Below, piece after piece: positions 1-64,000 of a DNA stretch of 64,000 nucleotides. Location: contig CALUZB010000008.1 of NCBI GenBank assembly GCA_944325195.1, positions 1 to 64,000 on the forward strand, in the 5' to 3' direction. The first letter of the stretch is position 1, and each line of letters opens with the position of its first letter. The notes below the pieces were generated by a model. The model was not told the DNA's origin, ran no database searches, and was given only the letters and a program-made list of their open reading frames with translations. This DNA comes from an uncultured Desulfovibrionaceae bacterium (GTDB taxonomy: Bacteria; Desulfobacterota; Desulfovibrionia; Desulfovibrionales; Desulfovibrionaceae). A program made the position numbers and the translations under genes.

Positions 1-166
1 CTGTGCGCAACTCCGAGCCGTTCCACATTTTTGCCCGGTGCGCGCTGCCCTTCATCCATTCCTGGAGTGTGGGAGGCGGAATGAATTGGGATTGCCAGAG
101 CTGCTCCGCCAAATCCTGGTAAGAGTCCGCCGTGAATTTTGCGCCATCAATCGTTCTGTATTTCAT
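1..166 (-). CDS. small hypothetical protein, C-terminus cut by window edge
   Basis: An ATG at 166 (minus strand) follows an AGGAGGA ribosome site four bases upstream and opens a frame that stays open to the window edge, giving about 55 residues starting MKYRTIDGAKFTADSYQDL. The start lies 11 bases after the stop of the amidoligase gene on the same strand, so the two are probably co-transcribed. From family knowledge, amidoligase genes in phage-like and integrative elements are often followed by a small protein of this kind and then by a gamma-glutamylcyclotransferase. That the next gene off the edge is such an enzyme is only inferred. No function can be assigned. Confidence 0.7.
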   Translation of the reverse strand, partial: MKYRTIDGAKFTADSYQDLAEQLWQSQFIPPPTLQEWMKGSAHRAKMWNGSELRT

Positions 167-176
167 ATTCTCCTCC

Positions 177-1130
177 TTAAGCCAGGGCCATTACAGCGGC
201 CCGGTTACGGTAAAACTTAGCAATCTTGCTGTCAATGCCCGCCCAGAGCGAGTCGTTGCTGCCCGCAGCGGTCTGAGCCTCAGCGAGCTGATAGTGGGTG
301 CTCCCGCCCCGGCGGGTGGAGCGGATGTTAATGCCTGCCTGACGGATTCTGCTGATGGCAGCCCGCAGGCTGTGCGGCTGCACCCCCAGAGTTTCGGCCA
401 GGCTTGCAGCGTTGGTTAAACCGTTGCGCAGGTGCTCGATAATGCGGCGGTGGCTTGCAAGCAGGCTCACGGCAGGAGTAGGGACGGGGGCGGAAGCATG
501 GGCAACTCTCACGCTCTCAGCGATAAATTCTTCGAGCAGCTTTACCCAGTTCAGTGTCCGGTCGGCGTCCACGATGCCGTTATGCTGCCGGAACTCAATG
601 GTGCCTTGGCGCAGCAGGCTTTGCAGGTTAACCTTGAAATATCTGCCGGGCTGGGCATGGGCCAGGCCGCTGACAGTGCTGGCGTTTCTGAAATCGCTGC
701 TTTCAGGCAGGCCACGGACGCTGCGGCAGAATCTGTTTTCACTTCCTCGACGGCTGGGCGGCATAAAGGCGTCAATCTCTGCTTCCCATCTGGCGTAGCG
801 GCTTATAATGCAGCGCAGCTCTTCCACTCCCAGGTCGGCGGCGTCAAAATGCACATGCAGCCCGCAGCTTCTGTCGGCATGCGCTCCAGCGGTCTTCAGG
901 GCGTTTATAACGGTGTCCGCCTCTTCCCTCCCGCTTTCGCCTTCCAGTATGGGGGAGACGACCTCAAACCCGTTGTTTACGGAGCTGTCCGGCACAATCT
1001 TCCAGGCCAGGGTTGTGCGGTGGGTATAGCCTGGGGTGATTACCTCAATCCCTACCGCTCTTAGGGCTGCTGCGGCCTTGCTCTGGGTTATTCCGGTGAT
1101 TTCCAGCTCGATTCCAAATTTGCGACTCAT
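177..1130 (-). CDS. amidoligase-family protein with C-terminal winged-helix domain
   Basis: A 317-residue protein of the Amidoligase_2 type (COOH-NH2 ligase fold), expected to form amide bonds between amino or peptide groups using ATP; the substrate is unknown. Family marks are GIELE at residues 6-10, GLHVHFD near 90-96 and TIEFRQHNG near 177-185, followed by the usual NWVKLLEEF helix. Residues about 222-283 form a separate helix-turn-helix or winged-helix segment (SLAETLGVQPHSLRAAISRI) of a kind seen in phage and plasmid proteins, so this looks like a fusion of ligase and nucleic-acid-binding parts. The ATG at 1130 has a GGAGGA site close upstream. Members of this family sit mostly in mobile elements, and neither neighbour here is housekeeping. 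The family call is firm; the biological role is not known. Confidence 0.8.
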   Translation of the reverse strand: MSRKFGIELEITGITQSKAAAALRAVGIEVITPGYTHRTTLAWKIVPDSSVNNGFEVVSPILEGESGREEADTVINALKTAGAHADRSCGLHVHFDAADLGVEELRCIISRYARWEAEIDAFMPPSRRGSENRFCRSVRGLPESSDFRNASTVSGLAHAQPGRYFKVNLQSLLRQGTIEFRQHNGIVDADRTLNWVKLLEEFIAESVRVAHASAPVPTPAVSLLASHRRIIEHLRNGLTNAASLAETLGVQPHSLRAAISRIRQAGINIRSTRRGGSTHYQLAEAQTAAGSNDSLWAGIDSKIAKFYRNRAAVMALA

Positions 1131-1309
1131 GGCGTCCTCCCTGATTTAAGTTGTTGATATTGTTCGCCTTTTGTTGTGAGTGTGTTCGCTCCGTTCCCGG
1201 AAACAGTCAAGGAAAATACTGCACAAATCGTAAAATATTTAGCTTGCTGTCTTTACCACACAGAGCTAAGTGACAGTCGACGCAAACAGCAAAACCGGAG
1301 GGAAATCAC

Positions 1310-1825
1310 ATGCTCCATACTGAAAATAAAGAATGGGGATTTTACGGAACCGCCTGCAGGCAGGGCGGAGAGGAATTTGCGCAAAGCGCCTGGGAAGCTG
1401 CCTTTGAACATATAACAAATGTTATGGGCTGGGATGAAGAAATGACCCTGCTCTTCCTGGACAGCCCACGCGGCCGCCACTACGCGGACGAGCTGGAAGG
1501 GCAGGGGCATCGGCTGGACAGGCTGACCCGCTATGCCTGCCTTGAGGAGGAATGCCGCGCCTTTTTTAAGGAAATCAATTCGGCGGGCTACCGGGTATGG
1601 TGCAAGGTTCACGGTTGCAATCCAACGGAAAAAGTCCTGATGGCAACGGGGTTATCCAGCGGCGCTCTGGCGGCGGCAGTGAGAAATCTGACCGGTCTGG
1701 ATTACTCCGCAAGCCGGATTGAACGTGCAATTCACACAGCGGGCCCCCTGGCTCAGGCCCTGGCCCTGCTCTTGGCCGAAATTCCCGAAGAAATGCGCTC
1801 CCCCTATATAGGCCGGGATTGTTGA
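1310..1825 (+). CDS. orphan accessory protein, 171 aa
   Basis: A 171-residue soluble acidic protein with no signal peptide or membrane segment. The ATG at 1310 follows a good GGAGG site (spacing about 7). The N-terminus (WGFYGTACRQGGEEFAQSAW) and a FLDSPRGRHYADEL segment near residues 52-65 resemble small proteins carried by integrative elements of Desulfovibrio relatives; this is recalled resemblance, not a search result. It is transcribed away from the amidoligase gene and is closed by a perfect 10-bp hairpin terminator just downstream. No function is recognised. Codon use looks like that of its neighbours. Confidence 0.65.
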   Translation: MLHTENKEWGFYGTACRQGGEEFAQSAWEAAFEHITNVMGWDEEMTLLFLDSPRGRHYADELEGQGHRLDRLTRYACLEEECRAFFKEINSAGYRVWCKVHGCNPTEKVLMATGLSSGALAAAVRNLTGLDYSASRIERAIHTAGPLAQALALLLAEIPEEMRSPYIGRDC

Positions 1826-1847
1826 AAATCCGACAACCCCATAAACA

Positions 1848-1871
1848 AAAAGGAGGGCAATCCCTCCTTTT
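1848..1871 (+). terminator. intrinsic terminator after the 171-aa gene
   Basis: A perfect 10-bp inverted repeat (AAAAGGAGGG, loop CAAT, CCCTCCTTTT) starts 23 bases after the stop codon at 1825. The A-rich and T-rich flanks make it look bidirectional. Confidence 0.85.
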
Positions 1872-2127
1872 GCTCGTTGCAAGATCCTCATCGGAAACAG
1901 GGCTTATCCCCCTGATAAATTTCAAATATTCCTGCCTCCCATTCTCATTTCGCGTTACGGCTTACAATATGTCCGGCTCTGGTTTGGCGGCGCATTTTCG
2001 GGAAAGTTTACGGTAGAGGTTGGGCATCTCGTTTGAGATGGAACGGCAGGAAACCTCCTTTTTATTGTCCATTTATATTTTGTAATTTTATTGTCGTATA
2101 TGTAATTAGTTCCTACAACGAGTTATC
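1872..2127. other. AT-richer gap, no gene seen
   Basis: Between the terminator and the metallophosphoesterase remnant the sequence becomes AT-rich (about 2040-2125). No open frame with a ribosome site, tRNA or attachment-site duplication was recognised. This may be where the accessory segment meets the old chromosomal sequence. Confidence 0.4.
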
Positions 2128-2514
2128 ATGCTGCAGGCGCGTCAGTTATCGTGCCGCGCTTCACTTGTTGGAGTGCCCGATCCCAGAGCGGAACGGTTTG
2201 ACGAGCTTCCGCCAGACCTGGAAAAGGCCTTGGAAGGTTCCCCGGATAGGGTGCGGATATTACTGGCCCACCAGCCGGGTACAGCCCCTGACAACCAAGG
2301 GGTGGACATTCAGCTCTCAGGACATACGCATGGCGGCGTTATGTTCTTCCTGAAACAAGCCGTGGCCTCTTTCAATAACGGTTTTGTGCAAGGCTTGTAC
2401 AAACTTGACGACAAGATACTGTATGTCAGCCCCGGCACAGGATTATGGAACGGGTTTTCATGCAGAATCGGCGTTCCTGCGGAAATTACACAGTTCATTC
2501 TCCACGCCGGATAA
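2128..2514 (+). pseudogene. C-terminal remnant of a calcineurin-like metallophosphoesterase
   Basis: The reading frame encodes 128 residues matching only the last part of a YkuE/YaeI-type metallophosphoesterase: the RILLAHQP motif (near residue 43) and the LSGHTHGG metal-binding motif (near residue 63), then the usual VSPGTGLWNGFSCRIG tail. The family normally has about 270-370 residues and an N-terminal half with the DxH, GDxxD and GNHE metal ligands; none of that is present upstream. The ATG at 2128 has no ribosome site. I read this as a truncated, inactive gene whose 5' part was lost, perhaps when the accessory DNA to the left arrived. The true homologous part probably begins near 2165. 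Confidence 0.75.
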
Positions 2515-3057
2515 ATTTACTGCATACTTTCCATATGCAATCAGTAAGAGGATAAGAAGTAATAAGAAATCAGCACGGCGTTGTATGCAGTTGCGGGAGT
2601 GTCGCCTGCTCGGATTGGCCGCCGAAAAACGAAAGGTCCGCCTCTCAAACACAGCATTGCTTAAAAACATAGCTATGATAGCCGCTCTAAGCTACTGCAA
2701 CGGCTGAGCAGAAGCCGCTCGACATGAGCTTGCAACGCTTACTCAACAGCCTCATGTTAGCTGTTTTTAAGCTTTGCGGGCCGGCAGATATGCCCGCAAT
2801 ATACCGGCGATATAAGGCATCACCCTTTTTGACCCGGCCAACTTCTCCAGGGCTTCTCACTCATCAGCCCGCAAAGTCAAACTGCGGGATAATGCCGGGT
2901 TCTTAGGCGCCGAATTTTTAGAACCCGGCTTGCGTCCGGAGCCGGGGCGGTATCCGCCCCAGCCTCCTTTTTTCTCTTCCATTATTCCCTCTCACGCGGG
3001 AAGCCCTACCGCAACTATTCTATACACCCAGTTTAGCCCCAACTTGTGGAGCCCGGT
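2515..3057. other. non-coding gap before purM
   Basis: No convincing gene. A 7-bp hairpin (GGGGCGG, TAT, CCGCCCC; 2944-2960) is followed by a short T run (2968-2973) and could be a weak plus-strand terminator. It overlaps an alternative pairing, CCCGGCT with AGCCGGG (about 2923-2947). Confidence 0.3.
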
Positions 3058-4122
3058 TTAATAATGCTCAGGGAAAACAATATCCACCTTTTCCGGATCA
3101 GTTTCTTTACGGGGTCTGATCTGCCCTATGACCTGGCCACTCACCCCCAATCCGGCCAGACGGTTCAGAATATCTGAGTGGTCGTCGTTAGATACTACTA
3201 AAATATAGCCTATACCACAGTTAAATATCTGCAGCATTTCCGGCCAGGTAAGCTCACCAGTTTGACGCAGCCAATGGAACACCGGCGGTATTGGCCAGTT
3301 AAACTCAATCCGGGCAACTACACCATGCGGCAGAATGCGGGGAATGTTCAGGTAAAATCCGCCGCCGGTAATATGCACCATGCCTTTAATCGTAAAGTCG
3401 CGCATCAGATTGCGCACAGCTTCCACATAGATTATTGTAGGGGCAAGCAAAACGTCTTTTACCGAACTTTCCGTTCCGGGGAAAATATCGTCGCCGTTCA
3501 GCCCTGACTTTTGCAAAATTTTCCGCACCAGGGAATATCCATTGGAATGCAAGCCGGACGAGTGCAGCCCAATCAACACATCGCCCATACTCACTGCCGA
3601 TCCGTCCACAGCCGCGGCATTATCCACCAGGCCAACGCAAAATCCGGCCAAGTCATATTCACCTGGAGCATACATATCGGGCATTTCCGCAGTTTCACCG
3701 CCCAGCAAAGCGCAACCCGACTGCCGACAGCCTTCCGCAATGCCGGCGATCACCTGCTCGGCCACGTCCACATCCAGTTTGCCGGTAGCGAAATAATCAA
3801 GAAAGAACAGCGGCCTGGCCCCTTGCACAACAATATCATTAACACTCATGGCAACCAGGTCTATTCCCACGCTGTCATGCTTGTTAAATTGAAACGCCAG
3901 TTTCAGCTTTGTACCCACGCCATCGGTGGAAGCTACCAGCAACGGTTCTCCCATTCCGCTTAAATCGGGCTTGAACAGACCGCCGAAACCACCGATTTCA
4001 GAAACCACGCCGGGCACATGAGTGGTTTTAACCAATTTCTTGATTCTGGAAACCAGTTCTTCACCTGCGTCAATATCAACGCCTGCCTCAGTGTAGGCCT
4101 TGGATCGTTCCTTTATTTTCAC
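3058..4122 (-). CDS. purM: phosphoribosylformylglycinamidine cyclo-ligase
   Basis: AIR synthetase, which closes the imidazole ring of purines: formylglycinamidine ribonucleotide plus ATP gives aminoimidazole ribonucleotide. The protein has the full family length (about 354 residues). It begins ERSKAYTEAGVDIDAGEELV and contains the substrate/ATP-site motifs STDGVGTKLKLA, MSVNDIVVQGA, LGGETAEMPDMY and GLHSSGLHSNGYSLVR, and the C-terminal HITGGGFYLNIPR. No ATG is available at the N-terminus. A GTG at 4122 or a TTG at 4125 could serve, with the GGAGAGGG purine run just upstream; GTG has the better spacing. The gene stands alone and diverges from the secreted protein at 4201. Confidence 0.95.
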   Translation of the reverse strand: MKIKERSKAYTEAGVDIDAGEELVSRIKKLVKTTHVPGVVSEIGGFGGLFKPDLSGMGEPLLVASTDGVGTKLKLAFQFNKHDSVGIDLVAMSVNDIVVQGARPLFFLDYFATGKLDVDVAEQVIAGIAEGCRQSGCALLGGETAEMPDMYAPGEYDLAGFCVGLVDNAAAVDGSAVSMGDVLIGLHSSGLHSNGYSLVRKILQKSGLNGDDIFPGTESSVKDVLLAPTIIYVEAVRNLMRDFTIKGMVHITGGGFYLNIPRILPHGVVARIEFNWPIPPVFHWLRQTGELTWPEMLQIFNCGIGYILVVSNDDHSDILNRLAGLGVSGQVIGQIRPRKETDPEKVDIVFPEHY

Positions 4123-4200
4123 CAATATACCCTCTCCTTACTTGACCTTTAGGCAGAAAAACTTAATCTTTTAAGCAAAGAAGTTCAAGAGGCAAAATCA

Positions 4201-5172
4201 ATGAAAACGCACTTTTTCTTTACCGGGCGGCAGGCGGAAGCAAACTCTCAAATTGCGATCTCAAAAGGCATAACCTGCAGCGGTCTGCTTACAGCCTTGC
4301 TGATTTTGCTTGGCGCTTCGCCTCATGTCTATGCCCAGACGGAGGACAGTTGGGGTACCCCCTCATCTGAAAAGCAGGGGCTGCAGATATATACGGATGA
4401 ACAGGGCAACCGTGTCATGCGCACTACCCCAACTCCTAAAAATCAAAGCCAAGATGGGGGCAGCACCTATTATTATATCGCCCCCCAGATCTATCCGGAC
4501 AGTTGGGATAACTATCCTTCCCAACCGGGTTGGCCCGGTCAGCCGGGATTTTACCCGCCTGGTTCAGTGCCGGGGCATCGGCCGGGGTTGTTCCCGCCAC
4601 CGAGCGGTTCAACAGGGCCTGTCACTCCTCCTCCAGGCGGACAACCGGGTCTGTTCCCGCCACCCGGCGGTTCAGCAGGAACTGTCACACCACCGCCGAG
4701 CGGTTCAACAGGGACTATCACTCCTCCAGGGGGACAATTTTGGCCAGGCAACACGCCTGGTCAACCAGGATTTCCATGGTCAGAGCGCCCCGGCCAGTTC
4801 CCCGGAGCCGGAAATCAATTCATTCCCGGCAGCAATACCTGGCCCCAGCCCGGAACCCCCGGAAGCAGTTTCCGCCCCGGTCAGAATTTTCCACCTCAGC
4901 ATGGCCCTCATAACAACTATCGGCCTTTCCCCCCGCCCGGACATCAGATTGCTCCCGGAAATCAATTCCGGCCGGGAGTTCCATTCGGACCGGGCATTCG
5001 GCCTGCTCCGGGAGATCACTTTAGACCCGGGCACTTCCCGGGGCAGGGAAGCCAGTTCAGGCCCGGGTATTTTCCAGGACAGGGTCATCAATTCCGACCG
5101 GGTGGTATGCCCCCGCAACCAGGGCACCCCGCTCGCCATCCTCATGGGGGAAGACTTCCTTCTCACCCTTAA
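4201..5172 (+). CDS. secreted Pro/Gly-rich repeat protein
   Basis: A 323-residue protein with an N-terminal export signal: a long leader, then the hydrophobic stretch LLTALLILLGASPHVYA, with probable cleavage after residue 45 or 46. Residues about 60-105 form a small non-repetitive part (GLQIYTDEQGNRVM). From about 105 to the end the chain is low in complexity and very rich in Pro and Gly, with two repeat families: GLFPPPxGSxGxxTPPPxG (about 140-195) and xFRPGxxF (five copies, about 235-310). No cysteine or anchor is seen, so it may be periplasmic or surface-exposed. The ATG has an AAGAGG site upstream. The radical SAM gene begins 37 bases downstream on the same strand. No function is known. 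Confidence 0.75.
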   Translation: MKTHFFFTGRQAEANSQIAISKGITCSGLLTALLILLGASPHVYAQTEDSWGTPSSEKQGLQIYTDEQGNRVMRTTPTPKNQSQDGGSTYYYIAPQIYPDSWDNYPSQPGWPGQPGFYPPGSVPGHRPGLFPPPSGSTGPVTPPPGGQPGLFPPPGGSAGTVTPPPSGSTGTITPPGGQFWPGNTPGQPGFPWSERPGQFPGAGNQFIPGSNTWPQPGTPGSSFRPGQNFPPQHGPHNNYRPFPPPGHQIAPGNQFRPGVPFGPGIRPAPGDHFRPGHFPGQGSQFRPGYFPGQGHQFRPGGMPPQPGHPARHPHGGRLPSHP

Positions 5173-5208
5173 ACCGCCCTTCAATTCAGGACGGAAGGAT
5201 TTAATCAA

Positions 5209-6264
5209 GTGAACGCTTCAACTGTAACCACACAGCCGGACAGGAGTATTGCCTTGCTTTGGGAACCGGCCCCTGACCGGGGAGAAGACTGGGTGCAATG
5301 CAGGCTGTGCAACCGATTTTGCCTTATTGCTCCGGGCAGGCGGGGAGTATGCGGGGTAAGGGAAAATATTGAAGGCAGACTTCACACGCTTGTTGCCCGC
5401 AAAGTAGCGGCAGTCAACCTTGACCCTGTGGAGAAAAAGCCGCTGTATCACTTTTTCCCGGGGTCTTATACCCTGTCACTGGGTACGGAGGGCTGTAATT
5501 TTTCCTGTCCGTTCTGCCAGAACCATTCCCTTGCCCATGAAATCAAATTTTCCGGGCGCTCTTCCTGCCGCGGACGGGAAGCCGCCCCGGCCGGAATTAT
5601 TTCCGCCGCAATGCGCTCGGGTGTGGGCAGTATATCCTACACCTATTCTGAGCCTACGGTATTTTTCGAGCTGATGTTGAAAACAGCGGCTCTGGCCGCT
5701 GATAACGGTCTTAAGAATATTTTGGTGTCAAACGGATACCAGAGTCCGGAATGCCTTACAGCCCTGAACGGGTTTATTGATGCAGCCAACTTCGATCTGA
5801 AATCATTCTCTGACCGGTTTTATCAGAAAATGTGCGGGGCCAGGCTTGAGCCGGTGCTGAATTCCTTGCGCCGGGCTGTGGAGTTCGGCTGGTGGGTGGA
5901 AATTACCACCCTGCTCATTCCGGGTGAAAACGATTCGGACAACGAACTGTCCAAACTGGCTTCATTTATAAAATCAGAGCTGGGGCCCGATGTGCCCTGG
6001 CATGTTTCCCGGTATCACCCGGCGTATAAACTGAAAATCCCCCCTACTCCGCAGGAAAGCCTGACCAGGGCTCTGAAAATAGGTAGAGAGGCCGGTCTCA
6101 ATTATGTATATGTGGGAAACATCGCCGGGCATGATGGTGAAAACACCTACTGCCCCAAGTGTAATCAGCTTTTAATCCACAGAGTGGGCTATGCTGTGGA
6201 AACCCATACCAACGGCGTTTGCCCTAACTGCGGCACAGTTCTGGCCGGACGGGGCTGGACATGA
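5209..6264 (+). CDS. amrS: AmmeMemoRadiSam-type radical SAM enzyme
   Basis: A 351-residue radical SAM protein of the pyruvate-formate-lyase-activating-enzyme-like group called AmrS. The iron-sulfur motif is CNFSCPFC near residues 98-105. An N-terminal cysteine cluster (CRLCNRFC plus GVCGVREN) lies at about 28-47, and two CxxC pairs (CPKC, CPNC) near the C-terminus suggest a rubredoxin-like zinc site. The family usually sits next to AMMECR1 and Memo proteins, but neither is in this window. The start is GTG at 5209 with GGAAGGA upstream. The stop overlaps the start of the adenosyltransferase gene, so the two are translationally coupled. The exact substrate of this family is not established. Confidence 0.85.
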   Translation: MNASTVTTQPDRSIALLWEPAPDRGEDWVQCRLCNRFCLIAPGRRGVCGVRENIEGRLHTLVARKVAAVNLDPVEKKPLYHFFPGSYTLSLGTEGCNFSCPFCQNHSLAHEIKFSGRSSCRGREAAPAGIISAAMRSGVGSISYTYSEPTVFFELMLKTAALAADNGLKNILVSNGYQSPECLTALNGFIDAANFDLKSFSDRFYQKMCGARLEPVLNSLRRAVEFGWWVEITTLLIPGENDSDNELSKLASFIKSELGPDVPWHVSRYHPAYKLKIPPTPQESLTRALKIGREAGLNYVYVGNIAGHDGENTYCPKCNQLLIHRVGYAVETHTNGVCPNCGTVLAGRGWT

Positions 6265-6767
6265 TTATTGTATATACCGGAAACGGCAAGGGAAAAACTT
6301 CTGCTTGTGTTGGTCAGGCCGTTCGCGCGTATGGGCAGGGAAAAGTTGTGGCTTTCGGGCAGTTCTTCAAATTGCCGGGACAGGCTGGCGAACAAAACCT
6401 GCTGAAGGCAATATTGAATGACAATTTCCGGGCTGCAGGCCCGGGTTTTTATTTTCCGGAGCATGGCGGGTTTGCGGAACAACGCCGTCAGGCGCTGGAA
6501 CTGCTTGCTTGGGCGCGGGAAAAGTGTGGGCGCTGTTTTCTGCTCATCCTTGATGAAGCGATTTACGCCCTGCAAGCGGAGATTATAACTGAGCAGGAAC
6601 TTAGCGGATTAATTGACCGGTGCCGCGAGCAGAACACGCATCTTGTGCTCTCCGGAAGAGGACTTCCGGACTGGCTGAGACAAGAGGCCGACTTGATTTC
6701 AGACATTCAGGAAGTAAAGCACCCTTTAGCCGCCGGGCAGAAGGCTCTGCCCGGTATTGAGTTTTAA
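6261..6767 (+). CDS. cobO: cob(I)yrinic acid a,c-diamide adenosyltransferase (CobA/BtuR type)
   Basis: Transfers the adenosyl group of ATP to the cobalt of a corrinoid to form the adenosylcobalamin cofactor. The 168-residue chain is the usual length for the CobA/CobO/BtuR family. It opens with the P-loop MIIVYTGNGKGKTSA, has the Walker B-like LLILDEA near residue 96, the SGRGLP motif, and ends EVKHPLAAGQKALPGIEF, a typical family tail. Its ATG overlaps the last codons of amrS (ATGA). No other cobalamin genes are nearby, so the link with the radical SAM gene is positional only. Confidence 0.9.
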   Translation: MIIVYTGNGKGKTSACVGQAVRAYGQGKVVAFGQFFKLPGQAGEQNLLKAILNDNFRAAGPGFYFPEHGGFAEQRRQALELLAWAREKCGRCFLLILDEAIYALQAEIITEQELSGLIDRCREQNTHLVLSGRGLPDWLRQEADLISDIQEVKHPLAAGQKALPGIEF

Positions 6768-6811
6768 TCCGCCTCAAACCGCTTTTATGGCTGCCTGGGA
6801 TTAGAGCAGAA

Positions 6812-6846
6812 TGTCTGCACAAGCAGACACACGCACCTTTTGTTTT
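6812..6846 (+). terminator. possible terminator after the amrS-cobO operon
   Basis: A perfect 7-bp hairpin (TGTCTGC, ACAA, GCAGACA; 6812-6829) is followed by an interrupted T run (6837-6846), 45 bases after the cobO stop. The stem is short and the T run lies a few bases away, so the call is tentative. Confidence 0.45.
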
Positions 6847-6875
6847 GCAGAAAAATCGCGTTTTCTCCCTGAAAC

Positions 6876-6925
<50 letters not shown>

Positions 6926-6929
6926 GATT

Positions 6930-7314
6930 GAAAGGTGCAGCATTTAAACCGGAAAACACTATGGTGTTTAGCTTTGGATTACGCTTGCTCAAGAATGGGC
7001 GTGCCCATGACTTCCAATTCCGACGTCCCTGTCGCTTTGACAAACCTCTATACCACAACCGGACCTGAGCGGGCAAACCGGAAACGGGAATGCACTGAGC
7101 ACAGTTCCTTTGAATTATTCAAACCTATCCGAATCAGAGACGGCGCCGCCAGAGAACACATAATCCTGCGAGGTGTGAAACACAGACAATGCCAACAGTT
7201 TTCCCATCTGAGAAGAGAAGCCGTCCCCTCCTGCTGACACCAGTGGCAGTAGGGGAAGGAAGCGGACGCACAGGCCAACTTCCCTCCCCACTATATAAGA
7301 TTTGTATCTGGCAG
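6930..7314. other. gap between microsatellite and cheW
   Basis: No convincing gene on either strand. An imperfect 11-bp inverted repeat (GGGGAAGGAAG with CTTCCCTCCCC, about 7252-7290) lies just downstream of the cheW stop but lacks a T run. Confidence 0.35.
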
Positions 7315-7791
7315 TTATAGCCCTTGCAAGGCTTCCTGGTCTTCCTTGGAAAGCAGACGGTCAAGATCGAGCAGAATGAGCAGACGATCGGCAAGCTTGC
7401 CTACTCCGCTGATATACTCCGACTCCAGACCGGCCACAACCGGCGGCGGCGGCTCCACAGTGCTGGCCGGAATGCGCAGGACCTCGGAAATGGAATCTAC
7501 CACAAAGCCCACAATCATTTCGTTAATTTCAATAACAATAATTCTCGTGTACTTATCCTGTGGTTTGGATTTAAGCCCGAACCGGCGACGCAGGTCAATT
7601 ACGGGAATGACCTTACCCCGCAAATTGATTACCCCTTCAACAAACTCCGGGGCCTTGGGCACTTTGGTTATGGCCATCGGCAGAATTATTTCCTGCACCT
7701 TGAGTATATCCACCCCGAACTCTTCATCTCCGGTACTGAACGTAACCAGTTGTAAAAGCTCATCGTCCTTTCTCTGAATGACATCATCCAT
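7315..7791 (-). CDS. cheW: chemotaxis coupling protein CheW
   Basis: CheW scaffold that links chemoreceptors to the CheA kinase at the membrane. The 158 residues cover a single CheW domain: LQLVTFSTGDEEFGVDILKV at the N-terminus, then the conserved VEGVINLRGKVIPVIDLR block near residues 50-68, and VVDSISEVLRI near 95. A short C-terminal tail follows. The ATG at 7791 has an AAGGAG site (spacing 7). The gene stands alone with no cheA, receptor or cheB/cheR in the window. Upstream lies a pair of direct repeats that may be regulatory. Confidence 0.95.
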   Translation of the reverse strand: MDDVIQRKDDELLQLVTFSTGDEEFGVDILKVQEIILPMAITKVPKAPEFVEGVINLRGKVIPVIDLRRRFGLKSKPQDKYTRIIVIEINEMIVGFVVDSISEVLRIPASTVEPPPPVVAGLESEYISGVGKLADRLLILLDLDRLLSKEDQEALQGL

Positions 7792-7880
7792 GCTCGCACT
7801 CCTTATATAATACAGAAATCCAGTTAGCCGACCCGGATTATATATGCGTCTAAGCTGTGCTAAGTATAGTCCATTTATCC

Positions 7881-7917
7881 GAAATTATACAAGCTAAAAT
7901 TGCACAAGCTGAAATTA
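7881..7917. repeat. tandem direct repeat upstream of cheW
   Basis: ACAAGCTAAAATT (7889-7901) recurs as ACAAGCTGAAATT (7904-7916), 15 bases apart, flanked on both sides by GAAATTA (7881-7887 and 7911-7917). It lies about 100 bases upstream of the cheW start, and could be an operator; nothing else supports this. Confidence 0.5.
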
Positions 7918-8097
7918 CTCCGCCCGCACCCGGAAAAGGACACATGCACGGGAACTCCTCAGAGCATTATAAGCTGAACTGATTTCTTTGCTCAACTCGA
8001 ATTCATTGCGCATATTCGCGGCTTTTACTGTAAGCGGTTCGCCCCCACCAACCTGGATAGTAAAACCTTATGCCGTAAACAAGCTTATTTAATGCGG

Positions 8098-8143
8098 GCG
8101 TTAAAGGGAGAGATTGCTTATTCGTTGCAGTAAACTTTAACGC
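8098..8143. repeat. inverted repeat downstream of UDP-glucose dehydrogenase
   Basis: GCGTTAAAG (8098-8106) and CTTTAACGC (8135-8143) form a perfect 9-bp stem with a 28-base loop, 23 bases past the ugd stop. It lacks a T run, so it is not a classic terminator. The rest of the 7792-8166 gap holds nothing else I recognise apart from the cheW upstream repeats. Confidence 0.5.
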
Positions 8144-8166
8144 ACACTTTCATTCCGAGTGACTCG

Positions 8167-9504
8167 TTACTTCCCCCTCAAACCCACGCAAAAATATGTA
8201 AACCCCGCCTTGCGCATAAACTCCGGCGAATAAAGATTGCGCCCGTCAAACACAACCGGCTGTTTCAGCAAGGTCTTGACTCTGGCAAAATCAGGGGTGC
8301 GGAACTGGTTCCACTCCGTGACCACGAGCAGGGCATCAGCTCCGCGCGTTGCTTCATACTGCTCCGACGCAAGCTCAAACAAGCTGTTCTTCTCCAGAAT
8401 CGTTTGCGCCACTTTTCCGGCCACCGGATCAAAAGCCCTGATTTTCATGCCCCGCGCGGTCAGTTCGCTGATGATTTCCAGCGAGGCCGCTTCCCGCATA
8501 TCGTCGGTATTGGCCTTGAACGCCAATCCCCAGAGAGCCAGGGTTTTCCCTTCCACATTGCCGCCGAAGTAAGCGAGAATTTTTTCAGCCATGCTTTTCT
8601 TCTGGCGTGCGTTCACGTCTTCCACCGCTTCCAGCAGTTGAGGCGTTACTCCGGCCTCTTTTGCCGTATGGATCAGCGCCTTGACGTCTTTTGGAAAACA
8701 GGAACCGCCATAACCGACGCCGGGGTAGATGAAATGGTAGCCGATGCGGTGATCGGAGCCGATGCCCACCCGCACTTCACGGATATCCGCTCCCACATTT
8801 TCGCAAATAGCGGCCATTTCGTTAATAAAGGAAATTTTGGCGGCAAGCATACAGTTGGCGGCATATTTGGTCATTTCAGCGCTGCGCACGCCCATGACGA
8901 TTAATTTCTCACGGCTGCGCGCAAACGGCTCATAAAGCACCCGCATCATCTCTGCCGCCTCGTCCGACTCTGTGCCTACCACCACCCGGTCGGGCTTCAT
9001 AAAGTCGAGCACAGCGTCGCCCTCCTTCAGGAATTCCGGGTTGGAAACAACTTCGAACCGGGCCGTTACTTCGCGCCGCTGCAATTGCTCCTGAATGAGG
9101 GATTTCACCAGATCTGCAGTGCCCACAGGCACGGTGGATTTGTTCACCACCAGCACCAGCCGTTCCCCTGACTCCAGATTTTCCCCAATCTGCCCGGCCA
9201 CCTGCCGCACATAGCAAAGATCACAGGAACCATCAGATTTGGCAGGAGTGCCTACAGTTATGAAAATAAAGTCAGCGCCCTGCATTCCAACGGCCAGACT
9301 GGTGGTAAACTCAAGCCGCCCGTCGCGCATCCCCCGTTCCACCAGAGTTGCCAGACCCGGCTCATAAATATGCAGTTCACCCCGGTTCAGGCTATCGATT
9401 ATTTTCGGGTTGACGTCAACACAAACCACATGACTGCCCATTTCAGCAAAACAGGCCGCGCTGACCAGGCCGACATAACCGGTGCCGATAATACAAACTC
9501 GCAT
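8167..9504 (-). CDS. ugd: UDP-glucose 6-dehydrogenase
   Basis: Oxidises UDP-glucose to UDP-glucuronate with two NAD+, supplying uronic-acid sugars for surface polysaccharides. The 445-residue length is typical. The N-terminal Rossmann motif is GTGYVGLVSA (7-16), NPEFLKEGDA lies at 155-164, and the catalytic cysteine is Cys269 in GVGYGGSCFPKD. The C-terminal UDP-binding domain has LWGLAFKANTDDMREA. A related GDP-mannose dehydrogenase is possible, but the sequence fits UDP-glucose enzymes better. The ATG at 9504 has a GAGGGAG site. No glycosyltransferase cluster is adjacent. Confidence 0.93.
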   Translation of the reverse strand: MRVCIIGTGYVGLVSAACFAEMGSHVVCVDVNPKIIDSLNRGELHIYEPGLATLVERGMRDGRLEFTTSLAVGMQGADFIFITVGTPAKSDGSCDLCYVRQVAGQIGENLESGERLVLVVNKSTVPVGTADLVKSLIQEQLQRREVTARFEVVSNPEFLKEGDAVLDFMKPDRVVVGTESDEAAEMMRVLYEPFARSREKLIVMGVRSAEMTKYAANCMLAAKISFINEMAAICENVGADIREVRVGIGSDHRIGYHFIYPGVGYGGSCFPKDVKALIHTAKEAGVTPQLLEAVEDVNARQKKSMAEKILAYFGGNVEGKTLALWGLAFKANTDDMREAASLEIISELTARGMKIRAFDPVAGKVAQTILEKNSLFELASEQYEATRGADALLVVTEWNQFRTPDFARVKTLLKQPVVFDGRNLYSPEFMRKAGFTYFCVGLRGK

Positions 9505-9972
9505 AGGCGCTCCCTCATTAAGTCATTAAGAACGTTTTAAATGAATGCTGATGGTTAGAGCAATTTCCGACTGCTGCGCCAAAACACAACTATCCGGAGC
9601 TCACTTTGCCCCGTTCGCGGGCACCAGCTCTGAAAACTGAATATCTGAAAAAACAGGAAATGTAAAATCACCCACTGAATCGGCATTGAATCTTGCCAAT
9701 CCCCTTCACCAAGTGTACAGAAAACCGGACAAAGCGATATTAAAGAAGCTGTGTAAGCAGATGCCGCTCAGCTCTGTGCGCCCAAGCAACCGGAGCTATT
9801 GCATTTTGCGCTTCCGGCGCTTGCCTATCAGGCGGCTTTGCTGCCCTGCAATCAGCCGACAGAAAGGATTTAAAACCGAATTCTCCAGAGTATTCCACGG
9901 CAAAATATTCTGAGACTGGTCAGGTTGACGCACGGGCTTGAAATTTCCGATTTATAGTTTTAAGGAAAACTG
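9505..9972. other. gap between divergent ugd and acpS, nothing recognised
   Basis: A 468-base region that must hold promoters for ugd (minus) and acpS (plus). I see no gene, hairpin terminator or clear promoter pair in it. Confidence 0.4.
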
Positions 9973-10350
9973 ATGCTTGTGGGAATTGGATTGGATGTGG
10001 TTGAGCTGGAGCGGATCGAACGGATCTGGTTTCTCTACGGCGAAAAATTCGCCAGAAGGATTCTGCATTCACAGGAACTGGCCCTGATGCCGCCGGAAAA
10101 CCCGGTGAACTTTCTGGCCGGACGCTTCGCCGCCAAAGAGGCGGTGTCCAAAGCCCTGGGAACAGGATTCAGCGGCGGCATAGGGTTCAGCGATATTTGC
10201 GTCATCCGCCTGAACAGCGGCCAGCCTCAGGTTGACCTGTTCGGAAAAGCGGCTTGCCGAATGAAACATCTGGGCGCAAGCCGGGTTTTCATCTCCATCA
10301 GCCACAGTCGGCAAACCGCAGCCGCGGTGGCCGTGCTCGAAGCGGAATAA
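9973..10350 (+). CDS. acpS: holo-[acyl-carrier-protein] synthase
   Basis: Transfers 4'-phosphopantetheine from CoA to the serine of acyl carrier protein, which activates fatty acid synthesis. At 125 residues it matches the short AcpS family. GIGLDVVELERIE at the N-terminus carries the metal-binding Asp, NFLAGRFAAKEAVSKALGTG (about 46-65) holds the Glu-Lys active-site pair, and FISISHSRQTAAAVAV closes the fold. The ATG has AAGGAAA upstream. It precedes nnr and tsaE on the same strand, an order seen in Desulfovibrio relatives, although gaps of about 300 bases suggest separate or long transcripts. Confidence 0.95.
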   Translation: MLVGIGLDVVELERIERIWFLYGEKFARRILHSQELALMPPENPVNFLAGRFAAKEAVSKALGTGFSGGIGFSDICVIRLNSGQPQVDLFGKAACRMKHLGASRVFISISHSRQTAAAVAVLEAE

Positions 10351-10646
10351 TCCGCCCGCCGGACCTTGTCAAACCACGGCAAGCAGCATATATTCCGAAT
10401 TTGCAGCATCTGCTGCGGTTCATAGCATTGGACTTTTCAAAGCTAATCGGCTCCGGCGGGTTGTATAGGCAAACCACCGCGCTGCAGTGAGCAGAAAGAC
10501 CGGCTTCCCCGCGAACAAAAGGTGCGTAATGATAAACGGGTATCATTTCAATCTGAACATGCCGTGAAGCCCGCTTCAACTGCAGGTCAGGCGCCGCAAT
10601 CAACCCAATCCTGAATCAATTTACCTGTCTAAGTGAAGGACTTGAA

Positions 10647-12422
10647 ATGAGCAATCAGCCTTTCGCCCCCCTGCCAAGCCCGGAAGAAATGAGTCGTTGG
10701 GACGCCGCCGCGGTTGAAGAAGCAGGAGTTCCAGCCGCACTGTTGATGGAGAACGCCGGGAAAGCGGCCCTGGACGCACTGTTAAAAGAGTTCGGCAATT
10801 TGCACGGCAAAAGAATTCTGATATTCATGGGTAAAGGCAATAATGGTGGCGACGGGTCCGTGCTGGCCCGCCTGGCCCTAAACGCCGGGGCAGAGGTGCT
10901 GGTCTGTCATCTGCACCCTCTGCCTGAAGTGAACCTGGAAGACGTCCGCGCTCCCTATGCCGCACCGTCCGGGATCGGAGCAAATGCACTGCACATTGCG
11001 CTTGCCCGCGCGGCCGGAGTTGAGTTTTTCCAACTGGCCCGGGCTTTTTCCCCTTTCCCTGAACCGTACTGGGAACACCCCGATATTGTGGTGGACGCCC
11101 TGCTCGGCACCGGGCTGAAAGGCGCTTTGCGCGACGAGCACGCGGCCCTGGTCAAACGCATCAACCTGTTCAGAAATCTGCGGCCTGCCAACTGCGCCGG
11201 CGGCTGCTCCTGCAACACGGCTGCATCCGACGCTCAATGGCCCGGTCTGGCCTGGCCTGTATCGGAAACGAGTGACACATCTCCGTCCCGTCCCGCCACG
11301 GAACCGTTTGTTTTGTCCCTGGATATCCCCTCCGGACTGAACGGCGTTTCCGGCAGGCCCCTGCCCTCGGCCGTGGCCGCCCACGCCACCATTACCTTTG
11401 AAGCGCCCAAACCGGGATTGCTGGCCCCTGAGGCCCGCCCCTATTTGGGCAAACTGCTGGTTGCGCCGGTAGGCATTCCCAAAGCGATCAAACAGCGCTA
11501 TCCCGTCGGGCTGGCCCTGCTTATGCCCGATTGCGTAGCCGTTACCCCCAATCCATATACCTTCCAGCATAAAAATATGGCGGGAAAAGTGCTGATTGTG
11601 GGCGGCTCCACCGGCATGGCCGGAGCGCCCTACCTGGCTGCCCTGGGCGCCTTCCGGGCTGGAGCCGGACGGGTGGCTGTGGCCTGTCCAGCCGGATTGG
11701 AAAATCAGATCAGGGCGGCTCTGCCCGACCTGCTCACCATTCCCCTCGGCAACGGCGGGGAATGGACGGCGGAAGCAGCTGCCGAGCTGACCCCTTTACT
11801 GAAAAACTGGAACAGTGTGGTGCTCGGCCCCGGTTTGGGCACGGGAGAGGGAGCAACAGCGGTTGTGAGCGCCTGTCTCAATGCCTCGGAACGGGGCCCG
11901 GTATTGGCCGATGCCGACGCTCTGACCATTATTTCCCAAAACCGCGAGCTGTTCACCGCCCTGACCTGGCGGGATTTGCTCACCCCACACCCCGGTGAGG
12001 CTGCCCGTCTGCTCGGCACAAACACCGCCGCTGTGCTGGCCGACAGAACAGCATCCCTGAACTCGCTGCTCAGACTCACCCGGGCCACGGTGGTGTTTAA
12101 AGGCCCGACTACCTTAATCGGTCAGGCCGGGCGCATGGCTCTGTCGCCGTTCATCGAGCCCAACCTGGCCCTGGCCGGGAGCGGAGACGTGCTGGCCGGC
12201 ATTGGCGGAGCCTTTCTCGCCCTGGGCATTCCGGCTTTTGACGTGGCCTGCGCGGCAGTTTACCTGCACGGCACAGGCGGGCGCCTGTTGCATAAAACCT
12301 TTCCGTTCAGAGGGAACCTGCCGTCAGAAATTGCGGAAATAATCCCGGAAGCAAGAGTTGCCCTCTCCCGAGTAGCTGCGGACTGGGTGCCGGATTTATC
12401 TGAAAGCCCTGATGTCTTTTAG
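10647..12422 (+). CDS. nnr: bifunctional NAD(P)H-hydrate epimerase / dehydratase
   Basis: Repairs damaged NADHX and NADPHX. The N-terminal YjeF-type epimerase (about 1-285) interconverts the R and S hydrates, and the C-terminal kinase-like part (about 300-591) dehydrates the S form with ADP. Seen motifs are GKGNNGGDG (62-70), VVDALLGTGLKG (148-159) and SLDIPSGLNG (about 224) in the first part, and GGSTGMAGA, TPHPGEAARLLG and LAGSGDVLAGIGGA in the second. Residues about 178-220 form an extra Cys- and Pro-containing insertion just before SLDIPSGL that the family usually lacks. The ATG at 10647 has a weak AAGGAC site. Confidence 0.93.
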   Translation: MSNQPFAPLPSPEEMSRWDAAAVEEAGVPAALLMENAGKAALDALLKEFGNLHGKRILIFMGKGNNGGDGSVLARLALNAGAEVLVCHLHPLPEVNLEDVRAPYAAPSGIGANALHIALARAAGVEFFQLARAFSPFPEPYWEHPDIVVDALLGTGLKGALRDEHAALVKRINLFRNLRPANCAGGCSCNTAASDAQWPGLAWPVSETSDTSPSRPATEPFVLSLDIPSGLNGVSGRPLPSAVAAHATITFEAPKPGLLAPEARPYLGKLLVAPVGIPKAIKQRYPVGLALLMPDCVAVTPNPYTFQHKNMAGKVLIVGGSTGMAGAPYLAALGAFRAGAGRVAVACPAGLENQIRAALPDLLTIPLGNGGEWTAEAAAELTPLLKNWNSVVLGPGLGTGEGATAVVSACLNASERGPVLADADALTIISQNRELFTALTWRDLLTPHPGEAARLLGTNTAAVLADRTASLNSLLRLTRATVVFKGPTTLIGQAGRMALSPFIEPNLALAGSGDVLAGIGGAFLALGIPAFDVACAAVYLHGTGGRLLHKTFPFRGNLPSEIAEIIPEARVALSRVAADWVPDLSESPDVF

Positions 12423-12700
12423 AGTATTTCAACCCGCTTAAGAGCTCTGAATGACGCGGGAGGGGATATTCCACAGAATAATGAACCGGAGTTATGGTTG
12501 TCAGTGAAACAGACTGCCGCCCCACTTTGCTCATGGCAGGATAGCCGTGCTGCCCGTGCGCCGGACGCACCGGACAATTCCGGTCGCGCCGCACCTGAAA
12601 ACAAGGGGAAATACCCTGTTTCTGTTGCAATTGACAATCACGCACATTTTTGAAGATAAACTTTCCAATTGGAGCTATTCTATATTGTAAGGATTACATT
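12423..12700. other. nnr-tsaE spacer, no gene
   Basis: A spacer of 278 bases. A weak hairpin around AACAAGGG and CCCTGTT (12598-12618) is followed by a few T residues and may be a poor terminator. Confidence 0.3.
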
Positions 12701-13225
12701 ATGTCTGTTCGCGCCCTCAAGCTGTTTACACTTGCGGATACGGCCGCTCTGGCCGCTGAACTTGCCCCGCAACTCGACAATCAGATTGTTTTTCTGATGG
12801 GCACTCTCGGATCCGGCAAAACCACCTTTGTGCGTCACCTGGTTTCCCGACTTCCCGGCGGGGAAAATGCGGAAATTGCATCGCCAAGCTTTACTTTATG
12901 CAATATTTATCCTACTACTCCCAAGGTTATGCACTACGATTTGTATCGGCTGCCGCCCGGCGGTTACGATGACGGCCTGGAGGAAGCCATTGATGCGATT
13001 GAAAATCCGGAGGCGGGACGCGAACCGGCCTGCCTGCTCATTGAGTGGGCGGAAAATATGCCGGAGATTCTCATTCCGGAAAACAGGCTGGAAATATACT
13101 GGCATGTGCAGCCGGGCAACAGCTCCGACGCAACCGGGCAGGAAAGCCCGCGCGAAGTGGTGCTGAAAGGGGTTGGGCCGGCGGCAAGTCTGCCCATACT
13201 CCAGGCCAGGCAACCAGGCATCTGA
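12701..13225 (+). CDS. tsaE: tRNA threonylcarbamoyladenosine biosynthesis ATPase TsaE
   Basis: P-loop ATPase that works with TsaB and TsaD to make the t6A37 modification of ANN-decoding tRNAs. The 174-residue frame has GTLGSGKTTFVR (Walker A, about 32-43), the SPSFTLCNIY switch segment, HYDLYRL, and LLIEWAEN, all typical. The C-terminal 40 residues are longer and less conserved. I chose ATG 12701 because TAAGGA lies seven bases before it; an in-frame ATG at 12650 adds 17 residues without a ribosome site. Confidence 0.92.
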   Translation: MSVRALKLFTLADTAALAAELAPQLDNQIVFLMGTLGSGKTTFVRHLVSRLPGGENAEIASPSFTLCNIYPTTPKVMHYDLYRLPPGGYDDGLEEAIDAIENPEAGREPACLLIEWAENMPEILIPENRLEIYWHVQPGNSSDATGQESPREVVLKGVGPAASLPILQARQPGI

Positions 13226-13347
13226 ACTTCTCATCATAAATTCAGATAAATCTGCTCCGGAAGCCTCAACCCCCGTTATCAGCGGCCTCCGGTTTAATTG
13301 TGCATTCCCCTGGTTATGAATATTTAACAGGCTAAAGGAAGGACGAT

Positions 13348-14580
13348 ATGCGTATTCTGGTTCAAAAATTCGGCGGCACCTCCGTGGCCGGACTGGATAG
13401 AATGCAGATGGTCATGGGCAAAGTGAGAAACGCTTTAAACCGGGGCTATAAGGTCATTGTAGTGTTGTCGGCCATGGCGGGAGAAACCAACCGCCTGCTG
13501 GAAATGGCCTCAAAATGGTCAGACAGTCCCAACCGTGCCGAGTTGGACAGCCTGGTAGTTACCGGCGAACAGGTATCCATCTCTCTATTCTCCATGCTGC
13601 TCAACGACAACGGCATCAAGGCCCGCTCGTTGCTTGCCTATCAGATTCCCATCACCACCAACGACGACTACGGCAACGCCCGCATTCTCCACATCAACGG
13701 AGACAGGTTACGCGTACTGCTGGCGGAATATGACGTGTTGGTAGTTGCCGGGTTCCAGGGGCAGACTGAGGACGGGCGCATCACCACTTTGGGCAGAGGC
13801 GGCTCAGATACATCGGCGGTGGCGCTGGCCGCGGCGCTGCGGCCTGACGCGGAATGCGAAATTTACACCGACGTGGACGGGGTATATACCACCGACCCTA
13901 ATCTGTACGGCAAAGCCCGCAAACTGCCGAAAGTCGCTTACGAGGAAATGCTGGAAATGGCCAGCATGGGCGCTAAGGTGCTCCAGATCCGTTCAGTTGA
14001 ATTTGCAAAGAAGTATAATGTTCCGGTGCATGTCCGCTCTACTTTTTCGGATGACCCGGGCACGCTGGTTACTCAGGAGGACAGCAGTATGGAAAGCGTA
14101 CTTGTATCAGGCATCGCCTACGATAAAGATCAGGCCCGCATCACCTTGCGCAAGGTGTTCGACAGGCCTGGAATAGCGGCGGCTCTGTTCGGACCGCTGG
14201 CCGACGCCGGAGTGGTGGTGGATATGATTATCCAGAACACCAGCCGGGAAGGTCACACCGATATCACCTTCACCATTCCCCAAAAGGATCTTAAAGAAAC
14301 CATCAAATTAATGGAACAGATTCAGGGCGAGCTGGGAGCAACCGAAATAGCTTACGACTCCGATGTGGTGAAGGTTTCCGTAATCGGGGTAGGTATGCGC
14401 AACCATGCGGGCGTAGCTTCCAAGGCCTTTGCAGCCCTGAAAAATGAGGGGATTAATATCCTGATGATTTCCACCTCTGAAATCAAAATCACCTGTCTGC
14501 TTGAAGAAAAATACGGCGAACTGGCTGTTCGCGTTCTGCACGACGCGTTCAGGCTTGATACACACGACTATGAGGGCTGA
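13348..14580 (+). CDS. lysC: aspartate kinase
   Basis: First step of lysine, threonine and methionine synthesis: phosphorylates aspartate with ATP. The 410 residues are the monofunctional class length. The N-terminal kinase fold has VQKFGGTSVAG (4-14), VVVLSAMAGETN and the TLGRGGSDTSAVALA nucleotide-site block (about 149-163). Two ACT domains follow (about 265-410), the usual seat of feedback inhibition by lysine or threonine. The ATG follows an AAGGAAGG site. A perfect palindrome starts ten bases past the stop and an intrinsic terminator follows, so the unit ends here before cimA. Confidence 0.96.
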   Translation: MRILVQKFGGTSVAGLDRMQMVMGKVRNALNRGYKVIVVLSAMAGETNRLLEMASKWSDSPNRAELDSLVVTGEQVSISLFSMLLNDNGIKARSLLAYQIPITTNDDYGNARILHINGDRLRVLLAEYDVLVVAGFQGQTEDGRITTLGRGGSDTSAVALAAALRPDAECEIYTDVDGVYTTDPNLYGKARKLPKVAYEEMLEMASMGAKVLQIRSVEFAKKYNVPVHVRSTFSDDPGTLVTQEDSSMESVLVSGIAYDKDQARITLRKVFDRPGIAAALFGPLADAGVVVDMIIQNTSREGHTDITFTIPQKDLKETIKLMEQIQGELGATEIAYDSDVVKVSVIGVGMRNHAGVASKAFAALKNEGINILMISTSEIKITCLLEEKYGELAVRVLHDAFRLDTHDYEG

Positions 14581-14589
14581 TGCCCTGCT

Positions 14590-14617
14590 CCGCCGGCCCG
14601 GCGCGCCGGGCCGGCGG
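14590..14617. repeat. perfect 28-bp GC palindrome after lysC
   Basis: All 28 bases are G or C and read identically on both strands (14-bp arms, centre GCGCGC). It starts ten bases past the lysC stop. The next bases (GGCATTTGCAGC) have only a short T run, so it may protect the transcript end or stop transcription weakly. Confidence 0.9.
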
Positions 14618-14695
14618 GCATTTGCAGCGCTTTACCCATACTCGAAAGCGGGCGCCCTTGAGGCCATACAGGATACAGCCGCTTTCCCGCCGGTA

Positions 14696-14723
14696 CCGGC
14701 CGCCTTTCCCGGCCGGGCTTTTT
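14696..14723 (+). terminator. intrinsic terminator between lysC and cimA
   Basis: A 7-bp GC stem (CCGGCCG and CGGCCGG with a CCTTTCC loop; 14696-14716) followed by GCTTTTT. It separates lysC from cimA, which starts about 200 bases later, and implies that cimA has its own promoter. Confidence 0.75.
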
Positions 14724-14929
14724 GTAAACAGGCGCGAAGCCTGGAAATCCCGGTGGAATGAAATGAGAAAACGTTGGGAATTGAAAACAGCCTGGAAGGT
14801 CAGGCCCGGAAACTGAGCCTAGACCCAACCAACCCCAGTCGGACCGGGTGCAGAGTCATCACTTGTCGGTTTGATTACAGCTTTATTGACGTGTATTGCG
14901 TCATCACCTAAGAAATTGAAATTACTGCC

Positions 14930-16558
14930 ATGTCGAAAATCACCATTTACGACACTACCCTGAGAGACGGCTCGCAAAGCGAGGAAATCACCTTCAGCGT
15001 TGAGGATAAAATCAAAATCGCCCTCAAGCTCGATGAGTTCGGCATTCCGTTTGTGGAAGGCGGCTGGCCCGGCTCCAACCCGGTTGATGACGCCTTTTTC
15101 CGGGAAATCCGTGCCTATAAGCTGAAACGAGCCACGATTACTGCCTTCGGCAGTACTCATCACCCCGGCCAGACCGCTGAGAATGATCGGAACCTGAATG
15201 CCCTGCTGGAAGCGGGGGTGAGCTGCGTCACCATCTTCGGCAAAGCCTGGGACGAGCATGTACGCGAAGCCCTGAAAGTGAGCAATGAACAGAATCTGAA
15301 TATGGTGTCCGACTCTGTGGCTTTCCTTAGATCACAGGGCTTGCGGGTGTTTTTTGACGCTGAACACTTTTTCGACGGCTATGCCACTAATCCTGAATAC
15401 GCTGTGGCCGTACTGGCGGCCGCCCATCAGGCCGGGGCAAACACTTTGGTGCTGTGCGACACCAACGGCGGAGCCATGAGCAGCGATATTTATCAGATTA
15501 CCCGGGAAATGGTGAAAAGATTTCCCGATGTCGCTATTGGGGTGCATGCCCATAACGATTGCGACCTGGCTGTGGCTAACTCAATTGCCGCGGTTGAGGC
15601 CGGCGCCACCCATGTTCAGGGCACGATCAACGGCATTGGAGAGCGTTGCGGCAATGCTAACCTGATTTCCATTATCCCGATACTGGAGCTGAAAGAAGCG
15701 GGAAGCTCCCCGGCCATTCCTAAGGAAAACCTGTCCCAACTCACCGGAGTGGCCGCATATGTGGCGGAAATAGCCAATCTGCCCCTGTTCTCCCGTCAGC
15801 CGTTTGTGGGACGTTCCGCCTTTGCCCATAAAGGCGGCATTCACGTTTCGGCGGTCAGCCGCAAATCTTCATTATATGAGCATATCAATCCGGAGCTGGT
15901 TGGAAACAAGCAAAGGATATTGATGACTGCTCTGGCCGGACGCAGCAATATTATTGCCATGGCCAGACGTTATGGCTTTCATCTGGACAAAGATGAGCCG
16001 GTGGTGCGCGGCCTGTTCAATGACCTTAAAGAAAAAACAGCTATGGGTTATGATTATGCTGCGGCGGAAGCCTCGGTTGAGCTGTTGCTTTTAAAAAAAC
16101 TGGGGCGGCGCGGGGTGCGCGACTTTTTCAAGCTGATCAATTTACGGGTGCTGGAAACCAAAGATGACAAAGAAATTCTGTCTGAAGCGACAATCACCCT
16201 GCAAGTGGAAGGAATGCTTGAGCACACCGCCGCCTATGGACAAGGCCCGGTAAACGCGCTGGACAGCGCCCTGCGCAAGGCCCTGAGCACCTTTTATCCC
16301 AAGCTGAACGAAATGCGCCTGCTTGACTTTAAAGTGCGGGTACTGAACAGCAACGAACATCAGGGCGGCACAGCTTCAGTGGTACGGGTATTGATTGAGT
16401 CAGGCGACTGTAACGGCCGCTGGGTTACTGTGGGAGTTTCACATGATATAATTGAAGCCAGTTGGCAGGCCCTGGCCGATTCATTCACCTATAAGCTTTA
16501 CCGCGATGAATACTCTCACCGCGCAGCGCTGCAGGAAGACAACCTGGCGGAAGCCTGA
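14930..16558 (+). CDS. cimA: citramalate synthase
   Basis: Condenses pyruvate and acetyl-CoA to (R)-citramalate, the threonine-independent entry to isoleucine. It belongs to the isopropylmalate/homocitrate synthase family. At 542 residues it is the long CimA subtype found in sulfate reducers. Motifs are YDTTLRDGSQSEEI (6-19) with the metal-site Arg-Asp, GANTLVLCDTNGGAM, VGVHAHNDCDLAVANS (metal-binding HxH), and GTINGIGERCGNANL. The C-terminal LeuA dimer/regulatory domain covers about 385-530. The call of citramalate rather than isopropylmalate synthase rests on length and subfamily-like motifs. The ribosome site before ATG 14930 is weak (AAGAAA). Confidence 0.92.
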   Translation: MSKITIYDTTLRDGSQSEEITFSVEDKIKIALKLDEFGIPFVEGGWPGSNPVDDAFFREIRAYKLKRATITAFGSTHHPGQTAENDRNLNALLEAGVSCVTIFGKAWDEHVREALKVSNEQNLNMVSDSVAFLRSQGLRVFFDAEHFFDGYATNPEYAVAVLAAAHQAGANTLVLCDTNGGAMSSDIYQITREMVKRFPDVAIGVHAHNDCDLAVANSIAAVEAGATHVQGTINGIGERCGNANLISIIPILELKEAGSSPAIPKENLSQLTGVAAYVAEIANLPLFSRQPFVGRSAFAHKGGIHVSAVSRKSSLYEHINPELVGNKQRILMTALAGRSNIIAMARRYGFHLDKDEPVVRGLFNDLKEKTAMGYDYAAAEASVELLLLKKLGRRGVRDFFKLINLRVLETKDDKEILSEATITLQVEGMLEHTAAYGQGPVNALDSALRKALSTFYPKLNEMRLLDFKVRVLNSNEHQGGTASVVRVLIESGDCNGRWVTVGVSHDIIEASWQALADSFTYKLYRDEYSHRAALQEDNLAEA

Positions 16559-16698
16559 GACAGCTTAATTTGTCAAACCACTCTGCCGGACACAAAGAGC
16601 GGCTTGCCCCCTGCCCGGCCGAAATTGTGTAACAACAGGGCGGCGCCTGTCCGGTACGACAAGATAAAAGGCTTTCATTCAAACGTCCGGGCGGCAGT

Positions 16699-16764
16699 CC
16701 ATATGACCTCCTGTCATATGGGACGGTCTGGGGCTTGGAAACAACCCATATACAGAAAAGCCCC
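16699..16764. repeat. two adjacent hairpins in the cimA 3' gap
   Basis: The first is a perfect 9-bp stem CCATATGAC / GTCATATGG (16699-16707 and 16713-16721) with a five-base loop that reads AGGAG on the minus strand. The second is GGGGCTT / AAGCCCC (16730-16736 and 16758-16764) with a 21-base loop. Neither has a T run. Confidence 0.7.
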
Positions 16765-17158
16765 GTACAAGTACCCGTTCCGGCCCACGCCGTGATTATT
16801 TGCTTTTGAGTTTGAGCCCAGAGGCTCATTAAGGCTGTTTAAGCTCCGGAAGGTCGGAAGCTCCCTTTAGGCAGGTCAGGCGTTTTCCATTTGCCGGACC
16901 GGGGAAACCCGACAAAATTCTTCAGGTTTGAGAATTCACCAGTAAGCTGAACGGCAGGCCGTTATGAACCCGGTTCCCTACCGCCCGGTCTTGTTGGCTG
17001 AGCCGTCTGCATACAGCTCGCAAGCCGCCGTACCGGCAACAGCCGTTTGCGCCCTTCCGGGGCACGGGCGCCTGTCCGGGGAAAAGCTGCTCGTTAATGT
17101 GCGGGACATCCGCAACAACTGCCTGAAGCACCGAAATTTAACGCCCTTTCAGGCGGAT

Positions 17159-17174
17159 ATGTTCAATCCACAGT
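17159..17174 (-). repeat. dispersed motif copy 1 (ACTGTGGATTGAACAT)
   Basis: Reads ACTGTGGATTGAACAT on the minus strand, identical to the plus-strand copy at 17962-17977 and sharing 13 bases with copies at 48588 and 59718. Confidence 0.7.
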
Positions 17175-17217
17175 AAAAGCGACAGCAGATGCCGGCTCTG
17201 TAACTTCTCAATAGAAA

Positions 17218-17640
17218 CTAGTATTGTTTGATATACTCGTCCAAACTTTCAGCATTACAGTTTCTGCTTACCCAGAAGGCAGCAGCCCACACCATCAGCG
17301 CTGCGGCCTGGGTATCGTCCAGGCGACGCAACTTTGCTTCCAGGCTGGCCTTACTGGCCCCGTGCTTGTTGTGAACAGCGGCTACATCACATGAATCCAT
17401 TACTCTAAGAATAAGGTAAGAAAGGCGGGTGTTTTCCGGCAACAACCGGAAATCTTTGTGCGCTTCCACAATAGTTTTGAGTTCAGGTTGCGAAAATATT
17501 TCTTTCACCGTATGCACGGCCCGAAAAAAAGTATCTACCGCCCAAGGCAGAATAAATTCAGCACCAGCGCTTTTGGTGCGGAAATAGTCTTTCAACCATT
17601 TTTCCTGATCGGCGGAAATCCTCGCGGCAACCTGCGGCAT
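17218..17640 (-). CDS. orphan protein of about 140 aa
   Basis: The frame starting at ATG 17640 has an AGGAG site upstream and a sigma-70-like promoter at 17698-17726. The product is soluble and mostly helical (140 residues). Its start MPQVAARISADQEKWLKDYF looks like a short ribbon-helix-helix-type N-terminus, followed by conserved-looking blocks AGAEFILPWAVDTFFRAV and DDTQAAALMVWAAAFWVSRN. Similar short proteins are carried singly in Desulfovibrio relatives (recollection, not search). An earlier in-frame start would add 15 residues but has no ribosome site. The region upstream is AT-rich, unlike most of the window, which hints at acquired DNA. DNA binding is a guess. Confidence 0.75.
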   Translation of the reverse strand: MPQVAARISADQEKWLKDYFRTKSAGAEFILPWAVDTFFRAVHTVKEIFSQPELKTIVEAHKDFRLLPENTRLSYLILRVMDSCDVAAVHNKHGASKASLEAKLRRLDDTQAAALMVWAAAFWVSRNCNAESLDEYIKQY

Positions 17641-17697
17641 ACAACTCTCCTGAAGCAGGTGTAGACCAAGGCAACACCCACTCAAATCTCTTTATAA

Positions 17698-17726
17698 ATG
17701 ATAAATTAAAAGTGCCCATAATTCAA
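17698..17726 (-). promoter_or_regulatory. sigma-70-type promoter for the 140-aa orphan gene
   Basis: On the minus strand TTGAAT (17726-17721), a 17-base spacer and TATCAT (17703-17698) match the -35 and -10 consensus at four and five positions. The predicted start site lies about 50 bases before the ATG at 17640. Confidence 0.55.
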
Positions 17727-17960
17727 GACAATATCTAGAATAAATTTAGGAAATTTATTTTCTTGCTATTTTATAAATAGGGCTTAATTACTTATGAGGA
17801 GTTTTTCGTTTTACCCCTTTTACACTCTGAAAGCTTTTGGGGGATAACTTGACAACAGGAAATTCGACGCCCACCCTGTCAGGCTATTTAACCCGCCCTG
17901 AAGACAAACAGTACATCAGGGCCAAAGTCCGTCGGCGCGGAATATACCTGTGAAAAAGCC

Positions 17961-17977
17961 GACTGTGGATTGAACAT
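17961..17977 (+). repeat. dispersed motif copy 2 (GACTGTGGATTGAACAT)
   Basis: Overlaps the start codon of fxsA (its last two bases are the AT of ATG at 17976). It is the inverted partner of copy 1, 800 bases away. Confidence 0.7.
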
Positions 17978-18656
17978 GCCGTTAATAGTTGCTTTTGTTT
18001 ATTTTGTGCTTGAAGGTTGGTTTCTGTTCTGGGCAGCCGAACAGATTGGCTTTCTGCAGGTGCTGGTGTTGCTTGGTGCGGCCGCATTGCTTGGATTTTA
18101 TCTGGTGCGTTCCCAAGGGCTGAGCTCGTTCGCCCGGGCCAATCAGGCTTTGCTGCAGGGCATTTCTCCGCATGAAGCTGTTTTAGACGGCATCGTGCTT
18201 CTACTCTGTGGAGTGATCTTGATCGTTCCCGGCCTGCTCAGCGATATTCTGGTTCTGCCCTTACTCATTCCCGGTGTACGCCGTGCAGTTGTACGCCGAA
18301 TGGAAATGCGGCTGGCCGGGCAACACTTCAATTCCCGACCCGATTTTACAACCGGCAAAGGATACGGACAAATACACCGTGAAGATGAACATTCTGCTCA
18401 TGACGCTTGGCGCTCTCAATCAGGCGGTTTTGGAGGGTTCGGCGCAAGGACGGGTCCGTTTATGTTTTATCGGTTTTTCATGAGTGGGCCCGGGCCGCGG
18501 TATAATCCCGCTGAAGATAATCCGCACAGTTACGGGCGCTGCTCCGAGAGAAAGCCCTCCACGGAATATAAGGTAATTGTGCATGACAACAGCCGGATAA
18601 TAGATGTGACTGCGGAGCAGCCGGGGAATGATGAATCGGAAATCCGTAAAACCTGA
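17976..18656 (+). CDS. fxsA: FxsA-family membrane protein
   Basis: Inner-membrane protein of the FxsA family; the E. coli member lets phage T7 grow in F-plasmid cells, and its native role is unclear. The first 110 residues hold the family core: MPLIVAFVYFVLEGWFLFWA (membrane segment), LLGAAALLGFYLVRSQG (membrane segment), and ILIVPGLLSDILVLPLLIPG. The remaining 115 residues are hydrophilic, Gly- and Ser-rich, and longer than in the E. coli protein. I prefer ATG 17976; a TTG six bases earlier is possible. No good ribosome site is seen. The 3' end overlaps the rhomboid gene by 29 bases, which suggests coupled translation. Confidence 0.88.
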   Translation: MPLIVAFVYFVLEGWFLFWAAEQIGFLQVLVLLGAAALLGFYLVRSQGLSSFARANQALLQGISPHEAVLDGIVLLLCGVILIVPGLLSDILVLPLLIPGVRRAVVRRMEMRLAGQHFNSRPDFTTGKGYGQIHREDEHSAHDAWRSQSGGFGGFGARTGPFMFYRFFMSGPGPRYNPAEDNPHSYGRCSERKPSTEYKVIVHDNSRIIDVTAEQPGNDESEIRKT

Positions 18657-19854
18657 ATGCCTTGGCGGAAAACCGGCTTCCCGGCAGGAGCACAACGCAG
18701 ACCTGAACCGTCCGGCTTCAACAGAGACGGCGGGGAAACAGCCCGAGCCACCCCACCATAACCTTCCTGAATCTTTGCACCCAGCGCCTGTTATGGGATC
18801 TGCTTCCGCTCCCCACCTGACCGGTGGTTCCTCTTCCGGCTCCAATCCCGTTGCGTCGTGCAATTTGCCGTGCAAATACAAATTTTCCGGTTTCGGCAAT
18901 TCGCCGACCGGTTTTCAGGCCCTGGTCAAACGTCATCCCGATGCCCCCCGTTTCTGGCTGGAATGCGGTTTGCGGGTCACCCATAAATCCGGCAAAAGGT
19001 TCAGTTCGGTATTGCCGGCGCAATGGAGTCTGGTGCTGGCCTCAAAAAACATTCCATTCCAGCTCGTGCGACAACGCGGGGTGACATTATTGTTTGTGCC
19101 GCCCTTACGTTATCAGCAGGCCTGCAGGGAGTTGTACGCTTTTTTGTGTGAGCCGCCGCTTAGGCCCAAACCGCCGGAAGCAAACGGCACACCTGATTTG
19201 CGCCCTATCTTTACAGTCTTGGTTGCTTTGGCTTTATGGCATGCCTTACGCATAGGCTGGTGGGGCGGTCTGGGGCAAAGTCCGGAACAATGGTTGGCGG
19301 CCGGGGCATTGGACGCTGACAAGCTGTTTGCCGGTCAATGGTTCCGGGGCGTAACCGCCCTCACCCTGCATGCAGACGCGCTGCATCTGCTTGGCAATTG
19401 CGTTTTCGGAGGCATCGCCCTGTTTGCTCTGGCACTGCGCATCGGTGCTTTGAACGCCGTAAGTCTGTCCTTTTATGCCGGAGTTTTGGGTAACTTGTCG
19501 GCTGCGTTTCCACGCGCGGGAACAGGATACAGCAGCATCGGAGCGTCAACCGCTTTGTTCGGCACTATGGGTATTTTGTGCGGCCTGGCTATCTCCATGC
19601 GCGATACGCACGGCTGGCGTGGCGTGCTTTTTCCGCTTGCCGCCGGGCTGGCTTGGCTGGCCTTTCTGGGAACGGAAGGGGTGCGGGTGGATATTTGGTC
19701 CCACATCACCGGCCTGTTCAGTGGGCTGCTGCTTGGCTTGGGCATTCCCAAAATTTGGGACGGCGCAAAAATTCCCCAAGCTTCTTCCCTGGTTTTGGCC
19801 GGTTCAGCGCTTGTCCTTACGGCGGCGGCCTGGTTGTGGGCGTTTTTCAATTAG
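18628..19854 (+). CDS. rhomboid-family intramembrane serine protease
   Basis: Cleaves transmembrane segments of substrate proteins inside the membrane. The 408 residues divide into a hydrophilic N-terminus (about 1-75, probably disordered), a small soluble domain (about 85-180, GFQALVKRHPDAPRFWLECG), and a six-segment rhomboid core (about 185-408). The core shows ALTLHADALHLLGNCVFGG (HxxxHxxxN), the catalytic serine in SSIGASTALFG, and the catalytic histidine in SHITGLFSGLLLGLGI. Start ATG 18628 (or 18631) follows CCGGGG inside the end of fxsA. Pairing with FxsA is positional and may point to shared membrane function, but no substrate is evident. Confidence 0.9.
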   Translation: MMNRKSVKPECLGGKPASRQEHNADLNRPASTETAGKQPEPPHHNLPESLHPAPVMGSASAPHLTGGSSSGSNPVASCNLPCKYKFSGFGNSPTGFQALVKRHPDAPRFWLECGLRVTHKSGKRFSSVLPAQWSLVLASKNIPFQLVRQRGVTLLFVPPLRYQQACRELYAFLCEPPLRPKPPEANGTPDLRPIFTVLVALALWHALRIGWWGGLGQSPEQWLAAGALDADKLFAGQWFRGVTALTLHADALHLLGNCVFGGIALFALALRIGALNAVSLSFYAGVLGNLSAAFPRAGTGYSSIGASTALFGTMGILCGLAISMRDTHGWRGVLFPLAAGLAWLAFLGTEGVRVDIWSHITGLFSGLLLGLGIPKIWDGAKIPQASSLVLAGSALVLTAAAWLWAFFN

Positions 19855-20150
19855 CGCTGATTAGTATCCGCCTAATCCCCGTAGTGTATCCGGCAACTAA
19901 AAGCGACGGCATGGCTGTAATTTCAGCAGCCGGTAGCGCTGAAATCCACTCTCAAGCATTGATTTGCTCTAGAGTTTTACCGAATTTGGCCGATAAGGTA
20001 TATCCACCGGTGTATTGCCCCTTCAAGGGCAGATGTCGGGGACTTTGAGGGCATTCTCTCCGTGCCTGAAACGGAGTAAACCGCGATTTTGCCGTAGATT
20101 GAAGGAAATGCCGATATTTATACCGCTCTGAAAGAGCAAAAGGACTGGAA
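19855..20150. other. gap after rhomboid gene
   Basis: No gene, terminator or repeat recognised. Confidence 0.4.
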
Positions 20151-20435
20151 ATGCCGTTAGTCAGCTTTATCCGACCGGAGATGCGAGAAATCGGCGGGGT
20201 TTACCGGGGTGTATTGCGTGGTGCAGCCATTGGCAGTGGAGAATTTAAAACACTGCTGGAACGAATGCAGGCTTCCGCCGACATTCAAATAGAGCAAAAT
20301 CAAAAAGAACATGAAGCCAAATGGCCGGAGCGACTTCTGTTGGGGCAGCACTTCAACGGACAAAGCGCTGCGTCTGGAACAGTGATGGGACACGCCTACG
20401 AGTTGCGTGGACGTCTGTTCGTGCAAAGCACTTAG
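20151..20435 (+). CDS. possible small protein, 94 aa
   Basis: An ATG-started frame preceded by AAAGGA (about seven bases) encodes 94 residues without signal peptide or membrane segment. Codon choice looks coding-like, and the middle (SGEFKTLLERMQASADIQIE) suggests a helix. It lies alone in a 1.5-kb stretch otherwise empty of genes. I do not recognise it, and it could be a chance frame or a remnant. Confidence 0.4.
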   Translation: MPLVSFIRPEMREIGGVYRGVLRGAAIGSGEFKTLLERMQASADIQIEQNQKEHEAKWPERLLLGQHFNGQSAASGTVMGHAYELRGRLFVQST

Positions 20436-21221
20436 AGCTTATCAGATACAATAATGCCCCTGGGAGAGCAAACGCTTGCGGGCCCCGCTCTCGATGTTCA
20501 AAGCTGCAAGCAATCTTTGCTTTCCGAACTGCGCTCCCGCACAGTTTGAAATCAATGTCTGATTTGAAAATCAGATCACTTCAAACTAAACGTCTGCCTT
20601 TAAGAAAAACGCCTGATACTATTTGACTCCGTGATAATCGGGAAGAGCCAAAAGGAGTAAGCACGAACTTACAAAAACAAGAATATGACCAATGAACACG
20701 GAGATTAAGCTATTGTCGCGTCAAAAGTAAAGAAGACAAGTGGGCTGCAATAAGGCTTTAGAAGAAATCAACCATGTCTGGTTTCCAGTCGTTACCCTCT
20801 CACTACTGTTAAATCAACTGCATACTTGACTGCAGCGGCGCCTGTTCCCGCTTACCTGGAAGAAGAAAGCAACTAGAATTGACGGAACAGCTATCCACCG
20901 GAGCCGGATACCACTTCTGCGCTACGCCAAGCCAGGACAGTTCCCGCCAAACCACATCTTATCCCTGTTTCCAGCAATATACAGAATTGCATGAAGTCAG
21001 TGAGATGAACATAGCATGCCAATCAGAATTCCCGAATACAGTTCAGCGTATAGTGTATTCAGCGATATCGGGTTTTAACTACAAAAATTGCCGATATACT
21101 GACATCAGCCGGCATTTGCCTTAGACATGCTGGCATTGTTTCCGCCAGGGGTCACAGGTTGAAATAATGTGCAGACTGAAGCAGACCCACTGACACGTCT
21201 CCGCTTTTGCTGAAAACAGAA
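20436..21221. other. gene-poor stretch before rplY terminator
   Basis: About 790 bases without a supported gene. One plus-strand frame stays open from 20817 to 21121, but it has no good start or familiar motif. Confidence 0.4.
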
Positions 21222-21248
21222 AGGCCATTCCGACAATCGGAATGGCCT
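21222..21248 (-). terminator. intrinsic terminator of the prs-rplY unit
   Basis: A perfect 12-bp stem (AGGCCATTCCGA and TCGGAATGGCCT, 3-base loop) followed on the minus strand by TTTCTGTTTT. It lies about 100 bases past the rplY stop. Confidence 0.9.
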
Positions 21249-21345
21249 GAGAGAACTATTGTGCCATTATTACAAGCAGCGTCCAGGACGCTGATGCAAT
21301 AAACATAAACCAACGTGGAACACCACGAGCGGCTTTCAGTTCAGT

Positions 21346-21942
21346 TTAAGCTTCGGCAGCTTCCGCAGCGGCGCTGGCGCGGGTGGAAATAACGCCTACA
21401 ACCGCATAATTGGCTTGCGAATAACGCCGTACACCGTCAGGCAGCTTCACATCTGCAGCCCGCAAATCCTGGCCGATTTCCAATTCACTGACATCAATCT
21501 TGATCTTATTTGGCAAGGTACCCGGTTTGGTGATAATGGTCATCCGTTTATGATAGACTTCCAGCTTACCGCCCACTTTAGTACCCTTGGCAGTGCCCAC
21601 ATATTCAAGCGGCACATCCAGCTTGATTTCCTTATCGGGATCAACACCCAGGAGATCAAAATGTTGGGGCATCTTCTTATAGGGGTGATGCTGATAACTC
21701 CAGATCAACGACTCCTGAGCAACAGCCTTCTCAGCGCCCTCAATTTCAACATCAAACAGAATGGTTCTTCCCACTGCATCGGCAAGTTTTTGCAGAGAAA
21801 GATTATCTACCTGAATCGGGATATTTTCACCAGATGGAGTGTAGAAGACCCCGGGGACCAATCCCTTTTCGCGCAACCGGCGGTTTGCGCCCTTGCCCAA
21901 ATCAGTTCTGGCTTGTACTTTGAAAGTCAGTTTTTCAGACAT
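21346..21942 (-). CDS. rplY: 50S ribosomal protein L25 (Ctc/TL5 form)
   Basis: Binds 5S rRNA in the large ribosomal subunit. The 198-residue chain is the long Ctc/TL5 form. The L25 domain (about 1-95) has RTDLGKGANRRLREKGLVPG, with HPYKKMPQHFDLLGVD at its end. A C-terminal beta domain (about 96-180, with PLEYVGTAKGTKVGG) and an Ala/Glu tail follow. The ATG at 21942 has an AAGGAG site. It lies 42 bases downstream of prs on the same strand, a conserved pairing. The pth gene that commonly follows is not here; a terminator follows instead. Confidence 0.96.
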   Translation of the reverse strand: MSEKLTFKVQARTDLGKGANRRLREKGLVPGVFYTPSGENIPIQVDNLSLQKLADAVGRTILFDVEIEGAEKAVAQESLIWSYQHHPYKKMPQHFDLLGVDPDKEIKLDVPLEYVGTAKGTKVGGKLEVYHKRMTIITKPGTLPNKIKIDVSELEIGQDLRAADVKLPDGVRRYSQANYAVVGVISTRASAAAEAAEA

Positions 21943-21984
21943 TTATTTCTCCTTAATGCTGGGCGTTAGATAGCCAAAGCTGTT

Positions 21985-22935
21985 TTATACGAATAATACG
22001 CTCACTGACGAGCCGGTATGAATATTGTGAATGGCTTTTGCAAGCAACGGGGCCACTGACAGCACTTTCAGTTTGGAACAGGCAGTCAGTTTTTCTTTCA
22101 GCGGAATGGTATCGGTTACAATTACCTGGGAAAAGATCGAGCTATTGAGGCGCTCAATAGCCGGTCCGGACAAAACCGCGTGAGACGCTGTGGCCATGAC
22201 GTCTTTAGCACCGCGCTCCATAATCACATTCCCTGCAGAAACAAGCGTGCCGGCAGTGTCAATCATATCGTCAAGCACTATGGCGACTTTTCCCTCAACA
22301 TCGCCGATCAGGTTCATTGCCTGCGCCTGATTAGGTTTATCACGGCGTTTATCAATAATCGCCAGACCGGCGTCAAGCCGTTTCGCAAAGGCGCGCGCCC
22401 TTTCCACCCCACCGGCATCCGGAGAGACAACAACCAGCTCTTCAGCCGCGTTCAGTTTTATCTGCTTCAGATACTCCAGCAAAACCGGGGCGGCATACAG
22501 GTTATCCACCGGAACATTGAAAAAACCCTGGATCTGACCGGCATGCAGGTCCATGGTCACCAAACGGTGCATACCGGCAACCTGCAGGAAATCAGCAACC
22601 AACTTAGCACTAATGGGAGCGCGGGAATTGACTTTACGGTCTTGACGGGCATAGCCATAATAAGGGATTATGGCAGTAACCCGACGAACACTGGAACGCT
22701 TTAATGCATCCAGCATAATGCACAACTGCATTATATTATGATTGGAAGGAGCACAAGTAGGCTGAACAACGTACACGTCGCAACCGCGTACATTATCGCC
22801 GATTTCAATTCGGATTTCCCCGTCACTGAAAGTATCGCAAAGAACCGGGGTAAGTGGCCTGCCCAAATGATGAGCAATGGCTTCGGCCAACTCGGGGTTG
22901 GCTGTACCAGTAAGAATTTTCAGCTCGCCTTGCAT
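21985..22935 (-). CDS. prs: ribose-phosphate pyrophosphokinase
   Basis: Makes PRPP from ribose 5-phosphate and ATP, feeding purine, pyrimidine, histidine and NAD synthesis. Full-length class I enzyme (316 residues). FSDGEIRIEIGDNVRGCDVYVV lies near the N-terminus. The ATP loop region contains YYGYARQDRK, MDLHAGQIQGFF is the metal site, VVSPDAGGVERARAFAKRL is the catalytic flexible-loop area, and IVLDDMIDTAGTL is the PRPP loop. Its start has only a weak GGATG site. It sits between tRNA-Gln (upstream) and rplY (downstream), all minus strand, as in many proteobacteria. The rpiB gene for its substrate supply lies about 6 kb upstream. Confidence 0.97.
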   Translation of the reverse strand: MQGELKILTGTANPELAEAIAHHLGRPLTPVLCDTFSDGEIRIEIGDNVRGCDVYVVQPTCAPSNHNIMQLCIMLDALKRSSVRRVTAIIPYYGYARQDRKVNSRAPISAKLVADFLQVAGMHRLVTMDLHAGQIQGFFNVPVDNLYAAPVLLEYLKQIKLNAAEELVVVSPDAGGVERARAFAKRLDAGLAIIDKRRDKPNQAQAMNLIGDVEGKVAIVLDDMIDTAGTLVSAGNVIMERGAKDVMATASHAVLSGPAIERLNSSIFSQVIVTDTIPLKEKLTACSKLKVLSVAPLLAKAIHNIHTGSSVSVLFV

Positions 22936-23102
22936 GATTCATCCGATATTTTAAAAACCCGCCAGACAGAAGCAAAACTTCCAGTCTTGCCAACACCGCA
23001 CAGCGCCCAGAGGCTGCATGGGAACCCTGCTCCCATATATATCACCCAAAAACATCAAGCCACCCGACAAACTTCACCAAAACCATGACACAAACTATTG
23101 AA

Positions 23103-23178
23103 TGGCAGGGGCGGGAGGATTCGAACCCACGAATGACGGGACCAAAACCCGTTGCCTTGCCAGCTTGGCGACACCCCT
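23103..23178 (-). tRNA. tRNA-Gln (anticodon TTG)
   Basis: A 76-base cloverleaf with a 7-bp acceptor stem (AGGGGTG with CGCCCCT, including one G-T pair), discriminator G and an encoded CCA end. The anticodon stem is ACGGG/CCCGT with loop TTTTGGT, so the anticodon is TTG (Gln). The T arm has GGGTTCGAATCC. It lies between ispE and prs on the same strand, the place where a Gln tRNA is also found in some gammaproteobacteria. Confidence 0.97.
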
Positions 23179-23702
23179 GCATTCCACTCAATAGCGCCGA
23201 TTCAGGCGAGAACTGCTTTAACACAGTCCACTTCATTTTCCTTTCGGGCAACTTGAAGTGCCCCTTTATTACCTGTAATCAAAAGATAAATCAACTACTT
23301 TTTGCGAAAACCCTGAAATATTTTCAGGTCGTTTCACCAGCCGCCAAAATTGGCTGCAATAATTGGAGTGCGAGTCCGGAGATCCTGTCCTGACCGGGCC
23401 TTCCAAAATAACGAACCGCACTGTCCGGACATACACGGACGAACCTCTCTCCGCCCTGAAGCATACAATTGTAGGCCTTTAAACGTGGCAGATTACCAAA
23501 AGTCCAAACAATATTCCACACTGTTTATAAAACTGCTCCTGCAAATCTTCATTGGCTTTTTGAAAAGTCTGTCCGGATAAACTGTTCAGGCATTTCGATA
23601 GTTGATGACTTGTTACAGCCGACCTGAAATTTTTCAGCAAATGGCGCAATATCTGTCACGACAGAGCTTCAAGCGCAATCCGGATCCGAACACAGACGCC
23701 GC
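23179..23702. other. gap between tRNA-Gln and ispE
   Basis: 524 bases. It should carry the tRNA promoter, but no clear -35/-10 pair stands out. No gene or hairpin was recognised. Confidence 0.4.
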
Positions 23703-24680
23703 TTACAGAAGCTGAAGCAAGGTCCGGCAACCCGAGCGTGCCAGACTCCGGGCGGCGGAATCCGCCGCATCTTTACAGTCGAACAGCCCGAATACGGAGC
23801 TGCCGCTGCCGCTCATCAAGGCCGCTTTGGCTCCGGTCTGAAGCAAACTTTCCTTTACTGCCCCAATTTCCGGGTACCCCCGAAAGACCACTGCCTCCAG
23901 ATTATTATAGAACCAGGGCCAGACTTTTAAAGCCCGCCCGCCGCCGCAGTTTCGGTCTTTCTGATGCAGAAAATCCCCGAAAAGCGCTGCAAGTGCGCTT
24001 TGCGATGGTTTTTCGTCCGGCCGGGTCTTATCCCACTCCTTATAAGCCCAAGGCGTGGAAACATGAACATCGGGAAGCGCCAACAATAAATAATACCCGG
24101 CCAAGCTGACCTGAACCGGGGTGAGTTTCTCCCCTATTCCGCTTGCCACAGCCGGTCCATCCAATAGAAAAAAAGGCACGTCCGCCCCTACTCCCGCAGC
24201 CACCTCAAACAGTTTTTCCACGCTGAGTGCCTGCCCGCCGGCTTCCCGGTTTAAAAAGCGCAGCAACCCGGCGGCATTGGCGCTGCCGCCGCCAAGACCC
24301 GCCCCGGCCGGAACCTGCTTGTTCAACAGCATTTCAAAGCCGAACTTGGTGTCGCAAGCCCGGTTGAATGCGTCCAAGGCTTTGTGCAGGGTGGTGGTTT
24401 CCGTGGCCAGCGTGGGGAGTTGCGGGCAAACCAGATTTAACCCCGGCTTGTTTGCCGGGCGCAGGCAAATTTCATCGTACGGTTCCGCAAGGGGATAAAA
24501 CAAGGTCTGCAGTTCATGGTATCCATCCGGACGCAAGCCGCACACCTGCAGAAACAAATTCAGCTTGCAGCCGGTGCGCAGAACAACCGCATCATCCCGC
24601 CATTCCGCCGTTTTTTGCACAGACGGTCCAAAAGCGGACAGGTTTACAGCCGGATTTGCAACTGATTTGCACGCACTCAC
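23703..24680 (-). CDS. ispE: 4-diphosphocytidyl-2-C-methyl-D-erythritol kinase
   Basis: GHMP-family kinase of the non-mevalonate (MEP) isoprenoid pathway: phosphorylates CDP-methylerythritol at O-2. The 325 residues include an unusual 30-residue N-terminal lead before [40 protein letters not shown] is the ATP-binding glycine loop (about 125-144) and [14 protein letters not shown] the C-terminal GHMP motif. The start is GTG, and its GTGA overlaps the hslV stop, so translation is coupled. It is slightly longer than usual (about 285-300 residues), owing to the lead and a linker near 220-240. Confidence 0.95.
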
Positions 24681-25228
24681 AGCTTATCCGGCAAACTTTC
24701 AACCGTAAGGCTGGTGTTGGTGAACACACAGATATCCGCGGCAATGCCCATGGCTTCGCGCACGATCGCCTCTGCAGACAAATCGGTATTGCGGGCAAGC
24801 GCCCGGGCCGCCGCCAAGGCATAAGCCCCGCCGCTGCCGATGGCGGCAATGTCGTCATCCGGCTCAATCACGTCGCCGGTGCCGGAAAGCACCAGCATAT
24901 ATTTCGCATCAGCCACCAGAATCATCGCCTCCAGACGCCGCAAATACTTATCTTTGCGCCAGTCTTTGGCCATTTCCACGCTGGCTTTGAGCAGATTACC
25001 TGAGAACTCTTCCAGCTTGGCCTCAAAGCGCTCAAACAAAGTGAGCGCATCAGAGGTGGAACCGGCAAATCCGGCCAGCACCTTGCCCTGGTAAAGCCGG
25101 CGCACCTTGCGCGCCCCATGTTTCATTACAATTGACTGGCCCATAGTGATCTGACCATCACCGCCCATGCTCACTTTATCACCGCGGCGCACCGCCAAAA
25201 TAGTCGTTCCTCTGAGTTCCATATCCAT
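24677..25228 (-). CDS. hslV: ATP-dependent protease subunit HslV
   Basis: Proteolytic core of the HslVU (ClpQY) protease, a proteasome-like double hexamer in the cytoplasm. The 183 residues start [20 protein letters not shown]. The N-terminal Thr nucleophile of the mature form lies just after GT, so a short propeptide is removed. [35 protein letters not shown] and [17 protein letters not shown] are family blocks. The ATPase partner hslU is not in the window. The rpoH gene 7 kb upstream is noteworthy because HslVU is a heat-shock protein in other bacteria. The ATG has an AAGGAT site. Confidence 0.95.
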
Positions 25229-25239
25229 CCTTTCAGCCG

Positions 25240-26661
25240 TTACCAGAATTCCTTGCGTTCATTATAGATTGAGTCGAACCGGTCTAAAGCGTCCTGCTGC
25301 GCGCCGGTTTGCACATAACTTTCCGCCTTGTCGCGGTTGACCTGGACCTGCCTTTTATTGTTTTCATACAGGTTGCTGTAGGCCAGGTGCAGATAGGCCT
25401 CGAAATTCTTGCCCTGCCCGCCAAGCAGCCGTCCATAATAAGAGTGTACCTCACTGTCTTCCGGCAGATAGCGCAACACTTCCCGGAATTCCGAGTCGGC
25501 GGCAGCGAAATTTCCCGACTCTCCCAAGATAAGCGCGTTATAAAATCTGGCAAGATAGTCGTCCGGCCTCATCTGCACTGCTTTCTGCAAATATTCTCCG
25601 GCTTTCTCCGATGACCCCGGCCCGCCTTTGCTGTATTGAAAAATACCGGCCTCGCGCCATACCAGCGGTTCGTGCGGGCCCAGTTTAATTGCTTCCTCAA
25701 AAGCCTGCCCGGCCTCGCCTACCCGGTTCAGGCGGGAGTATAAAATTCCCTTGCCCATCTGATTAAGGTATTTCGGATTTTTGGCGTCAAGCTCAAAGAA
25801 TCGCAGCGCCCCGGCCGGATCGGAATATTTGGCCCGCACCAGGGTTTGAATGCGCACGAATCTGGTATTGTTGTCTTTCCTGTTTCTGATGTCGGCGGCA
25901 AACGAACTAATGCGCGCGCTCATATCGGTAATGCGGCTGCTCACATCAGGGTGAGTGCTGAGATAAGTGGGAATTGCGGAACTGATCCGTCTCTGATCAC
26001 GGCGGATTATTGAGAAGGCCCCGGGCATGCCTGAAGGAGGGTAACCCGCTTTAATCAGATAATTCAGCCCCACCTGGTCGGCCTCGGTCTCGTCCTGCCG
26101 GGAATAATCCAGCATGGCGGCCTGCCCCACAGCCATGGGAGCCACTACCCCGGCCCCGCGCATATTACCGCCCATAAACATGCCGCCCAAAGCCAGCAGG
26201 GTTGAGGCCAGCCCGATCATCTGCGAGCGCTCGATCCGGCCGGCAATATGGCGCTGGGTGGCGTGGGCCAGCTCATGGGCCATTACTCCGGCCACTTCCG
26301 ATTCGTTTTCCATAGCCAGAATCAGACCGGTGAACACGAACAGATGCCCGCCGGGACTGCAGAACGCATTGATAGCATCAGAGCGCAACACATTCACATC
26401 AAAGGTGTAAGGCTGGGGCGGCGCCGCGCTGATCAGCCGCCTGGTGATATCCTGTATATAACCTTTAATTTCCGGGTCTTCAATTATCGGCAGACGCGAC
26501 TTAATCATCACGCTGAATTTGCGGCCCAGCTCAATTTCATCGCTGAGGCCGAATTTGCCGAAGGCATGCGCAGGCGCAACCGGAAGAAAAAGCAGTTGAG
26601 AGCAAAGCAATCCTACCAGCAATAATCTGGAAAAACGGCTGATCAAGTCGGAGCAAAGCAT
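25240..26661 (-). CDS. BepA-like M48 metalloprotease with TPR repeats
   Basis: Secreted zinc metalloprotease of the BepA/YfgC type, which acts in the periplasm on outer-membrane protein assembly. A signal peptide covers about 1-34 ([21 protein letters not shown]). The active site is [16 protein letters not shown] (HExxH), the third zinc ligand region is [13 protein letters not shown], and [10 protein letters not shown] follows. Residues about 285-450 form TPR helices ([20 protein letters not shown] and similar). 473 residues fits the family. ATG 26661 is chosen; an in-frame TTG four codons earlier lies too close to GAGAGG. The gene ends 11 bases before hslV, so they are likely co-transcribed. 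Confidence 0.92.
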
Positions 26662-26897
26662 TATGAATATCAACCTCTCAAGCCCTTGATTGGCGTTTTC
26701 AGGTTTTCCCCCTTTTTTCTCCAGCCGTCGAACATTCCCGCATTCTACAACCGCCGCAGCGCACCCCTGTACTGAGCACTGCTTCTGCGCTGTTTAAGCA
26801 CGCCAAGCGTGTATTTAACACTGACAAGACCGCTGAAGCGTGAATTTAAGCGCTGTTTGGGCAGACACTAAGTGCCGGGCTCCGCCTTAAAGCCCGC

Positions 26898-28355
26898 TTA
26901 CAGCACATCCCACTCCTGCCCGGCGGCGGTATCGCGCACTTCAACCCCCAGTCCGTTCAATTGCTCGCGCAGAGAATCGGAAGCAGCAAAATCCTTGCTT
27001 TCCCGGGCTTGTTTGCGTTGTGCCAGCAGTGCTTCAATCTCCGCCACGTCAAGCCCTTTCCGTTTCACCTGAGTAAGCCTGAGTTCAGCCAGATAGGCGG
27101 CGGGCTCAAGCCCGAACACGCCGAACACTTCCACCCAATCCGCCCTGGTTTTCAAAAACTCCTCCAACAGTTCGGGGGTATCCGCGCAAAGCCGCAAGGA
27201 CTTATCTTCCAACACTCTAAAGATCAGCCGCACTGCTCCGAATACATGTCCCAAGGCGGCTGCGGTGTTCAGGTCATCATCCATTCCGGCCATGACCTGG
27301 GCGGCAATCTCCCGGAATTCAGACCGGATTTCCGCGGGAAGTTTATTGCCGCTGCGTTTGGTTTTGGCCAGCTCTTCCTCCACAGCTCCGATGCACTGGT
27401 AAATCCGCTTCAGGTTCTTTTCCGCATCTTCCATGCTTTGGAAGGAAAAATCAATCGGACTGCGGTATTGCCGGGAAATCAGGAAATAACGGAGAGTTTC
27501 CGGCTGATAGGTTTCCAGGATATCGCGGATGGTTTTGAAATTTCCCAACGACTTGGACATTTTTTCCGAATCGATTTGCACGAACCCGTTATGCAGCCAG
27601 TAGCGTACAAACTGACAGGAGCAGGCCGCCTCGGTTTGAGCCACTTCGTTTTCATGGTGCGGGAAAATCAGATCCTGCCCGCCGCCGTGGATATCCAGAG
27701 GCAGTTCCAGATATTTGGCGCTCATAACCGAGCATTCAATATGCCAACCCGGTCGCCCTTTTCCCCAGGGGCTCTCCCAAAACGGCTCGCCCGGCTTGGC
27801 CGCCTTCCACAGGGCAAAGTCCATGGGATCTTCCTTTTCTTCGCCGGGAGCAATGCGTGCGCCCGCCTGCATCTCGTCCAGAGAGCGGCCTGAAAGTTTG
27901 CCGTATTCTGGGAAGTTGCGCACCCGGAAGTACACATCGCCGGAAGGCGTGGCATAGGCGGTTCCCTTCTCAATCAGAGTTTCACACATGGCGATCATTT
28001 CCGGAATATTCTCCGTGGCCTTGGGCTCAATATCGGCGCGGCGCACGTTCAGACGGTCCATATCCTCATGAAACGCCGCAATGTATTTTTCAGCTATTTC
28101 CCGGCTGGACACACCCTCTTTGTTGGCCCGGTTGATGATCTTGTCATCCACATCGGTGAAATTGCGGGCGAAACGCACAGCGTAACCTTTATAACGCAGA
28201 TAACGCGACAAAACATCGAATACAATCGCGGAACGGGCATGCCCCACATGGCAGTAGTCATAGGTAGTGATCCCGCACACATACATATCCACTTTGCCCG
28301 GGTGTTTGGGAACAAACTCTTCTTTTCTCCGTACAATGGAATTATAAACCTGCAT
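26898..28355 (-). CDS. cysS: cysteinyl-tRNA synthetase
   Basis: Class I aminoacyl-tRNA synthetase charging tRNA-Cys. The 485 residues have [18 protein letters not shown] (zinc-site Cys and HIGH-type motif, about 25-42), [14 protein letters not shown] (about 205-218), [13 protein letters not shown], and the KMSKSLGNF signature (about 268). The C-terminal anticodon domain ends [19 protein letters not shown], typical of CysS. ATG 28355 has a strong GGAGGA site; an earlier start adds 12 residues without one. It lies between rpiB and the M48 protease on the same strand with moderate gaps. Confidence 0.97.
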
Positions 28356-28570
28356 TATTCCTCCTGCTGCGCCATGCGGTTCAACACGCATGTTTACCTG
28401 AAGTTCAACTTAATCACATCAACTGAAAACGAATTATAAAACTGCTCGCCGCCCACTCTCACCAGGCTCAACCAATTGCCGTTCAAACCAGCCCGCTCGC
28501 GCACGGCGGACGGGCAGTCAGACAAAATACTACACTAGATTATGTACTGATATTCAATTCCCGCCCAAGT

Positions 28571-28996
28571 TCATTCCAGTTTCTGAACACGAGCCGCATG
28601 GCGTCCGCCCTCAAACTCCGCGGCCATAAATTCCCTGACTATGGCCAGGGCCAGGTCGCGGCCCGTTACCCGCGCCCCTAAACACAGCACATTCGCATTG
28701 TTATGCTTACGGGTCATGCGGGCCTGGAATTCGCTGGTGCATAAACCGGCCCGAATGCCTTTATGCTTATTGGCCGCAATAGACATGCCAATGCCTGTGC
28801 CGCACACCAGAATGCCTAAACTCCGGCTTTGCAGCACCTCTCTGCAGACCGCAGCGGCAAAATCCGGGTAGTCGCAGCTTGTATCCGGGTTGTGCGTTCC
28901 CAAATCCTTAACCTGATACTTTAACAATTCCAATTCAGCAACAATCACTTGCTTCAATTCAAATCCGGCGTGATCCGCGCCGATAGCAATATTCAT
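28571..28996 (-). CDS. rpiB: ribose-5-phosphate isomerase B
   Basis: Interconverts ribose 5-phosphate and ribulose 5-phosphate in the pentose phosphate pathway. The 141 residues are the normal length of the LacAB/RpiB family. Motifs are IAIGADHAGFELK (3-15), DLGTHNPDTSCDYPDFA and the active-site VCGTGIGMSIAANKHKGIRA (about 64-83, with the catalytic Cys). MTRKHNNANVLCLGARV is also present. Its product feeds prs in the same minus-strand run. The ATG at 28996 has no strong ribosome site; GCTGAATAT precedes it. Confidence 0.96.
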   Translation of the reverse strand: MNIAIGADHAGFELKQVIVAELELLKYQVKDLGTHNPDTSCDYPDFAAAVCREVLQSRSLGILVCGTGIGMSIAANKHKGIRAGLCTSEFQARMTRKHNNANVLCLGARVTGRDLALAIVREFMAAEFEGGRHAARVQKLE

Positions 28997-29035
28997 ATTC
29001 AGCCCTGTACTTTCGCGAGTTTGTGAACGATTCAG

Positions 29036-29914
29036 TTATTTCATGCGCTTGATCGGCAAGACTTCCACCCCGGACGGCACAAGCAGAGCCAACTGCGAAT
29101 CGTTGAACTCAGTCGGATATTCCCGGTCTTTCACCAAAACCACCGCTTTATAGCCCTTGCTGTGAGCAATGGTCAGCTTGCGGACTTTCTGCCCCTGACT
29201 TTCAGGCTCAATTAAAATGCTCCAGCCGTCAGAACTTTTCCAAAGCACCGGAGCGCCGGAACTGTTCAGAAGTAACTGTCCGGGCAGCGGCCCTCTCAAC
29301 AAGGTATAGGCGTATCCGTCAAATTTGCGGGCCGATTCGCCCAATTCAGGAAAAGCACCCGGCTTTACCGGCTCAGCCAACGTATATTCGTCGGAGAACA
29401 GGCGATCATAACGCCCTTCCAGCAAGGCCGCCATATCGCCGATGGACAGAGGCAAAGGCTCGCCCAGCCCTGGAAGCACAAACCTGGGCGTTTGCCAGCC
29501 TTTATACTCGTAGGCTTTATTTTCTTCCGGCACATAGGCCAGAAACTCCCGCTCCCCTTCCCGAGCGGCAACCGCCAAAGAATTGAACCCGGCGGCTGCG
29601 TCAAGACGGAAAGGTTTGCCGCCGTTGCTCCACAAATAAAAGGACAGCCTGTTTCCGTTTCCTTTCGGCTGGGTATAGCGCAGACTGCCTTCCAAACGGA
29701 AAGGCCGGGCCGGCTCGCCGGGGGCGACGGCAAGATACTTGCTCCAGACTTCCGCCGCCGGATCTTCAGCCGGGTCTGTCGCCCCTGAATCCGCAATTTG
29801 GGAATAATCCGGCTGAGGAGCCGGTTCAGGCGAGACGGCACCTTTAGTACAACCCATAGCCGCCGCCATTGTCAATAAACAAATATAAATTGCAAAGATA
29901 TGTCTTCTCAACAC
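29036..29914 (-). CDS. outer-membrane lipoprotein, LolB-like
   Basis: A 292-residue predicted lipoprotein. It has a signal peptide with MAAAMGC at residues 16-22 (acylated Cys about 22, an imperfect lipobox). A Pro/Asp-rich linker (about 30-55) is followed by a beta-rich domain beginning FRLEGSLRYTQPKGNGNRLS, with LDAAAGFNSLAVAAREGERE and YKGWQTPRFVLPGLGEPLPL. This fits LolB/LolA-fold lipoproteins, which receive or handle lipoproteins at the outer membrane, but LolB proper is about 200 residues. Gene order supports LolB: a TPR protein directly upstream, ispE, tRNA-Gln, prs and rplY downstream, as around lolB in gammaproteobacteria. The start follows the TPR stop by one base. Confidence 0.65.
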   Translation of the reverse strand: MLRRHIFAIYICLLTMAAAMGCTKGAVSPEPAPQPDYSQIADSGATDPAEDPAAEVWSKYLAVAPGEPARPFRLEGSLRYTQPKGNGNRLSFYLWSNGGKPFRLDAAAGFNSLAVAAREGEREFLAYVPEENKAYEYKGWQTPRFVLPGLGEPLPLSIGDMAALLEGRYDRLFSDEYTLAEPVKPGAFPELGESARKFDGYAYTLLRGPLPGQLLLNSSGAPVLWKSSDGWSILIEPESQGQKVRKLTIAHSKGYKAVVLVKDREYPTEFNDSQLALLVPSGVEVLPIKRMK

Positions 29915-29915
29915 A

Positions 29916-31670
29916 TCAATCTCTCACTTTTTTCAATTTTTCTTCTATTTCAGCGGAATCTTCAGATGAAAGCTCCAACGCCCGGGCATATGCCTTCTTC
30001 GCTTCCGTCGGTTTATTCACCTTTTCAGCGATATCGCCGTAATGCTCCCAGATTTCCGCTTCCTGCGGGGAAAACTCCATTGCTTTCAGGATAGTTTTGT
30101 AGGCCTCTGCAAAATTCCCCATTTTAAAATATACCCAGGCAAGCGAATCGATAATATGGGCGTTTTCAGGGTCTCCGGCCAAGGCACGCTCAATCAGTTC
30201 ACGCGCCCGCTCCAGTTCCACACCCTTGTCCGCCAGCGTATAACCGATGTAGTTGAGCGCCGCGGAATTATCCGGGTGTGCCTTCACTATCGCTTCCATT
30301 ACCTGCATGGCTTCAGCTTTGCGGTTGAGCTGATCGTAAAGCGCGCCTTTAGCAAACATCAATTCCGGGTCATCGGGGAAACGCTGCAAGGCCTCATCCA
30401 GCAACTGTTCCGCTTCCGCATATTTTCCCTGAACATGGTAAAGAGATGCCTTGGTCTGCCAGAAACTCTTCTGGGCCGGGAAGTGATCAAGGGCCTCTTC
30501 CACAACCGCCATAGACTCGGAGTAACGTTTGTTTTCGCTGAGAGCCTGGATTTTATACAGAACAGCCCGCTCGTACAGGGGGCTGTCCGGCGAAATCATG
30601 CTCAGATAGTTTACTGCCCGCTCCAGGTCTTTACTCCCATCATAAGCTACCAGAAACAGGTAAAGGAAAACCTCATCGTCCACACCCGGCAAAGCCGCTG
30701 CTTTCAGATAGATCCGCTCCGCCAGATTCCACTCTTTAAAACCGGTGAACAGCTGCCCGGCCTGCATCAGAAAATTCACCGTGGGCGGCCCCAGTTCCAC
30801 CGCTGAAAAGGCATTGTCCACATGCCCCAACTGCAGTTCGGAATAGACTATTCTGATCCAGATGGAAGGATTACTGCGGTCAAGCTCGAGCAAACGGTTA
30901 TATATTTCCAGAGCTTCAGCCGGCCGCTTGCTTTTCTCATAAAGGAAAGCCAGCTCGGCCCACGCCTCAACAAACTTCGGGTCTTTCTCCACCGCCCGCT
31001 TTAAAAGCGCTTCGGCGTCCTTAAGCTTGTTCAGACCAAGCAGCGCTTTCGCCTTCATATACAAATAGTACGGGGTCTTCCTGGCCGGAGTATCCGCATA
31101 TGCCCCGAATGACGGGTCAAGCTCCGTGGGCTTCGCATCCGCCGGAATGAAATTCAACACCTCGTTGGCCTTGCTGAACTGCTTCAGCCTTACAAGCAGG
31201 TCGCTCAGGCGCATGATAATGTGAGTGTCATAGGGATTTTTTTCAGCGTATGCCGACAACAGAGCAACACCCTCTTCCATGCGCCCGCTCTGCATCAGGG
31301 CTTCGGCATAAACCAGGCTTATCCGCTTACTTTCAGGATAAAGCGCGTGCCCTTTTGCGGCAATTTCCAGGGAAACGCTTTTTTCACCCTTAAGCATCAA
31401 CTCACTGACCGCTTCAACAAAAGTTTCCTCAGACGGATCTCGTTCAACCAGCAGCAAAGCGGACTGCTTTGCCTCGTCAAGGTTATTTGACCGAATGGAC
31501 TGCTCAAGCGAAAGCAAGTTGTAAATTTCTTCCGCAGAGGGATTAAGCTCCCAAACAACCCGGTTGCTGTTCTGCTCGGGAATAAAGAAACAACCCCAAA
31601 CCAGACAGAACAGGGCCAGCACCAACACCAGACAAACCGGAAAAAACCATTTTTTTAATGAATTACCCAT
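29916..31670 (-). CDS. TPR-repeat protein, membrane-anchored
   Basis: A 584-residue chain with one N-terminal hydrophobic segment (about 8-30, VCLVLVLALFCLVWGC), which is either a membrane anchor or a lipoprotein signal ending at the Cys. At least ten TPR or TPR-like helical pairs follow to the C-terminus (for example KFVEAWAELAFLYEKSKRPAEA, SAALNYIGYTLADKGVELER and EIWEHYGDIAEKVNKPTEAK, seen in parts). Size and place next to the LolB-like gene match the TPR gene upstream of lolB in Pseudomonas. ATG 31670 is preferred; an in-frame TTG seven codons upstream is possible, and no good ribosome site is seen at either. It probably scaffolds envelope proteins; partners are unknown. Confidence 0.85.
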   Translation of the reverse strand: MGNSLKKWFFPVCLVLVLALFCLVWGCFFIPEQNSNRVVWELNPSAEEIYNLLSLEQSIRSNNLDEAKQSALLLVERDPSEETFVEAVSELMLKGEKSVSLEIAAKGHALYPESKRISLVYAEALMQSGRMEEGVALLSAYAEKNPYDTHIIMRLSDLLVRLKQFSKANEVLNFIPADAKPTELDPSFGAYADTPARKTPYYLYMKAKALLGLNKLKDAEALLKRAVEKDPKFVEAWAELAFLYEKSKRPAEALEIYNRLLELDRSNPSIWIRIVYSELQLGHVDNAFSAVELGPPTVNFLMQAGQLFTGFKEWNLAERIYLKAAALPGVDDEVFLYLFLVAYDGSKDLERAVNYLSMISPDSPLYERAVLYKIQALSENKRYSESMAVVEEALDHFPAQKSFWQTKASLYHVQGKYAEAEQLLDEALQRFPDDPELMFAKGALYDQLNRKAEAMQVMEAIVKAHPDNSAALNYIGYTLADKGVELERARELIERALAGDPENAHIIDSLAWVYFKMGNFAEAYKTILKAMEFSPQEAEIWEHYGDIAEKVNKPTEAKKAYARALELSSEDSAEIEEKLKKVRD

Positions 31671-32006
31671 AGTTTTATTTACGCATCCCAACAGCCCGCC
31701 ATTGGCGCATACTTAATAAGAGGATAAAGCCGGATAAGTTTACCACGTTTACAAGCACGGCACAATTCAAAATTGAGAGGAAATGAAGTGCGCAGACCTG
31801 TAAATCGTTCAGATTGTCTTCCGACGTCGGACAGAACCCGACGGCGGTTTTGCGCCGTGCTCGTCTCAGCGCCGCGTTTTCAGCGAAAACCACACCCGTT
31901 GAGCGCCCCCTGAGAGCGGGGGCACACCTTTGCGGGCTGTTTCTGTTTAACCGCCCCCAAACACTCCCGGACAAGTGACAAAACGTCTCCCGGCAGTCCA
32001 AAAGGC
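31671..32006. other. gap between rpoH and the TPR gene
   Basis: 336 bases with no supported gene. G/C-rich complementary tracts (about 31900-31965) could fold on the minus strand but have no T run. Confidence 0.35.
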
Positions 32007-33197
32007 TCACGGCCTGATCCAGTCCTCGGAGAAGTCCTCAATTTCTCTGGACATATGCGTGCGCAACTTCTGCAGCAGACGGGTCTCGATCTGGCGCACC
32101 CGTTCCCGGGTAATATTGTACTTGGCTCCGATTTCCCGCAGCGTAGTCGGGTCGTCGGACAGAAGACGGTTTTGCAGGATATCTCTTTCCTTATCTGAAA
32201 GAGAAGGAAGAATTTTCGCCAGTTCATCCCGCAATATACCGGCCAACTCATCGCTGGCCAGACTTTCTTCAGTTCCCGGGCCCAAGGCGGGTAGAAAATC
32301 CATGCGGCTGGAGTTAGATTCGTCGTTCAGGGGCATGTCTAAAGATACGTCACTGCCCTCCATGCGCTGGGTCATCTCCAGCACACTGCTTTCACTCACA
32401 CCAAGATTTTCAGCCAGAGTTTTGTTGTCGGGGTCAAAACCCTGGGCAATCAGGCGCTGACGTTCCTTGTTCAGATTATAAAACAACTTGCGCTGAGTCT
32501 GGGTGGTGCCTATTTTCACCATGCGCCAGTTATCCATGATAAATTTAAGGATATAGGCCTTAATCCAGAAAGCGGCGTAATAGGAAAACTTAATCCCCTT
32601 TTCCGAATCGAACTTGTTCGCCGCCCGCATCAGCCCCACATTGCCCTCCTGAATCAGATCGAGCACATTCTGCATCCAGCGCCGCTGAAAATCCATGGCT
32701 ATGCGCACCACCAAACGCAGATGGGAAGACACCAGTCGGAAAGCGGCGTCGCCGTCGCCCTCCTTTACCCGACGCGCCAACATCAGTTCCTCTTCCGGCT
32801 TAAGCATGGGGAATTTGCTTATCTCACGTAAGTATAAGGTAAGACCATCTTTTAAATTGCGGTCAGCCGGCGCCGGAAGACCGGGATCAAGCGCATGTTC
32901 GTCGCCGAGCTCAAGCTCAAATGCGTCTTCCGCCACGCCCTGCAAATCCGGGTTAAACAGATCTCCGGCCAGATATTCCGGCTCTGTTCCCACATTTTCC
33001 AAAACCTCGTCGTCAAAATCCGGGGCTTCAGTCTCCAAATCATACTCAAGCTCCGGCTCAAGTTCCGCCGGGTCCACCGGTTTCGTTTCAGGCTCAGCCA
33101 CATTCCTTTCCCGGGCCTTGGACATTTTCGTCAGCTCCGCTCCGGCCTTTTTAACTTTCTTAATCGATGACAATTCCGTTTTATTTATATTACTCAT
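32007..33197 (-). CDS. rpoH: RNA polymerase sigma-32 factor with acidic N-terminal extension
   Basis: Alternative sigma factor of the sigma-70 family. Residues about 115-396 carry regions 1.2, 2, 3 and 4. Region 2 includes NVLDLIQEGNVGLMRAANKF and FSYYAAFWIKAYILKFI. QRKLFYNL (235-242) matches the RpoH box that marks sigma-32. Region 4 has TLREIGAKYNITRERVRQIE. The housekeeping RpoD would have a much longer region 1 and different region 2.4. Residues about 35-110 form an unusually acidic extension (Glu/Asp runs) that E. coli RpoH lacks. A sigma-70-like promoter is seen at 33241-33269. No heat-shock gene is directly adjacent, but hslV is in the same minus-strand series. Confidence 0.88.
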   Translation of the reverse strand: MSNINKTELSSIKKVKKAGAELTKMSKARERNVAEPETKPVDPAELEPELEYDLETEAPDFDDEVLENVGTEPEYLAGDLFNPDLQGVAEDAFELELGDEHALDPGLPAPADRNLKDGLTLYLREISKFPMLKPEEELMLARRVKEGDGDAAFRLVSSHLRLVVRIAMDFQRRWMQNVLDLIQEGNVGLMRAANKFDSEKGIKFSYYAAFWIKAYILKFIMDNWRMVKIGTTQTQRKLFYNLNKERQRLIAQGFDPDNKTLAENLGVSESSVLEMTQRMEGSDVSLDMPLNDESNSSRMDFLPALGPGTEESLASDELAGILRDELAKILPSLSDKERDILQNRLLSDDPTTLREIGAKYNITRERVRQIETRLLQKLRTHMSREIEDFSEDWIRP

Positions 33198-33240
33198 CCC
33201 TACACCTTTGAGGTCAGGTTAAATTCTTATGACATAAATT

Positions 33241-33269
33241 ACTATATAATGTTTAAGCGGTTATTTCAA
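33241..33269 (-). promoter_or_regulatory. sigma-70-type promoter of rpoH
   Basis: On the minus strand TTGAAA (33269-33264), a 17-base spacer and TATAGT (33246-33241). The start site would lie about 35 bases before the ATG at 33197. Confidence 0.6.
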
Positions 33270-33315
33270 CATAATAAAACCAATCTGCCGCCAAAGGAAA
33301 ATATACTGAAAGCGG

Positions 33316-33344
33316 TTGACATTCCCCAAGTAAAAGTATATAGG
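33316..33344 (+). promoter_or_regulatory. sigma-70-type promoter of the rimP-nusA-infB operon
   Basis: A perfect TTGACA (33316-33321), a 17-base spacer and TATAGG (33339-33344). It faces away from the rpoH promoter, 47 bases apart, and would give a leader of about 130 bases before rimP. Confidence 0.75.
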
Positions 33345-33403
33345 TCTTTCATTCATAAGGTGGCAGCGTCAGCAGCACCTTTACATCCTGTTATATTTGT
33401 AGT

Positions 33404-33432
33404 GGGGTGGCCCTTGGGCCTCCCTTTTTTTT
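33404..33432 (+). terminator. terminator inside the rimP leader (attenuator candidate)
   Basis: GGGG-T-GGCCC, loop TT, GGGCC-T-CCCT forms a stem of nine pairs plus one T-T mismatch, followed by eight T residues (33425-33432). It lies between the promoter and the rimP start at 33483, so it would stop most transcripts unless relieved. Confidence 0.75.
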
Positions 33433-33482
33433 CCTCAATCTCTGGCTGTAATCTGCAAAAGCTTCTAACACCGGAATTAACA

Positions 33483-34022
33483 ATGAACGCCGACATCAAA
33501 CACTCGATTGAAGCAATCGCCGCCCCCCTGGCCTGCTCACTGGGCCTTGAGATTTGGGGAGTGGAGATCACTGGAGCCGGGCGCCCGGTTGTGCGCATTT
33601 ATGTGGAAGGTGAAAACGGCTGTAATATTGATGATTGCGCGGAATTGTCGCGCTTGCTGGGGCTTTCATTAGACGTGGAAGACATTATGCCGGGAGCGTA
33701 TTCCCTGGAAGTATCGTCGCCGGGGTTGGAGCGGACTTTCTTCTCGCCGCGCCAAATGGAAAAATATATCGGGGAAACAGTCAGTCTTATTCTGTTCTCT
33801 CCTCAGCCTGCGTGGCCTGACCGCAAAAAATTTCAAGGCGAACTGCTGGGAGTTGAGGGAGATAATATCACCCTGTTGCCTGCCGACGCCCTTCCTGATG
33901 CGCAGCCTCTCAATAGTGTCTGGGAAAATATTCAGCGCGCCCGCCTGGTGCACGATTTCGAAGCGGATAAAGGTGCCAAGCCGGGCAGTAGGCAACCCGC
34001 CCGAAGCAAAAGAAACGATTGA
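33483..34022 (+). CDS. rimP: ribosome maturation factor RimP
   Basis: Needed for assembly of the 30S ribosomal subunit. The 179 residues have an N-terminal domain with LACSLGLEIWGVEITGAGRP, VRIYVEGENGCNIDDCAELSR and YSLEVSSPGLERTFFSPRQM (about 68-87), and a C-terminal SH3-like domain with FQGELLGVEGDNITLLP. This order of rimP before nusA is nearly universal. ATG 33483 fits the family start; the long in-frame extension to 33249 would run through the promoter and leader terminator and has no family match. A basic tail (SRQPARSKRND) ends the protein. The site upstream (CCGGAAT) is weak. Confidence 0.93.
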   Translation: MNADIKHSIEAIAAPLACSLGLEIWGVEITGAGRPVVRIYVEGENGCNIDDCAELSRLLGLSLDVEDIMPGAYSLEVSSPGLERTFFSPRQMEKYIGETVSLILFSPQPAWPDRKKFQGELLGVEGDNITLLPADALPDAQPLNSVWENIQRARLVHDFEADKGAKPGSRQPARSKRND

Positions 34023-34082
34023 GCATTGCCGCCACGGATTTATCGTATTTAAACATACTTGCAAGGCAAGGAGCTATCTAAC

Positions 34083-35345
34083 ATGGAACTTAAAAAGGCC
34101 ATCGACCAAATCAGCAAAGACAAGGGCATTGACCGCGATATGCTCATTCGTACTCTTGAAGACGCCGTACGTACGTCGGTTCATCGCAAATACGGAGAAG
34201 ACGTTGATTTGGAAGTCTCTTTCAATGAAGATACGGGCGAGATCGAGGTTTATCATTTTAAAATAGTCACTAAAGAAGTTGACAACCCCACCTCGCAGAT
34301 TTCCCTGGAAGAAGCCCTGAGCCACGACCCCAGTGTACAGGAAGACGATGAAATGGGCTTCCGTCTGAACGTGGGAGATTTGGGGCGCATTGCGGCGCAG
34401 TCTGCCAAGCAGGTGATTATCCAGCGTATGCGCGACGCAGAATTGGAAATCATTTTTGATGAATATAAAGACCGCAAAGGCGAAATCATATCCGGTATTG
34501 TGCAGCGGCGCGACAAGTCCGGTTGGATTGTGAACCTGGGCCGCACCGAGGCGCTTCTGCCCAAAGAGGAGCAGATTCCACGCGAACACTATAAACGCGG
34601 CGACAGAGTCGAGGCCATAGTAATAGATGTGCGCAAGGAAGGACGCGGCCCGCAGGTGCTGATATCACGCGCTCACCGCGATTATATGGGGGCGCTGTTT
34701 AAACGGGAAGTGCCCGAGGTTGACGAAGGCATTGTGCAGATCATGGGCATTGCCCGCGATCCGGGCAGCCGGGCCAAAGTGGCGGTCATGTCCCGCGACC
34801 GCGATGTGGACCCGGTGGGCGCTTGCGTAGGCATTCGCGGCTCCCGCATTCAGAATATAGTGCAGGAACTGAGAGGCGAGCGTATCGACATTGTGGTGTG
34901 GAGCCCCGATATCGCCACCTACGCCCGCAATGCCCTGGCCCCGGCCATAATTTCACGAATTACCGTGGATGAAGACGAAAACCTGTTGGAAATCGTGGTG
35001 CCGGACGATCAGCTGTCCAATTCCATCGGGCGCAAAGGCCAGAACGTGAAGCTGGCAGCCAAGCTGCTGGGCTGGAAAATCGATGTGTTCACTGAAACGA
35101 GGCACGCTGAGATTAATGAAATCGGTCATGGTCTGGAGCAACTTTCCTCGGTTGTGGAACTGCCCCTGGAACAGTTTTTGGAAGCAGGCTACACTTCTAT
35201 TGAAAAGATCAATCAGGCGTCGGACCAGGATTTGCTCGATGCTATTGACGGGCTGGACGCCGAAAAGATAAGTAACCTGCGCTCCGCCATCAATTTCCTG
35301 GGGGCGGACGCCAGCAAAACTAAAAAAAACGACGATGACGCTTAA
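34083..35345 (+). CDS. nusA: transcription termination/antitermination factor NusA
   Basis: Binds RNA polymerase and nascent RNA to control pausing, termination and antitermination. The 420 residues show an N-terminal polymerase-binding domain (MELKKAIDQISKDKGIDRDM), an S1 domain with ISGIVQRRDKSGWIVNLGRTE (about 135-205), and KH1 and KH2 domains with RDVDPVGACVGIRGSRIQNI and LSNSIGRKGQNVKLAAKLLG. A C-terminal helical segment of about 60 residues (GLEQLSSVVELPLEQFLEAG) follows, shorter than the double repeat of E. coli. ATG 34083 has AAGGAG upstream. It lies 60 bases after rimP in one operon; NusA could act on the leader terminator of its own operon. Confidence 0.97.
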   Translation: MELKKAIDQISKDKGIDRDMLIRTLEDAVRTSVHRKYGEDVDLEVSFNEDTGEIEVYHFKIVTKEVDNPTSQISLEEALSHDPSVQEDDEMGFRLNVGDLGRIAAQSAKQVIIQRMRDAELEIIFDEYKDRKGEIISGIVQRRDKSGWIVNLGRTEALLPKEEQIPREHYKRGDRVEAIVIDVRKEGRGPQVLISRAHRDYMGALFKREVPEVDEGIVQIMGIARDPGSRAKVAVMSRDRDVDPVGACVGIRGSRIQNIVQELRGERIDIVVWSPDIATYARNALAPAIISRITVDEDENLLEIVVPDDQLSNSIGRKGQNVKLAAKLLGWKIDVFTETRHAEINEIGHGLEQLSSVVELPLEQFLEAGYTSIEKINQASDQDLLDAIDGLDAEKISNLRSAINFLGADASKTKKNDDDA

Positions 35346-35348
35346 GCA

Positions 35349-35564
35349 ATGGCCCGACACATACCCATCCGCAGTTGCGCCGTATGCAGGCTCCGTTTGC
35401 CCAAACGCGAACTTTTACGGTTTGTCTGGATAAATGAAAGCGGATTAAACCAATATGTTCGGGATGAAAAGCAGGTTTTACCGGGCAGAGGCGTTTATCT
35501 TTGCGGCAGCAGGTCTTGTTTGGAACGCGGCAGAAAAAAATTAAGCATAAGAGTTGAAGAGTAG
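35349..35564 (+). CDS. ylxR: YlxR-family RNA-binding protein (DUF448)
   Basis: A 71-residue protein of the YlxR family, a small basic fold found between nusA and infB in many bacteria and thought to bind RNA or other nucleic acids. Family marks are [20 protein letters not shown] at the start and [20 protein letters not shown] near residues 44-63. It begins three bases after the nusA stop and slightly precedes infB, so all three are one transcript. Confidence 0.92.
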
Positions 35565-35571
35565 GAAAAGC

Positions 35572-38553
<2,982 letters not shown>

Positions 38554-38935
38554 AAGCTGTTTGCAATACCGACTGAAACTGACAGGACCGGACAGCGGCC
38601 TAAAAAATCGGGAAGGAGCTGAAAAAACCACATTTCCGGCCTGCGATTTCCCGAAATCAGGCCCACTGCTCTGGAAGACATCTTGCAGCCGCTCTATCCG
38701 AATAGGCAAGAGCGGCTGCCGCAGTGCTTACAGCCCCAGAGACTGACTGTTGTTTTACGGCTCTCCCGACAAAGCAAGGCCGGACGATCATGTCATGCCC
38801 CTGGAGCAGACCTGCTCCAGGGGATTCAGGTAATCGCCGGACTTAAGTCCTGGTAAAACACAGGCTCCCGCATCGCCGGAACGTGTTCCGGGCGACGGGA
38901 AAACAGCCTGAATATTGAACTATATACAGTATATT
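38554..38935. other. infB-ylxP spacer, no gene
   Basis: A 382-base gap inside an otherwise tight operon. Its main feature is the hairpin at 38798-38823. No open frame with rbfA-like sequence is present. Confidence 0.5.
38798..38823. repeat. perfect 12-bp hairpin between infB and ylxP
   Basis: CCCCTGGAGCAG and CTGCTCCAGGGG with a 2-base centre. No T run follows, so it is more likely an RNA processing or stability element than a terminator. Confidence 0.85.
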
Positions 38936-39226
38936 ATGGTAATAGGCGTACTCACCGTTGAATATGCCCTGCACGGCAACGATTCACTGAAAGGTAAACG
39001 GCGCGTGGCCAACAGCGTCAAACAAAAAACACGCAACACCTTTAATGTGTCCATTGCGGAAGTGGGCACGGAAGATTCGCTGTCCAGACTGCGCCTGGCT
39101 GTGGTATCCGTAAGCAACAGCGAAAGGCATCTGATCAGCCGGCTCACCAAGTGCCTTTCCCATCTGGAAGCCTGTTGCGCGGAAGAAATGGTGTTCAGCG
39201 ACATTGAATATTACGGAGTGGAATAA
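38936..39226 (+). CDS. ylxP: YlxP-family protein (DUF503)
   Basis: A 96-residue protein of the DUF503/YlxP family. Recognised blocks are MVIGVLTVEYALHGNDSLKG, KGKRRVANSVKQKTRNTFNV, SIAEVGTEDSLSRLRLAVVS, and the end VFSDIEYYGVE. The family sits between infB and rbfA in Bacillus. Function is not settled, but the genomic setting points to ribosome assembly or RNA. I chose ATG 38936; no ribosome site precedes it, and a TTG at 38915 is an alternative. NrnA follows after three bases. Confidence 0.88.
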   Translation: MVIGVLTVEYALHGNDSLKGKRRVANSVKQKTRNTFNVSIAEVGTEDSLSRLRLAVVSVSNSERHLISRLTKCLSHLEACCAEEMVFSDIEYYGVE

Positions 39227-39229
39227 CCC

Positions 39230-40219
39230 ATGCTTACTCCTGTATCAGCGATATGCGAAACACTGAAAACGCAAAATGACTTTCTGATTGTCAGTCATGC
39301 CATGCCCGATGGCGATGCAATCGGCTCCCAACTTGGACTGGGGCTTATCCTGCAAAGTCTGGGCAAGAACTTCCGGCTTTACAACCTGTCGGGCTTTCCT
39401 GACGCTTTCAGTTGGGCCAATCCCGGCTTCAGCTTCGCCCAAACTCTGGCGGAGTTGGGAAACTTTAAGCCCAAAGTCTGCATTTTCACCGATTGCGGCG
39501 ACAGTTTGCGGGCCGGTCCTGAAATGGCCCGCTGCCTTGCCGACAGAACTTTCCCCCTGACTGTTTCCATTGATCATCACCGCGAAAATCCTGATTTCGC
39601 CGACATCAATCTGGTGGAGCCCACCGCTTCGGCCGCCTCTTACCTGGTGGGAAAAATTGCAAAAGCACTGAACATCCCATTGAAGGGAGAACTGGGGCAA
39701 GCCGTTTATCTGGGCCTGGTTGAAGATACCGGCTCCTTCAGCTACGGCAACACCGATGCCGACACCCTGGCTATGGCCGCGGAAATTGTGAAGCTGGGTC
39801 TGAGTGTGGGCCGGTTCAACGCCTGCCTGGAAAATATCTGGAGCCTGGAACGCTTTCGCTTCTGGGGGAAACTGTCCAGCCAAATCCAACTGACTCACCA
39901 TAACTCCATAGCTTATGTGTGTGTAACCCGCAAAATGCTGGACGAAGCAGGCCTGACCGCGGCCGATTTAAGCGACTTCGCATCCAACCTGCGTAAAATC
40001 AGGGGCGTTAAAATCAGCGCTGTTATCAGAGAAAACGGAGAGAACCGGGTGAAAATCAGTATGCGCTCAATCTTAAACGTAAATATACAAAAAGTGGCGG
40101 TTCATTTTGGCGGCGGCGGGCATAAAAACGCCGCCGCCATGGAGATGGACGGCGATATTGCCGGTGCACTGCAAGCCGTGTTGCCGGAAATGATCAAAGC
40201 TGCCGACGCCGCTGCGTAA
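39230..40219 (+). CDS. nrnA: DHH-family bifunctional oligoribonuclease / pAp phosphatase
   Basis: Degrades short RNAs (nanoRNA) and 3'-phosphoadenosine 5'-phosphate. The 329 residues contain the DHH domain: IVSHAMPDGDAIGSQLGLGL (about 22-41), FTDCGDS, and the DHH motif in SIDHHRENPDFADINL (about 118). The C-terminal DHHA1 domain has VHFGGGGHKNAAAMEMDG (about 287-304), the RNA-binding glycine loop. In sulfate reducers pAp is also linked to sulfur-nucleotide metabolism, though that is general knowledge. It takes the place between ylxP and truB where rbfA is usual. Confidence 0.94.
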   Translation: MLTPVSAICETLKTQNDFLIVSHAMPDGDAIGSQLGLGLILQSLGKNFRLYNLSGFPDAFSWANPGFSFAQTLAELGNFKPKVCIFTDCGDSLRAGPEMARCLADRTFPLTVSIDHHRENPDFADINLVEPTASAASYLVGKIAKALNIPLKGELGQAVYLGLVEDTGSFSYGNTDADTLAMAAEIVKLGLSVGRFNACLENIWSLERFRFWGKLSSQIQLTHHNSIAYVCVTRKMLDEAGLTAADLSDFASNLRKIRGVKISAVIRENGENRVKISMRSILNVNIQKVAVHFGGGGHKNAAAMEMDGDIAGALQAVLPEMIKAADAAA

Positions 40220-40243
40220 AACCGCAATCATTCCGGAATAACC

Positions 40244-41173
40244 ATGCCTGAAAATCGCCAGAATTCAAAACAAGCCCGCACCGGCACGCCTGTGGACGGG
40301 GTGCTGGTGGTGAACAAACCCGGCGGCCCGTCGTCAACCCAATGCCTGAACCGGGTCAAACGGGCTTTGGGTGTGAAAAAAGCCGGGCACGCAGGAACAC
40401 TTGACCCCATGGCGGACGGTGTGCTGCTGTTGCTGCTGGGGCAAGCCACAAAGCTTTCCTCCTACCTGATGAACAGAAAAACTTACAGCGGCATAATTGA
40501 ACTGGGACGCAACACCGATACCTGGGACGCGGAAGGCCAAACCCTTGAAACTAAAGATATTGACAATATCACCCTCTTGCAGGTAGAACAGGTCGTTGAT
40601 GATTGGTTGTTTCAAAAGGAACAGGTTGTGCCCCCTTATTCCGCTGCCAAGCATCAGGGGCAACCCCTTTACCGGTTGAGCCGCAAGGGCGAGCCGGTAC
40701 CTGAAAAGACCAAACCGATTGAAATTTACAAGGCGGAACTGCTTGAGTTCACACCGCCTTATCTGAAATTTCGGGTTGAATGCAGTTCGGGAACCTACAT
40801 CCGGTCCCTGGCCCACAGCTTGGGGATTCGCTTAGGCGTTGGAGCCACCCTGACTGCACTGACCCGGGAATACAGCTACCCGTTCACCTTGGACCAGGCT
40901 GTTTCTGTTGCTGAGGTTTGTGAAGACCCGGAACAGGCGCTCGCGCGGGTTGTGGGCATAGTCGATTGTCTGCCTGATTGGCTGAAGATCACCCTTTCCC
41001 CGCCTGACGCCACAGACGTTCAGAACGGCGTTCCGGTTATTTGCAGACAACCGCTTTCCAGTGGCGTTCAGGCTCTGTTGCTTGACCAAAACGGCGCGCC
41101 GCTGGCACTGGCGGAAGTCGTATCTGAACAAGGAAACGCCATGTTCAGAGTGTTGCGGGGGTTGTGGCAATAA
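40244..41173 (+). CDS. truB: tRNA pseudouridine(55) synthase TruB
   Basis: Makes pseudouridine 55 in the T loop of tRNAs. The 309 residues have [20 protein letters not shown], the catalytic Asp in [19 protein letters not shown] (about 48-66), the [20 protein letters not shown] block, [20 protein letters not shown], and [18 protein letters not shown] short PUA-like C-terminus follows (VIC...[15 protein letters not shown]). It begins 24 bases after nrnA and ends 26 bases before rpsO. Confidence 0.97.
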
Positions 41174-41199
41174 CATTTATCCCAACGGAGGATCATGCT

Positions 41200-41469
41200 G
41201 TGGCAATGACAACTGAGGACAAAAAGAAAATCATGGCGGAATTCGGACAGAAGGAAGGCGATACCGGCTCTCCGGAAGTACAAATTGCCCTTCTGACCGC
41301 GCGCATCAACTCTTTAACCGGCCACTTTAAAAACCATGCCAAAGACTTCCATTCCCGCACCGGGCTTCTGCGCATGGTAGGTCACCGGCGCAAACTGCTC
41401 TCTTATTTGAAGAAGATTGATGTGCAGCGCTACCGCGACCTGATTGAAAAGCTCAATCTGAGAAAGTAA
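41200..41469 (+). CDS. rpsO: 30S ribosomal protein S15
   Basis: Binds 16S rRNA early in small-subunit assembly. The 89-residue frame starting at GTG 41200 has the family length; GGAGG lies eight bases before it. An in-frame ATG at 41206 and a longer upstream frame are less well placed. Motifs are [20 protein letters not shown] (18-37), [16 protein letters not shown] and the [21 protein letters not shown] tail region (seen in parts). A terminator follows directly, so rpsO ends the rimP-rpsO run. Confidence 0.97.
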
Positions 41470-41476
41470 CGGCAAC

Positions 41477-41517
41477 AAGGGGGGCTTGTGGATTATCCAA
41501 AGCTCCCCTTCTGTTTC
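41477..41517 (+). terminator. intrinsic terminator after rpsO
   Basis: An 11-bp stem with one G-U pair (AAGGGGGGCTT, 41477-41487, with AAGCTCCCCTT, 41500-41510) plus an inner TGGA/TCCA pairing, followed by CTGTTTC. It starts eight bases past the stop. Confidence 0.85.
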
Positions 41518-41834
41518 AAAGGGGCTGCCTGCAGTCCCGAACAACTTATAACCTGAAGGAAGGGGCTCCCGGACATAGCGTTAATTCCGGCTTGATCTTG
41601 CGGCTGTTTGTTTTCAAGGCAATGAGATGCGTTATTGAATGGTGGCGGCGTTCGTTTTCCGGAGCAGAACCTGAAAATATAGGCCGGCATAATCCGGCAA
41701 TGTGCAGCAACACCATTTTGCCGGTTGAGGTTGCCCGCCGTAAAGCAAATCGCAAACCAAAGCTGCCCAAGCTCTGCTTTCGGTAATTAACTCTGTTTCC
41801 GGTATCCCCTTCAGAGTCTTCAAAGGATTGAACA
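41518..41834. other. pnp leader region
   Basis: About 320 bases without a gene. In other bacteria the pnp leader is the site of RNase III and Pnp autoregulation; no clear double-stranded stem was identified here. Confidence 0.35.
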
Positions 41835-44087
41835 ATGGACAGTATTTTTGACGTGAAAAGGGTTACCGCCCAAGTAATGGGTAATGACGTGATTATTGAG
41901 ACCGGACGTCTGGCCAACCAGGCCGACGGGGCTGTGTGGATTCAGTGCGGCGGCACTGTGGTTCTGGTGACCGCCTGCTACGCCCCGCTTGAGCGCGAAA
42001 CCGACTTTTTCCCTCTTACAGTTGAATATAGTGAAAAGATGTATGCTGCCGGGCGCATTCCCGGCTCTTTCTTCCGCCGGGAGATCGGCCGCCCCTCTGA
42101 ACGCGAGACACTGATATCCCGCCTGATCGACCGTCCGATCCGGCCCATGTTCCCCAAAGGGTTCCCTGCAGAAGTGCAGGTGCTGGCCAATGTTATTTCA
42201 GCCGATCAGATCAACGATCCCGATACCCTGGCCCTGACCGGGGCTTCCGCCGCCCTGATGATTTCATCCATGCCGTTCAACGGTCCCATTGCCGGAGCGC
42301 GCATCGGCCGGATCAACGGAGAGCTGATTCTCAACCCCACCACCAAACAGCAGGAAGAAAGCGATCTCAATCTGGTATTCGCTGCCAGCCGCGAGGCAGT
42401 GGTGATGGTGGAAGGTGAAGCAGAATTTGTGGCTGAGCAGGACATTATCGACGCACTGAACTGGGGCAAGGAAGCGATTATTCCCCTGCTGGACGCCCAG
42501 GAAGAACTGGCCGTCATTGCGGCTAAAGAAAAAATCGCCTTCAGCCCCACCGAAATCGCTCCGGAATTCGAAGAGAAAATCATTGCTCTGGCAAAGGAGT
42601 CATTGGAGGAGGCCCTGATTATCCCGGAAAAAATGGAACGCCGTCAGGCCCGCGACGAAGTGCGGGAAACGGTGATGACCGCCCTGCAGGAAGATACCGC
42701 ACTGGCGGAAGATCCGGCCAAACTTGAAGCAGCCCAGTCTCAGGCGGGCGAAATTCTGGCCGCTCTGGAAAAAAGCATTGTGCGCCGGCGCATCGTTAAT
42801 GAAGGCGTACGCATTGACGGGCGCGACACCAAAACCGTGCGCCCGATCAAAATTGAAGTGGGACTGCTTCCCCGCACCCACGGTTCAGCCCTGTTTGCCC
42901 GCGGCGAGACCAAGTCGCTGGTGGTGACCACCCTGGGCAGCTCCACCGATGAACAACGCATGGATTCACTGCTGGGCGACGTGAGCAAACGCTTCATGCT
43001 GCACTACAATTTCCCGCCCTACTCTGTGGGTGAAGTGCGCATGCCCCGTGTTTCCCGCCGGGAAATCGGGCACGGCGCGCTGGCTGAAAAAGCCCTCAAC
43101 CCCATTCTTCCCGATGCAGCAGACTTCCCCTTTACCCTGCGGGTAGTGGCGGAAACCATGGAGTCAAACGGCTCATCGAGCATGGCGGCCATTTGCGGCG
43201 GTACCCTGTCACTTATGGACGCGGGTGTGCCCATTCAGGCGCCGGTAGCCGGGGTGGCGATGGGACTGATCAAGGAAGACGACCAGTTCATTGTGCTCAC
43301 TGATATTCTGGGCGATGAAGACGCCTTGGGCGATATGGACTTTAAAATTGCCGGCACCAGCGAGGGTGTTACCGCTGTGCAAATGGACATCAAGATTTCC
43401 GGTATCCCAACGGAAGTAATGGCTCGGGCCATGCAACAGGCTAAAGAAGCGCGCCTGCACATTTTAGGCGAAATGAGCAAGGTGCTCTCCCGCCCCCGCG
43501 GCGAGCTTTCCTCCTATGCGCCTCAGCATACGGAAATTATGGTCAACCCGGATATCATCCGCCTGATTATCGGTCCCGGCGGTAAGAACATCAAAGCCAT
43601 TACCTCAGCCACAGGGGCAAGCATTGATATTGACGATTCCGGCAAGATCTCCATTTTTGCTCCGGATACCGAGTCCATGGAAAAAGCCAAGGAAATGGTC
43701 CAGTATTATGATCAGCACGCCGAGCTTGGTAAAAACTACCGGGGCAAAGTAGTTAAGGTGATGGAAATCGGCGCAATTGTGGAAGTGCTGCCCAATGTGG
43801 AAGCACTGGTGCATATTTCCCAACTCGACACCGCCCGGGTGGCTAAAACCGAAGACGTCGCCAAGGTCGGCGATGAAATGGAAGTAAAAGTAATTGAAAT
43901 CAATGGCGATCGGATCCGGGCCAGCCGTAAGGCCGTACTCCTGGAAGCGGAGGGCATTGCCTGGAACCCCGCAGACACCGCTCGCCCGGCTTCACGCGGC
44001 GATAAGGGAGATAAAGACCGGCGCCGCGAGCACAGCGAGCGCGGGCGGGAACGGAGTCGGGAGCGCGGCAGTCGCGACAAGGACTAA
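41835..44087 (+). CDS. pnp: polyribonucleotide nucleotidyltransferase (PNPase)
   Basis: 3'-5' phosphorolytic exoribonuclease of RNA decay. The 750 residues include two RNase PH domains (about 12-225 and 320-550; EYSEKMYAAGRIPGSFFRRE and RVSRREIGHGALAEKALNPI). The alpha linker lies about 240-310. The KH domain has IRLIIGPGGKNIKAITSATG (about 577-596), and the S1 domain YRGKVVKVMEIGAIVEVLPN (about 635-700). The last 40 residues are a basic Arg/Glu/Ser-rich tail ending SRERGSRDKD, longer than in E. coli and possibly an RNA or partner contact. ATG 41835 is preceded by AAAGGAT. Confidence 0.98.
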   Translation: MDSIFDVKRVTAQVMGNDVIIETGRLANQADGAVWIQCGGTVVLVTACYAPLERETDFFPLTVEYSEKMYAAGRIPGSFFRREIGRPSERETLISRLIDRPIRPMFPKGFPAEVQVLANVISADQINDPDTLALTGASAALMISSMPFNGPIAGARIGRINGELILNPTTKQQEESDLNLVFAASREAVVMVEGEAEFVAEQDIIDALNWGKEAIIPLLDAQEELAVIAAKEKIAFSPTEIAPEFEEKIIALAKESLEEALIIPEKMERRQARDEVRETVMTALQEDTALAEDPAKLEAAQSQAGEILAALEKSIVRRRIVNEGVRIDGRDTKTVRPIKIEVGLLPRTHGSALFARGETKSLVVTTLGSSTDEQRMDSLLGDVSKRFMLHYNFPPYSVGEVRMPRVSRREIGHGALAEKALNPILPDAADFPFTLRVVAETMESNGSSSMAAICGGTLSLMDAGVPIQAPVAGVAMGLIKEDDQFIVLTDILGDEDALGDMDFKIAGTSEGVTAVQMDIKISGIPTEVMARAMQQAKEARLHILGEMSKVLSRPRGELSSYAPQHTEIMVNPDIIRLIIGPGGKNIKAITSATGASIDIDDSGKISIFAPDTESMEKAKEMVQYYDQHAELGKNYRGKVVKVMEIGAIVEVLPNVEALVHISQLDTARVAKTEDVAKVGDEMEVKVIEINGDRIRASRKAVLLEAEGIAWNPADTARPASRGDKGDKDRRREHSERGRERSRERGSRDKD

Positions 44088-44573
44088 TCGCCGGATTCCC
44101 CGACGGATAATAAATGACGCCGCCCGCTTTCGGATAAGAACAGTCGGGAGCGGACAATGCACAACAGGTATTGTACAACGGCTTCCGTAACCGGATCGGT
44201 TGACTGTTTTTAAGGCAATCCCGGCCCCCATCGGCATTTTGTGTTTGAGCTTACCACTTCCGCCTTGCAGGCAATCCGGTTCCTGCAGGGCGGAAGAGTA
44301 AATGTATAACGCCGGTATAGTATGCAGGTTGTCTGGTGTTCACTCACAGACGGCAGGAAATCGTCTGGCTCAGGCTGGCTGTGGGCCATTGCCGGACAGT
44401 GATAACTGACTTGAAACCGGCAGGATTCCACACTACCCATGAAGCGACTCAGGCGGCCGCGGTTTGCTGTCCGGTCCATGCTTGTCGGGAATCCGCAGTT
44501 TACCGGCTTTTTGCAAAACGGACAGATATCCGGTTAAGCCGGGAGAAATTCTCCAACTGCATAAGGAATTAAT
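44088..44573. other. pnp-ppiB gap
   Basis: 486 bases, no gene. It holds the 15-bp hairpin at 44257-44296. Confidence 0.4.
44257..44296. repeat. 15-bp hairpin downstream of pnp
   Basis: CTTCCGCCTTGCAGG (44257-44271) pairs with CCTGCAGGGCGGAAG (44282-44296) with one G-U pair and a 10-base loop. There is no T run; it may protect the pnp message end. Confidence 0.75.
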
Positions 44574-45089
44574 ATGAGCAACCCCACAGTAATTATTGAA
44601 ACCAACCAGGGCGATATCAAGGTTGAGTTGCAGGCGGCGGAAGCCCCCAACACCGTGGCCAACTTCCTGCGCTATGTAGAGGAAGGCTTTTACGCTGATA
44701 CCCTTTTTCACCGGGTTATCCCCAACTTCATGATCCAGGGCGGCGGCATGGATTTGGAAATGAACCAGAAACGCCCGCTGTTTGATCCTATCGCCAATGA
44801 AGGGGCCGCGTCCGGCCTGAAAAATGTCCGCGGCTCAATTGCCATGGCCAGAACCAATGATCCGGACAGCGCCACCTGCCAGTTTTTCATCAATCTGGTG
44901 GACAATGCCTTTCTCGACTACAATCCCAACGCTTACATGGGCGATGGCTATGCCGTGTTCGGGCGGGTGACGGAGGGCATGGACGTGGTGGACGCCATAG
45001 CCGCTGTGCCCACCGATTTTTCCGGCTATCACGCCGACGTGCCCGTTGAACCGGTGATCATCAAGTCGGTGAAGCTGCTTGACTCCTGA
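44574..45089 (+). CDS. ppiB: cyclophilin-type peptidyl-prolyl isomerase
   Basis: Speeds cis-trans isomerisation of Xaa-Pro bonds in folding proteins. The 171 residues form one cyclophilin domain: VIIETNQGDIKVELQAAEAP at the start, FHRVIPNFMIQGGGM (catalytic Arg, about 44-58), SIAMARTNDPDSATCQFFIN (about 88-107) and NAYMGDGYAVFGRVTEGMDV. There is no signal peptide, so it is cytoplasmic (PpiB-like rather than PpiA-like). The ATG at 44574 has AAGGAAT upstream. Confidence 0.95.
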   Translation: MSNPTVIIETNQGDIKVELQAAEAPNTVANFLRYVEEGFYADTLFHRVIPNFMIQGGGMDLEMNQKRPLFDPIANEGAASGLKNVRGSIAMARTNDPDSATCQFFINLVDNAFLDYNPNAYMGDGYAVFGRVTEGMDVVDAIAAVPTDFSGYHADVPVEPVIIKSVKLLDS

Positions 45090-45099
45090 AGCGGCTGAA

Positions 45100-46206
45100 A
45101 TGAACGCTCATTCGCCCCTTAAAAGTGTAAGTGTAAGTCTGGTCTGCTTTACCCGCAACGACCACGCTCTGTTGCAGCAAAGTTTAACCGGCCTGCCGGA
45201 CTGGAGTTTACTGCCCCGGGAAATCATTGTGGTTGATGACGCTTCCGAAGAACCATACGCCCCGCCGCCCGCCCTGCTGCAGCAACCCGGTTTTCCCCCG
45301 CTGCGGGTACTGCGCACCCCGCGCAAGCTGGGCTACGCCGGAGCCAAAAACTTTGGCCTGCACACGGCTGCATCGCGCTTCATTCTGTCTATGGATGCAG
45401 ACATCACCCTCAGCCCGCGCTGGCTTGAGCGCTGTCTGCCCCCGGCTTCCCGGCCGGAAATCGGCCTGGTCAGCGGCCCGATTATCGCCGCTTGCGGGCA
45501 ACACCTTTTCGGGCGCTACATGGCCCTGACCTATTCATTCAACACTGAAACAGCCGGTAAAGTGAAATTCATTCCCGGAGCAGTATGGCTGATGCGGCGG
45601 GAGCTGTGGCAGGAGCTTGGCGGCTACGATCGCTATCAGGGAGACGCCGGGGAAGACGATTATCTTTGTAAACAACTGGCCGGTCTGGGCCGCTGCTTAT
45701 GGATTGAGCCGAAGGCCGAAGCCTTTGAAATCCGCCCCATGGACCGCCTGCACATGGTCAGACGCGGCTGGAAATGGCACGGTGCTTCAGTCTATCAGGC
45801 TCTGGCTGCGGGGCACAGCCTGGAAGAAGCTGTAAACGTGCTGCTGTACAGCCTGCGCCCCAGAATGTTGCGCTCAAAGCAGGCTAACCCCCTGTTTCTG
45901 TATTACGACCTGCTTTACTGGGCCTACGCCCTGTTTGACCTTTCCCGCAATGCCGCCCGCACCGCTCCTCTGTCTCCCTTGCTGGCTGCATTCCACCCCT
46001 GGCTGGCGCACTTTCCCGGCCTGGCCGGGGCTCTGGCCGCCGACTTGACGGATTTGGGCTTCAGCGAAGCAAGCGGGTTTATTCTGAAAGAAACGCCCCT
46101 CTCCCTTCGCCCCGTTCCGGATCTGGCCGGGATAATGAGTTTTGCCTTTGACCAATCAGTCTTAAATGCGTTAGAAATGAACTTAGATGCAATTCGGCTT
46201 GATTAG
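45100..46206 (+). CDS. family 2 glycosyltransferase
   Basis: GT-A-fold transferase expected to add a sugar from a nucleotide donor to a surface glycan or lipid. The 368 residues have SLVCFTRNDHALLQQSL, VVDDASEEP (nucleotide site, about 43-51), MDADITLSPRWLERC (DxD metal site, about 100), FIPGAVWLMRRELWQELGGY and GEDDYLCKQLAGLG (about 186). The C-terminal 120 residues are helical and not conserved. It has no clear transmembrane segment. The ATG at 45100 lies 10 bases past the ppiB stop; a TTG at 45079 would overlap ppiB. Acceptor and donor are unknown, and no other sugar gene is adjacent. Confidence 0.85.
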   Translation: MNAHSPLKSVSVSLVCFTRNDHALLQQSLTGLPDWSLLPREIIVVDDASEEPYAPPPALLQQPGFPPLRVLRTPRKLGYAGAKNFGLHTAASRFILSMDADITLSPRWLERCLPPASRPEIGLVSGPIIAACGQHLFGRYMALTYSFNTETAGKVKFIPGAVWLMRRELWQELGGYDRYQGDAGEDDYLCKQLAGLGRCLWIEPKAEAFEIRPMDRLHMVRRGWKWHGASVYQALAAGHSLEEAVNVLLYSLRPRMLRSKQANPLFLYYDLLYWAYALFDLSRNAARTAPLSPLLAAFHPWLAHFPGLAGALAADLTDLGFSEASGFILKETPLSLRPVPDLAGIMSFAFDQSVLNALEMNLDAIRLD

Positions 46207-46327
46207 GTCCCGATAAGATTTCAGCCGAATTTTCGGCTTGCAACCATGTGCGGCCAGGCTTAACCCCGATGTTAACTACTGAACACTATACACTGCTCGC
46301 TCTGATTATGGCTTAAGGAAGCACCGA

Positions 46328-48439
46328 ATGAAAAACATCTACATTACCGCTGCCGAACCCTACACAGGCAAGTCGTTGCTGGCCCTAGGCATGATGCAGA
46401 CTCTGCTGCAAGGCACCGGAAAAACAGCCTTTTTCCGCCCCATTGCGCAAAACACGCCGGACGGCCGCCCTGATACCGACATCAACCTCATTCTCTCCTA
46501 TTTTGAGCTAGACATCACTTATGAAGCCGCCCACGGGGTGAGCGAGCAGCGCGCCCACGCCCTGCTCAACTCAAACCGCCGGGCGGCGCTGGTTGAGGAA
46601 ATCCTGCTGAAATACAAACGCCTGGAAGCGGAGCACGACTTCATTCTCTGCGAGGGCACCGATTTTCTGGGCCGGGACGCTGCTTTTGAATTTGAGCTGA
46701 ACATTGAAATAGCGCTTAACCTGGGCGGCTCGGTGCTGACCGTGATCAGCGGCAAAGACCGCCGCTCCGACGATATCACCGACTTTTCCCGACTTACACT
46801 CAATCTGCTGCGGGAGCGCGGTCTGGACAATCATGGGTTGATCATCAACCGCTGTAACCTTGGCGCCGGCGAGCGGAAAAATCTGCTCCAACGCATCCGC
46901 CGGGAAAATGAAGGCGGAGTTGCCGTTTTCGTTGTGCCGGAAAACCCCATCCTGGGACGGCCGCATCTGGGCGACGTGCTGCGCCAGACTGAAGCCGCCC
47001 TGCTTTCCGGGCACCAATGCCATGAAGTGCTGGTTGAAGACGTGATCCTAGCCGCCGGCGGCGCGGAAAGCTTCATCAGAGATCTGAAGCCGGGCGGACT
47101 GGTACTGACCCCGGCCGACCGGACAGATATTATTCTTGCCGCTCTGGCCTCACGCCACTCCAGCGCCTGCCCCGATATCGCCGGGCTGCTTGTGTGCGGC
47201 CGTCCCGCCCTCTCACCGCGCCTTAAACAGATGCTGAACGGATTTTCCGTACTTCCTCTGCCGGTAATGGCCACCCAGCTCGATGTGATGAGCGCCGCCG
47301 TCAGGCTCGCTTCGCTGCACAGCAAGCTTTCGCCCCAAGACAGCCGCAAAATCGCCGCCGCCCTGGGCCTGTTTGAGCGCCATGTGAAAATCAACCGCCT
47401 GTCGAAACGCCTGATCAAGGCCAAATCGCATAAAATCAGCCCCAAAATGCTGGAATTACGTCTGATTGATTATGCCAGACGTAAAAAAATGCACATCGTA
47501 CTGCCGGAAGGTGACGAAGAGCGCACCCTGCAGGCAGTGGAAATTCTGCTGGCCCGCAACGCCGTAAACATCACCCTGCTGGGCGATGAGCAACGCATTC
47601 GCAATGTTGCCGGGCGGCTGGATCTGAACATTGAGGGGGCGAAAATCATCAACCCGCAAACCGCGTCCAACCGCGACGCCTATGCAGACGCTTACTACGC
47701 TTTGCGCAAGCATAAGGGGATCACCCCGGAGCAGGCCCGGGAAATCATGCTCGACCCCATTTACTACGGCACAATGATGCTGCACAGGCGCGAGGCCGAC
47801 GGCCTGGTTTCCGGAGCGGTGCACACTACCGCCAACACCATTCGCCCGGCCTTTGAAATCATCAAGACCCGGCCGGGGGTGGAAACGGCATCTTCTATAT
47901 TTCTGATGTGTATGCAGAACCAGGTGTTCGCATTCGGCGATTGCGCTGTGGTGGTGGACCCGACTGCAGAGCAGTTGGCCGGAATTGCCCTTTCCTCGGT
48001 GGAAACAGCCCGCCTGTTCGGCATTGAGCCGAGGGTGGCCATGCTCTCCTACTCTACCGGTACGTCCGGACACGGCGCCGATGTGGACAAGGTGGCGGCA
48101 GCTACGGAAATTGTACGCAAACGCGCCCCGGGGCTCCCCTTGGAAGGGCCGATTCAATATGATGCGGCAGTGGACCCGGACACAGCCCGGATCAAACTCC
48201 CCGGCAGTCCGGTGGCCGGCAAAGCCACTGTGTTCATTTTCCCCGATCTGAACACCGGCAACAACACTTACAAGGCAGTGCAGCGGGCGGCCGGGGCAGT
48301 GGCTATCGGACCGATCCTGCAAGGGCTCAATCTGCCGGTGAATGATCTCTCGCGCGGGGCCACAGTGGCGGACATCGTCAACACCATTGCCATCACCGCC
48401 ATTCAGGCTCAGGCCTTGAAACAGGCTCATGCGGAGTAA
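46328..48439 (+). CDS. pta: phosphate acetyltransferase, long form
   Basis: Converts acetyl-CoA and phosphate to acetyl phosphate, the first step of acetate formation with ATP yield. The 703 residues have three parts. The N-terminal P-loop-like BioD-type domain (about 1-200) has ITAAEPYTGKSLLALGMMQT. The DRTGG domain covers about 210-330. The C-terminal catalytic PTA domain (about 370-700) has VLPEGDEERTLQAVEILLAR, MLHRREADGLVSGAVHTTAN, and FPDLNTGNNTYKAVQRAAGA. This long architecture is common in enterobacteria and Desulfovibrio. The ATG has AAGGAAG upstream. AckA follows after 291 bases. Confidence 0.97.
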   Translation: MKNIYITAAEPYTGKSLLALGMMQTLLQGTGKTAFFRPIAQNTPDGRPDTDINLILSYFELDITYEAAHGVSEQRAHALLNSNRRAALVEEILLKYKRLEAEHDFILCEGTDFLGRDAAFEFELNIEIALNLGGSVLTVISGKDRRSDDITDFSRLTLNLLRERGLDNHGLIINRCNLGAGERKNLLQRIRRENEGGVAVFVVPENPILGRPHLGDVLRQTEAALLSGHQCHEVLVEDVILAAGGAESFIRDLKPGGLVLTPADRTDIILAALASRHSSACPDIAGLLVCGRPALSPRLKQMLNGFSVLPLPVMATQLDVMSAAVRLASLHSKLSPQDSRKIAAALGLFERHVKINRLSKRLIKAKSHKISPKMLELRLIDYARRKKMHIVLPEGDEERTLQAVEILLARNAVNITLLGDEQRIRNVAGRLDLNIEGAKIINPQTASNRDAYADAYYALRKHKGITPEQAREIMLDPIYYGTMMLHRREADGLVSGAVHTTANTIRPAFEIIKTRPGVETASSIFLMCMQNQVFAFGDCAVVVDPTAEQLAGIALSSVETARLFGIEPRVAMLSYSTGTSGHGADVDKVAAATEIVRKRAPGLPLEGPIQYDAAVDPDTARIKLPGSPVAGKATVFIFPDLNTGNNTYKAVQRAAGAVAIGPILQGLNLPVNDLSRGATVADIVNTIAITAIQAQALKQAHAE

Positions 48440-48730
48440 TGCCAGTAACATCCGGCCAATCCGTCACCAGCGGGAGAGACACTTCACCCCCTGTGCCGTC
48501 AGCCGAATTTGAAGTTGAGAAAGAGAAAGCCATAGGCTTGGCGAGCGTCAACCGGTGTCCCCCGAACAGGAGAGATTAAGAGCATATTGTTTCAATCCAC
48601 AGTCACTCCGGCCGCTGACTGCCCGCCCATAAATGGCGGGCTTGCTGAAAATGATTTCAGCGGCGAAGCCTTTTTGTCAACCGTTTCTTTCCCGACTTTG
48701 GGGAAGGCCTCAAACCATAAAGGATTTTTG
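48440..48730. other. pta-ackA spacer with hairpins
   Basis: 291 bases without a gene. GCCCGCC/GGCGGGC (48621-48641) and GCTGAAA/TTTCAGC (48644-48661) are perfect 7-bp hairpins. The second is followed after a few bases by TTTTT (48672-48676) and could stop some transcripts before ackA. One copy of the dispersed motif lies at 48588. Confidence 0.5.
48588..48604 (-). repeat. dispersed motif copy 3 (GACTGTGGATTGAAACA)
   Basis: On the minus strand it reads GACTGTGGATTGAAACA, exactly as copy 4 at 59718-59734. It lies in the pta-ackA spacer and is followed by inverted repeats. Confidence 0.75.
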
Positions 48731-49957
48731 ATGAAAATTCTGGTAATCAACGCCGGCAGTTCCTCTGTAAAGTATCAGCTATTCCGGATGCCGGAAGGCA
48801 TCTCACTTTGCTCCGGGAAAGCCGAGCGGGTGGGCGAGCCGACCGGTGGGTTCATCACCCATAAATTAAACCCCGGTACTGCCGACGAACGAAAAGTCAA
48901 ATTCGATTATCCGTTGCCGGACCATGCCTTTGCCCTGGAAAAAATCACCGGCATTCTTACCAGCCCGGAATGGGGAGTGATTTCCGATCTTGAGGAGATC
49001 AGCGGGGTCGGACATCGAGTGGTGCAGGGCGGAGAGCTGTTTAAGAAGGCGGTAATCGTGGATGACCGGGTGCGGGAAGGGATAAAAAGTCTGATCCCCC
49101 TTGCCCCCCTGCACAACCCGGCCAACCTGCAGGGCATTGAAGTGGCCATGCGCATGTTTCCCCATGCGCCGTCAGTAGCGGTGTTCGATACCGAATTTCA
49201 TCAGACCCTGCGGCCTGTGGCCTACACCTATCCCCTGCCCTACCGGTTTTATGAGCAACTGGGCCTGCGCCGCTACGGCTTCCACGGCATTTCCCACCGC
49301 TATGTGGCCCGCGAAGCTGCCCGAATGCTCAGGCAACCTCTGGAAACCCTGATGCTGATTACCTGTCACCTGGGCAGCGGCGCATCCGTAGCCGCTGTTT
49401 CCGGCGGCAATTGCATAGATACAAGTATGGGCCTGACCCCGATGGCCGGTCTGGTCATGGGCTCGCGCAGTGGGGATATCGACCCTTCCATTCACGGTTT
49501 CTTAATGCGCAATACCGGCATGAGCAACCATGAGTTGGAAGAGATGTTCAACCGCGAAAGCGGCCTGCTGGGCATTTGCGGGCGCAACGACATGCGCGAT
49601 ATTCACAACGCCCGCAAAAACGGCGACAAGCTGGCCCAACTGGCCTTTGAGATTTTCTGCTATAGTGTTAAAAAATACATCGGCGCCTATGTGGCCGCAC
49701 TGGGCCGAGTTGACGCCGTGGTGTTTACCGCCGGTATTGGAGAAAATGACCCTCTCTGCCGCAAACAGATCTGCAAGGGCCTGGAAGGCATGGGTATTGT
49801 GCTGAACCGCAAGCGCAATCTGACTGCAGTGGGCAACCCTGAAGTCATCAGCATGATTGCCAGCCCGGTCAAGGTACTGGTGGTTCCCACCAATGAAGAG
49901 AAGGAAATAGCCACATCCACTTGGCAGACACTGACAGTTGATGATCAATGCAGTTGA
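48731..49957 (+). CDS. ackA: acetate kinase
   Basis: Makes ATP from acetyl phosphate, completing the pta-ackA route used by sulfate reducers to conserve energy from pyruvate and lactate. The 408 residues are the usual length. Motifs are LVINAGSSSVKYQLF (4-18), GVGHRVVQGGE (about 96), VAVFDTEFHQTL, CHLGSGASVAAVSGG, DTSMGLTPMAGLVMGSRSGD and VFTAGIGENDPL. ATG 48731 has AAAGGA upstream and fits all family starts; the open frame to 48587 upstream is not part of the protein. Confidence 0.97.
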   Translation: MKILVINAGSSSVKYQLFRMPEGISLCSGKAERVGEPTGGFITHKLNPGTADERKVKFDYPLPDHAFALEKITGILTSPEWGVISDLEEISGVGHRVVQGGELFKKAVIVDDRVREGIKSLIPLAPLHNPANLQGIEVAMRMFPHAPSVAVFDTEFHQTLRPVAYTYPLPYRFYEQLGLRRYGFHGISHRYVAREAARMLRQPLETLMLITCHLGSGASVAAVSGGNCIDTSMGLTPMAGLVMGSRSGDIDPSIHGFLMRNTGMSNHELEEMFNRESGLLGICGRNDMRDIHNARKNGDKLAQLAFEIFCYSVKKYIGAYVAALGRVDAVVFTAGIGENDPLCRKQICKGLEGMGIVLNRKRNLTAVGNPEVISMIASPVKVLVVPTNEEKEIATSTWQTLTVDDQCS

Positions 49958-50069
49958 GGAGCGTTTGCAACGGCGGGATAACACTAACGAGCCATAACCA
50001 ATGTATTGCAAACATGTATGGCTGCCGAGCATGGGCCTGTTTTACAGGGAAACAACTTAAGGAGAATAA

Positions 50070-50900
50070 ATGAAAGATGTAATCTTATGGACAGGCGCAG
50101 GGCAGATTGGGACGGCGATTGCTCGTCGCGTAGGCTATGGTAAAAAAATCGTTGTAGGCGATAAAAGCATTGAAAATGCACGAAATATCGCAAAAACCAT
50201 GACCGAAGCAGGGTTTGATATTGTTCCTGTTGAATGCGATATATCAAGCCGTGAATCCATTTTGAACTTAATTAAGACCGGACAGGAATATGGCGAAATT
50301 TCAACCCTTATAAATTCTGCAGGGGTTTCGCCGTCCCAAGCCTCAATCGAAATCATTCTAAAAGTTGACTTATACGGAACTGCAGTTCTATTGGAAGAAG
50401 TCGGCAAGGTGATTAAAAACGGTGGGCGCGGAGTTACCGTATCCTCGCAAAGTGGTCACAGAATGCCCGCGTTACCTCCTGAAATTGATGAACAACTCGC
50501 AACAACTCCAACTGCAGAGCTGTTGAATCTGGAAGTATTAAGGCCTGAGCATATTGAAAATACCTTACATGCCTATCAAATGGCAAAACGTTGCAATGTC
50601 AAGAGAGTCATGGCGGAAGCCGTCAAATGGGGCGAACGCGGTGCAAGGTTGAACTCCATTTCGCCCGGCATCATTGTCACCCCGCTTGCAATAGATGAAT
50701 TCAACGGTCCGCGCGGAGATTTCTATAAAAACATGTTCGCAAAATGTCCCGCGGGGCGGCCTGGAACTGCCGACGAGGTCGCCGATGTGGCAGAACTGTT
50801 ATTGTCTGAAAAAGCCGATTTCATAACAGGTTCAGACTTCTTGATTGACGGCGGAGCAACCGCGGCATATTTTTATGGAGCGCTGAAATCAGAAACATGA
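50070..50900 (+). CDS. short-chain dehydrogenase/reductase
   Basis: An NAD(P)-dependent SDR of 276 residues with the Rossmann loop TGAGQIGTAIARRV (8-21), CDISSRES, NSAGVSPSQ (about 87), the catalytic Ser in VTVSSQSGHRMP (about 128), and the catalytic Tyr and Lys in HAYQMAKRCNV (about 169-179). LNSISPGIIVTPLA follows. The coding sequence is visibly richer in A and T than its neighbours, with many AAA, ATT and GAA codons, which suggests transfer from another organism. AAGGAG lies just before the ATG. It stands alone between ackA and the ZIP transporter. Substrate unknown. Confidence 0.9.
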   Translation: MKDVILWTGAGQIGTAIARRVGYGKKIVVGDKSIENARNIAKTMTEAGFDIVPVECDISSRESILNLIKTGQEYGEISTLINSAGVSPSQASIEIILKVDLYGTAVLLEEVGKVIKNGGRGVTVSSQSGHRMPALPPEIDEQLATTPTAELLNLEVLRPEHIENTLHAYQMAKRCNVKRVMAEAVKWGERGARLNSISPGIIVTPLAIDEFNGPRGDFYKNMFAKCPAGRPGTADEVADVAELLLSEKADFITGSDFLIDGGATAAYFYGALKSET

Positions 50901-51034
50901 ACGAGACTAGACAAGTCTTATTTTCACTTGAAACAGTGCAAATTTCAGCTTAATCACAGGAATAAAGGCAGTTACCTTATTGAAAATTGTTCAGATAATC
51001 CCCTCTCAGATGAGATGACTCAATCTATAATCTT

Positions 51035-51850
51035 ATGAATTCACTAACTCTACCCCTTCCGGAACAGCCGGTGTTGCAGGCACTTACCGCCACTACCTTT
51101 ACTTGGCTGATGACAGCTCTGGGCGCCTCATTTGTCTTTTTCACCACCAAAAACGTCAGTAAAATCGGGGCTAACCTGATGCTCGGCTTTGCCGGGGGCG
51201 TAATGTTGGCAGCCAGCTACTGGTCGCTGCTTGCGCCAGCCATCAGTCTGTCAGAGCACCTGGGCGCTATGCGCTGGCTTCCCGCTACTATCGGTTTTCT
51301 GGGCGGGGCTATATTCCTACGCTTGGCGGATATGCTTCTGCCCCACCTGCATTATCTTGCAAACATCAAAGACGGACCCACATCTTCCTTCAAGCGCAGT
51401 ACTTTGCTGATGTTTGCGGTTACTCTGCACAATTTTCCGGAAGGACTGGCGGTGGGCGTTGCCTTTGGCGCGGCTGCCACAGGCGCTCCGGAAGCAGGCA
51501 TGCTCGGGGCGGCTGCATTGGCTTTAGGTATCGGCATCCAAAATATTCCGGAAGGGGCAGTTGTATCCTTGCCCCTGCGGGCCGAGGGAATGTCAAAATT
51601 CAAGGCTTTTATGTTCGGACAGGCTTCCGGTCTGGCTGAGCCTCTGGCCGGGGTGATCGGTGCAGTGGCGGTAATCTGGCTGGCCCCGGTTTTGCCTTAC
51701 GCCTTGGCCTTCTCTGCCGGAGCCATGGTGTTTGTGGTGGTTGAGGAAGTTATACCGGAATCACAGGCCGGTGAACACGGAGACCTTGCAACCATGGCCC
51801 TGATCGCCGGTTTTACTTTGATGATGATTCTGGATGTTGCTCTGGGCTGA
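51035..51850 (+). CDS. ZIP-family divalent metal transporter
   Basis: Inner-membrane transporter of zinc or other divalent metals. The 271 residues contain about eight membrane segments. Metal-site motifs lie in segments IV and V: HNFPEGLAVGVAFG (about 131-144) and GIQNIPEGAVVSLPLR (about 168-183). The usual His-rich loop between segments III and IV is replaced by a short LANIKDGPTSSFK. No ribosome site precedes ATG 51035. It is convergent with the M48 lipoprotein gene. ZupT-like zinc uptake is likely but metal choice cannot be read from sequence. Confidence 0.9.
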   Translation: MNSLTLPLPEQPVLQALTATTFTWLMTALGASFVFFTTKNVSKIGANLMLGFAGGVMLAASYWSLLAPAISLSEHLGAMRWLPATIGFLGGAIFLRLADMLLPHLHYLANIKDGPTSSFKRSTLLMFAVTLHNFPEGLAVGVAFGAAATGAPEAGMLGAAALALGIGIQNIPEGAVVSLPLRAEGMSKFKAFMFGQASGLAEPLAGVIGAVAVIWLAPVLPYALAFSAGAMVFVVVEEVIPESQAGEHGDLATMALIAGFTLMMILDVALG

Positions 51851-51890
51851 GTTGGGCAGAAGCAGAGCTGATCCGAGCAAAATACTGTTG

Positions 51891-51921
51891 TGTCGGCTCA
51901 GGCCGACAGTCCCCCCCCCCC
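51891..51921. repeat. hairpin followed by an 11-base C tract
   Basis: TGTCGGC, loop TCAG, GCCGACA (51891-51908, perfect 7-bp stem) followed after two bases by eleven C residues (51911-51921). It lies between the convergent ZIP and M48 genes and could act as a two-way terminator. The homopolymer may vary in length. Confidence 0.8.
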
Positions 51922-52038
51922 GGATTTTATAATGGAAGTCATTTCATGTCCGGACAGTGATATGACCAAGTTCAGAGCGAAGCAACTTGCCGTTCACAGA
52001 TGCTTCGCCCTTATCGAAGATTTCCTGCCCTATCCGGT

Positions 52039-52785
52039 TTATTTGCCTTCCGCAGCTATCAATTTCTCAATATTTCTGGCCCGCTCGGCTGAATCGGGGT
52101 GACTGGCCAGAAAGCCGCCGCCGGAGCCAAGAGCAGCCAGCTTGTTCAAGGCGGATACCGCAGAAGCCGGGTCCTTCCCGTATTTCCTCATCAGATTATA
52201 GCCATAAACATCTGCATCGCTTTCCTGCTTTTGCGAAAACTGGGCATTAACCGCCGCTTCCAGCAGATCCCCAAGCAAAGAGTCACTGAAAATCACGGCT
52301 GCGTTGTTTACCGACGCAACGCCCTGACGCAAGCCGGCTGTGGTGTAGGCCACCCGCATGGCATCCAGAGCATCTCCATTCGCTACATGGCCGATTTCAT
52401 GCCCGATAACAAAAAACAGCTCGTCATCGTCCATATAATCCATCAGCCCTGAATAAACCCGAACTGAGCCGTCAGGAGTGGCGTTGGCGTTAATATCTTC
52501 AGTCAGATAAACCTTAAAATTCAGATCAAGCCCGGCCTCATTCTTCAGATTTCCAGTCAGATTATTTAATCTTTTCGCATAACTGCTGCCGGAAGAAGCC
52601 ACTTCAGCCTGCTGGTCTCCCCTGGCCCGCATGTTTCTGGATTCCTGCTTCAGTTGCTCATCACTGATAGTAATCGCCGACACAAGTGACATTCCGCCAT
52701 TAGCCAGACGTGCGGTGTCCACGTTACAACCCCAAATAAATAAGCCGCTTGCAAGCACAACACCAGCTAACACCTTGAAATTCAT
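52039..52785 (-). CDS. M48-family metallopeptidase lipoprotein
   Basis: A 248-residue zinc protease of the LoiP/YggG type. A lipoprotein signal ends at LFIWGC (Cys about 20), so it is probably anchored in the outer membrane facing the periplasm. Motifs are FFVIGHEIGHVANGDALDAM (HExxH, about 124-143), QESDADVYGYNLM (third ligand region, about 187) and FLASHPDSAERARNI. There are no TPR repeats, unlike the M48 protein at 25240. The ATG has AAGGAG upstream. It is transcribed toward the ZIP gene and lies downstream of the flagellar run on the same strand, behind a possible terminator. Confidence 0.93.
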   Translation of the reverse strand: MNFKVLAGVVLASGLFIWGCNVDTARLANGGMSLVSAITISDEQLKQESRNMRARGDQQAEVASSGSSYAKRLNNLTGNLKNEAGLDLNFKVYLTEDINANATPDGSVRVYSGLMDYMDDDELFFVIGHEIGHVANGDALDAMRVAYTTAGLRQGVASVNNAAVIFSDSLLGDLLEAAVNAQFSQKQESDADVYGYNLMRKYGKDPASAVSALNKLAALGSGGGFLASHPDSAERARNIEKLIAAEGK

Positions 52786-52913
52786 TGTCTGTTCTCCTTC
52801 TTAATTCTCGTGCCGGGACCAAGCGGGGGTAAGGACTTCCACCCGTAATCCTCTGACTGATCGGGGAACTCTCATGCCATTCGTTCAAATGTTCTTCAAC
52901 AGTTGGAAACGAA

Positions 52914-52945
52914 CAGACCCCCATGAGGATGCACACAGGGGTCTG
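52914..52945 (-). terminator. possible terminator of the flagellar operon
   Basis: An 8-bp stem CAGACCCC/GGGGTCTG with a 16-base loop, followed on the minus strand by TTCGTTTCC. It lies about 50 bases past the flgJ stop. The T run is broken. Confidence 0.5.
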
Positions 52946-52995
52946 GCTATTATAATTCTAAACAAAATCCTCAAGCGGATTCAGTTCCGATTTTG

Positions 52996-54333
52996 TTATA
53001 TTTCAGGCAGCTTGTCAAATCTCATGAACATGCCATCAGGAATACTGTTGCCGGAAGGGTTTTGCGAGTTTGCCTGAATTGCATTTTCAACTCGTCCTGT
53101 TCCGGCCGCCCGCGCCGTATCAGCCCCCGATACGCTCACAGAAGTCGCGCCCGGAATACTTCCGGTAACTGCAGACTCAGCCGGAGCCGCAACCACATTT
53201 CCGGCCGTCACCGGAGCCGCATTCAAACCACCCGCGGCTGTTCCGCCCGCAGTTTCTTCCGCACTTTCAGAAACCAGCCCTTCTATGGAGAAGTCACTGC
53301 CGAAAGCGATTGTTCCCATTGTTTGCTGAGCTCCCGGGAATGGCGGTTTCATTCCGCTAAATCCGGGAACACTGAGATTTTCCCTTATTGAAGTGATCGG
53401 AGAATCTGCATTAACCCTGTCGGCAGAAGTAAACGGGGCTTCACCAAGACCGCCCGGAGCAAGAGGATCGATGAATTTAACCGCATCGCTGAAATTAGAC
53501 TGCGCCACCGCCGGAATCGTGCCCATACCCATACCTGCGGGGGCTCTGTTTTCATCCGGAGCTTCGGCCTGTCGTTGCCGGGCCGCCCCAATGGAGCCTA
53601 CAGCGTTCACATCTTTATGCAAATTGCCGGTATAAGCGCTTAATCCATAAAAATTGCGCTGCCGGGCGGACACGCTCTCTGTGCCCTCAGCAGCCGGTGC
53701 CGCAGGCGTTTCCGCGCCTTCCTCCGCCCCGTTCCGTGAGAGGGCCTGTGGCGCCGACGCATTCAGATTGCCGGAACCGGCCTGGGCATAGGGGTTGATA
53801 TACTCTATGCCGTCTTCCTTAAGCTCGCTGTAAATACCGTTGGGGTCAGCTTCTCCACTCTGGTTTAAGGCAAACTCAGTGCCGGAATCGCGCTTGAGAC
53901 TGCCGTATCGCGGCTCCAGTTCAATCCCTTTCTGATCCAGCGCTTTCACTTCCCGGTTCCGGAGCAGAGACGGAGAAGTGGCGCGACTGGCCTTGCCGAG
54001 CTTCACATTCAACTGCTCATACAGCATATCGGCCAGACCTATTCCACCGGCTGACGCCATCTTCTTGGAAAACTCCACATCAAACAGAGACTGATACATC
54101 TCCTCGTCGCGGCTGTGCAGATATCCGCCTTTGGGAATGCCATTGCGCATCTGTTCCCAGATTTTCTGGATAAACACCGCCTCAAAACCCTCGCACGCCT
54201 CGCGCAACTGCTTGTCTTTATTCTGGCCGCCCTCAATGTGTTTTTTCAACTCATCAACCTGAAGTTTCCTTTGAATAGGATCTTCAGAATATCCGGCGGC
54301 GGCTATTCTGGGATCAATAACCGGTATGCTCAT
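52996..54333 (-). CDS. flgJ: flagellar rod-binding protein FlgJ, no hydrolase domain
   Basis: Helps flagellar rod assembly through the peptidoglycan. Residues about 35-105 are the rod-binding FlgJ N-terminal domain (LREACEGFEAVFIQKIWEQM, YLHSRDEEMYQSLFDVEFSK and GIGLADMLYEQL). The remaining 340 residues are low-complexity, Ala/Gly/Pro/Ser-rich and acidic, with no glucosaminidase motif, so this protein cannot itself cut peptidoglycan as the Salmonella FlgJ does. Its ATG at 54333 directly follows the flgI stop, with GGAGG just upstream. Total length (445) is much above the single-domain type (about 100-120). Confidence 0.85.
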   Translation of the reverse strand: MSIPVIDPRIAAAGYSEDPIQRKLQVDELKKHIEGGQNKDKQLREACEGFEAVFIQKIWEQMRNGIPKGGYLHSRDEEMYQSLFDVEFSKKMASAGGIGLADMLYEQLNVKLGKASRATSPSLLRNREVKALDQKGIELEPRYGSLKRDSGTEFALNQSGEADPNGIYSELKEDGIEYINPYAQAGSGNLNASAPQALSRNGAEEGAETPAAPAAEGTESVSARQRNFYGLSAYTGNLHKDVNAVGSIGAARQRQAEAPDENRAPAGMGMGTIPAVAQSNFSDAVKFIDPLAPGGLGEAPFTSADRVNADSPITSIRENLSVPGFSGMKPPFPGAQQTMGTIAFGSDFSIEGLVSESAEETAGGTAAGGLNAAPVTAGNVVAAPAESAVTGSIPGATSVSVSGADTARAAGTGRVENAIQANSQNPSGNSIPDGMFMRFDKLPEI

Positions 54334-55446
54334 TTAAATAACCTCCAGATCGGCGTGAAGAGCCCCTGCGGCCTTCATGCTGCGCAAAATTGAAATCAGA
54401 TCGCGCGGGGTGGCCCCAATGGCGTTGAGCCCGTCCACCAATTCCTGCAGAGTGGCGCCCTCAATGATGGACAAGCGCTGGTTGTCTTCCTGAATATTGA
54501 TATCGGTTGTGGGCGTAGCCACGGTTTGTCCCATGCTGAACGGGTTCGGCTGGGAAACATCCATTCCTTCCTGCACCATTACCTGCAGGTTGCCGTGTGC
54601 AACCGCCACTCGGGAAATTCTCACATCCCGGCCCAATACAACAGTACCGGTTTTTTCGTCCACCACCACTTTAGCCGGAGAGTCGGGGGTGATTTCAATA
54701 TTCTCCAAAGAGGCCATCAGCGGAACCAAGTTGTTGCGGTATTCCGGGGGAATGCTCAAATCAACAGTAGTGGCATCCACTGCCCGGGCAAACTGGCCGC
54801 CCATGGCCGTGTTCAGGCGTTCCGCCACCTGCATGGTTGTGGAAAAATCGGCTACAAACATATTCAGGCTGATTTTATCCTGATTGTTGAAATCAAAGGG
54901 AATGCCCCGCTCAACAATCGCTCCGCCAGGAATGCGCCCCACAGTAACAAAGTTCTTGGTTGCCGACGCGGCCTCACCTTCCACGGAGTAGCCGCCCAGA
55001 GTAATCGGCCCCTGAGCCATACCATAAATCTTGCCGTCAATACCGGTAAGTGGTGTTTGCAGAAGCACCCCACCCTGCAGGCTGGTGGCGTCGCCGATGG
55101 AGGAAATGGTCACATCGAGCTGGGAGCCGGGCTTGGCCGACACCGGCATCTTGGCCGTAACCATAACCGATGCCACGTTTTTCGGCTTCATCTGGCGCAT
55201 GTCCACGGAAACACCCATTTTTTCAAGCATATTGACCATGGAACGCATGGTAAACACAGAATCCTTCTTGTCGCCCGTGCCGGAAAGCCCCACAACCAGG
55301 CCATAGCCTACAAGCTGGTTGTCGCGCACCCCGGAAAAAGAGGCGATATCTTTAATCCGCACCGCTTCCGACGGGCTGGGCCAGGCCAGAAGCAGTAAAC
55401 TGAAAACAACCATTGTAAATTTGCATAAATCTATTGTTCTGCGCAT
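54334..55446 (-). CDS. flgI: flagellar P-ring protein FlgI
   Basis: Forms the P ring in the peptidoglycan layer, a bushing for the rod. The 370 residues have a cleaved signal peptide (about 1-28, [17 protein letters not shown]). [63 protein letters not shown] and [19 protein letters not shown] are FlgI blocks, and the C-terminus has [20 protein letters not shown]. The ATG at 55446 has AAGG about 11 bases upstream. It lies between flgH and flgJ. Confidence 0.97.
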
Positions 55447-55663
55447 GACAATTTACCTTGTTCAGATTATTGACTCCATGCAATACATATAGCAAATGGT
55501 ATGCCAGACTTGAAAAAACCGCTTGTCAGGCCGATTTTAAGCGGGACTCACCAAAGAGAAACGCCCGTCCGAACAGACTTAACCGCGGTTCATTCGCGCT
55601 GTCAGTATCCCGGAACGGGCGTCTGCAAAACTCAAGATCGAGTAATCTCAAAGTCAATTTATG
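55447..55663. repeat. flgH-flgI spacer with inverted repeat
   Basis: A 217-base spacer. CGCCCGTCCG (about 55562) and CGGAACGGGCG (about 55613) can pair with one bulge across a loop of about 40 bases. The role is unknown. Confidence 0.4.
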
Positions 55664-56386
55664 CTAGAAAGGCCAGATCAAATCGAGAATACGGGTGAGC
55701 CAGCCCGGTGACTGCTTGTCGGCCAGAGTACCCTTGCCGAAAATGGCGATTTTGGCGTCGGCCATCTGGGAAGAGTAAACTGAGTTGTCGGCCTGCACAT
55801 CCCGGGCACGCACCAACCCGGCCACAACCAGGTATTGAGTTTCGTCGTTCACACGGGTTTCGCTGGCCCCCTCCACTTGCAGAATGCCGCCGGGAAGCAC
55901 ATTTATCACCCTTGCGGCAACTGTAGCCACAACCTGGTTTGAACGGTTGGTCTGCCCGGTAGCGTCAAAATTGCTTTCAGTTTTGGTATCCAGCAGGTTG
56001 CCGCCGGTAGGCCCCTTAAACACGTTCACATTGGACCCCCAAGGCATGGGGATCATGGAAATAGTGTTGCGCCCGAAAAATTCCGGGGCTTCAATGGTAT
56101 ATTCACTGGTTTTGTCTGCTTTGGTATCTGCTTTATTGGTGGCGGTGTTGTTTTCCTCAATCTTGACCATCAGGATATCCCCCACCCGTCGGGCCCGACT
56201 GTCTTCAAACAGCAGATTGGCGTTGGCCTCATTAAACAATGAGCCGGGGTTGGCGGCTATTTCCTGCGGAGTCATCGTCTGCTGGGGTGGAAGCACCGGC
56301 AGAGTAGGCCCCGGCTGATTTTCCCCGGCGTTACACCCGGCCAGCAAAAACAAGCCGATGCCGACAGCTAATGTTTTCAACCGCAT
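55664..56386 (-). CDS. flgH: flagellar L-ring lipoprotein FlgH
   Basis: Forms the L ring in the outer membrane. The 240 residues have a lipoprotein signal (GIGLFLLAGC, Cys about 18). LFEDSRARRVGDILMVKIEE, RNTISMIPMPWGSNVNVF, TQTNRSNQ-like switch residues, VINVLPGGILQVEGA and VVAGLVRARDVQADNSVYSS are family marks, and the end WLTRILDLIWPF is typical. ATG 56386 has AAGGAG upstream; the open frame to 56473 has no ribosome site. Confidence 0.97.
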   Translation of the reverse strand: MRLKTLAVGIGLFLLAGCNAGENQPGPTLPVLPPQQTMTPQEIAANPGSLFNEANANLLFEDSRARRVGDILMVKIEENNTATNKADTKADKTSEYTIEAPEFFGRNTISMIPMPWGSNVNVFKGPTGGNLLDTKTESNFDATGQTNRSNQVVATVAARVINVLPGGILQVEGASETRVNDETQYLVVAGLVRARDVQADNSVYSSQMADAKIAIFGKGTLADKQSPGWLTRILDLIWPF

Positions 56387-56506
56387 ATGTTTCTCCTTGC
56401 TCTGAATCGGGAGCATGTCATAGGATTGTTGTATTGGTATTTTACGATACTCACGCTGAAATCCGTCCTGCATTCAGCCGCTGTCTGCCGTCTGAAGGGC
56501 GGCTGA

Positions 56507-57547
56507 TTAATTAACCAACACAGTATCTGAATTCTGCACAACCGCCGTAACCAGTTTCTTGCTCTGCATGTTGCGCACAGTTATGCTTTCTCCAAGCGCG
56601 GCATCACCCTGGGCTTGGGCCTGTACCTGCAAACGTACGTTGCCTTTGTCATAAATCAGATTGACAGTTGAACCGCGACGCACGGTGGGCACTCCGGACA
56701 AATCGGACACATAAATCACCTGTTCGGCACCGATGCTGCGCATCACCCGGAAAGGTCCGCCCCGTCCGTCCCAGATATCACTCAAATCGCCGCGCAAATG
56801 CGCCACGTTTTTACGCATGAACTTGATCATATCCACGTCCAATACGTCTTCCTTGTTTAAAGGCACGCTGGCGCACGGAACGCTTACCCATAAATTGATA
56901 AAAGCCGATCCGGTATAACGCCGCAAAACCGTACCGTCCAAGTCGCTGACCACAAAGCGCAACGACATCCGCCCCGGCCCCAGCTTGCTGATCACTTCCG
57001 GCTCAATGCTTTGCTGCGAGTGCGACAGAAAAATATAGGCCGGAGTTTTGATATCGCTGAATTCCACCTCGCCCGGCAGACCTATGGTTTCTTTAGTCAA
57101 ATATTTGACCACTCTGTTCTGCAGCTCTTCACCGCTTATCAACGCTCCGCCCTGCTGAATGGCTATGGAAGAAGGATAAATGCAAATCCGCTCCAGGTCT
57201 TCCAGGTAACTGCGCATTTGGGTTTTCAAAGTGCTGCGACTAACGCTCATGGGCTTGCCGATTACTTCCGGAGCAGGCCAGAGCCGCATATTCTTAAGCT
57301 CAGCCCAGCGCTCCTGGGGAACATCACCAAGGGCTTCGGCAATTTCGCCCAAACGCACGAATTCACCGTTCACAACAGCGGCATCCCGAATTTTGATGCG
57401 CCATTCCCGTTTTGCCGGCGAGGTATCCACAGGCTTCTGTTCCTCTGCCCGGGCAATCCCCGTCCAGCCGCTCACCCCCAGCCCGAACGCCAAGGCCATA
57501 AGCCAAACAGAAATCAGAGAGAGTAATCTTTTGCGCATTTCCGGCAT
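56507..57547 (-). CDS. flgA: flagellar P-ring assembly chaperone FlgA
   Basis: Periplasmic chaperone for P-ring assembly. The 346 residues are a long form: signal peptide (about 1-34, LMALAFGLGVSGWTGIARA), an N-terminal SAF-like part, a middle region with QGGALISGEELQNRVVKYLT, and the C-terminal SAF domain (about 215-345) with VPLNKEDVLDVDMIKFMRKN, VIYVSDLSGVPTVRRGSTVN and QAQGDAALGESITVRNMQSK. ATG 57547 has AAGGAG upstream. It lies between flgG and flgH. Confidence 0.94.
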   Translation of the reverse strand: MPEMRKRLLSLISVWLMALAFGLGVSGWTGIARAEEQKPVDTSPAKREWRIKIRDAAVVNGEFVRLGEIAEALGDVPQERWAELKNMRLWPAPEVIGKPMSVSRSTLKTQMRSYLEDLERICIYPSSIAIQQGGALISGEELQNRVVKYLTKETIGLPGEVEFSDIKTPAYIFLSHSQQSIEPEVISKLGPGRMSLRFVVSDLDGTVLRRYTGSAFINLWVSVPCASVPLNKEDVLDVDMIKFMRKNVAHLRGDLSDIWDGRGGPFRVMRSIGAEQVIYVSDLSGVPTVRRGSTVNLIYDKGNVRLQVQAQAQGDAALGESITVRNMQSKKLVTAVVQNSDTVLVN

Positions 57548-57850
57548 AACTGCTCCTTAAAATCAAATGTGCCCGCTTTGCAGCATAAGGACCAAAACAA
57601 CCATCACCAGGTTACCAAATCCATTTCAGACCAGGGAACAACCGCCTTCGGCATTTGTTTTTCCACCTCAAGTCTGATTGCATGAAGCACCCCAATGCCC
57701 CGTCTGCCGTTGCCTTTACCCCGCCGACAAGCAAAACTGCTTACCGTACCGCAGGGATATCTGCCCGCAAGCACTTCCAGGTAAAACACAGACTGTGCAA
57801 GCATCGGGTTCCCGCTCCTCTTTCAAACACAAGCGCCCTAAAACCCGCCG
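57548..57850. other. flgG-flgA spacer
   Basis: 303 bases without a supported gene or clear signal. Confidence 0.35.
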
Positions 57851-58636
57851 TTATGCCCGCTTGAGCTGAACCGCCGTCTGCAACATGGAATCGGAGGTCT
57901 GAATGGCTTTCGAGTTCATTTCATAAGCGCGCTGGCCCACAATCATCGCCACCATTTCCTCAACCACTTCCACGTTGGACATTTCCAGGAAGCCCTGGGC
58001 AATGGTGCCCACGTTGTCGGTGCCCGGTTCACCTTCCACCGCTTCCCCGGAAGCTTCAGTTTCCGAATACAGGTTCTTGCCTCTGGCCTGGAGCCCGGCC
58101 GGGTTGATAAAGGTGAACAGGTTGACATCTACTGCCGCCAGTTCTTCGCCGTTGGCATCAAGCGCCGCCAGATGTCCGGTTTCAGACATGGCCACGGTTT
58201 TGGTTTCAGCCGGAACAATAAATTCCGGTTGCAGCACATAACCGTTGGCAGTCAATATTCTGCCGTCCTGGTCGGTTTTAAACGCTCCGGCTCTGGTGTA
58301 CATCAACTCATCATTCACCATAACCTGGAAAAAGCCGTCGCCTTCAATGGCGAAATCCAGGGGGTTGCCGGTGTTCTGATAGTCGCCCTGAGAAAAGAAC
58401 TTATGTACCGTGGTGGGGCGCACACCCATACCCACCTGAATGCCGGTCGGCACCCGCACATCGCCGTCAACCACCGCCCCGGCCATTTTGACATTCTGAT
58501 AAATCAGATCTTCAAACTCAACGCGGCTTTTCTTAAACCCGGTAGTGTTGACGTTGGCAAGGTTGTTCGACAGGGTGTCAATTTGCATCTGCATGGCAAC
58601 CATGCCCGTGGCCGATGTCCAAAGTGAACGCATCAT
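57851..58636 (-). CDS. flgG: flagellar distal rod protein FlgG
   Basis: Builds the distal rod of the flagellar basal body. The 261 residues are the normal length. The N-terminus has LWTSATGMVAMQMQIDTLSN followed by NLANVNTTGFKKSRVEFEDL, the rod/hook family signature. LDFAIEGDGFFQVMVNDELM lies in the middle, and the C-terminus has QGFLEMSNVEVVEEMVAMIV and the usual RAYEMNSKAIQTSDSMLQ. Two ATGs in a row (58636, 58633) follow GGAGGA. It is downstream of flgF. Confidence 0.97.
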   Translation of the reverse strand: MMRSLWTSATGMVAMQMQIDTLSNNLANVNTTGFKKSRVEFEDLIYQNVKMAGAVVDGDVRVPTGIQVGMGVRPTTVHKFFSQGDYQNTGNPLDFAIEGDGFFQVMVNDELMYTRAGAFKTDQDGRILTANGYVLQPEFIVPAETKTVAMSETGHLAALDANGEELAAVDVNLFTFINPAGLQARGKNLYSETEASGEAVEGEPGTDNVGTIAQGFLEMSNVEVVEEMVAMIVGQRAYEMNSKAIQTSDSMLQTAVQLKRA

Positions 58637-58795
58637 AAATCATATCCTCCAAAATCAGCCCTATCCGGCTGCTTATTTACCTGCAACAAGCCGCAGTCTG
58701 CTTCTTCCGCACACGCCACGCCGGAACAAAACCAGACGTAGCTCCTTGCGAAAATCAACCCGACTCAATTCAAACTCATTTCAAAATTCAAACCG

Positions 58796-59584
58796 CTAAA
58801 CCCGACCCTTGCCTATTTTGGAAATGGCTTCCTTATCCATACTGTCAGTAGCCTGCATCACCTTCTGATAGGCTTCGAACTGGCGTTGCGCTTCAATCAT
58901 ATTCACCATTTCGTACACAACTTCCACATTGGCTGCTTCCAGATAGCCCTGCTCCACACTGAAATTGTCCGCAGCCTGCTCAACAGCCCCGGCGGTTTCG
59001 CGCAGGCGGTAGGCATTCTGCCCCACTTTTTCCAGAGCTGTCAGATCATCGACGGTGGATACCTGTAACTGTCCCACCAATTCTTCATCGGCGTACACCG
59101 TGCCGTCCATCCCAATGTTAATTCTGCTTGTGCCCGCGGGAATGGTAATCTCCGCCCCGCCGTCCCCAAGCACCGGATACCCGTTGGGGGTTACCAGCAT
59201 ACCTTCATTATTCAGAACAAAATGCCCTGAACGGGTAAACAACTCTTCCCCACCGCTGTTGATTTTGAAAAACCCGTCACCAGCCAAGGCCACATCCAGA
59301 GGATTGCCGGTAAACTTCATACTGCCCTGAGTAAAATCGGTTTTAGCAGTGGCTATGCGCACCCTGGCCATATGCTGCGGCTCGGGAAACAGCTTCTCCG
59401 AACGCACATTCGCCAGCGGCTCCATGACCATATCATGGGCAAACTTCCAGAATGTATCCTGAAACGCCAGAACGTCGCGCTTATAACCGGTGGTGTTCAC
59501 ATTCGCCAAATTATTGGCGATGTTGTTCATTCTGTGCTCATTGGTAAGGGCGCCGAACAGGGCGCTGTACATACTTTGTTGCAT
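58796..59584 (-). CDS. flgF: flagellar proximal rod protein FlgF
   Basis: Proximal rod component. The 262 residues show NIANNLANVNTTGYKRDVLA at about 25-44, FTGNPLDVALAGDGFFKINS in the middle and QGYLEAANVEVVYEMVNMIE plus AQRQFEAYQKVMQATDSMDK at the C-terminus. It differs from FlgG in the middle part and comes first in the run, as in other genomes. ATG 59584 has AAGGAGG seven bases upstream; the in-frame TTG at 59590 is too close. Confidence 0.95.
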   Translation of the reverse strand: MQQSMYSALFGALTNEHRMNNIANNLANVNTTGYKRDVLAFQDTFWKFAHDMVMEPLANVRSEKLFPEPQHMARVRIATAKTDFTQGSMKFTGNPLDVALAGDGFFKINSGGEELFTRSGHFVLNNEGMLVTPNGYPVLGDGGAEITIPAGTSRINIGMDGTVYADEELVGQLQVSTVDDLTALEKVGQNAYRLRETAGAVEQAADNFSVEQGYLEAANVEVVYEMVNMIEAQRQFEAYQKVMQATDSMDKEAISKIGKGRV

Positions 59585-59972
59585 TTGCAAGCCTCCTTAA
59601 GGCCTGGTTTTTCGCCCGGAACAAGCTTTTTCGGCCTTATCCGGTCCGGGAACAACAACCCGGGCCAGAGCCGGCGCAACCTGGGCACTAAGGCTTATGC
59701 AAAATAGAGGCCAACTATGTTTCAATCCACAGTCGCCCTATCCGCCGACCGCCTCTCGCCGCCGACGGATAGGGGGCGTGCGGATTGCCCCGCCCTTCAG
59801 GGAGAGGTTACAGAAAAGGATGGGGGGAAATCAAACAGATACGGAGCAGAAAATCCACAATGGGGGAAACGGTTCAACCGCTTCTATTCTAATTGAGGCT
59901 CCAGAGCGCGCATAACCCGGGGAGCGCATTTATGGTTTGTCGGCGCCCGGTTTGTGGCGGAGTGAACAGGAA
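59585..59972. other. gap between flgF and the 88-aa gene
   Basis: 388 bases. It should hold the flg promoter, but no clear sigma-28 or sigma-54 site is seen. The dispersed motif (59718-59734) and an inverted repeat lie here. Confidence 0.4.
59718..59734 (-). repeat. dispersed motif copy 4 (GACTGTGGATTGAAACA)
   Basis: Identical over 17 bases to copy 3 at 48588-48604, same strand. Directly beside it CCCTATCCG (59736-59744) pairs with CGGATAGGG (59766-59774). Confidence 0.75.
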
Positions 59973-60239
59973 CTAATGCACACTGCTCAACCCCGACTCG
60001 TCCTGAGTGAACATGCGCCAATAAAGGGTTCCGTTGTCGGTTTTCACCGGAACCAGTCGGAGGATGGGCATTTCGCGCCAGATATACACCATACTGCCGT
60101 CATTGTGTACTTCGCAGCGCATATGAGTTGCGTAGTCATGGGGCGAGAGCGTACCGGGGTCTTCTCCCAGCTCGCTGATCTGCTCCTTCAGCAATTCCTC
60201 TACTCTGGCCATGAAGGCCTGTTTATCCGCCTCGCGCAT
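59973..60239 (-). CDS. conserved small protein, 88 aa
   Basis: A soluble acidic protein of 88 residues starting MREADKQAFMARVEELLKEQ, with a central HMRCEVHNDGSMVYIWREMP and RMFTQDESGLSS at the end. There is no signal peptide. The ATG at 60239 has AAGAGG five bases upstream. The helix-then-strand pattern looks like a real folded protein, and I recall similar short proteins in Desulfovibrio, but no function is known. It is transcribed away from the PHP gene. Confidence 0.65.
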   Translation of the reverse strand: MREADKQAFMARVEELLKEQISELGEDPGTLSPHDYATHMRCEVHNDGSMVYIWREMPILRLVPVKTDNGTLYWRMFTQDESGLSSVH

Positions 60240-60466
60240 CTATACCTCTTGCAGCGCGCACCGCCGCCTGGTTATCTGTTGTCTGAACCTGTCTGTTTTT
60301 AACACAGTCAGACGGCCCCGGCAACTCCCCGCGTCTGCACGCCATTCGCCGGGCCGTGGGCCAAGGCATGGAAGATATGCTTGCGATGATTGCAAAGAGC
60401 GGTTATTTTCCCTGCCTGGAATAACCGTCAAATCAGTCGATAACATTCAAAGCATGGGGGTTCCCT

Positions 60467-61288
60467 GTGATAAAAATAGACCTGCACAACCATACCAACC
60501 ACTCGCACGGGCAAAGCAGTGTTGAGGAAATGTATCAGAGCGGCAAGGAACGCGGCCTGAGCGTCATGGGCTTCAGCGAGCATTCGCCAAGGCCCCTGGC
60601 TTATTCCTACCCCACAGAATACCGCGACCACCTGACCGCCACTTTTGAACAATATATCAATTCGGTACAGGCGCTCAAATCCCGCGCCGGCGGGCCGCAG
60701 GTGCTGCTTGGCCTGGAAATGGACTATTTCCCTGCTGAAGAAGCGTTCATTCGCGAAACGCTTGCTGAATATCCCTATGACTATGTAATCGGGGGTCTGC
60801 ATTTCCTGGGAACCTGGGGGTTTGATCACTCCAAAGAAGACTGGGACGGGTTGAGCGATGACCAGAAACGCGCTTATTATGTTGATTACTACAAAACCCT
60901 GACCCGACTGGCCCAATCAAGACTGATGCAGATAGCGGCTCACCCTGACCTGATCAAGCTGTTCAGCATTGACACTTTCCGCGAATGGACCCGGGAAGCA
61001 ACGGCCAGAAGCCTGATCCGCGAGGCCCTTGCCGCCATCAAAGCCAATGACATGGCCATGGAAATCTCTTCAGCCGGGTTGAGAAAGCCCTGCAAGGAAA
61101 TCTATCCGGGCCCGGTAGTGATGGAAACCGCCCGGGAGCTGAATGTTCCCATTACCTTTGCTTCCGATGCACATCACCACGGGCATGTAGCCTACGCCTT
61201 TGACAGACTGGCCGACTACGCCAAAGACTACGGCTACACTGAAAGCGTCTATTTTTATAACCACGCCTGGCACGCAATGCCGTTCTGA
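60467..61288 (+). CDS. PHP-domain histidinol-phosphatase-like phosphoesterase
   Basis: A PHP-fold metal-dependent phosphoesterase of the HisJ/HisK type, which removes phosphate from histidinol phosphate in histidine synthesis. The 273 residues have IDLHNHTNHSHG (3-14; HxH metal ligands), MGFSEHSPRPL (about 35-45), LLGLEMDYFPAEE, YVIGGLHFLGTW, AAHPDLIKLF and FASDAHHHGHVAYAF (about 234-248). The start is GTG 60467 with a GGGGG run upstream. No other his gene is present, so another phosphoester substrate is possible. The ABC ATPase gene begins five bases after its stop. Confidence 0.85.
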   Translation: MIKIDLHNHTNHSHGQSSVEEMYQSGKERGLSVMGFSEHSPRPLAYSYPTEYRDHLTATFEQYINSVQALKSRAGGPQVLLGLEMDYFPAEEAFIRETLAEYPYDYVIGGLHFLGTWGFDHSKEDWDGLSDDQKRAYYVDYYKTLTRLAQSRLMQIAAHPDLIKLFSIDTFREWTREATARSLIREALAAIKANDMAMEISSAGLRKPCKEIYPGPVVMETARELNVPITFASDAHHHGHVAYAFDRLADYAKDYGYTESVYFYNHAWHAMPF

Positions 61289-61292
61289 ATCC

Positions 61293-62855
61293 ATGTGTAC
61301 CTTGCTTGAGCTGAACAACGTCAACCTGAGCCGGGGCGGGGTCAGAATTCTCTCAAATATCAACTGGCGCGTGCGCGCGGCGGAAAACTGGGCCGTGCTG
61401 GGCGACAACGGGGCGGGCAAGTCCACCCTGCTGCGCCTGGCTCTGGGGGAAGTCCGGCCGGATCAAAACTTTGACGCAACCGCTCAGCCCGGTGAACTGG
61501 CCTGGTATATCGGCGGGGTAAAGGAAACATCGCCCATAGCGGCCCGGCAGGTTGTGGCGGGGGTGTCCCCCGAGCTGCATGACTGGTATGCCCGGCACGG
61601 CTGGCAGCTCAGCGGAGAGGAACTGCTGCTGAGCGGGCTTTATGCCAGCCCCCTTATCTACAATACCCCGTTGCCCGATGAGCTTGCAGAAGTCAGGGCC
61701 TTGGCGGCGGAGCTTGAGCTTGAGCATCTGCTCAATTACACCGTGGCCGAAATGTCGCAAGGCCAGTTGCGCCGAATGCTGGTGGCCCGGGCCCTGATTA
61801 TCCGCCCCCTGCTGCTGGCCCTGGATGAAGTATTTGAAGGCCTGGACGCCCCCTCGAGAGCCCGGCTTTCAGACTTGCTGGCTTACTGCAAAACCACCAT
61901 TCTGATGACCGCTCACCGTGAGGAAGATCTGCCCGACTTCATCCGGTGCGCCCTAATCCTGGAGCAGGGGCGCATCGTCCGACAGGGACTGCGCCCGGAA
62001 TTCCGCCTGTCGGAAGCCGACTTGCCTGACTCCCGCCGCGCGGAGGACAGGTCGGCTCTTGCCTCCGCTGCCGCTCCCCTCTCCTTTAAACCGCCTGAAT
62101 TGCAGACTCAAACAGAGAGTTCCGCCGATCCGGCGGACTTCGCACAAGCGGCGGATTTAACTCTCCCCCTGCTGGAGCTGAAACAGGTGAACGTGTTTCT
62201 CGAGCGCAAACATGTGCTGCACGACATCAACTGGACAGTGCAGAAAGGCGAAAACTGGGCAGTGCTGGGAGAAAACGGTTCAGGCAAAACCACCTTGCTG
62301 CGCTGCCTCTGGGGGGAAGTACATCCCGCCCTGGGCGGCGTTCTGGCCTGGTTCGGCAACCCCGGTCCCCACAACCAGGCACTCCTGCACCGGCAATTCG
62401 GCCTGGTTTCCCACCGCCTGCAAACAGCCGTTCCCCCCGACATGCCGGTTGCGGATCTGGTGGTGTCCGGCTTTTTCGCCAGCCTGGATCTGTATCAGCC
62501 GCCTTCAGCCGCCCGGCAACAGGCGGCCCTGGAACTGCTGGAAAAAATCGGTCTGGCTCACCTTGCAGAGCGGCGGGCGGGAACCCTTTCGTATGGTCAG
62601 TTGCGCCGGGTGCTACTGGCCCGCGCCCTGGTGCACAAACCGGTTCTTCTGTTCCTTGATGAGCCCTGCTCCGGGCTTGACGCCGCATCCAGAGCCGCCT
62701 TTCTACTCACCCTGGCCGAAGCCGCCCAAAACGGAAGCACACAGCTTATCCACGTCACCCACCATGAAACCGATCTGGTCGGCATAACCAGCCACGTCCT
62801 CTGCCTGGAACAGGGAAAAATCGTTTACAGCGGGACCTATCCGCACAAACTGTAA
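61293..62855 (+). CDS. double ABC ATPase (ModF/PhrA-like), no membrane part
   Basis: Two ABC ATPase modules in one 520-residue chain with no transmembrane segment. Module 1 (about 1-235) has GDNGAGKSTLLRLA (Walker A, about 35), signature MSQGQLRRMLVARA and Walker B LLALDEVFEGLD. A linker covers about 240-290. Module 2 (about 290-520) has GENGSGKTTLLRCL, signature LSYGQLRRVLLARA and LLFLDEPCSGLD. Both signatures use the SxGQLRR form. The layout matches ModF/PhrA-type proteins linked to molybdate uptake or regulation, but no molybdate permease is adjacent, so the role is uncertain. The upstream ribosome site is weak, and the gene follows the PHP gene by five bases. Confidence 0.88.
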   Translation: MCTLLELNNVNLSRGGVRILSNINWRVRAAENWAVLGDNGAGKSTLLRLALGEVRPDQNFDATAQPGELAWYIGGVKETSPIAARQVVAGVSPELHDWYARHGWQLSGEELLLSGLYASPLIYNTPLPDELAEVRALAAELELEHLLNYTVAEMSQGQLRRMLVARALIIRPLLLALDEVFEGLDAPSRARLSDLLAYCKTTILMTAHREEDLPDFIRCALILEQGRIVRQGLRPEFRLSEADLPDSRRAEDRSALASAAAPLSFKPPELQTQTESSADPADFAQAADLTLPLLELKQVNVFLERKHVLHDINWTVQKGENWAVLGENGSGKTTLLRCLWGEVHPALGGVLAWFGNPGPHNQALLHRQFGLVSHRLQTAVPPDMPVADLVVSGFFASLDLYQPPSAARQQAALELLEKIGLAHLAERRAGTLSYGQLRRVLLARALVHKPVLLFLDEPCSGLDAASRAAFLLTLAEAAQNGSTQLIHVTHHETDLVGITSHVLCLEQGKIVYSGTYPHKL

Positions 62856-62884
62856 CAGCTCTCAAGATTGATTCGCTCTGAAGG

Positions 62885-62922
62885 GCCGCCGCACATAGGC
62901 TTTCGGCCCGACATGCGGCGGC
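62885..62922 (+). terminator. possible terminator after the double ABC ATPase
   Basis: A perfect 9-bp stem GCCGCCGCA/TGCGGCGGC with a 20-base loop, followed by ATTTGA, 30 bases past the stop. The T run is short. Confidence 0.45.
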
Positions 62923-63314
62923 ATTTGACGGAAAACAGCCTGAAGGCGTTGAGGGTGCTTCTGGGGGGAAGCGTCACCTTCCGGCCCGGTTTTTCAACTG
63001 AGCGGGCATAAGACGGACGCCCGCTAACAGCAAACATATAATTAATACGTATTACCTATTAATCGAGTAGGAAATGAATAATATTTCAAGATCCATTTCA
63101 TTAACCGCAGCTTCCAATCTGAGATTAACATCACCCCATCGGGCTGAAATTGACTGCAAACGGCATCACAACCCCCAAATCTCACCGGCACAAAGGAAAG
63201 AAGCATGACAAAGCCCCGCGCTTTTCACTTGCCTTTGCCGCAAAAAGCGAATAGAAAAGATGTCTGTTCAGGCGGTTTTTGCTGACCTGGCCATAATAAG
63301 TTCGAGGGAGTAAT
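62923..63314. other. pyrR leader region
   Basis: About 390 bases without a gene. A TATAAT lies in an AT-rich patch near 63040, without a matching -35. No PyrR-binding leader hairpin was recognised. Confidence 0.35.
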
Positions 63315-63848
63315 ATGCAAACTCAAACCATAGCCAATGCAGAAGAAATCAAACGCACCATTGAACGTCTTGCCTACGAAATACTCGAGCGCAAAGGCAA
63401 CTGCGAAAACCTGGCCCTACTGGGAATACAACGCCGCGGCGTGAGCATTGCAGCCCGGCTCAAAGACATTCTGGAAAAAAAACTTGGCCGCAAACTGCCG
63501 TTCGGCGAGCTGGATATCAACCTTTACCGCGACGACTGGACCAGCCTTGCTCATAAACCGGTTATCGGGCCTACCAACATTCCGTTCGACCTTTCACAAT
63601 ACGAAGTATTGCTTGTGGATGACGTGCTGTTCACCGGACGTACCATTCGGGCCGCCCTGGAAGCCTTAGGCGATCATGGCCGCCCCCAGAAAGTTGAGTT
63701 GTTGACTCTGATTGACCGGGGCAACCGCGAACTTCCCATTCAGGCCGACTTTATCGGCAAAACAGTGCAGACCGGACGCAATGACCATGTGGACGTGGCT
63801 GTAGCTGAAATTGACGGCAACGACACAATTACCCTGAACCGGAAATAA
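63315..63848 (+). CDS. pyrR: bifunctional pyr operon regulator / uracil phosphoribosyltransferase
   Basis: PyrR binds pyr mRNA to control attenuation in Gram-positives and also converts uracil and PRPP to UMP. The 177 residues are the family length. LALLGIQRRGVSIAARLKDI (about 34-53), GELDINLYRDDWT (about 64), and the PRPP loop VLLVDDVLFTGRTIRAALEA (about 98-117) are seen, with LIDRGNRELPIQADFIGKTV near the C-terminus. It has a GGAG-type site (GAGGGAG) before ATG 63315. No other pyr gene follows within the window, so a regulatory role here is not shown. Confidence 0.95.
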   Translation: MQTQTIANAEEIKRTIERLAYEILERKGNCENLALLGIQRRGVSIAARLKDILEKKLGRKLPFGELDINLYRDDWTSLAHKPVIGPTNIPFDLSQYEVLLVDDVLFTGRTIRAALEALGDHGRPQKVELLTLIDRGNRELPIQADFIGKTVQTGRNDHVDVAVAEIDGNDTITLNRK

Positions 63849-64000
63849 TCCGTTTTCAGCCGCTGCCTCCGTCCCCGTCGCTCTGCAACAGGAGCCCTCC
63901 GGTTTTTGTTTGCCGGTTATCAGGGCAGATGCCGCTTGGAAACTGCGGGGCTGTCTGTCCGAAAGTTTCTGCCCGGAAATTGAGACGCGGCAACAGGCTT
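63849..64000. other. sequence after pyrR to the window end
   Basis: No gene seen. CCGG, a T-rich loop and CCGG (63899-63916) form only a 4-bp stem. Confidence 0.3.

Follow-up and report, generated by a model that had tools for sequence, protein, structure and literature searches.

Near the first edge of the window (the whole 64,000-nucleotide stretch that we analysed), the sequence shows part of a cassette located in a prophage. It encodes an amidoligase of the glutamine synthetase (GS) fold with conserved motifs and a winged-helix insert, and a small acidic protein, predicted to be well folded, that is co-encoded with the enzyme across phages. Our best explanation, held tentatively and somewhat short of an even chance, is a prophage accessory (lysogenic-conversion) cassette, in which a two-subunit gamma-glutamyl-type ligase would alter the lysogen. 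In Table 1, we report the features of this region.

Table 1. Features at the start of the window, with positions in the window, strand and type of evidence.
Feature	Position	Strand	Evidence
Small partner gene, codons 1-55 of 75 (rest on C26 and C23)	1-166	-	ORF, contig overlaps, profile searches
Right end of Mu-like transposable prophage (~43.9 kb)	1-2163	.	Contig overlap, split host gene, Mu matches
Amidoligase_2, 317 aa	177-1130	-	PF12224, structure model, GS fold
Conserved C-terminal tail helix, residues 293-317	180-254	-	Model, alignment
Inserted winged helix, DUF3489-like, residues 222-286	273-467	-	Model, DUF3489 matches of relatives
GS-like catalytic core, residues 1-212	495-1130	-	43-row alignment, motifs row by row
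Divergent 171-aa gene	1310-1825	+	N-terminal part phrog_8020, C-terminal part like third gene
6-bp target duplication CTTGTT at prophage right end	2164-2169	.	Joined flanks
3' part of interrupted host metallophosphoesterase gene	2170-2514	+	ORF, joined flanks

The amidoligase and its winged-helix insert

The enzyme matches the Pfam profile PF12224 (Amidoligase_2) over residues 2-202 with an E-value of 3.1e-37 (129.2 bits against a curated cut-off of 22), and the PHROG family phrog_2443, 'amidoligase enzyme', with an E-value of 7e-45. A PF12224 search of the whole genome of origin identifies this one copy. In an alignment of 43 sequences with 24 invariant columns, a row-by-row check finds the core motifs FGIELE, HVH and IEFRQH intact; they include the E-x-E, H-x-H and E-x-R motifs that we take to be the catalytic residues of Amidoligase_2. 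The structure model has a mean pLDDT of 92 and matches the glutamine synthetase fold in Foldseek (E 3.8e-4). Compared with solved structures, it gives Z 12.2 for 8pvg (VIA; 3.5 A over 199 residues) and Z 11.8 for YbdK, 1r8g (3.7 A over 208 residues). A sequence search of solved structures using the amidoligase and small-protein profiles gives no match below E 0.16. Phage amidoligases are widespread, with 79 records and 543 IMG/VR stretches related to our query.

An earlier note on this DNA had described an Amidoligase_2 domain with a helix-turn-helix (HTH) module fused to its C-terminus. Both parts are present, and the apparent DNA-binding domain is clear in the structure model (mean pLDDT 92) as a winged helix with helices at residues 225-235, 241-248 and 252-264 and strands at 269-274 and 277-282. 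The C-terminal position is what fails: the winged helix is an insert and not a C-terminal fusion, because model and alignment place a helical tail after it (residues 293-317) that is also found in relatives without the insert. The spacing between core and tail is 67-81 residues in the nine full-length family members of the window's type, 78-125 in six other rows, and 7-39 in the remaining rows of the 43. The tree does not show many independent gains of the insert: it requires two changes of the label, and the branch with all nine family members on one side has an SH-aLRT of 91 and is not starred.

On the window protein the winged helix stays below the Pfam cut-offs, with 21.1 bits for PaaX (cut-off 24.8), 20.6 for HTH_39 (21.3) and 18.6 for DUF3489 (29.5). 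Among the C-terminal parts of ten relatives tested, five match DUF3489 at 28.0-60.1 bits against the same cut-off of 29.5 (L069 at 60.1, L053 at 29.5, and L049, L142 and L009 at 28.0-29.0). The inserts of L073 and L135 give faint Pfam matches to other HTH families only, and the C-terminal parts of L109, L076 and L085 give no Pfam match to HTH families or DUF3489. The window's winged helix has 9 K/R versus 3 D/E residues, and K/R outnumber D/E in all nine full-length family members. The insert suggests an involvement of DNA in the mechanism, something that does not follow from the published cell-wall reading of phage amidoligases. Elsewhere among phage amidoligases, N-terminal extensions match HTH profiles in 4/10 cases, every one below cut-off. 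In L085, L076 and similar IMG/VR loci, we observe amidoligases that have a different insert of ~87-118 residues at the same site and are followed directly by a gamma-glutamylcyclotransferase (GGCT); the inserts of L085 and L076, the two tested, have no significant Pfam name.

The small partner protein

As the earlier note had described, a small co-directional gene follows the amidoligase; it starts 10 bases past the stop, on the same strand, and has 55 codons visible in the window. Two other contigs of the assembly, C23 and C26, both complete it to an identical 75-aa protein. At a threshold of E 1, neither Pfam nor PHROGs nor NCBIfam contains a match to this protein. We built a profile from 10 seeds with a threshold of E 0.05, and later rebuilt it from adjacent matches only. 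In the fetched loci, the 10-seed profile matches 66 stretches: 64 directly follow an amidoligase, and two are the continuation of the window's gene on C23 and C26; in the final round of the rebuilt profile, 67 of 69 matches are adjacent to an amidoligase.

Loci found through the amidoligase alone give the same association. The best 80 of the 543 IMG/VR relatives, one of them a duplicate, make a set of 79 that is biased toward the query's nearest relatives. In this best-of-543 set the small gene is present within 600 bases downstream in 43/79 loci (37/69 without near copies), and the profile has no match elsewhere in the 812 kb of these loci. The other 36 loci lack it, with less than 300 bases of downstream DNA in only three of them, therefore not every amidoligase needs the partner. 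Across 348 genomes of the class, the small-protein profile A5 has 30 matches in 22 genomes. For 26 of these, more than chance would give, one of the 31 amidoligase matches lies no more than 350 bases upstream; the remaining four comprise the two continuations on C23 and C26, one match beside an amidotransferase-like ORF (by eye), and one with internal stops. The genome with the match beside the amidotransferase (G044) has its own amidoligase followed by a transposase-like ORF (by eye), and it is one of the five of 31 amidoligase matches without the small protein, together with fragments in G206 and G181 and two cases without explanation (G287 and G100). For the window's own type, the small protein follows 9/9 full-length amidoligases.

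The family is mostly acidic, with a median pI of 4.9 over 59 rows and charges from -13 to +2. The model of a relative (L053) is a beta-beta-alpha-alpha-alpha-beta fold with a pLDDT of 91.5. It has no Foldseek match at E 0.001 and a best Z of 2.0 among 122 chains, a result that does not show a new fold. Among the relatives tested, L009 reaches E 0.00032 against an AAA lid model, which is under the cut-off of that model, and L003 matches phrog_38803 (E 0.0055). With tblastn, no phage record matches the L053 protein; the L128 protein has matches in 10 phage records and 2 from plasmids. By these searches, the 75-aa protein belongs to an acidic family for which we found no curated model and is a new element of the cassette. 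We found no published description of it or of the winged-helix insert in the portions of the literature available to us, and Iyer et al. 2009 may contain more. A partner that tracks such a large share of phage amidoligases offers a concrete handle for direct tests.

A Mu-like prophage and its cassette

The genome of 2.48 Mb is in 27 contigs, and position 1 of the window is also the first base of one of them, C8. When window positions 1-170 are searched against the genome as DNA, matches fall at four sites. One is C8 itself and a second, at 99%, is the end of C9; the other two are the opening 65 bases of contigs C23 and C26, each of which overlaps the start of C8 by exactly 65 bases. Of the six matches to PF00149 in the genome, one is the N-terminal half of a metallophosphoesterase on C26 at 41.9 kb. 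Fused at their shared CTTGTT, the C26 and C8 halves become one open frame, therefore the element consists of C26:1-41841 plus window 1-2163. C23 is ruled out as the neighbour of C8, since it is C26 that carries the rest of the interrupted host gene; the pairing of C9 with C23 is deduced solely by elimination. The prophage ends are TG...CA, the final CA being at 2162-2163, with CTTGTT on both sides. C26 matches Mu Gam (109.1 bits), the Mu portal (Portal_Mu, 273.8) and Phage_Mu_F (103.3), each over its cut-off, and also encodes a terminase and a baseplate protein; further tail genes are named by eye. At the expected place for MuA there is a 604-aa ORF, with 18.1 bits for HTH_22 (cut-off 29.6). 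These Mu matches, ends and target duplication bear out the mobile-element setting proposed in the earlier note, which had named housekeeping genes directly to the left as a finding that would speak against its reading; what lies on the left, on C26, is prophage genes. As an additional observation, C26 26227-27582 (L184 6227-7582) encodes a Mu F-like head protein with a PBECR2 nuclease-like domain (80 bits against 27.1).

The part of the cassette that was expected beyond the window is also on C26: the end of the small gene, a third gene, and a Dam methylase. The order is amidoligase, 75-aa protein, 95-aa protein, and then the convergent methylase, an accessory position that adjoins Dam and lies beyond the tail genes. 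The third gene overlaps the small gene stop to start, and encodes 91 aa on C23 and 95 aa on C26; it has no significant Pfam or PHROG match (the best is Sigma70_r4_2, E 0.22). The adenine methylase is full length on C26 (PF02086, 102.9 bits) and shorter, 204 aa, on C23. On the other side of the amidoligase, the divergent gene matches phrog_8020 over residues 1-72 (E 2e-18), and its C-terminal part has 42% identity over 60 aa to the 95-aa third protein of C26, a common domain that is HTH-like by eye. Relatives of its N-terminal part are near the amidoligase in L051, L054 and L069. Another genome, G025, has the same set in the same orientation (Dam, then the convergent third gene, small gene and amidoligase) at a prophage end; the portal and F proteins of that prophage are related to those of C26 (E 7e-47 and 4e-40), and it has a MuA- and MuB-like pair named by eye. 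Near another amidoligase cassette, L009 720-905 encodes a Com-like zinc ribbon beside Dam (PF10122, 55.8 bits against 22.9).

The end of C9 carries a second cassette in which the amidoligase match begins only at residue 187. C9 and the window are 98.8% identical over bases 1-255, which include the coding sequence of the tail helix, and 92% identical over bases 1131-1414 (284 bases, including an 18-base gap). In between, over the winged-helix segment (251-490), just 11-25 of the 30 bases agree in each bin. The visible part of the small gene is still open in this copy next to the truncated enzyme, and the intergenic DNA before the amidoligase is retained save for the 18-base gap and a few end bases. 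The sharp break near base 255 looks like an exchange of the enzyme between fixed flanks, as judged from a single pair, which is a thin basis. Remnants of this second prophage-end copy are G000:C9 (L030) 11500-12357 and G000:C23 (L031) 1-1240, and C23 also has ORFs resembling a relaxase, MobC, a topoisomerase and an ArdC-like protein (by eye).

A GGCT companion, which the earlier note had considered frequent for such amidoligases, is absent here. PF06094 has no match in the genome, and a profile built from Pfam-confirmed phage GGCTs finds none in C26:1-46000 or around the nine full-length members, for some of which the fetched stretches are 5.6-8.7 kb. Likewise, the glutamine amidotransferase (GAT) profile has no match in the window, in C26:1-46000, or around the other eight full-length members. 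The picture is different for the nearest relatives. With profiles built from Pfam-confirmed seeds, the 79 IMG/VR loci (best of 543) divide into 28 with the small gene only, 30 with GGCT only, 15 with both, 1 with GAT only, and 5 with none, so that GGCT is present in 45/79. All nine GGCT ORFs checked by Pfam match GGACT, one of them under the cut-off. Around the 37 small-bearing loci, GGCT is the commonest named family (8/135 flanking ORFs at E 1e-5, a set that omits the DNA from the enzyme to the small gene, in which two more GGCTs are encoded), and DNA methyltransferase families have 3-4 members each. In a second amidoligase group of the same family (~31% identity), an amidoligase, a small-like protein, a GATase and a GGCT are in a row in 4/5 fetched loci, with the Pfam check done on L055. 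The small-profile matches of this group are weak (E 5.5e-5 to 6.5e-4) and in the same place, and its 173-aa protein matches phrog_8677 via its C-terminal half (5.3e-13). Since the loci of relatives hold GGCT or GATase and those of the window's type do not, we regard the window cassette, on its sequence, as a reduced or distinct form of the amidoligase cassette.

Phage amidoligase cassettes with GGCT are the nearest known kind, and that enzyme is missing here. In the available portions of the literature, a peptidoglycan modification cassette is described for PSA-HP1, phiEco32, LUZ24 and tf, with a phage amidoligase, a glutamine amidotransferase listed alongside and, for PSA-HP1, a GGCT (PMC5498523); Amidoligase_2 is also named in the UFV-P2 phage (PMC3890496). 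The window cassette differs in that we find neither GGCT nor GAT, in its winged-helix insert and 75-aa partner, and in its place at the end of a temperate Mu-like prophage instead of the replication region of podoviruses. The accessible part of another study reports a phrog_2443 amidoligase in the Clostridium clostridioforme phi13 prophage, and lists GGCT in clostridioforme prophages (PMC11318856). Porphyromonas phage amidoligases share phrog_2443 and the small partner with the window; unlike it, they lack a long insert and carry an N-terminal extension that resembles an HTH only on inspection by eye.

Possible functions of the cassette

In the mechanism that we propose, the amidoligase would activate a carboxylate with ATP and join it to an amine. 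The linkage would be gamma-glutamyl-like, because relatives encode a GGCT, which would cleave bonds of this type. As a subunit, the small protein would dock on the ligase, perhaps on the C-terminal tail helix, the part of the enzyme that stays with the small gene in the C9 copy. Action on a nucleoprotein or self-regulation, both raised in the earlier note for the winged helix, is possible. Here the winged helix would tether or autoregulate the enzyme on DNA, and the product would change the lysogen, most simply in an envelope or peptide component, shutting out other phages. That the amidoligase and the small protein form a two-protein ligase unit is probable. For gamma-glutamyl-type chemistry, the chances seem evenly balanced; GGCT and GAT do not accompany the window's amidoligase type, therefore this chemistry is carried over from relatives. 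A role in superinfection exclusion is possible by analogy, and rather less than even. In the parts of the published accounts that we have, the substrate of phage amidoligases is given as hypothesis only: related cassettes of lytic phages (podoviruses) are hypothesised to alter peptidoglycan against superinfection (PMC5498523), and the cell-wall hypothesis is repeated for prophages (PMC11318856).

Given the genome position, the leading rival is that the winged helix brings the ligase to DNA, where an amide-linked group placed on phage DNA bases or on a DNA-bound protein would evade restriction. We consider it unlikely. Mom modifies the DNA of phage Mu against restriction, and com-mom is at the right end of the Mu genome. 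Cassettes of the window's kind, with a Dam methylase, likewise occupy the right end in two Mu-like prophages, close to a DNA-modifying enzyme, and the recurrence of flanking DNA methyltransferases together with this com-mom-like slot favours a DNA target, against our best explanation. The Com-like zinc ribbon adjoining Dam in L009/L029, the K/R excess of the nine winged helices, and the faint N-terminal HTH matches in some other lineages agree with it. The window enzyme matches Amidoligase_2 and not Mom, and Com is found only near L009/L029; the N-terminal HTH matches, moreover, are all below cut-offs. The GGCT partners of relatives point instead to small-molecule or peptide gamma-glutamyl chemistry, and relatives occupy other slots, beside terminase, repressors or a serine recombinase (by eye), and also between head and neck genes (annotated).

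In another reading, quite unlikely in our view, the enzyme is an ordinary phage amidoligase, the winged helix does no more than repress the operon that encodes it, and the small gene acts as a regulator. The largely retained intergenic stretch in the C9 copy and the HTH-like domain (by eye) of the third and divergent genes are what such autoregulation might leave, but sequence scans find no operator-like inverted repeat and no sigma-70-like promoter in front of the amidoligase gene, the third gene is without a significant family match, and the small protein model is not built like a recognisable HTH.

A bolder version of the DNA reading, which we hold to be very unlikely, makes the winged helix an exchangeable targeting domain, with ligase and partner attaching an amide-linked group, or the partner itself, to DNA or a DNA-bound protein. 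The two copies in the genome, alike in their flanks and diverged in the winged-helix segment, fit an exchange of the winged helix. We know of no phage that modifies DNA or DNA-bound proteins with amide links by GS-fold enzymes, and a DNA-targeting ligase, if true, would be a new phage modification mode for such enzymes.

A toxin-antitoxin or abortive unit, in which the small acidic protein would neutralise a toxic amidoligase, is distinctly improbable. Two close or overlapping genes, an acidic partner, neighbours that include a HigBA-like pair (L049, by eye) and a HicAB pair (annotated), and a C9 copy that keeps the visible part of the small gene open beside a truncated enzyme are the kind of evidence expected of such a unit, but the enzyme comes first in the gene order, and it must be tolerated alone in the 36/79 phage loci without the small gene.

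Least probable of all is that the small protein is the substrate of the ligase, as a peptide tag or acceptor like that of pupylation, where the GS-fold ligase PafA acts with Pup, a small protein that is not well folded: the tight linkage of a GS-fold ligase to a small protein is similar, but the small protein is predicted to be well folded (model of relative L053) and its C-terminal residue is not conserved (E 11, Q 2 and D 6 of 54 uncut rows). A Pup-like tag is rejected on Glu or Gln at the C-terminus in just 13/54 uncut rows (five further rows of the 59 are cut short). Separately, at L052 3396-4232, an ORF that looks TIR-like by eye runs convergently to an amidoligase relative.
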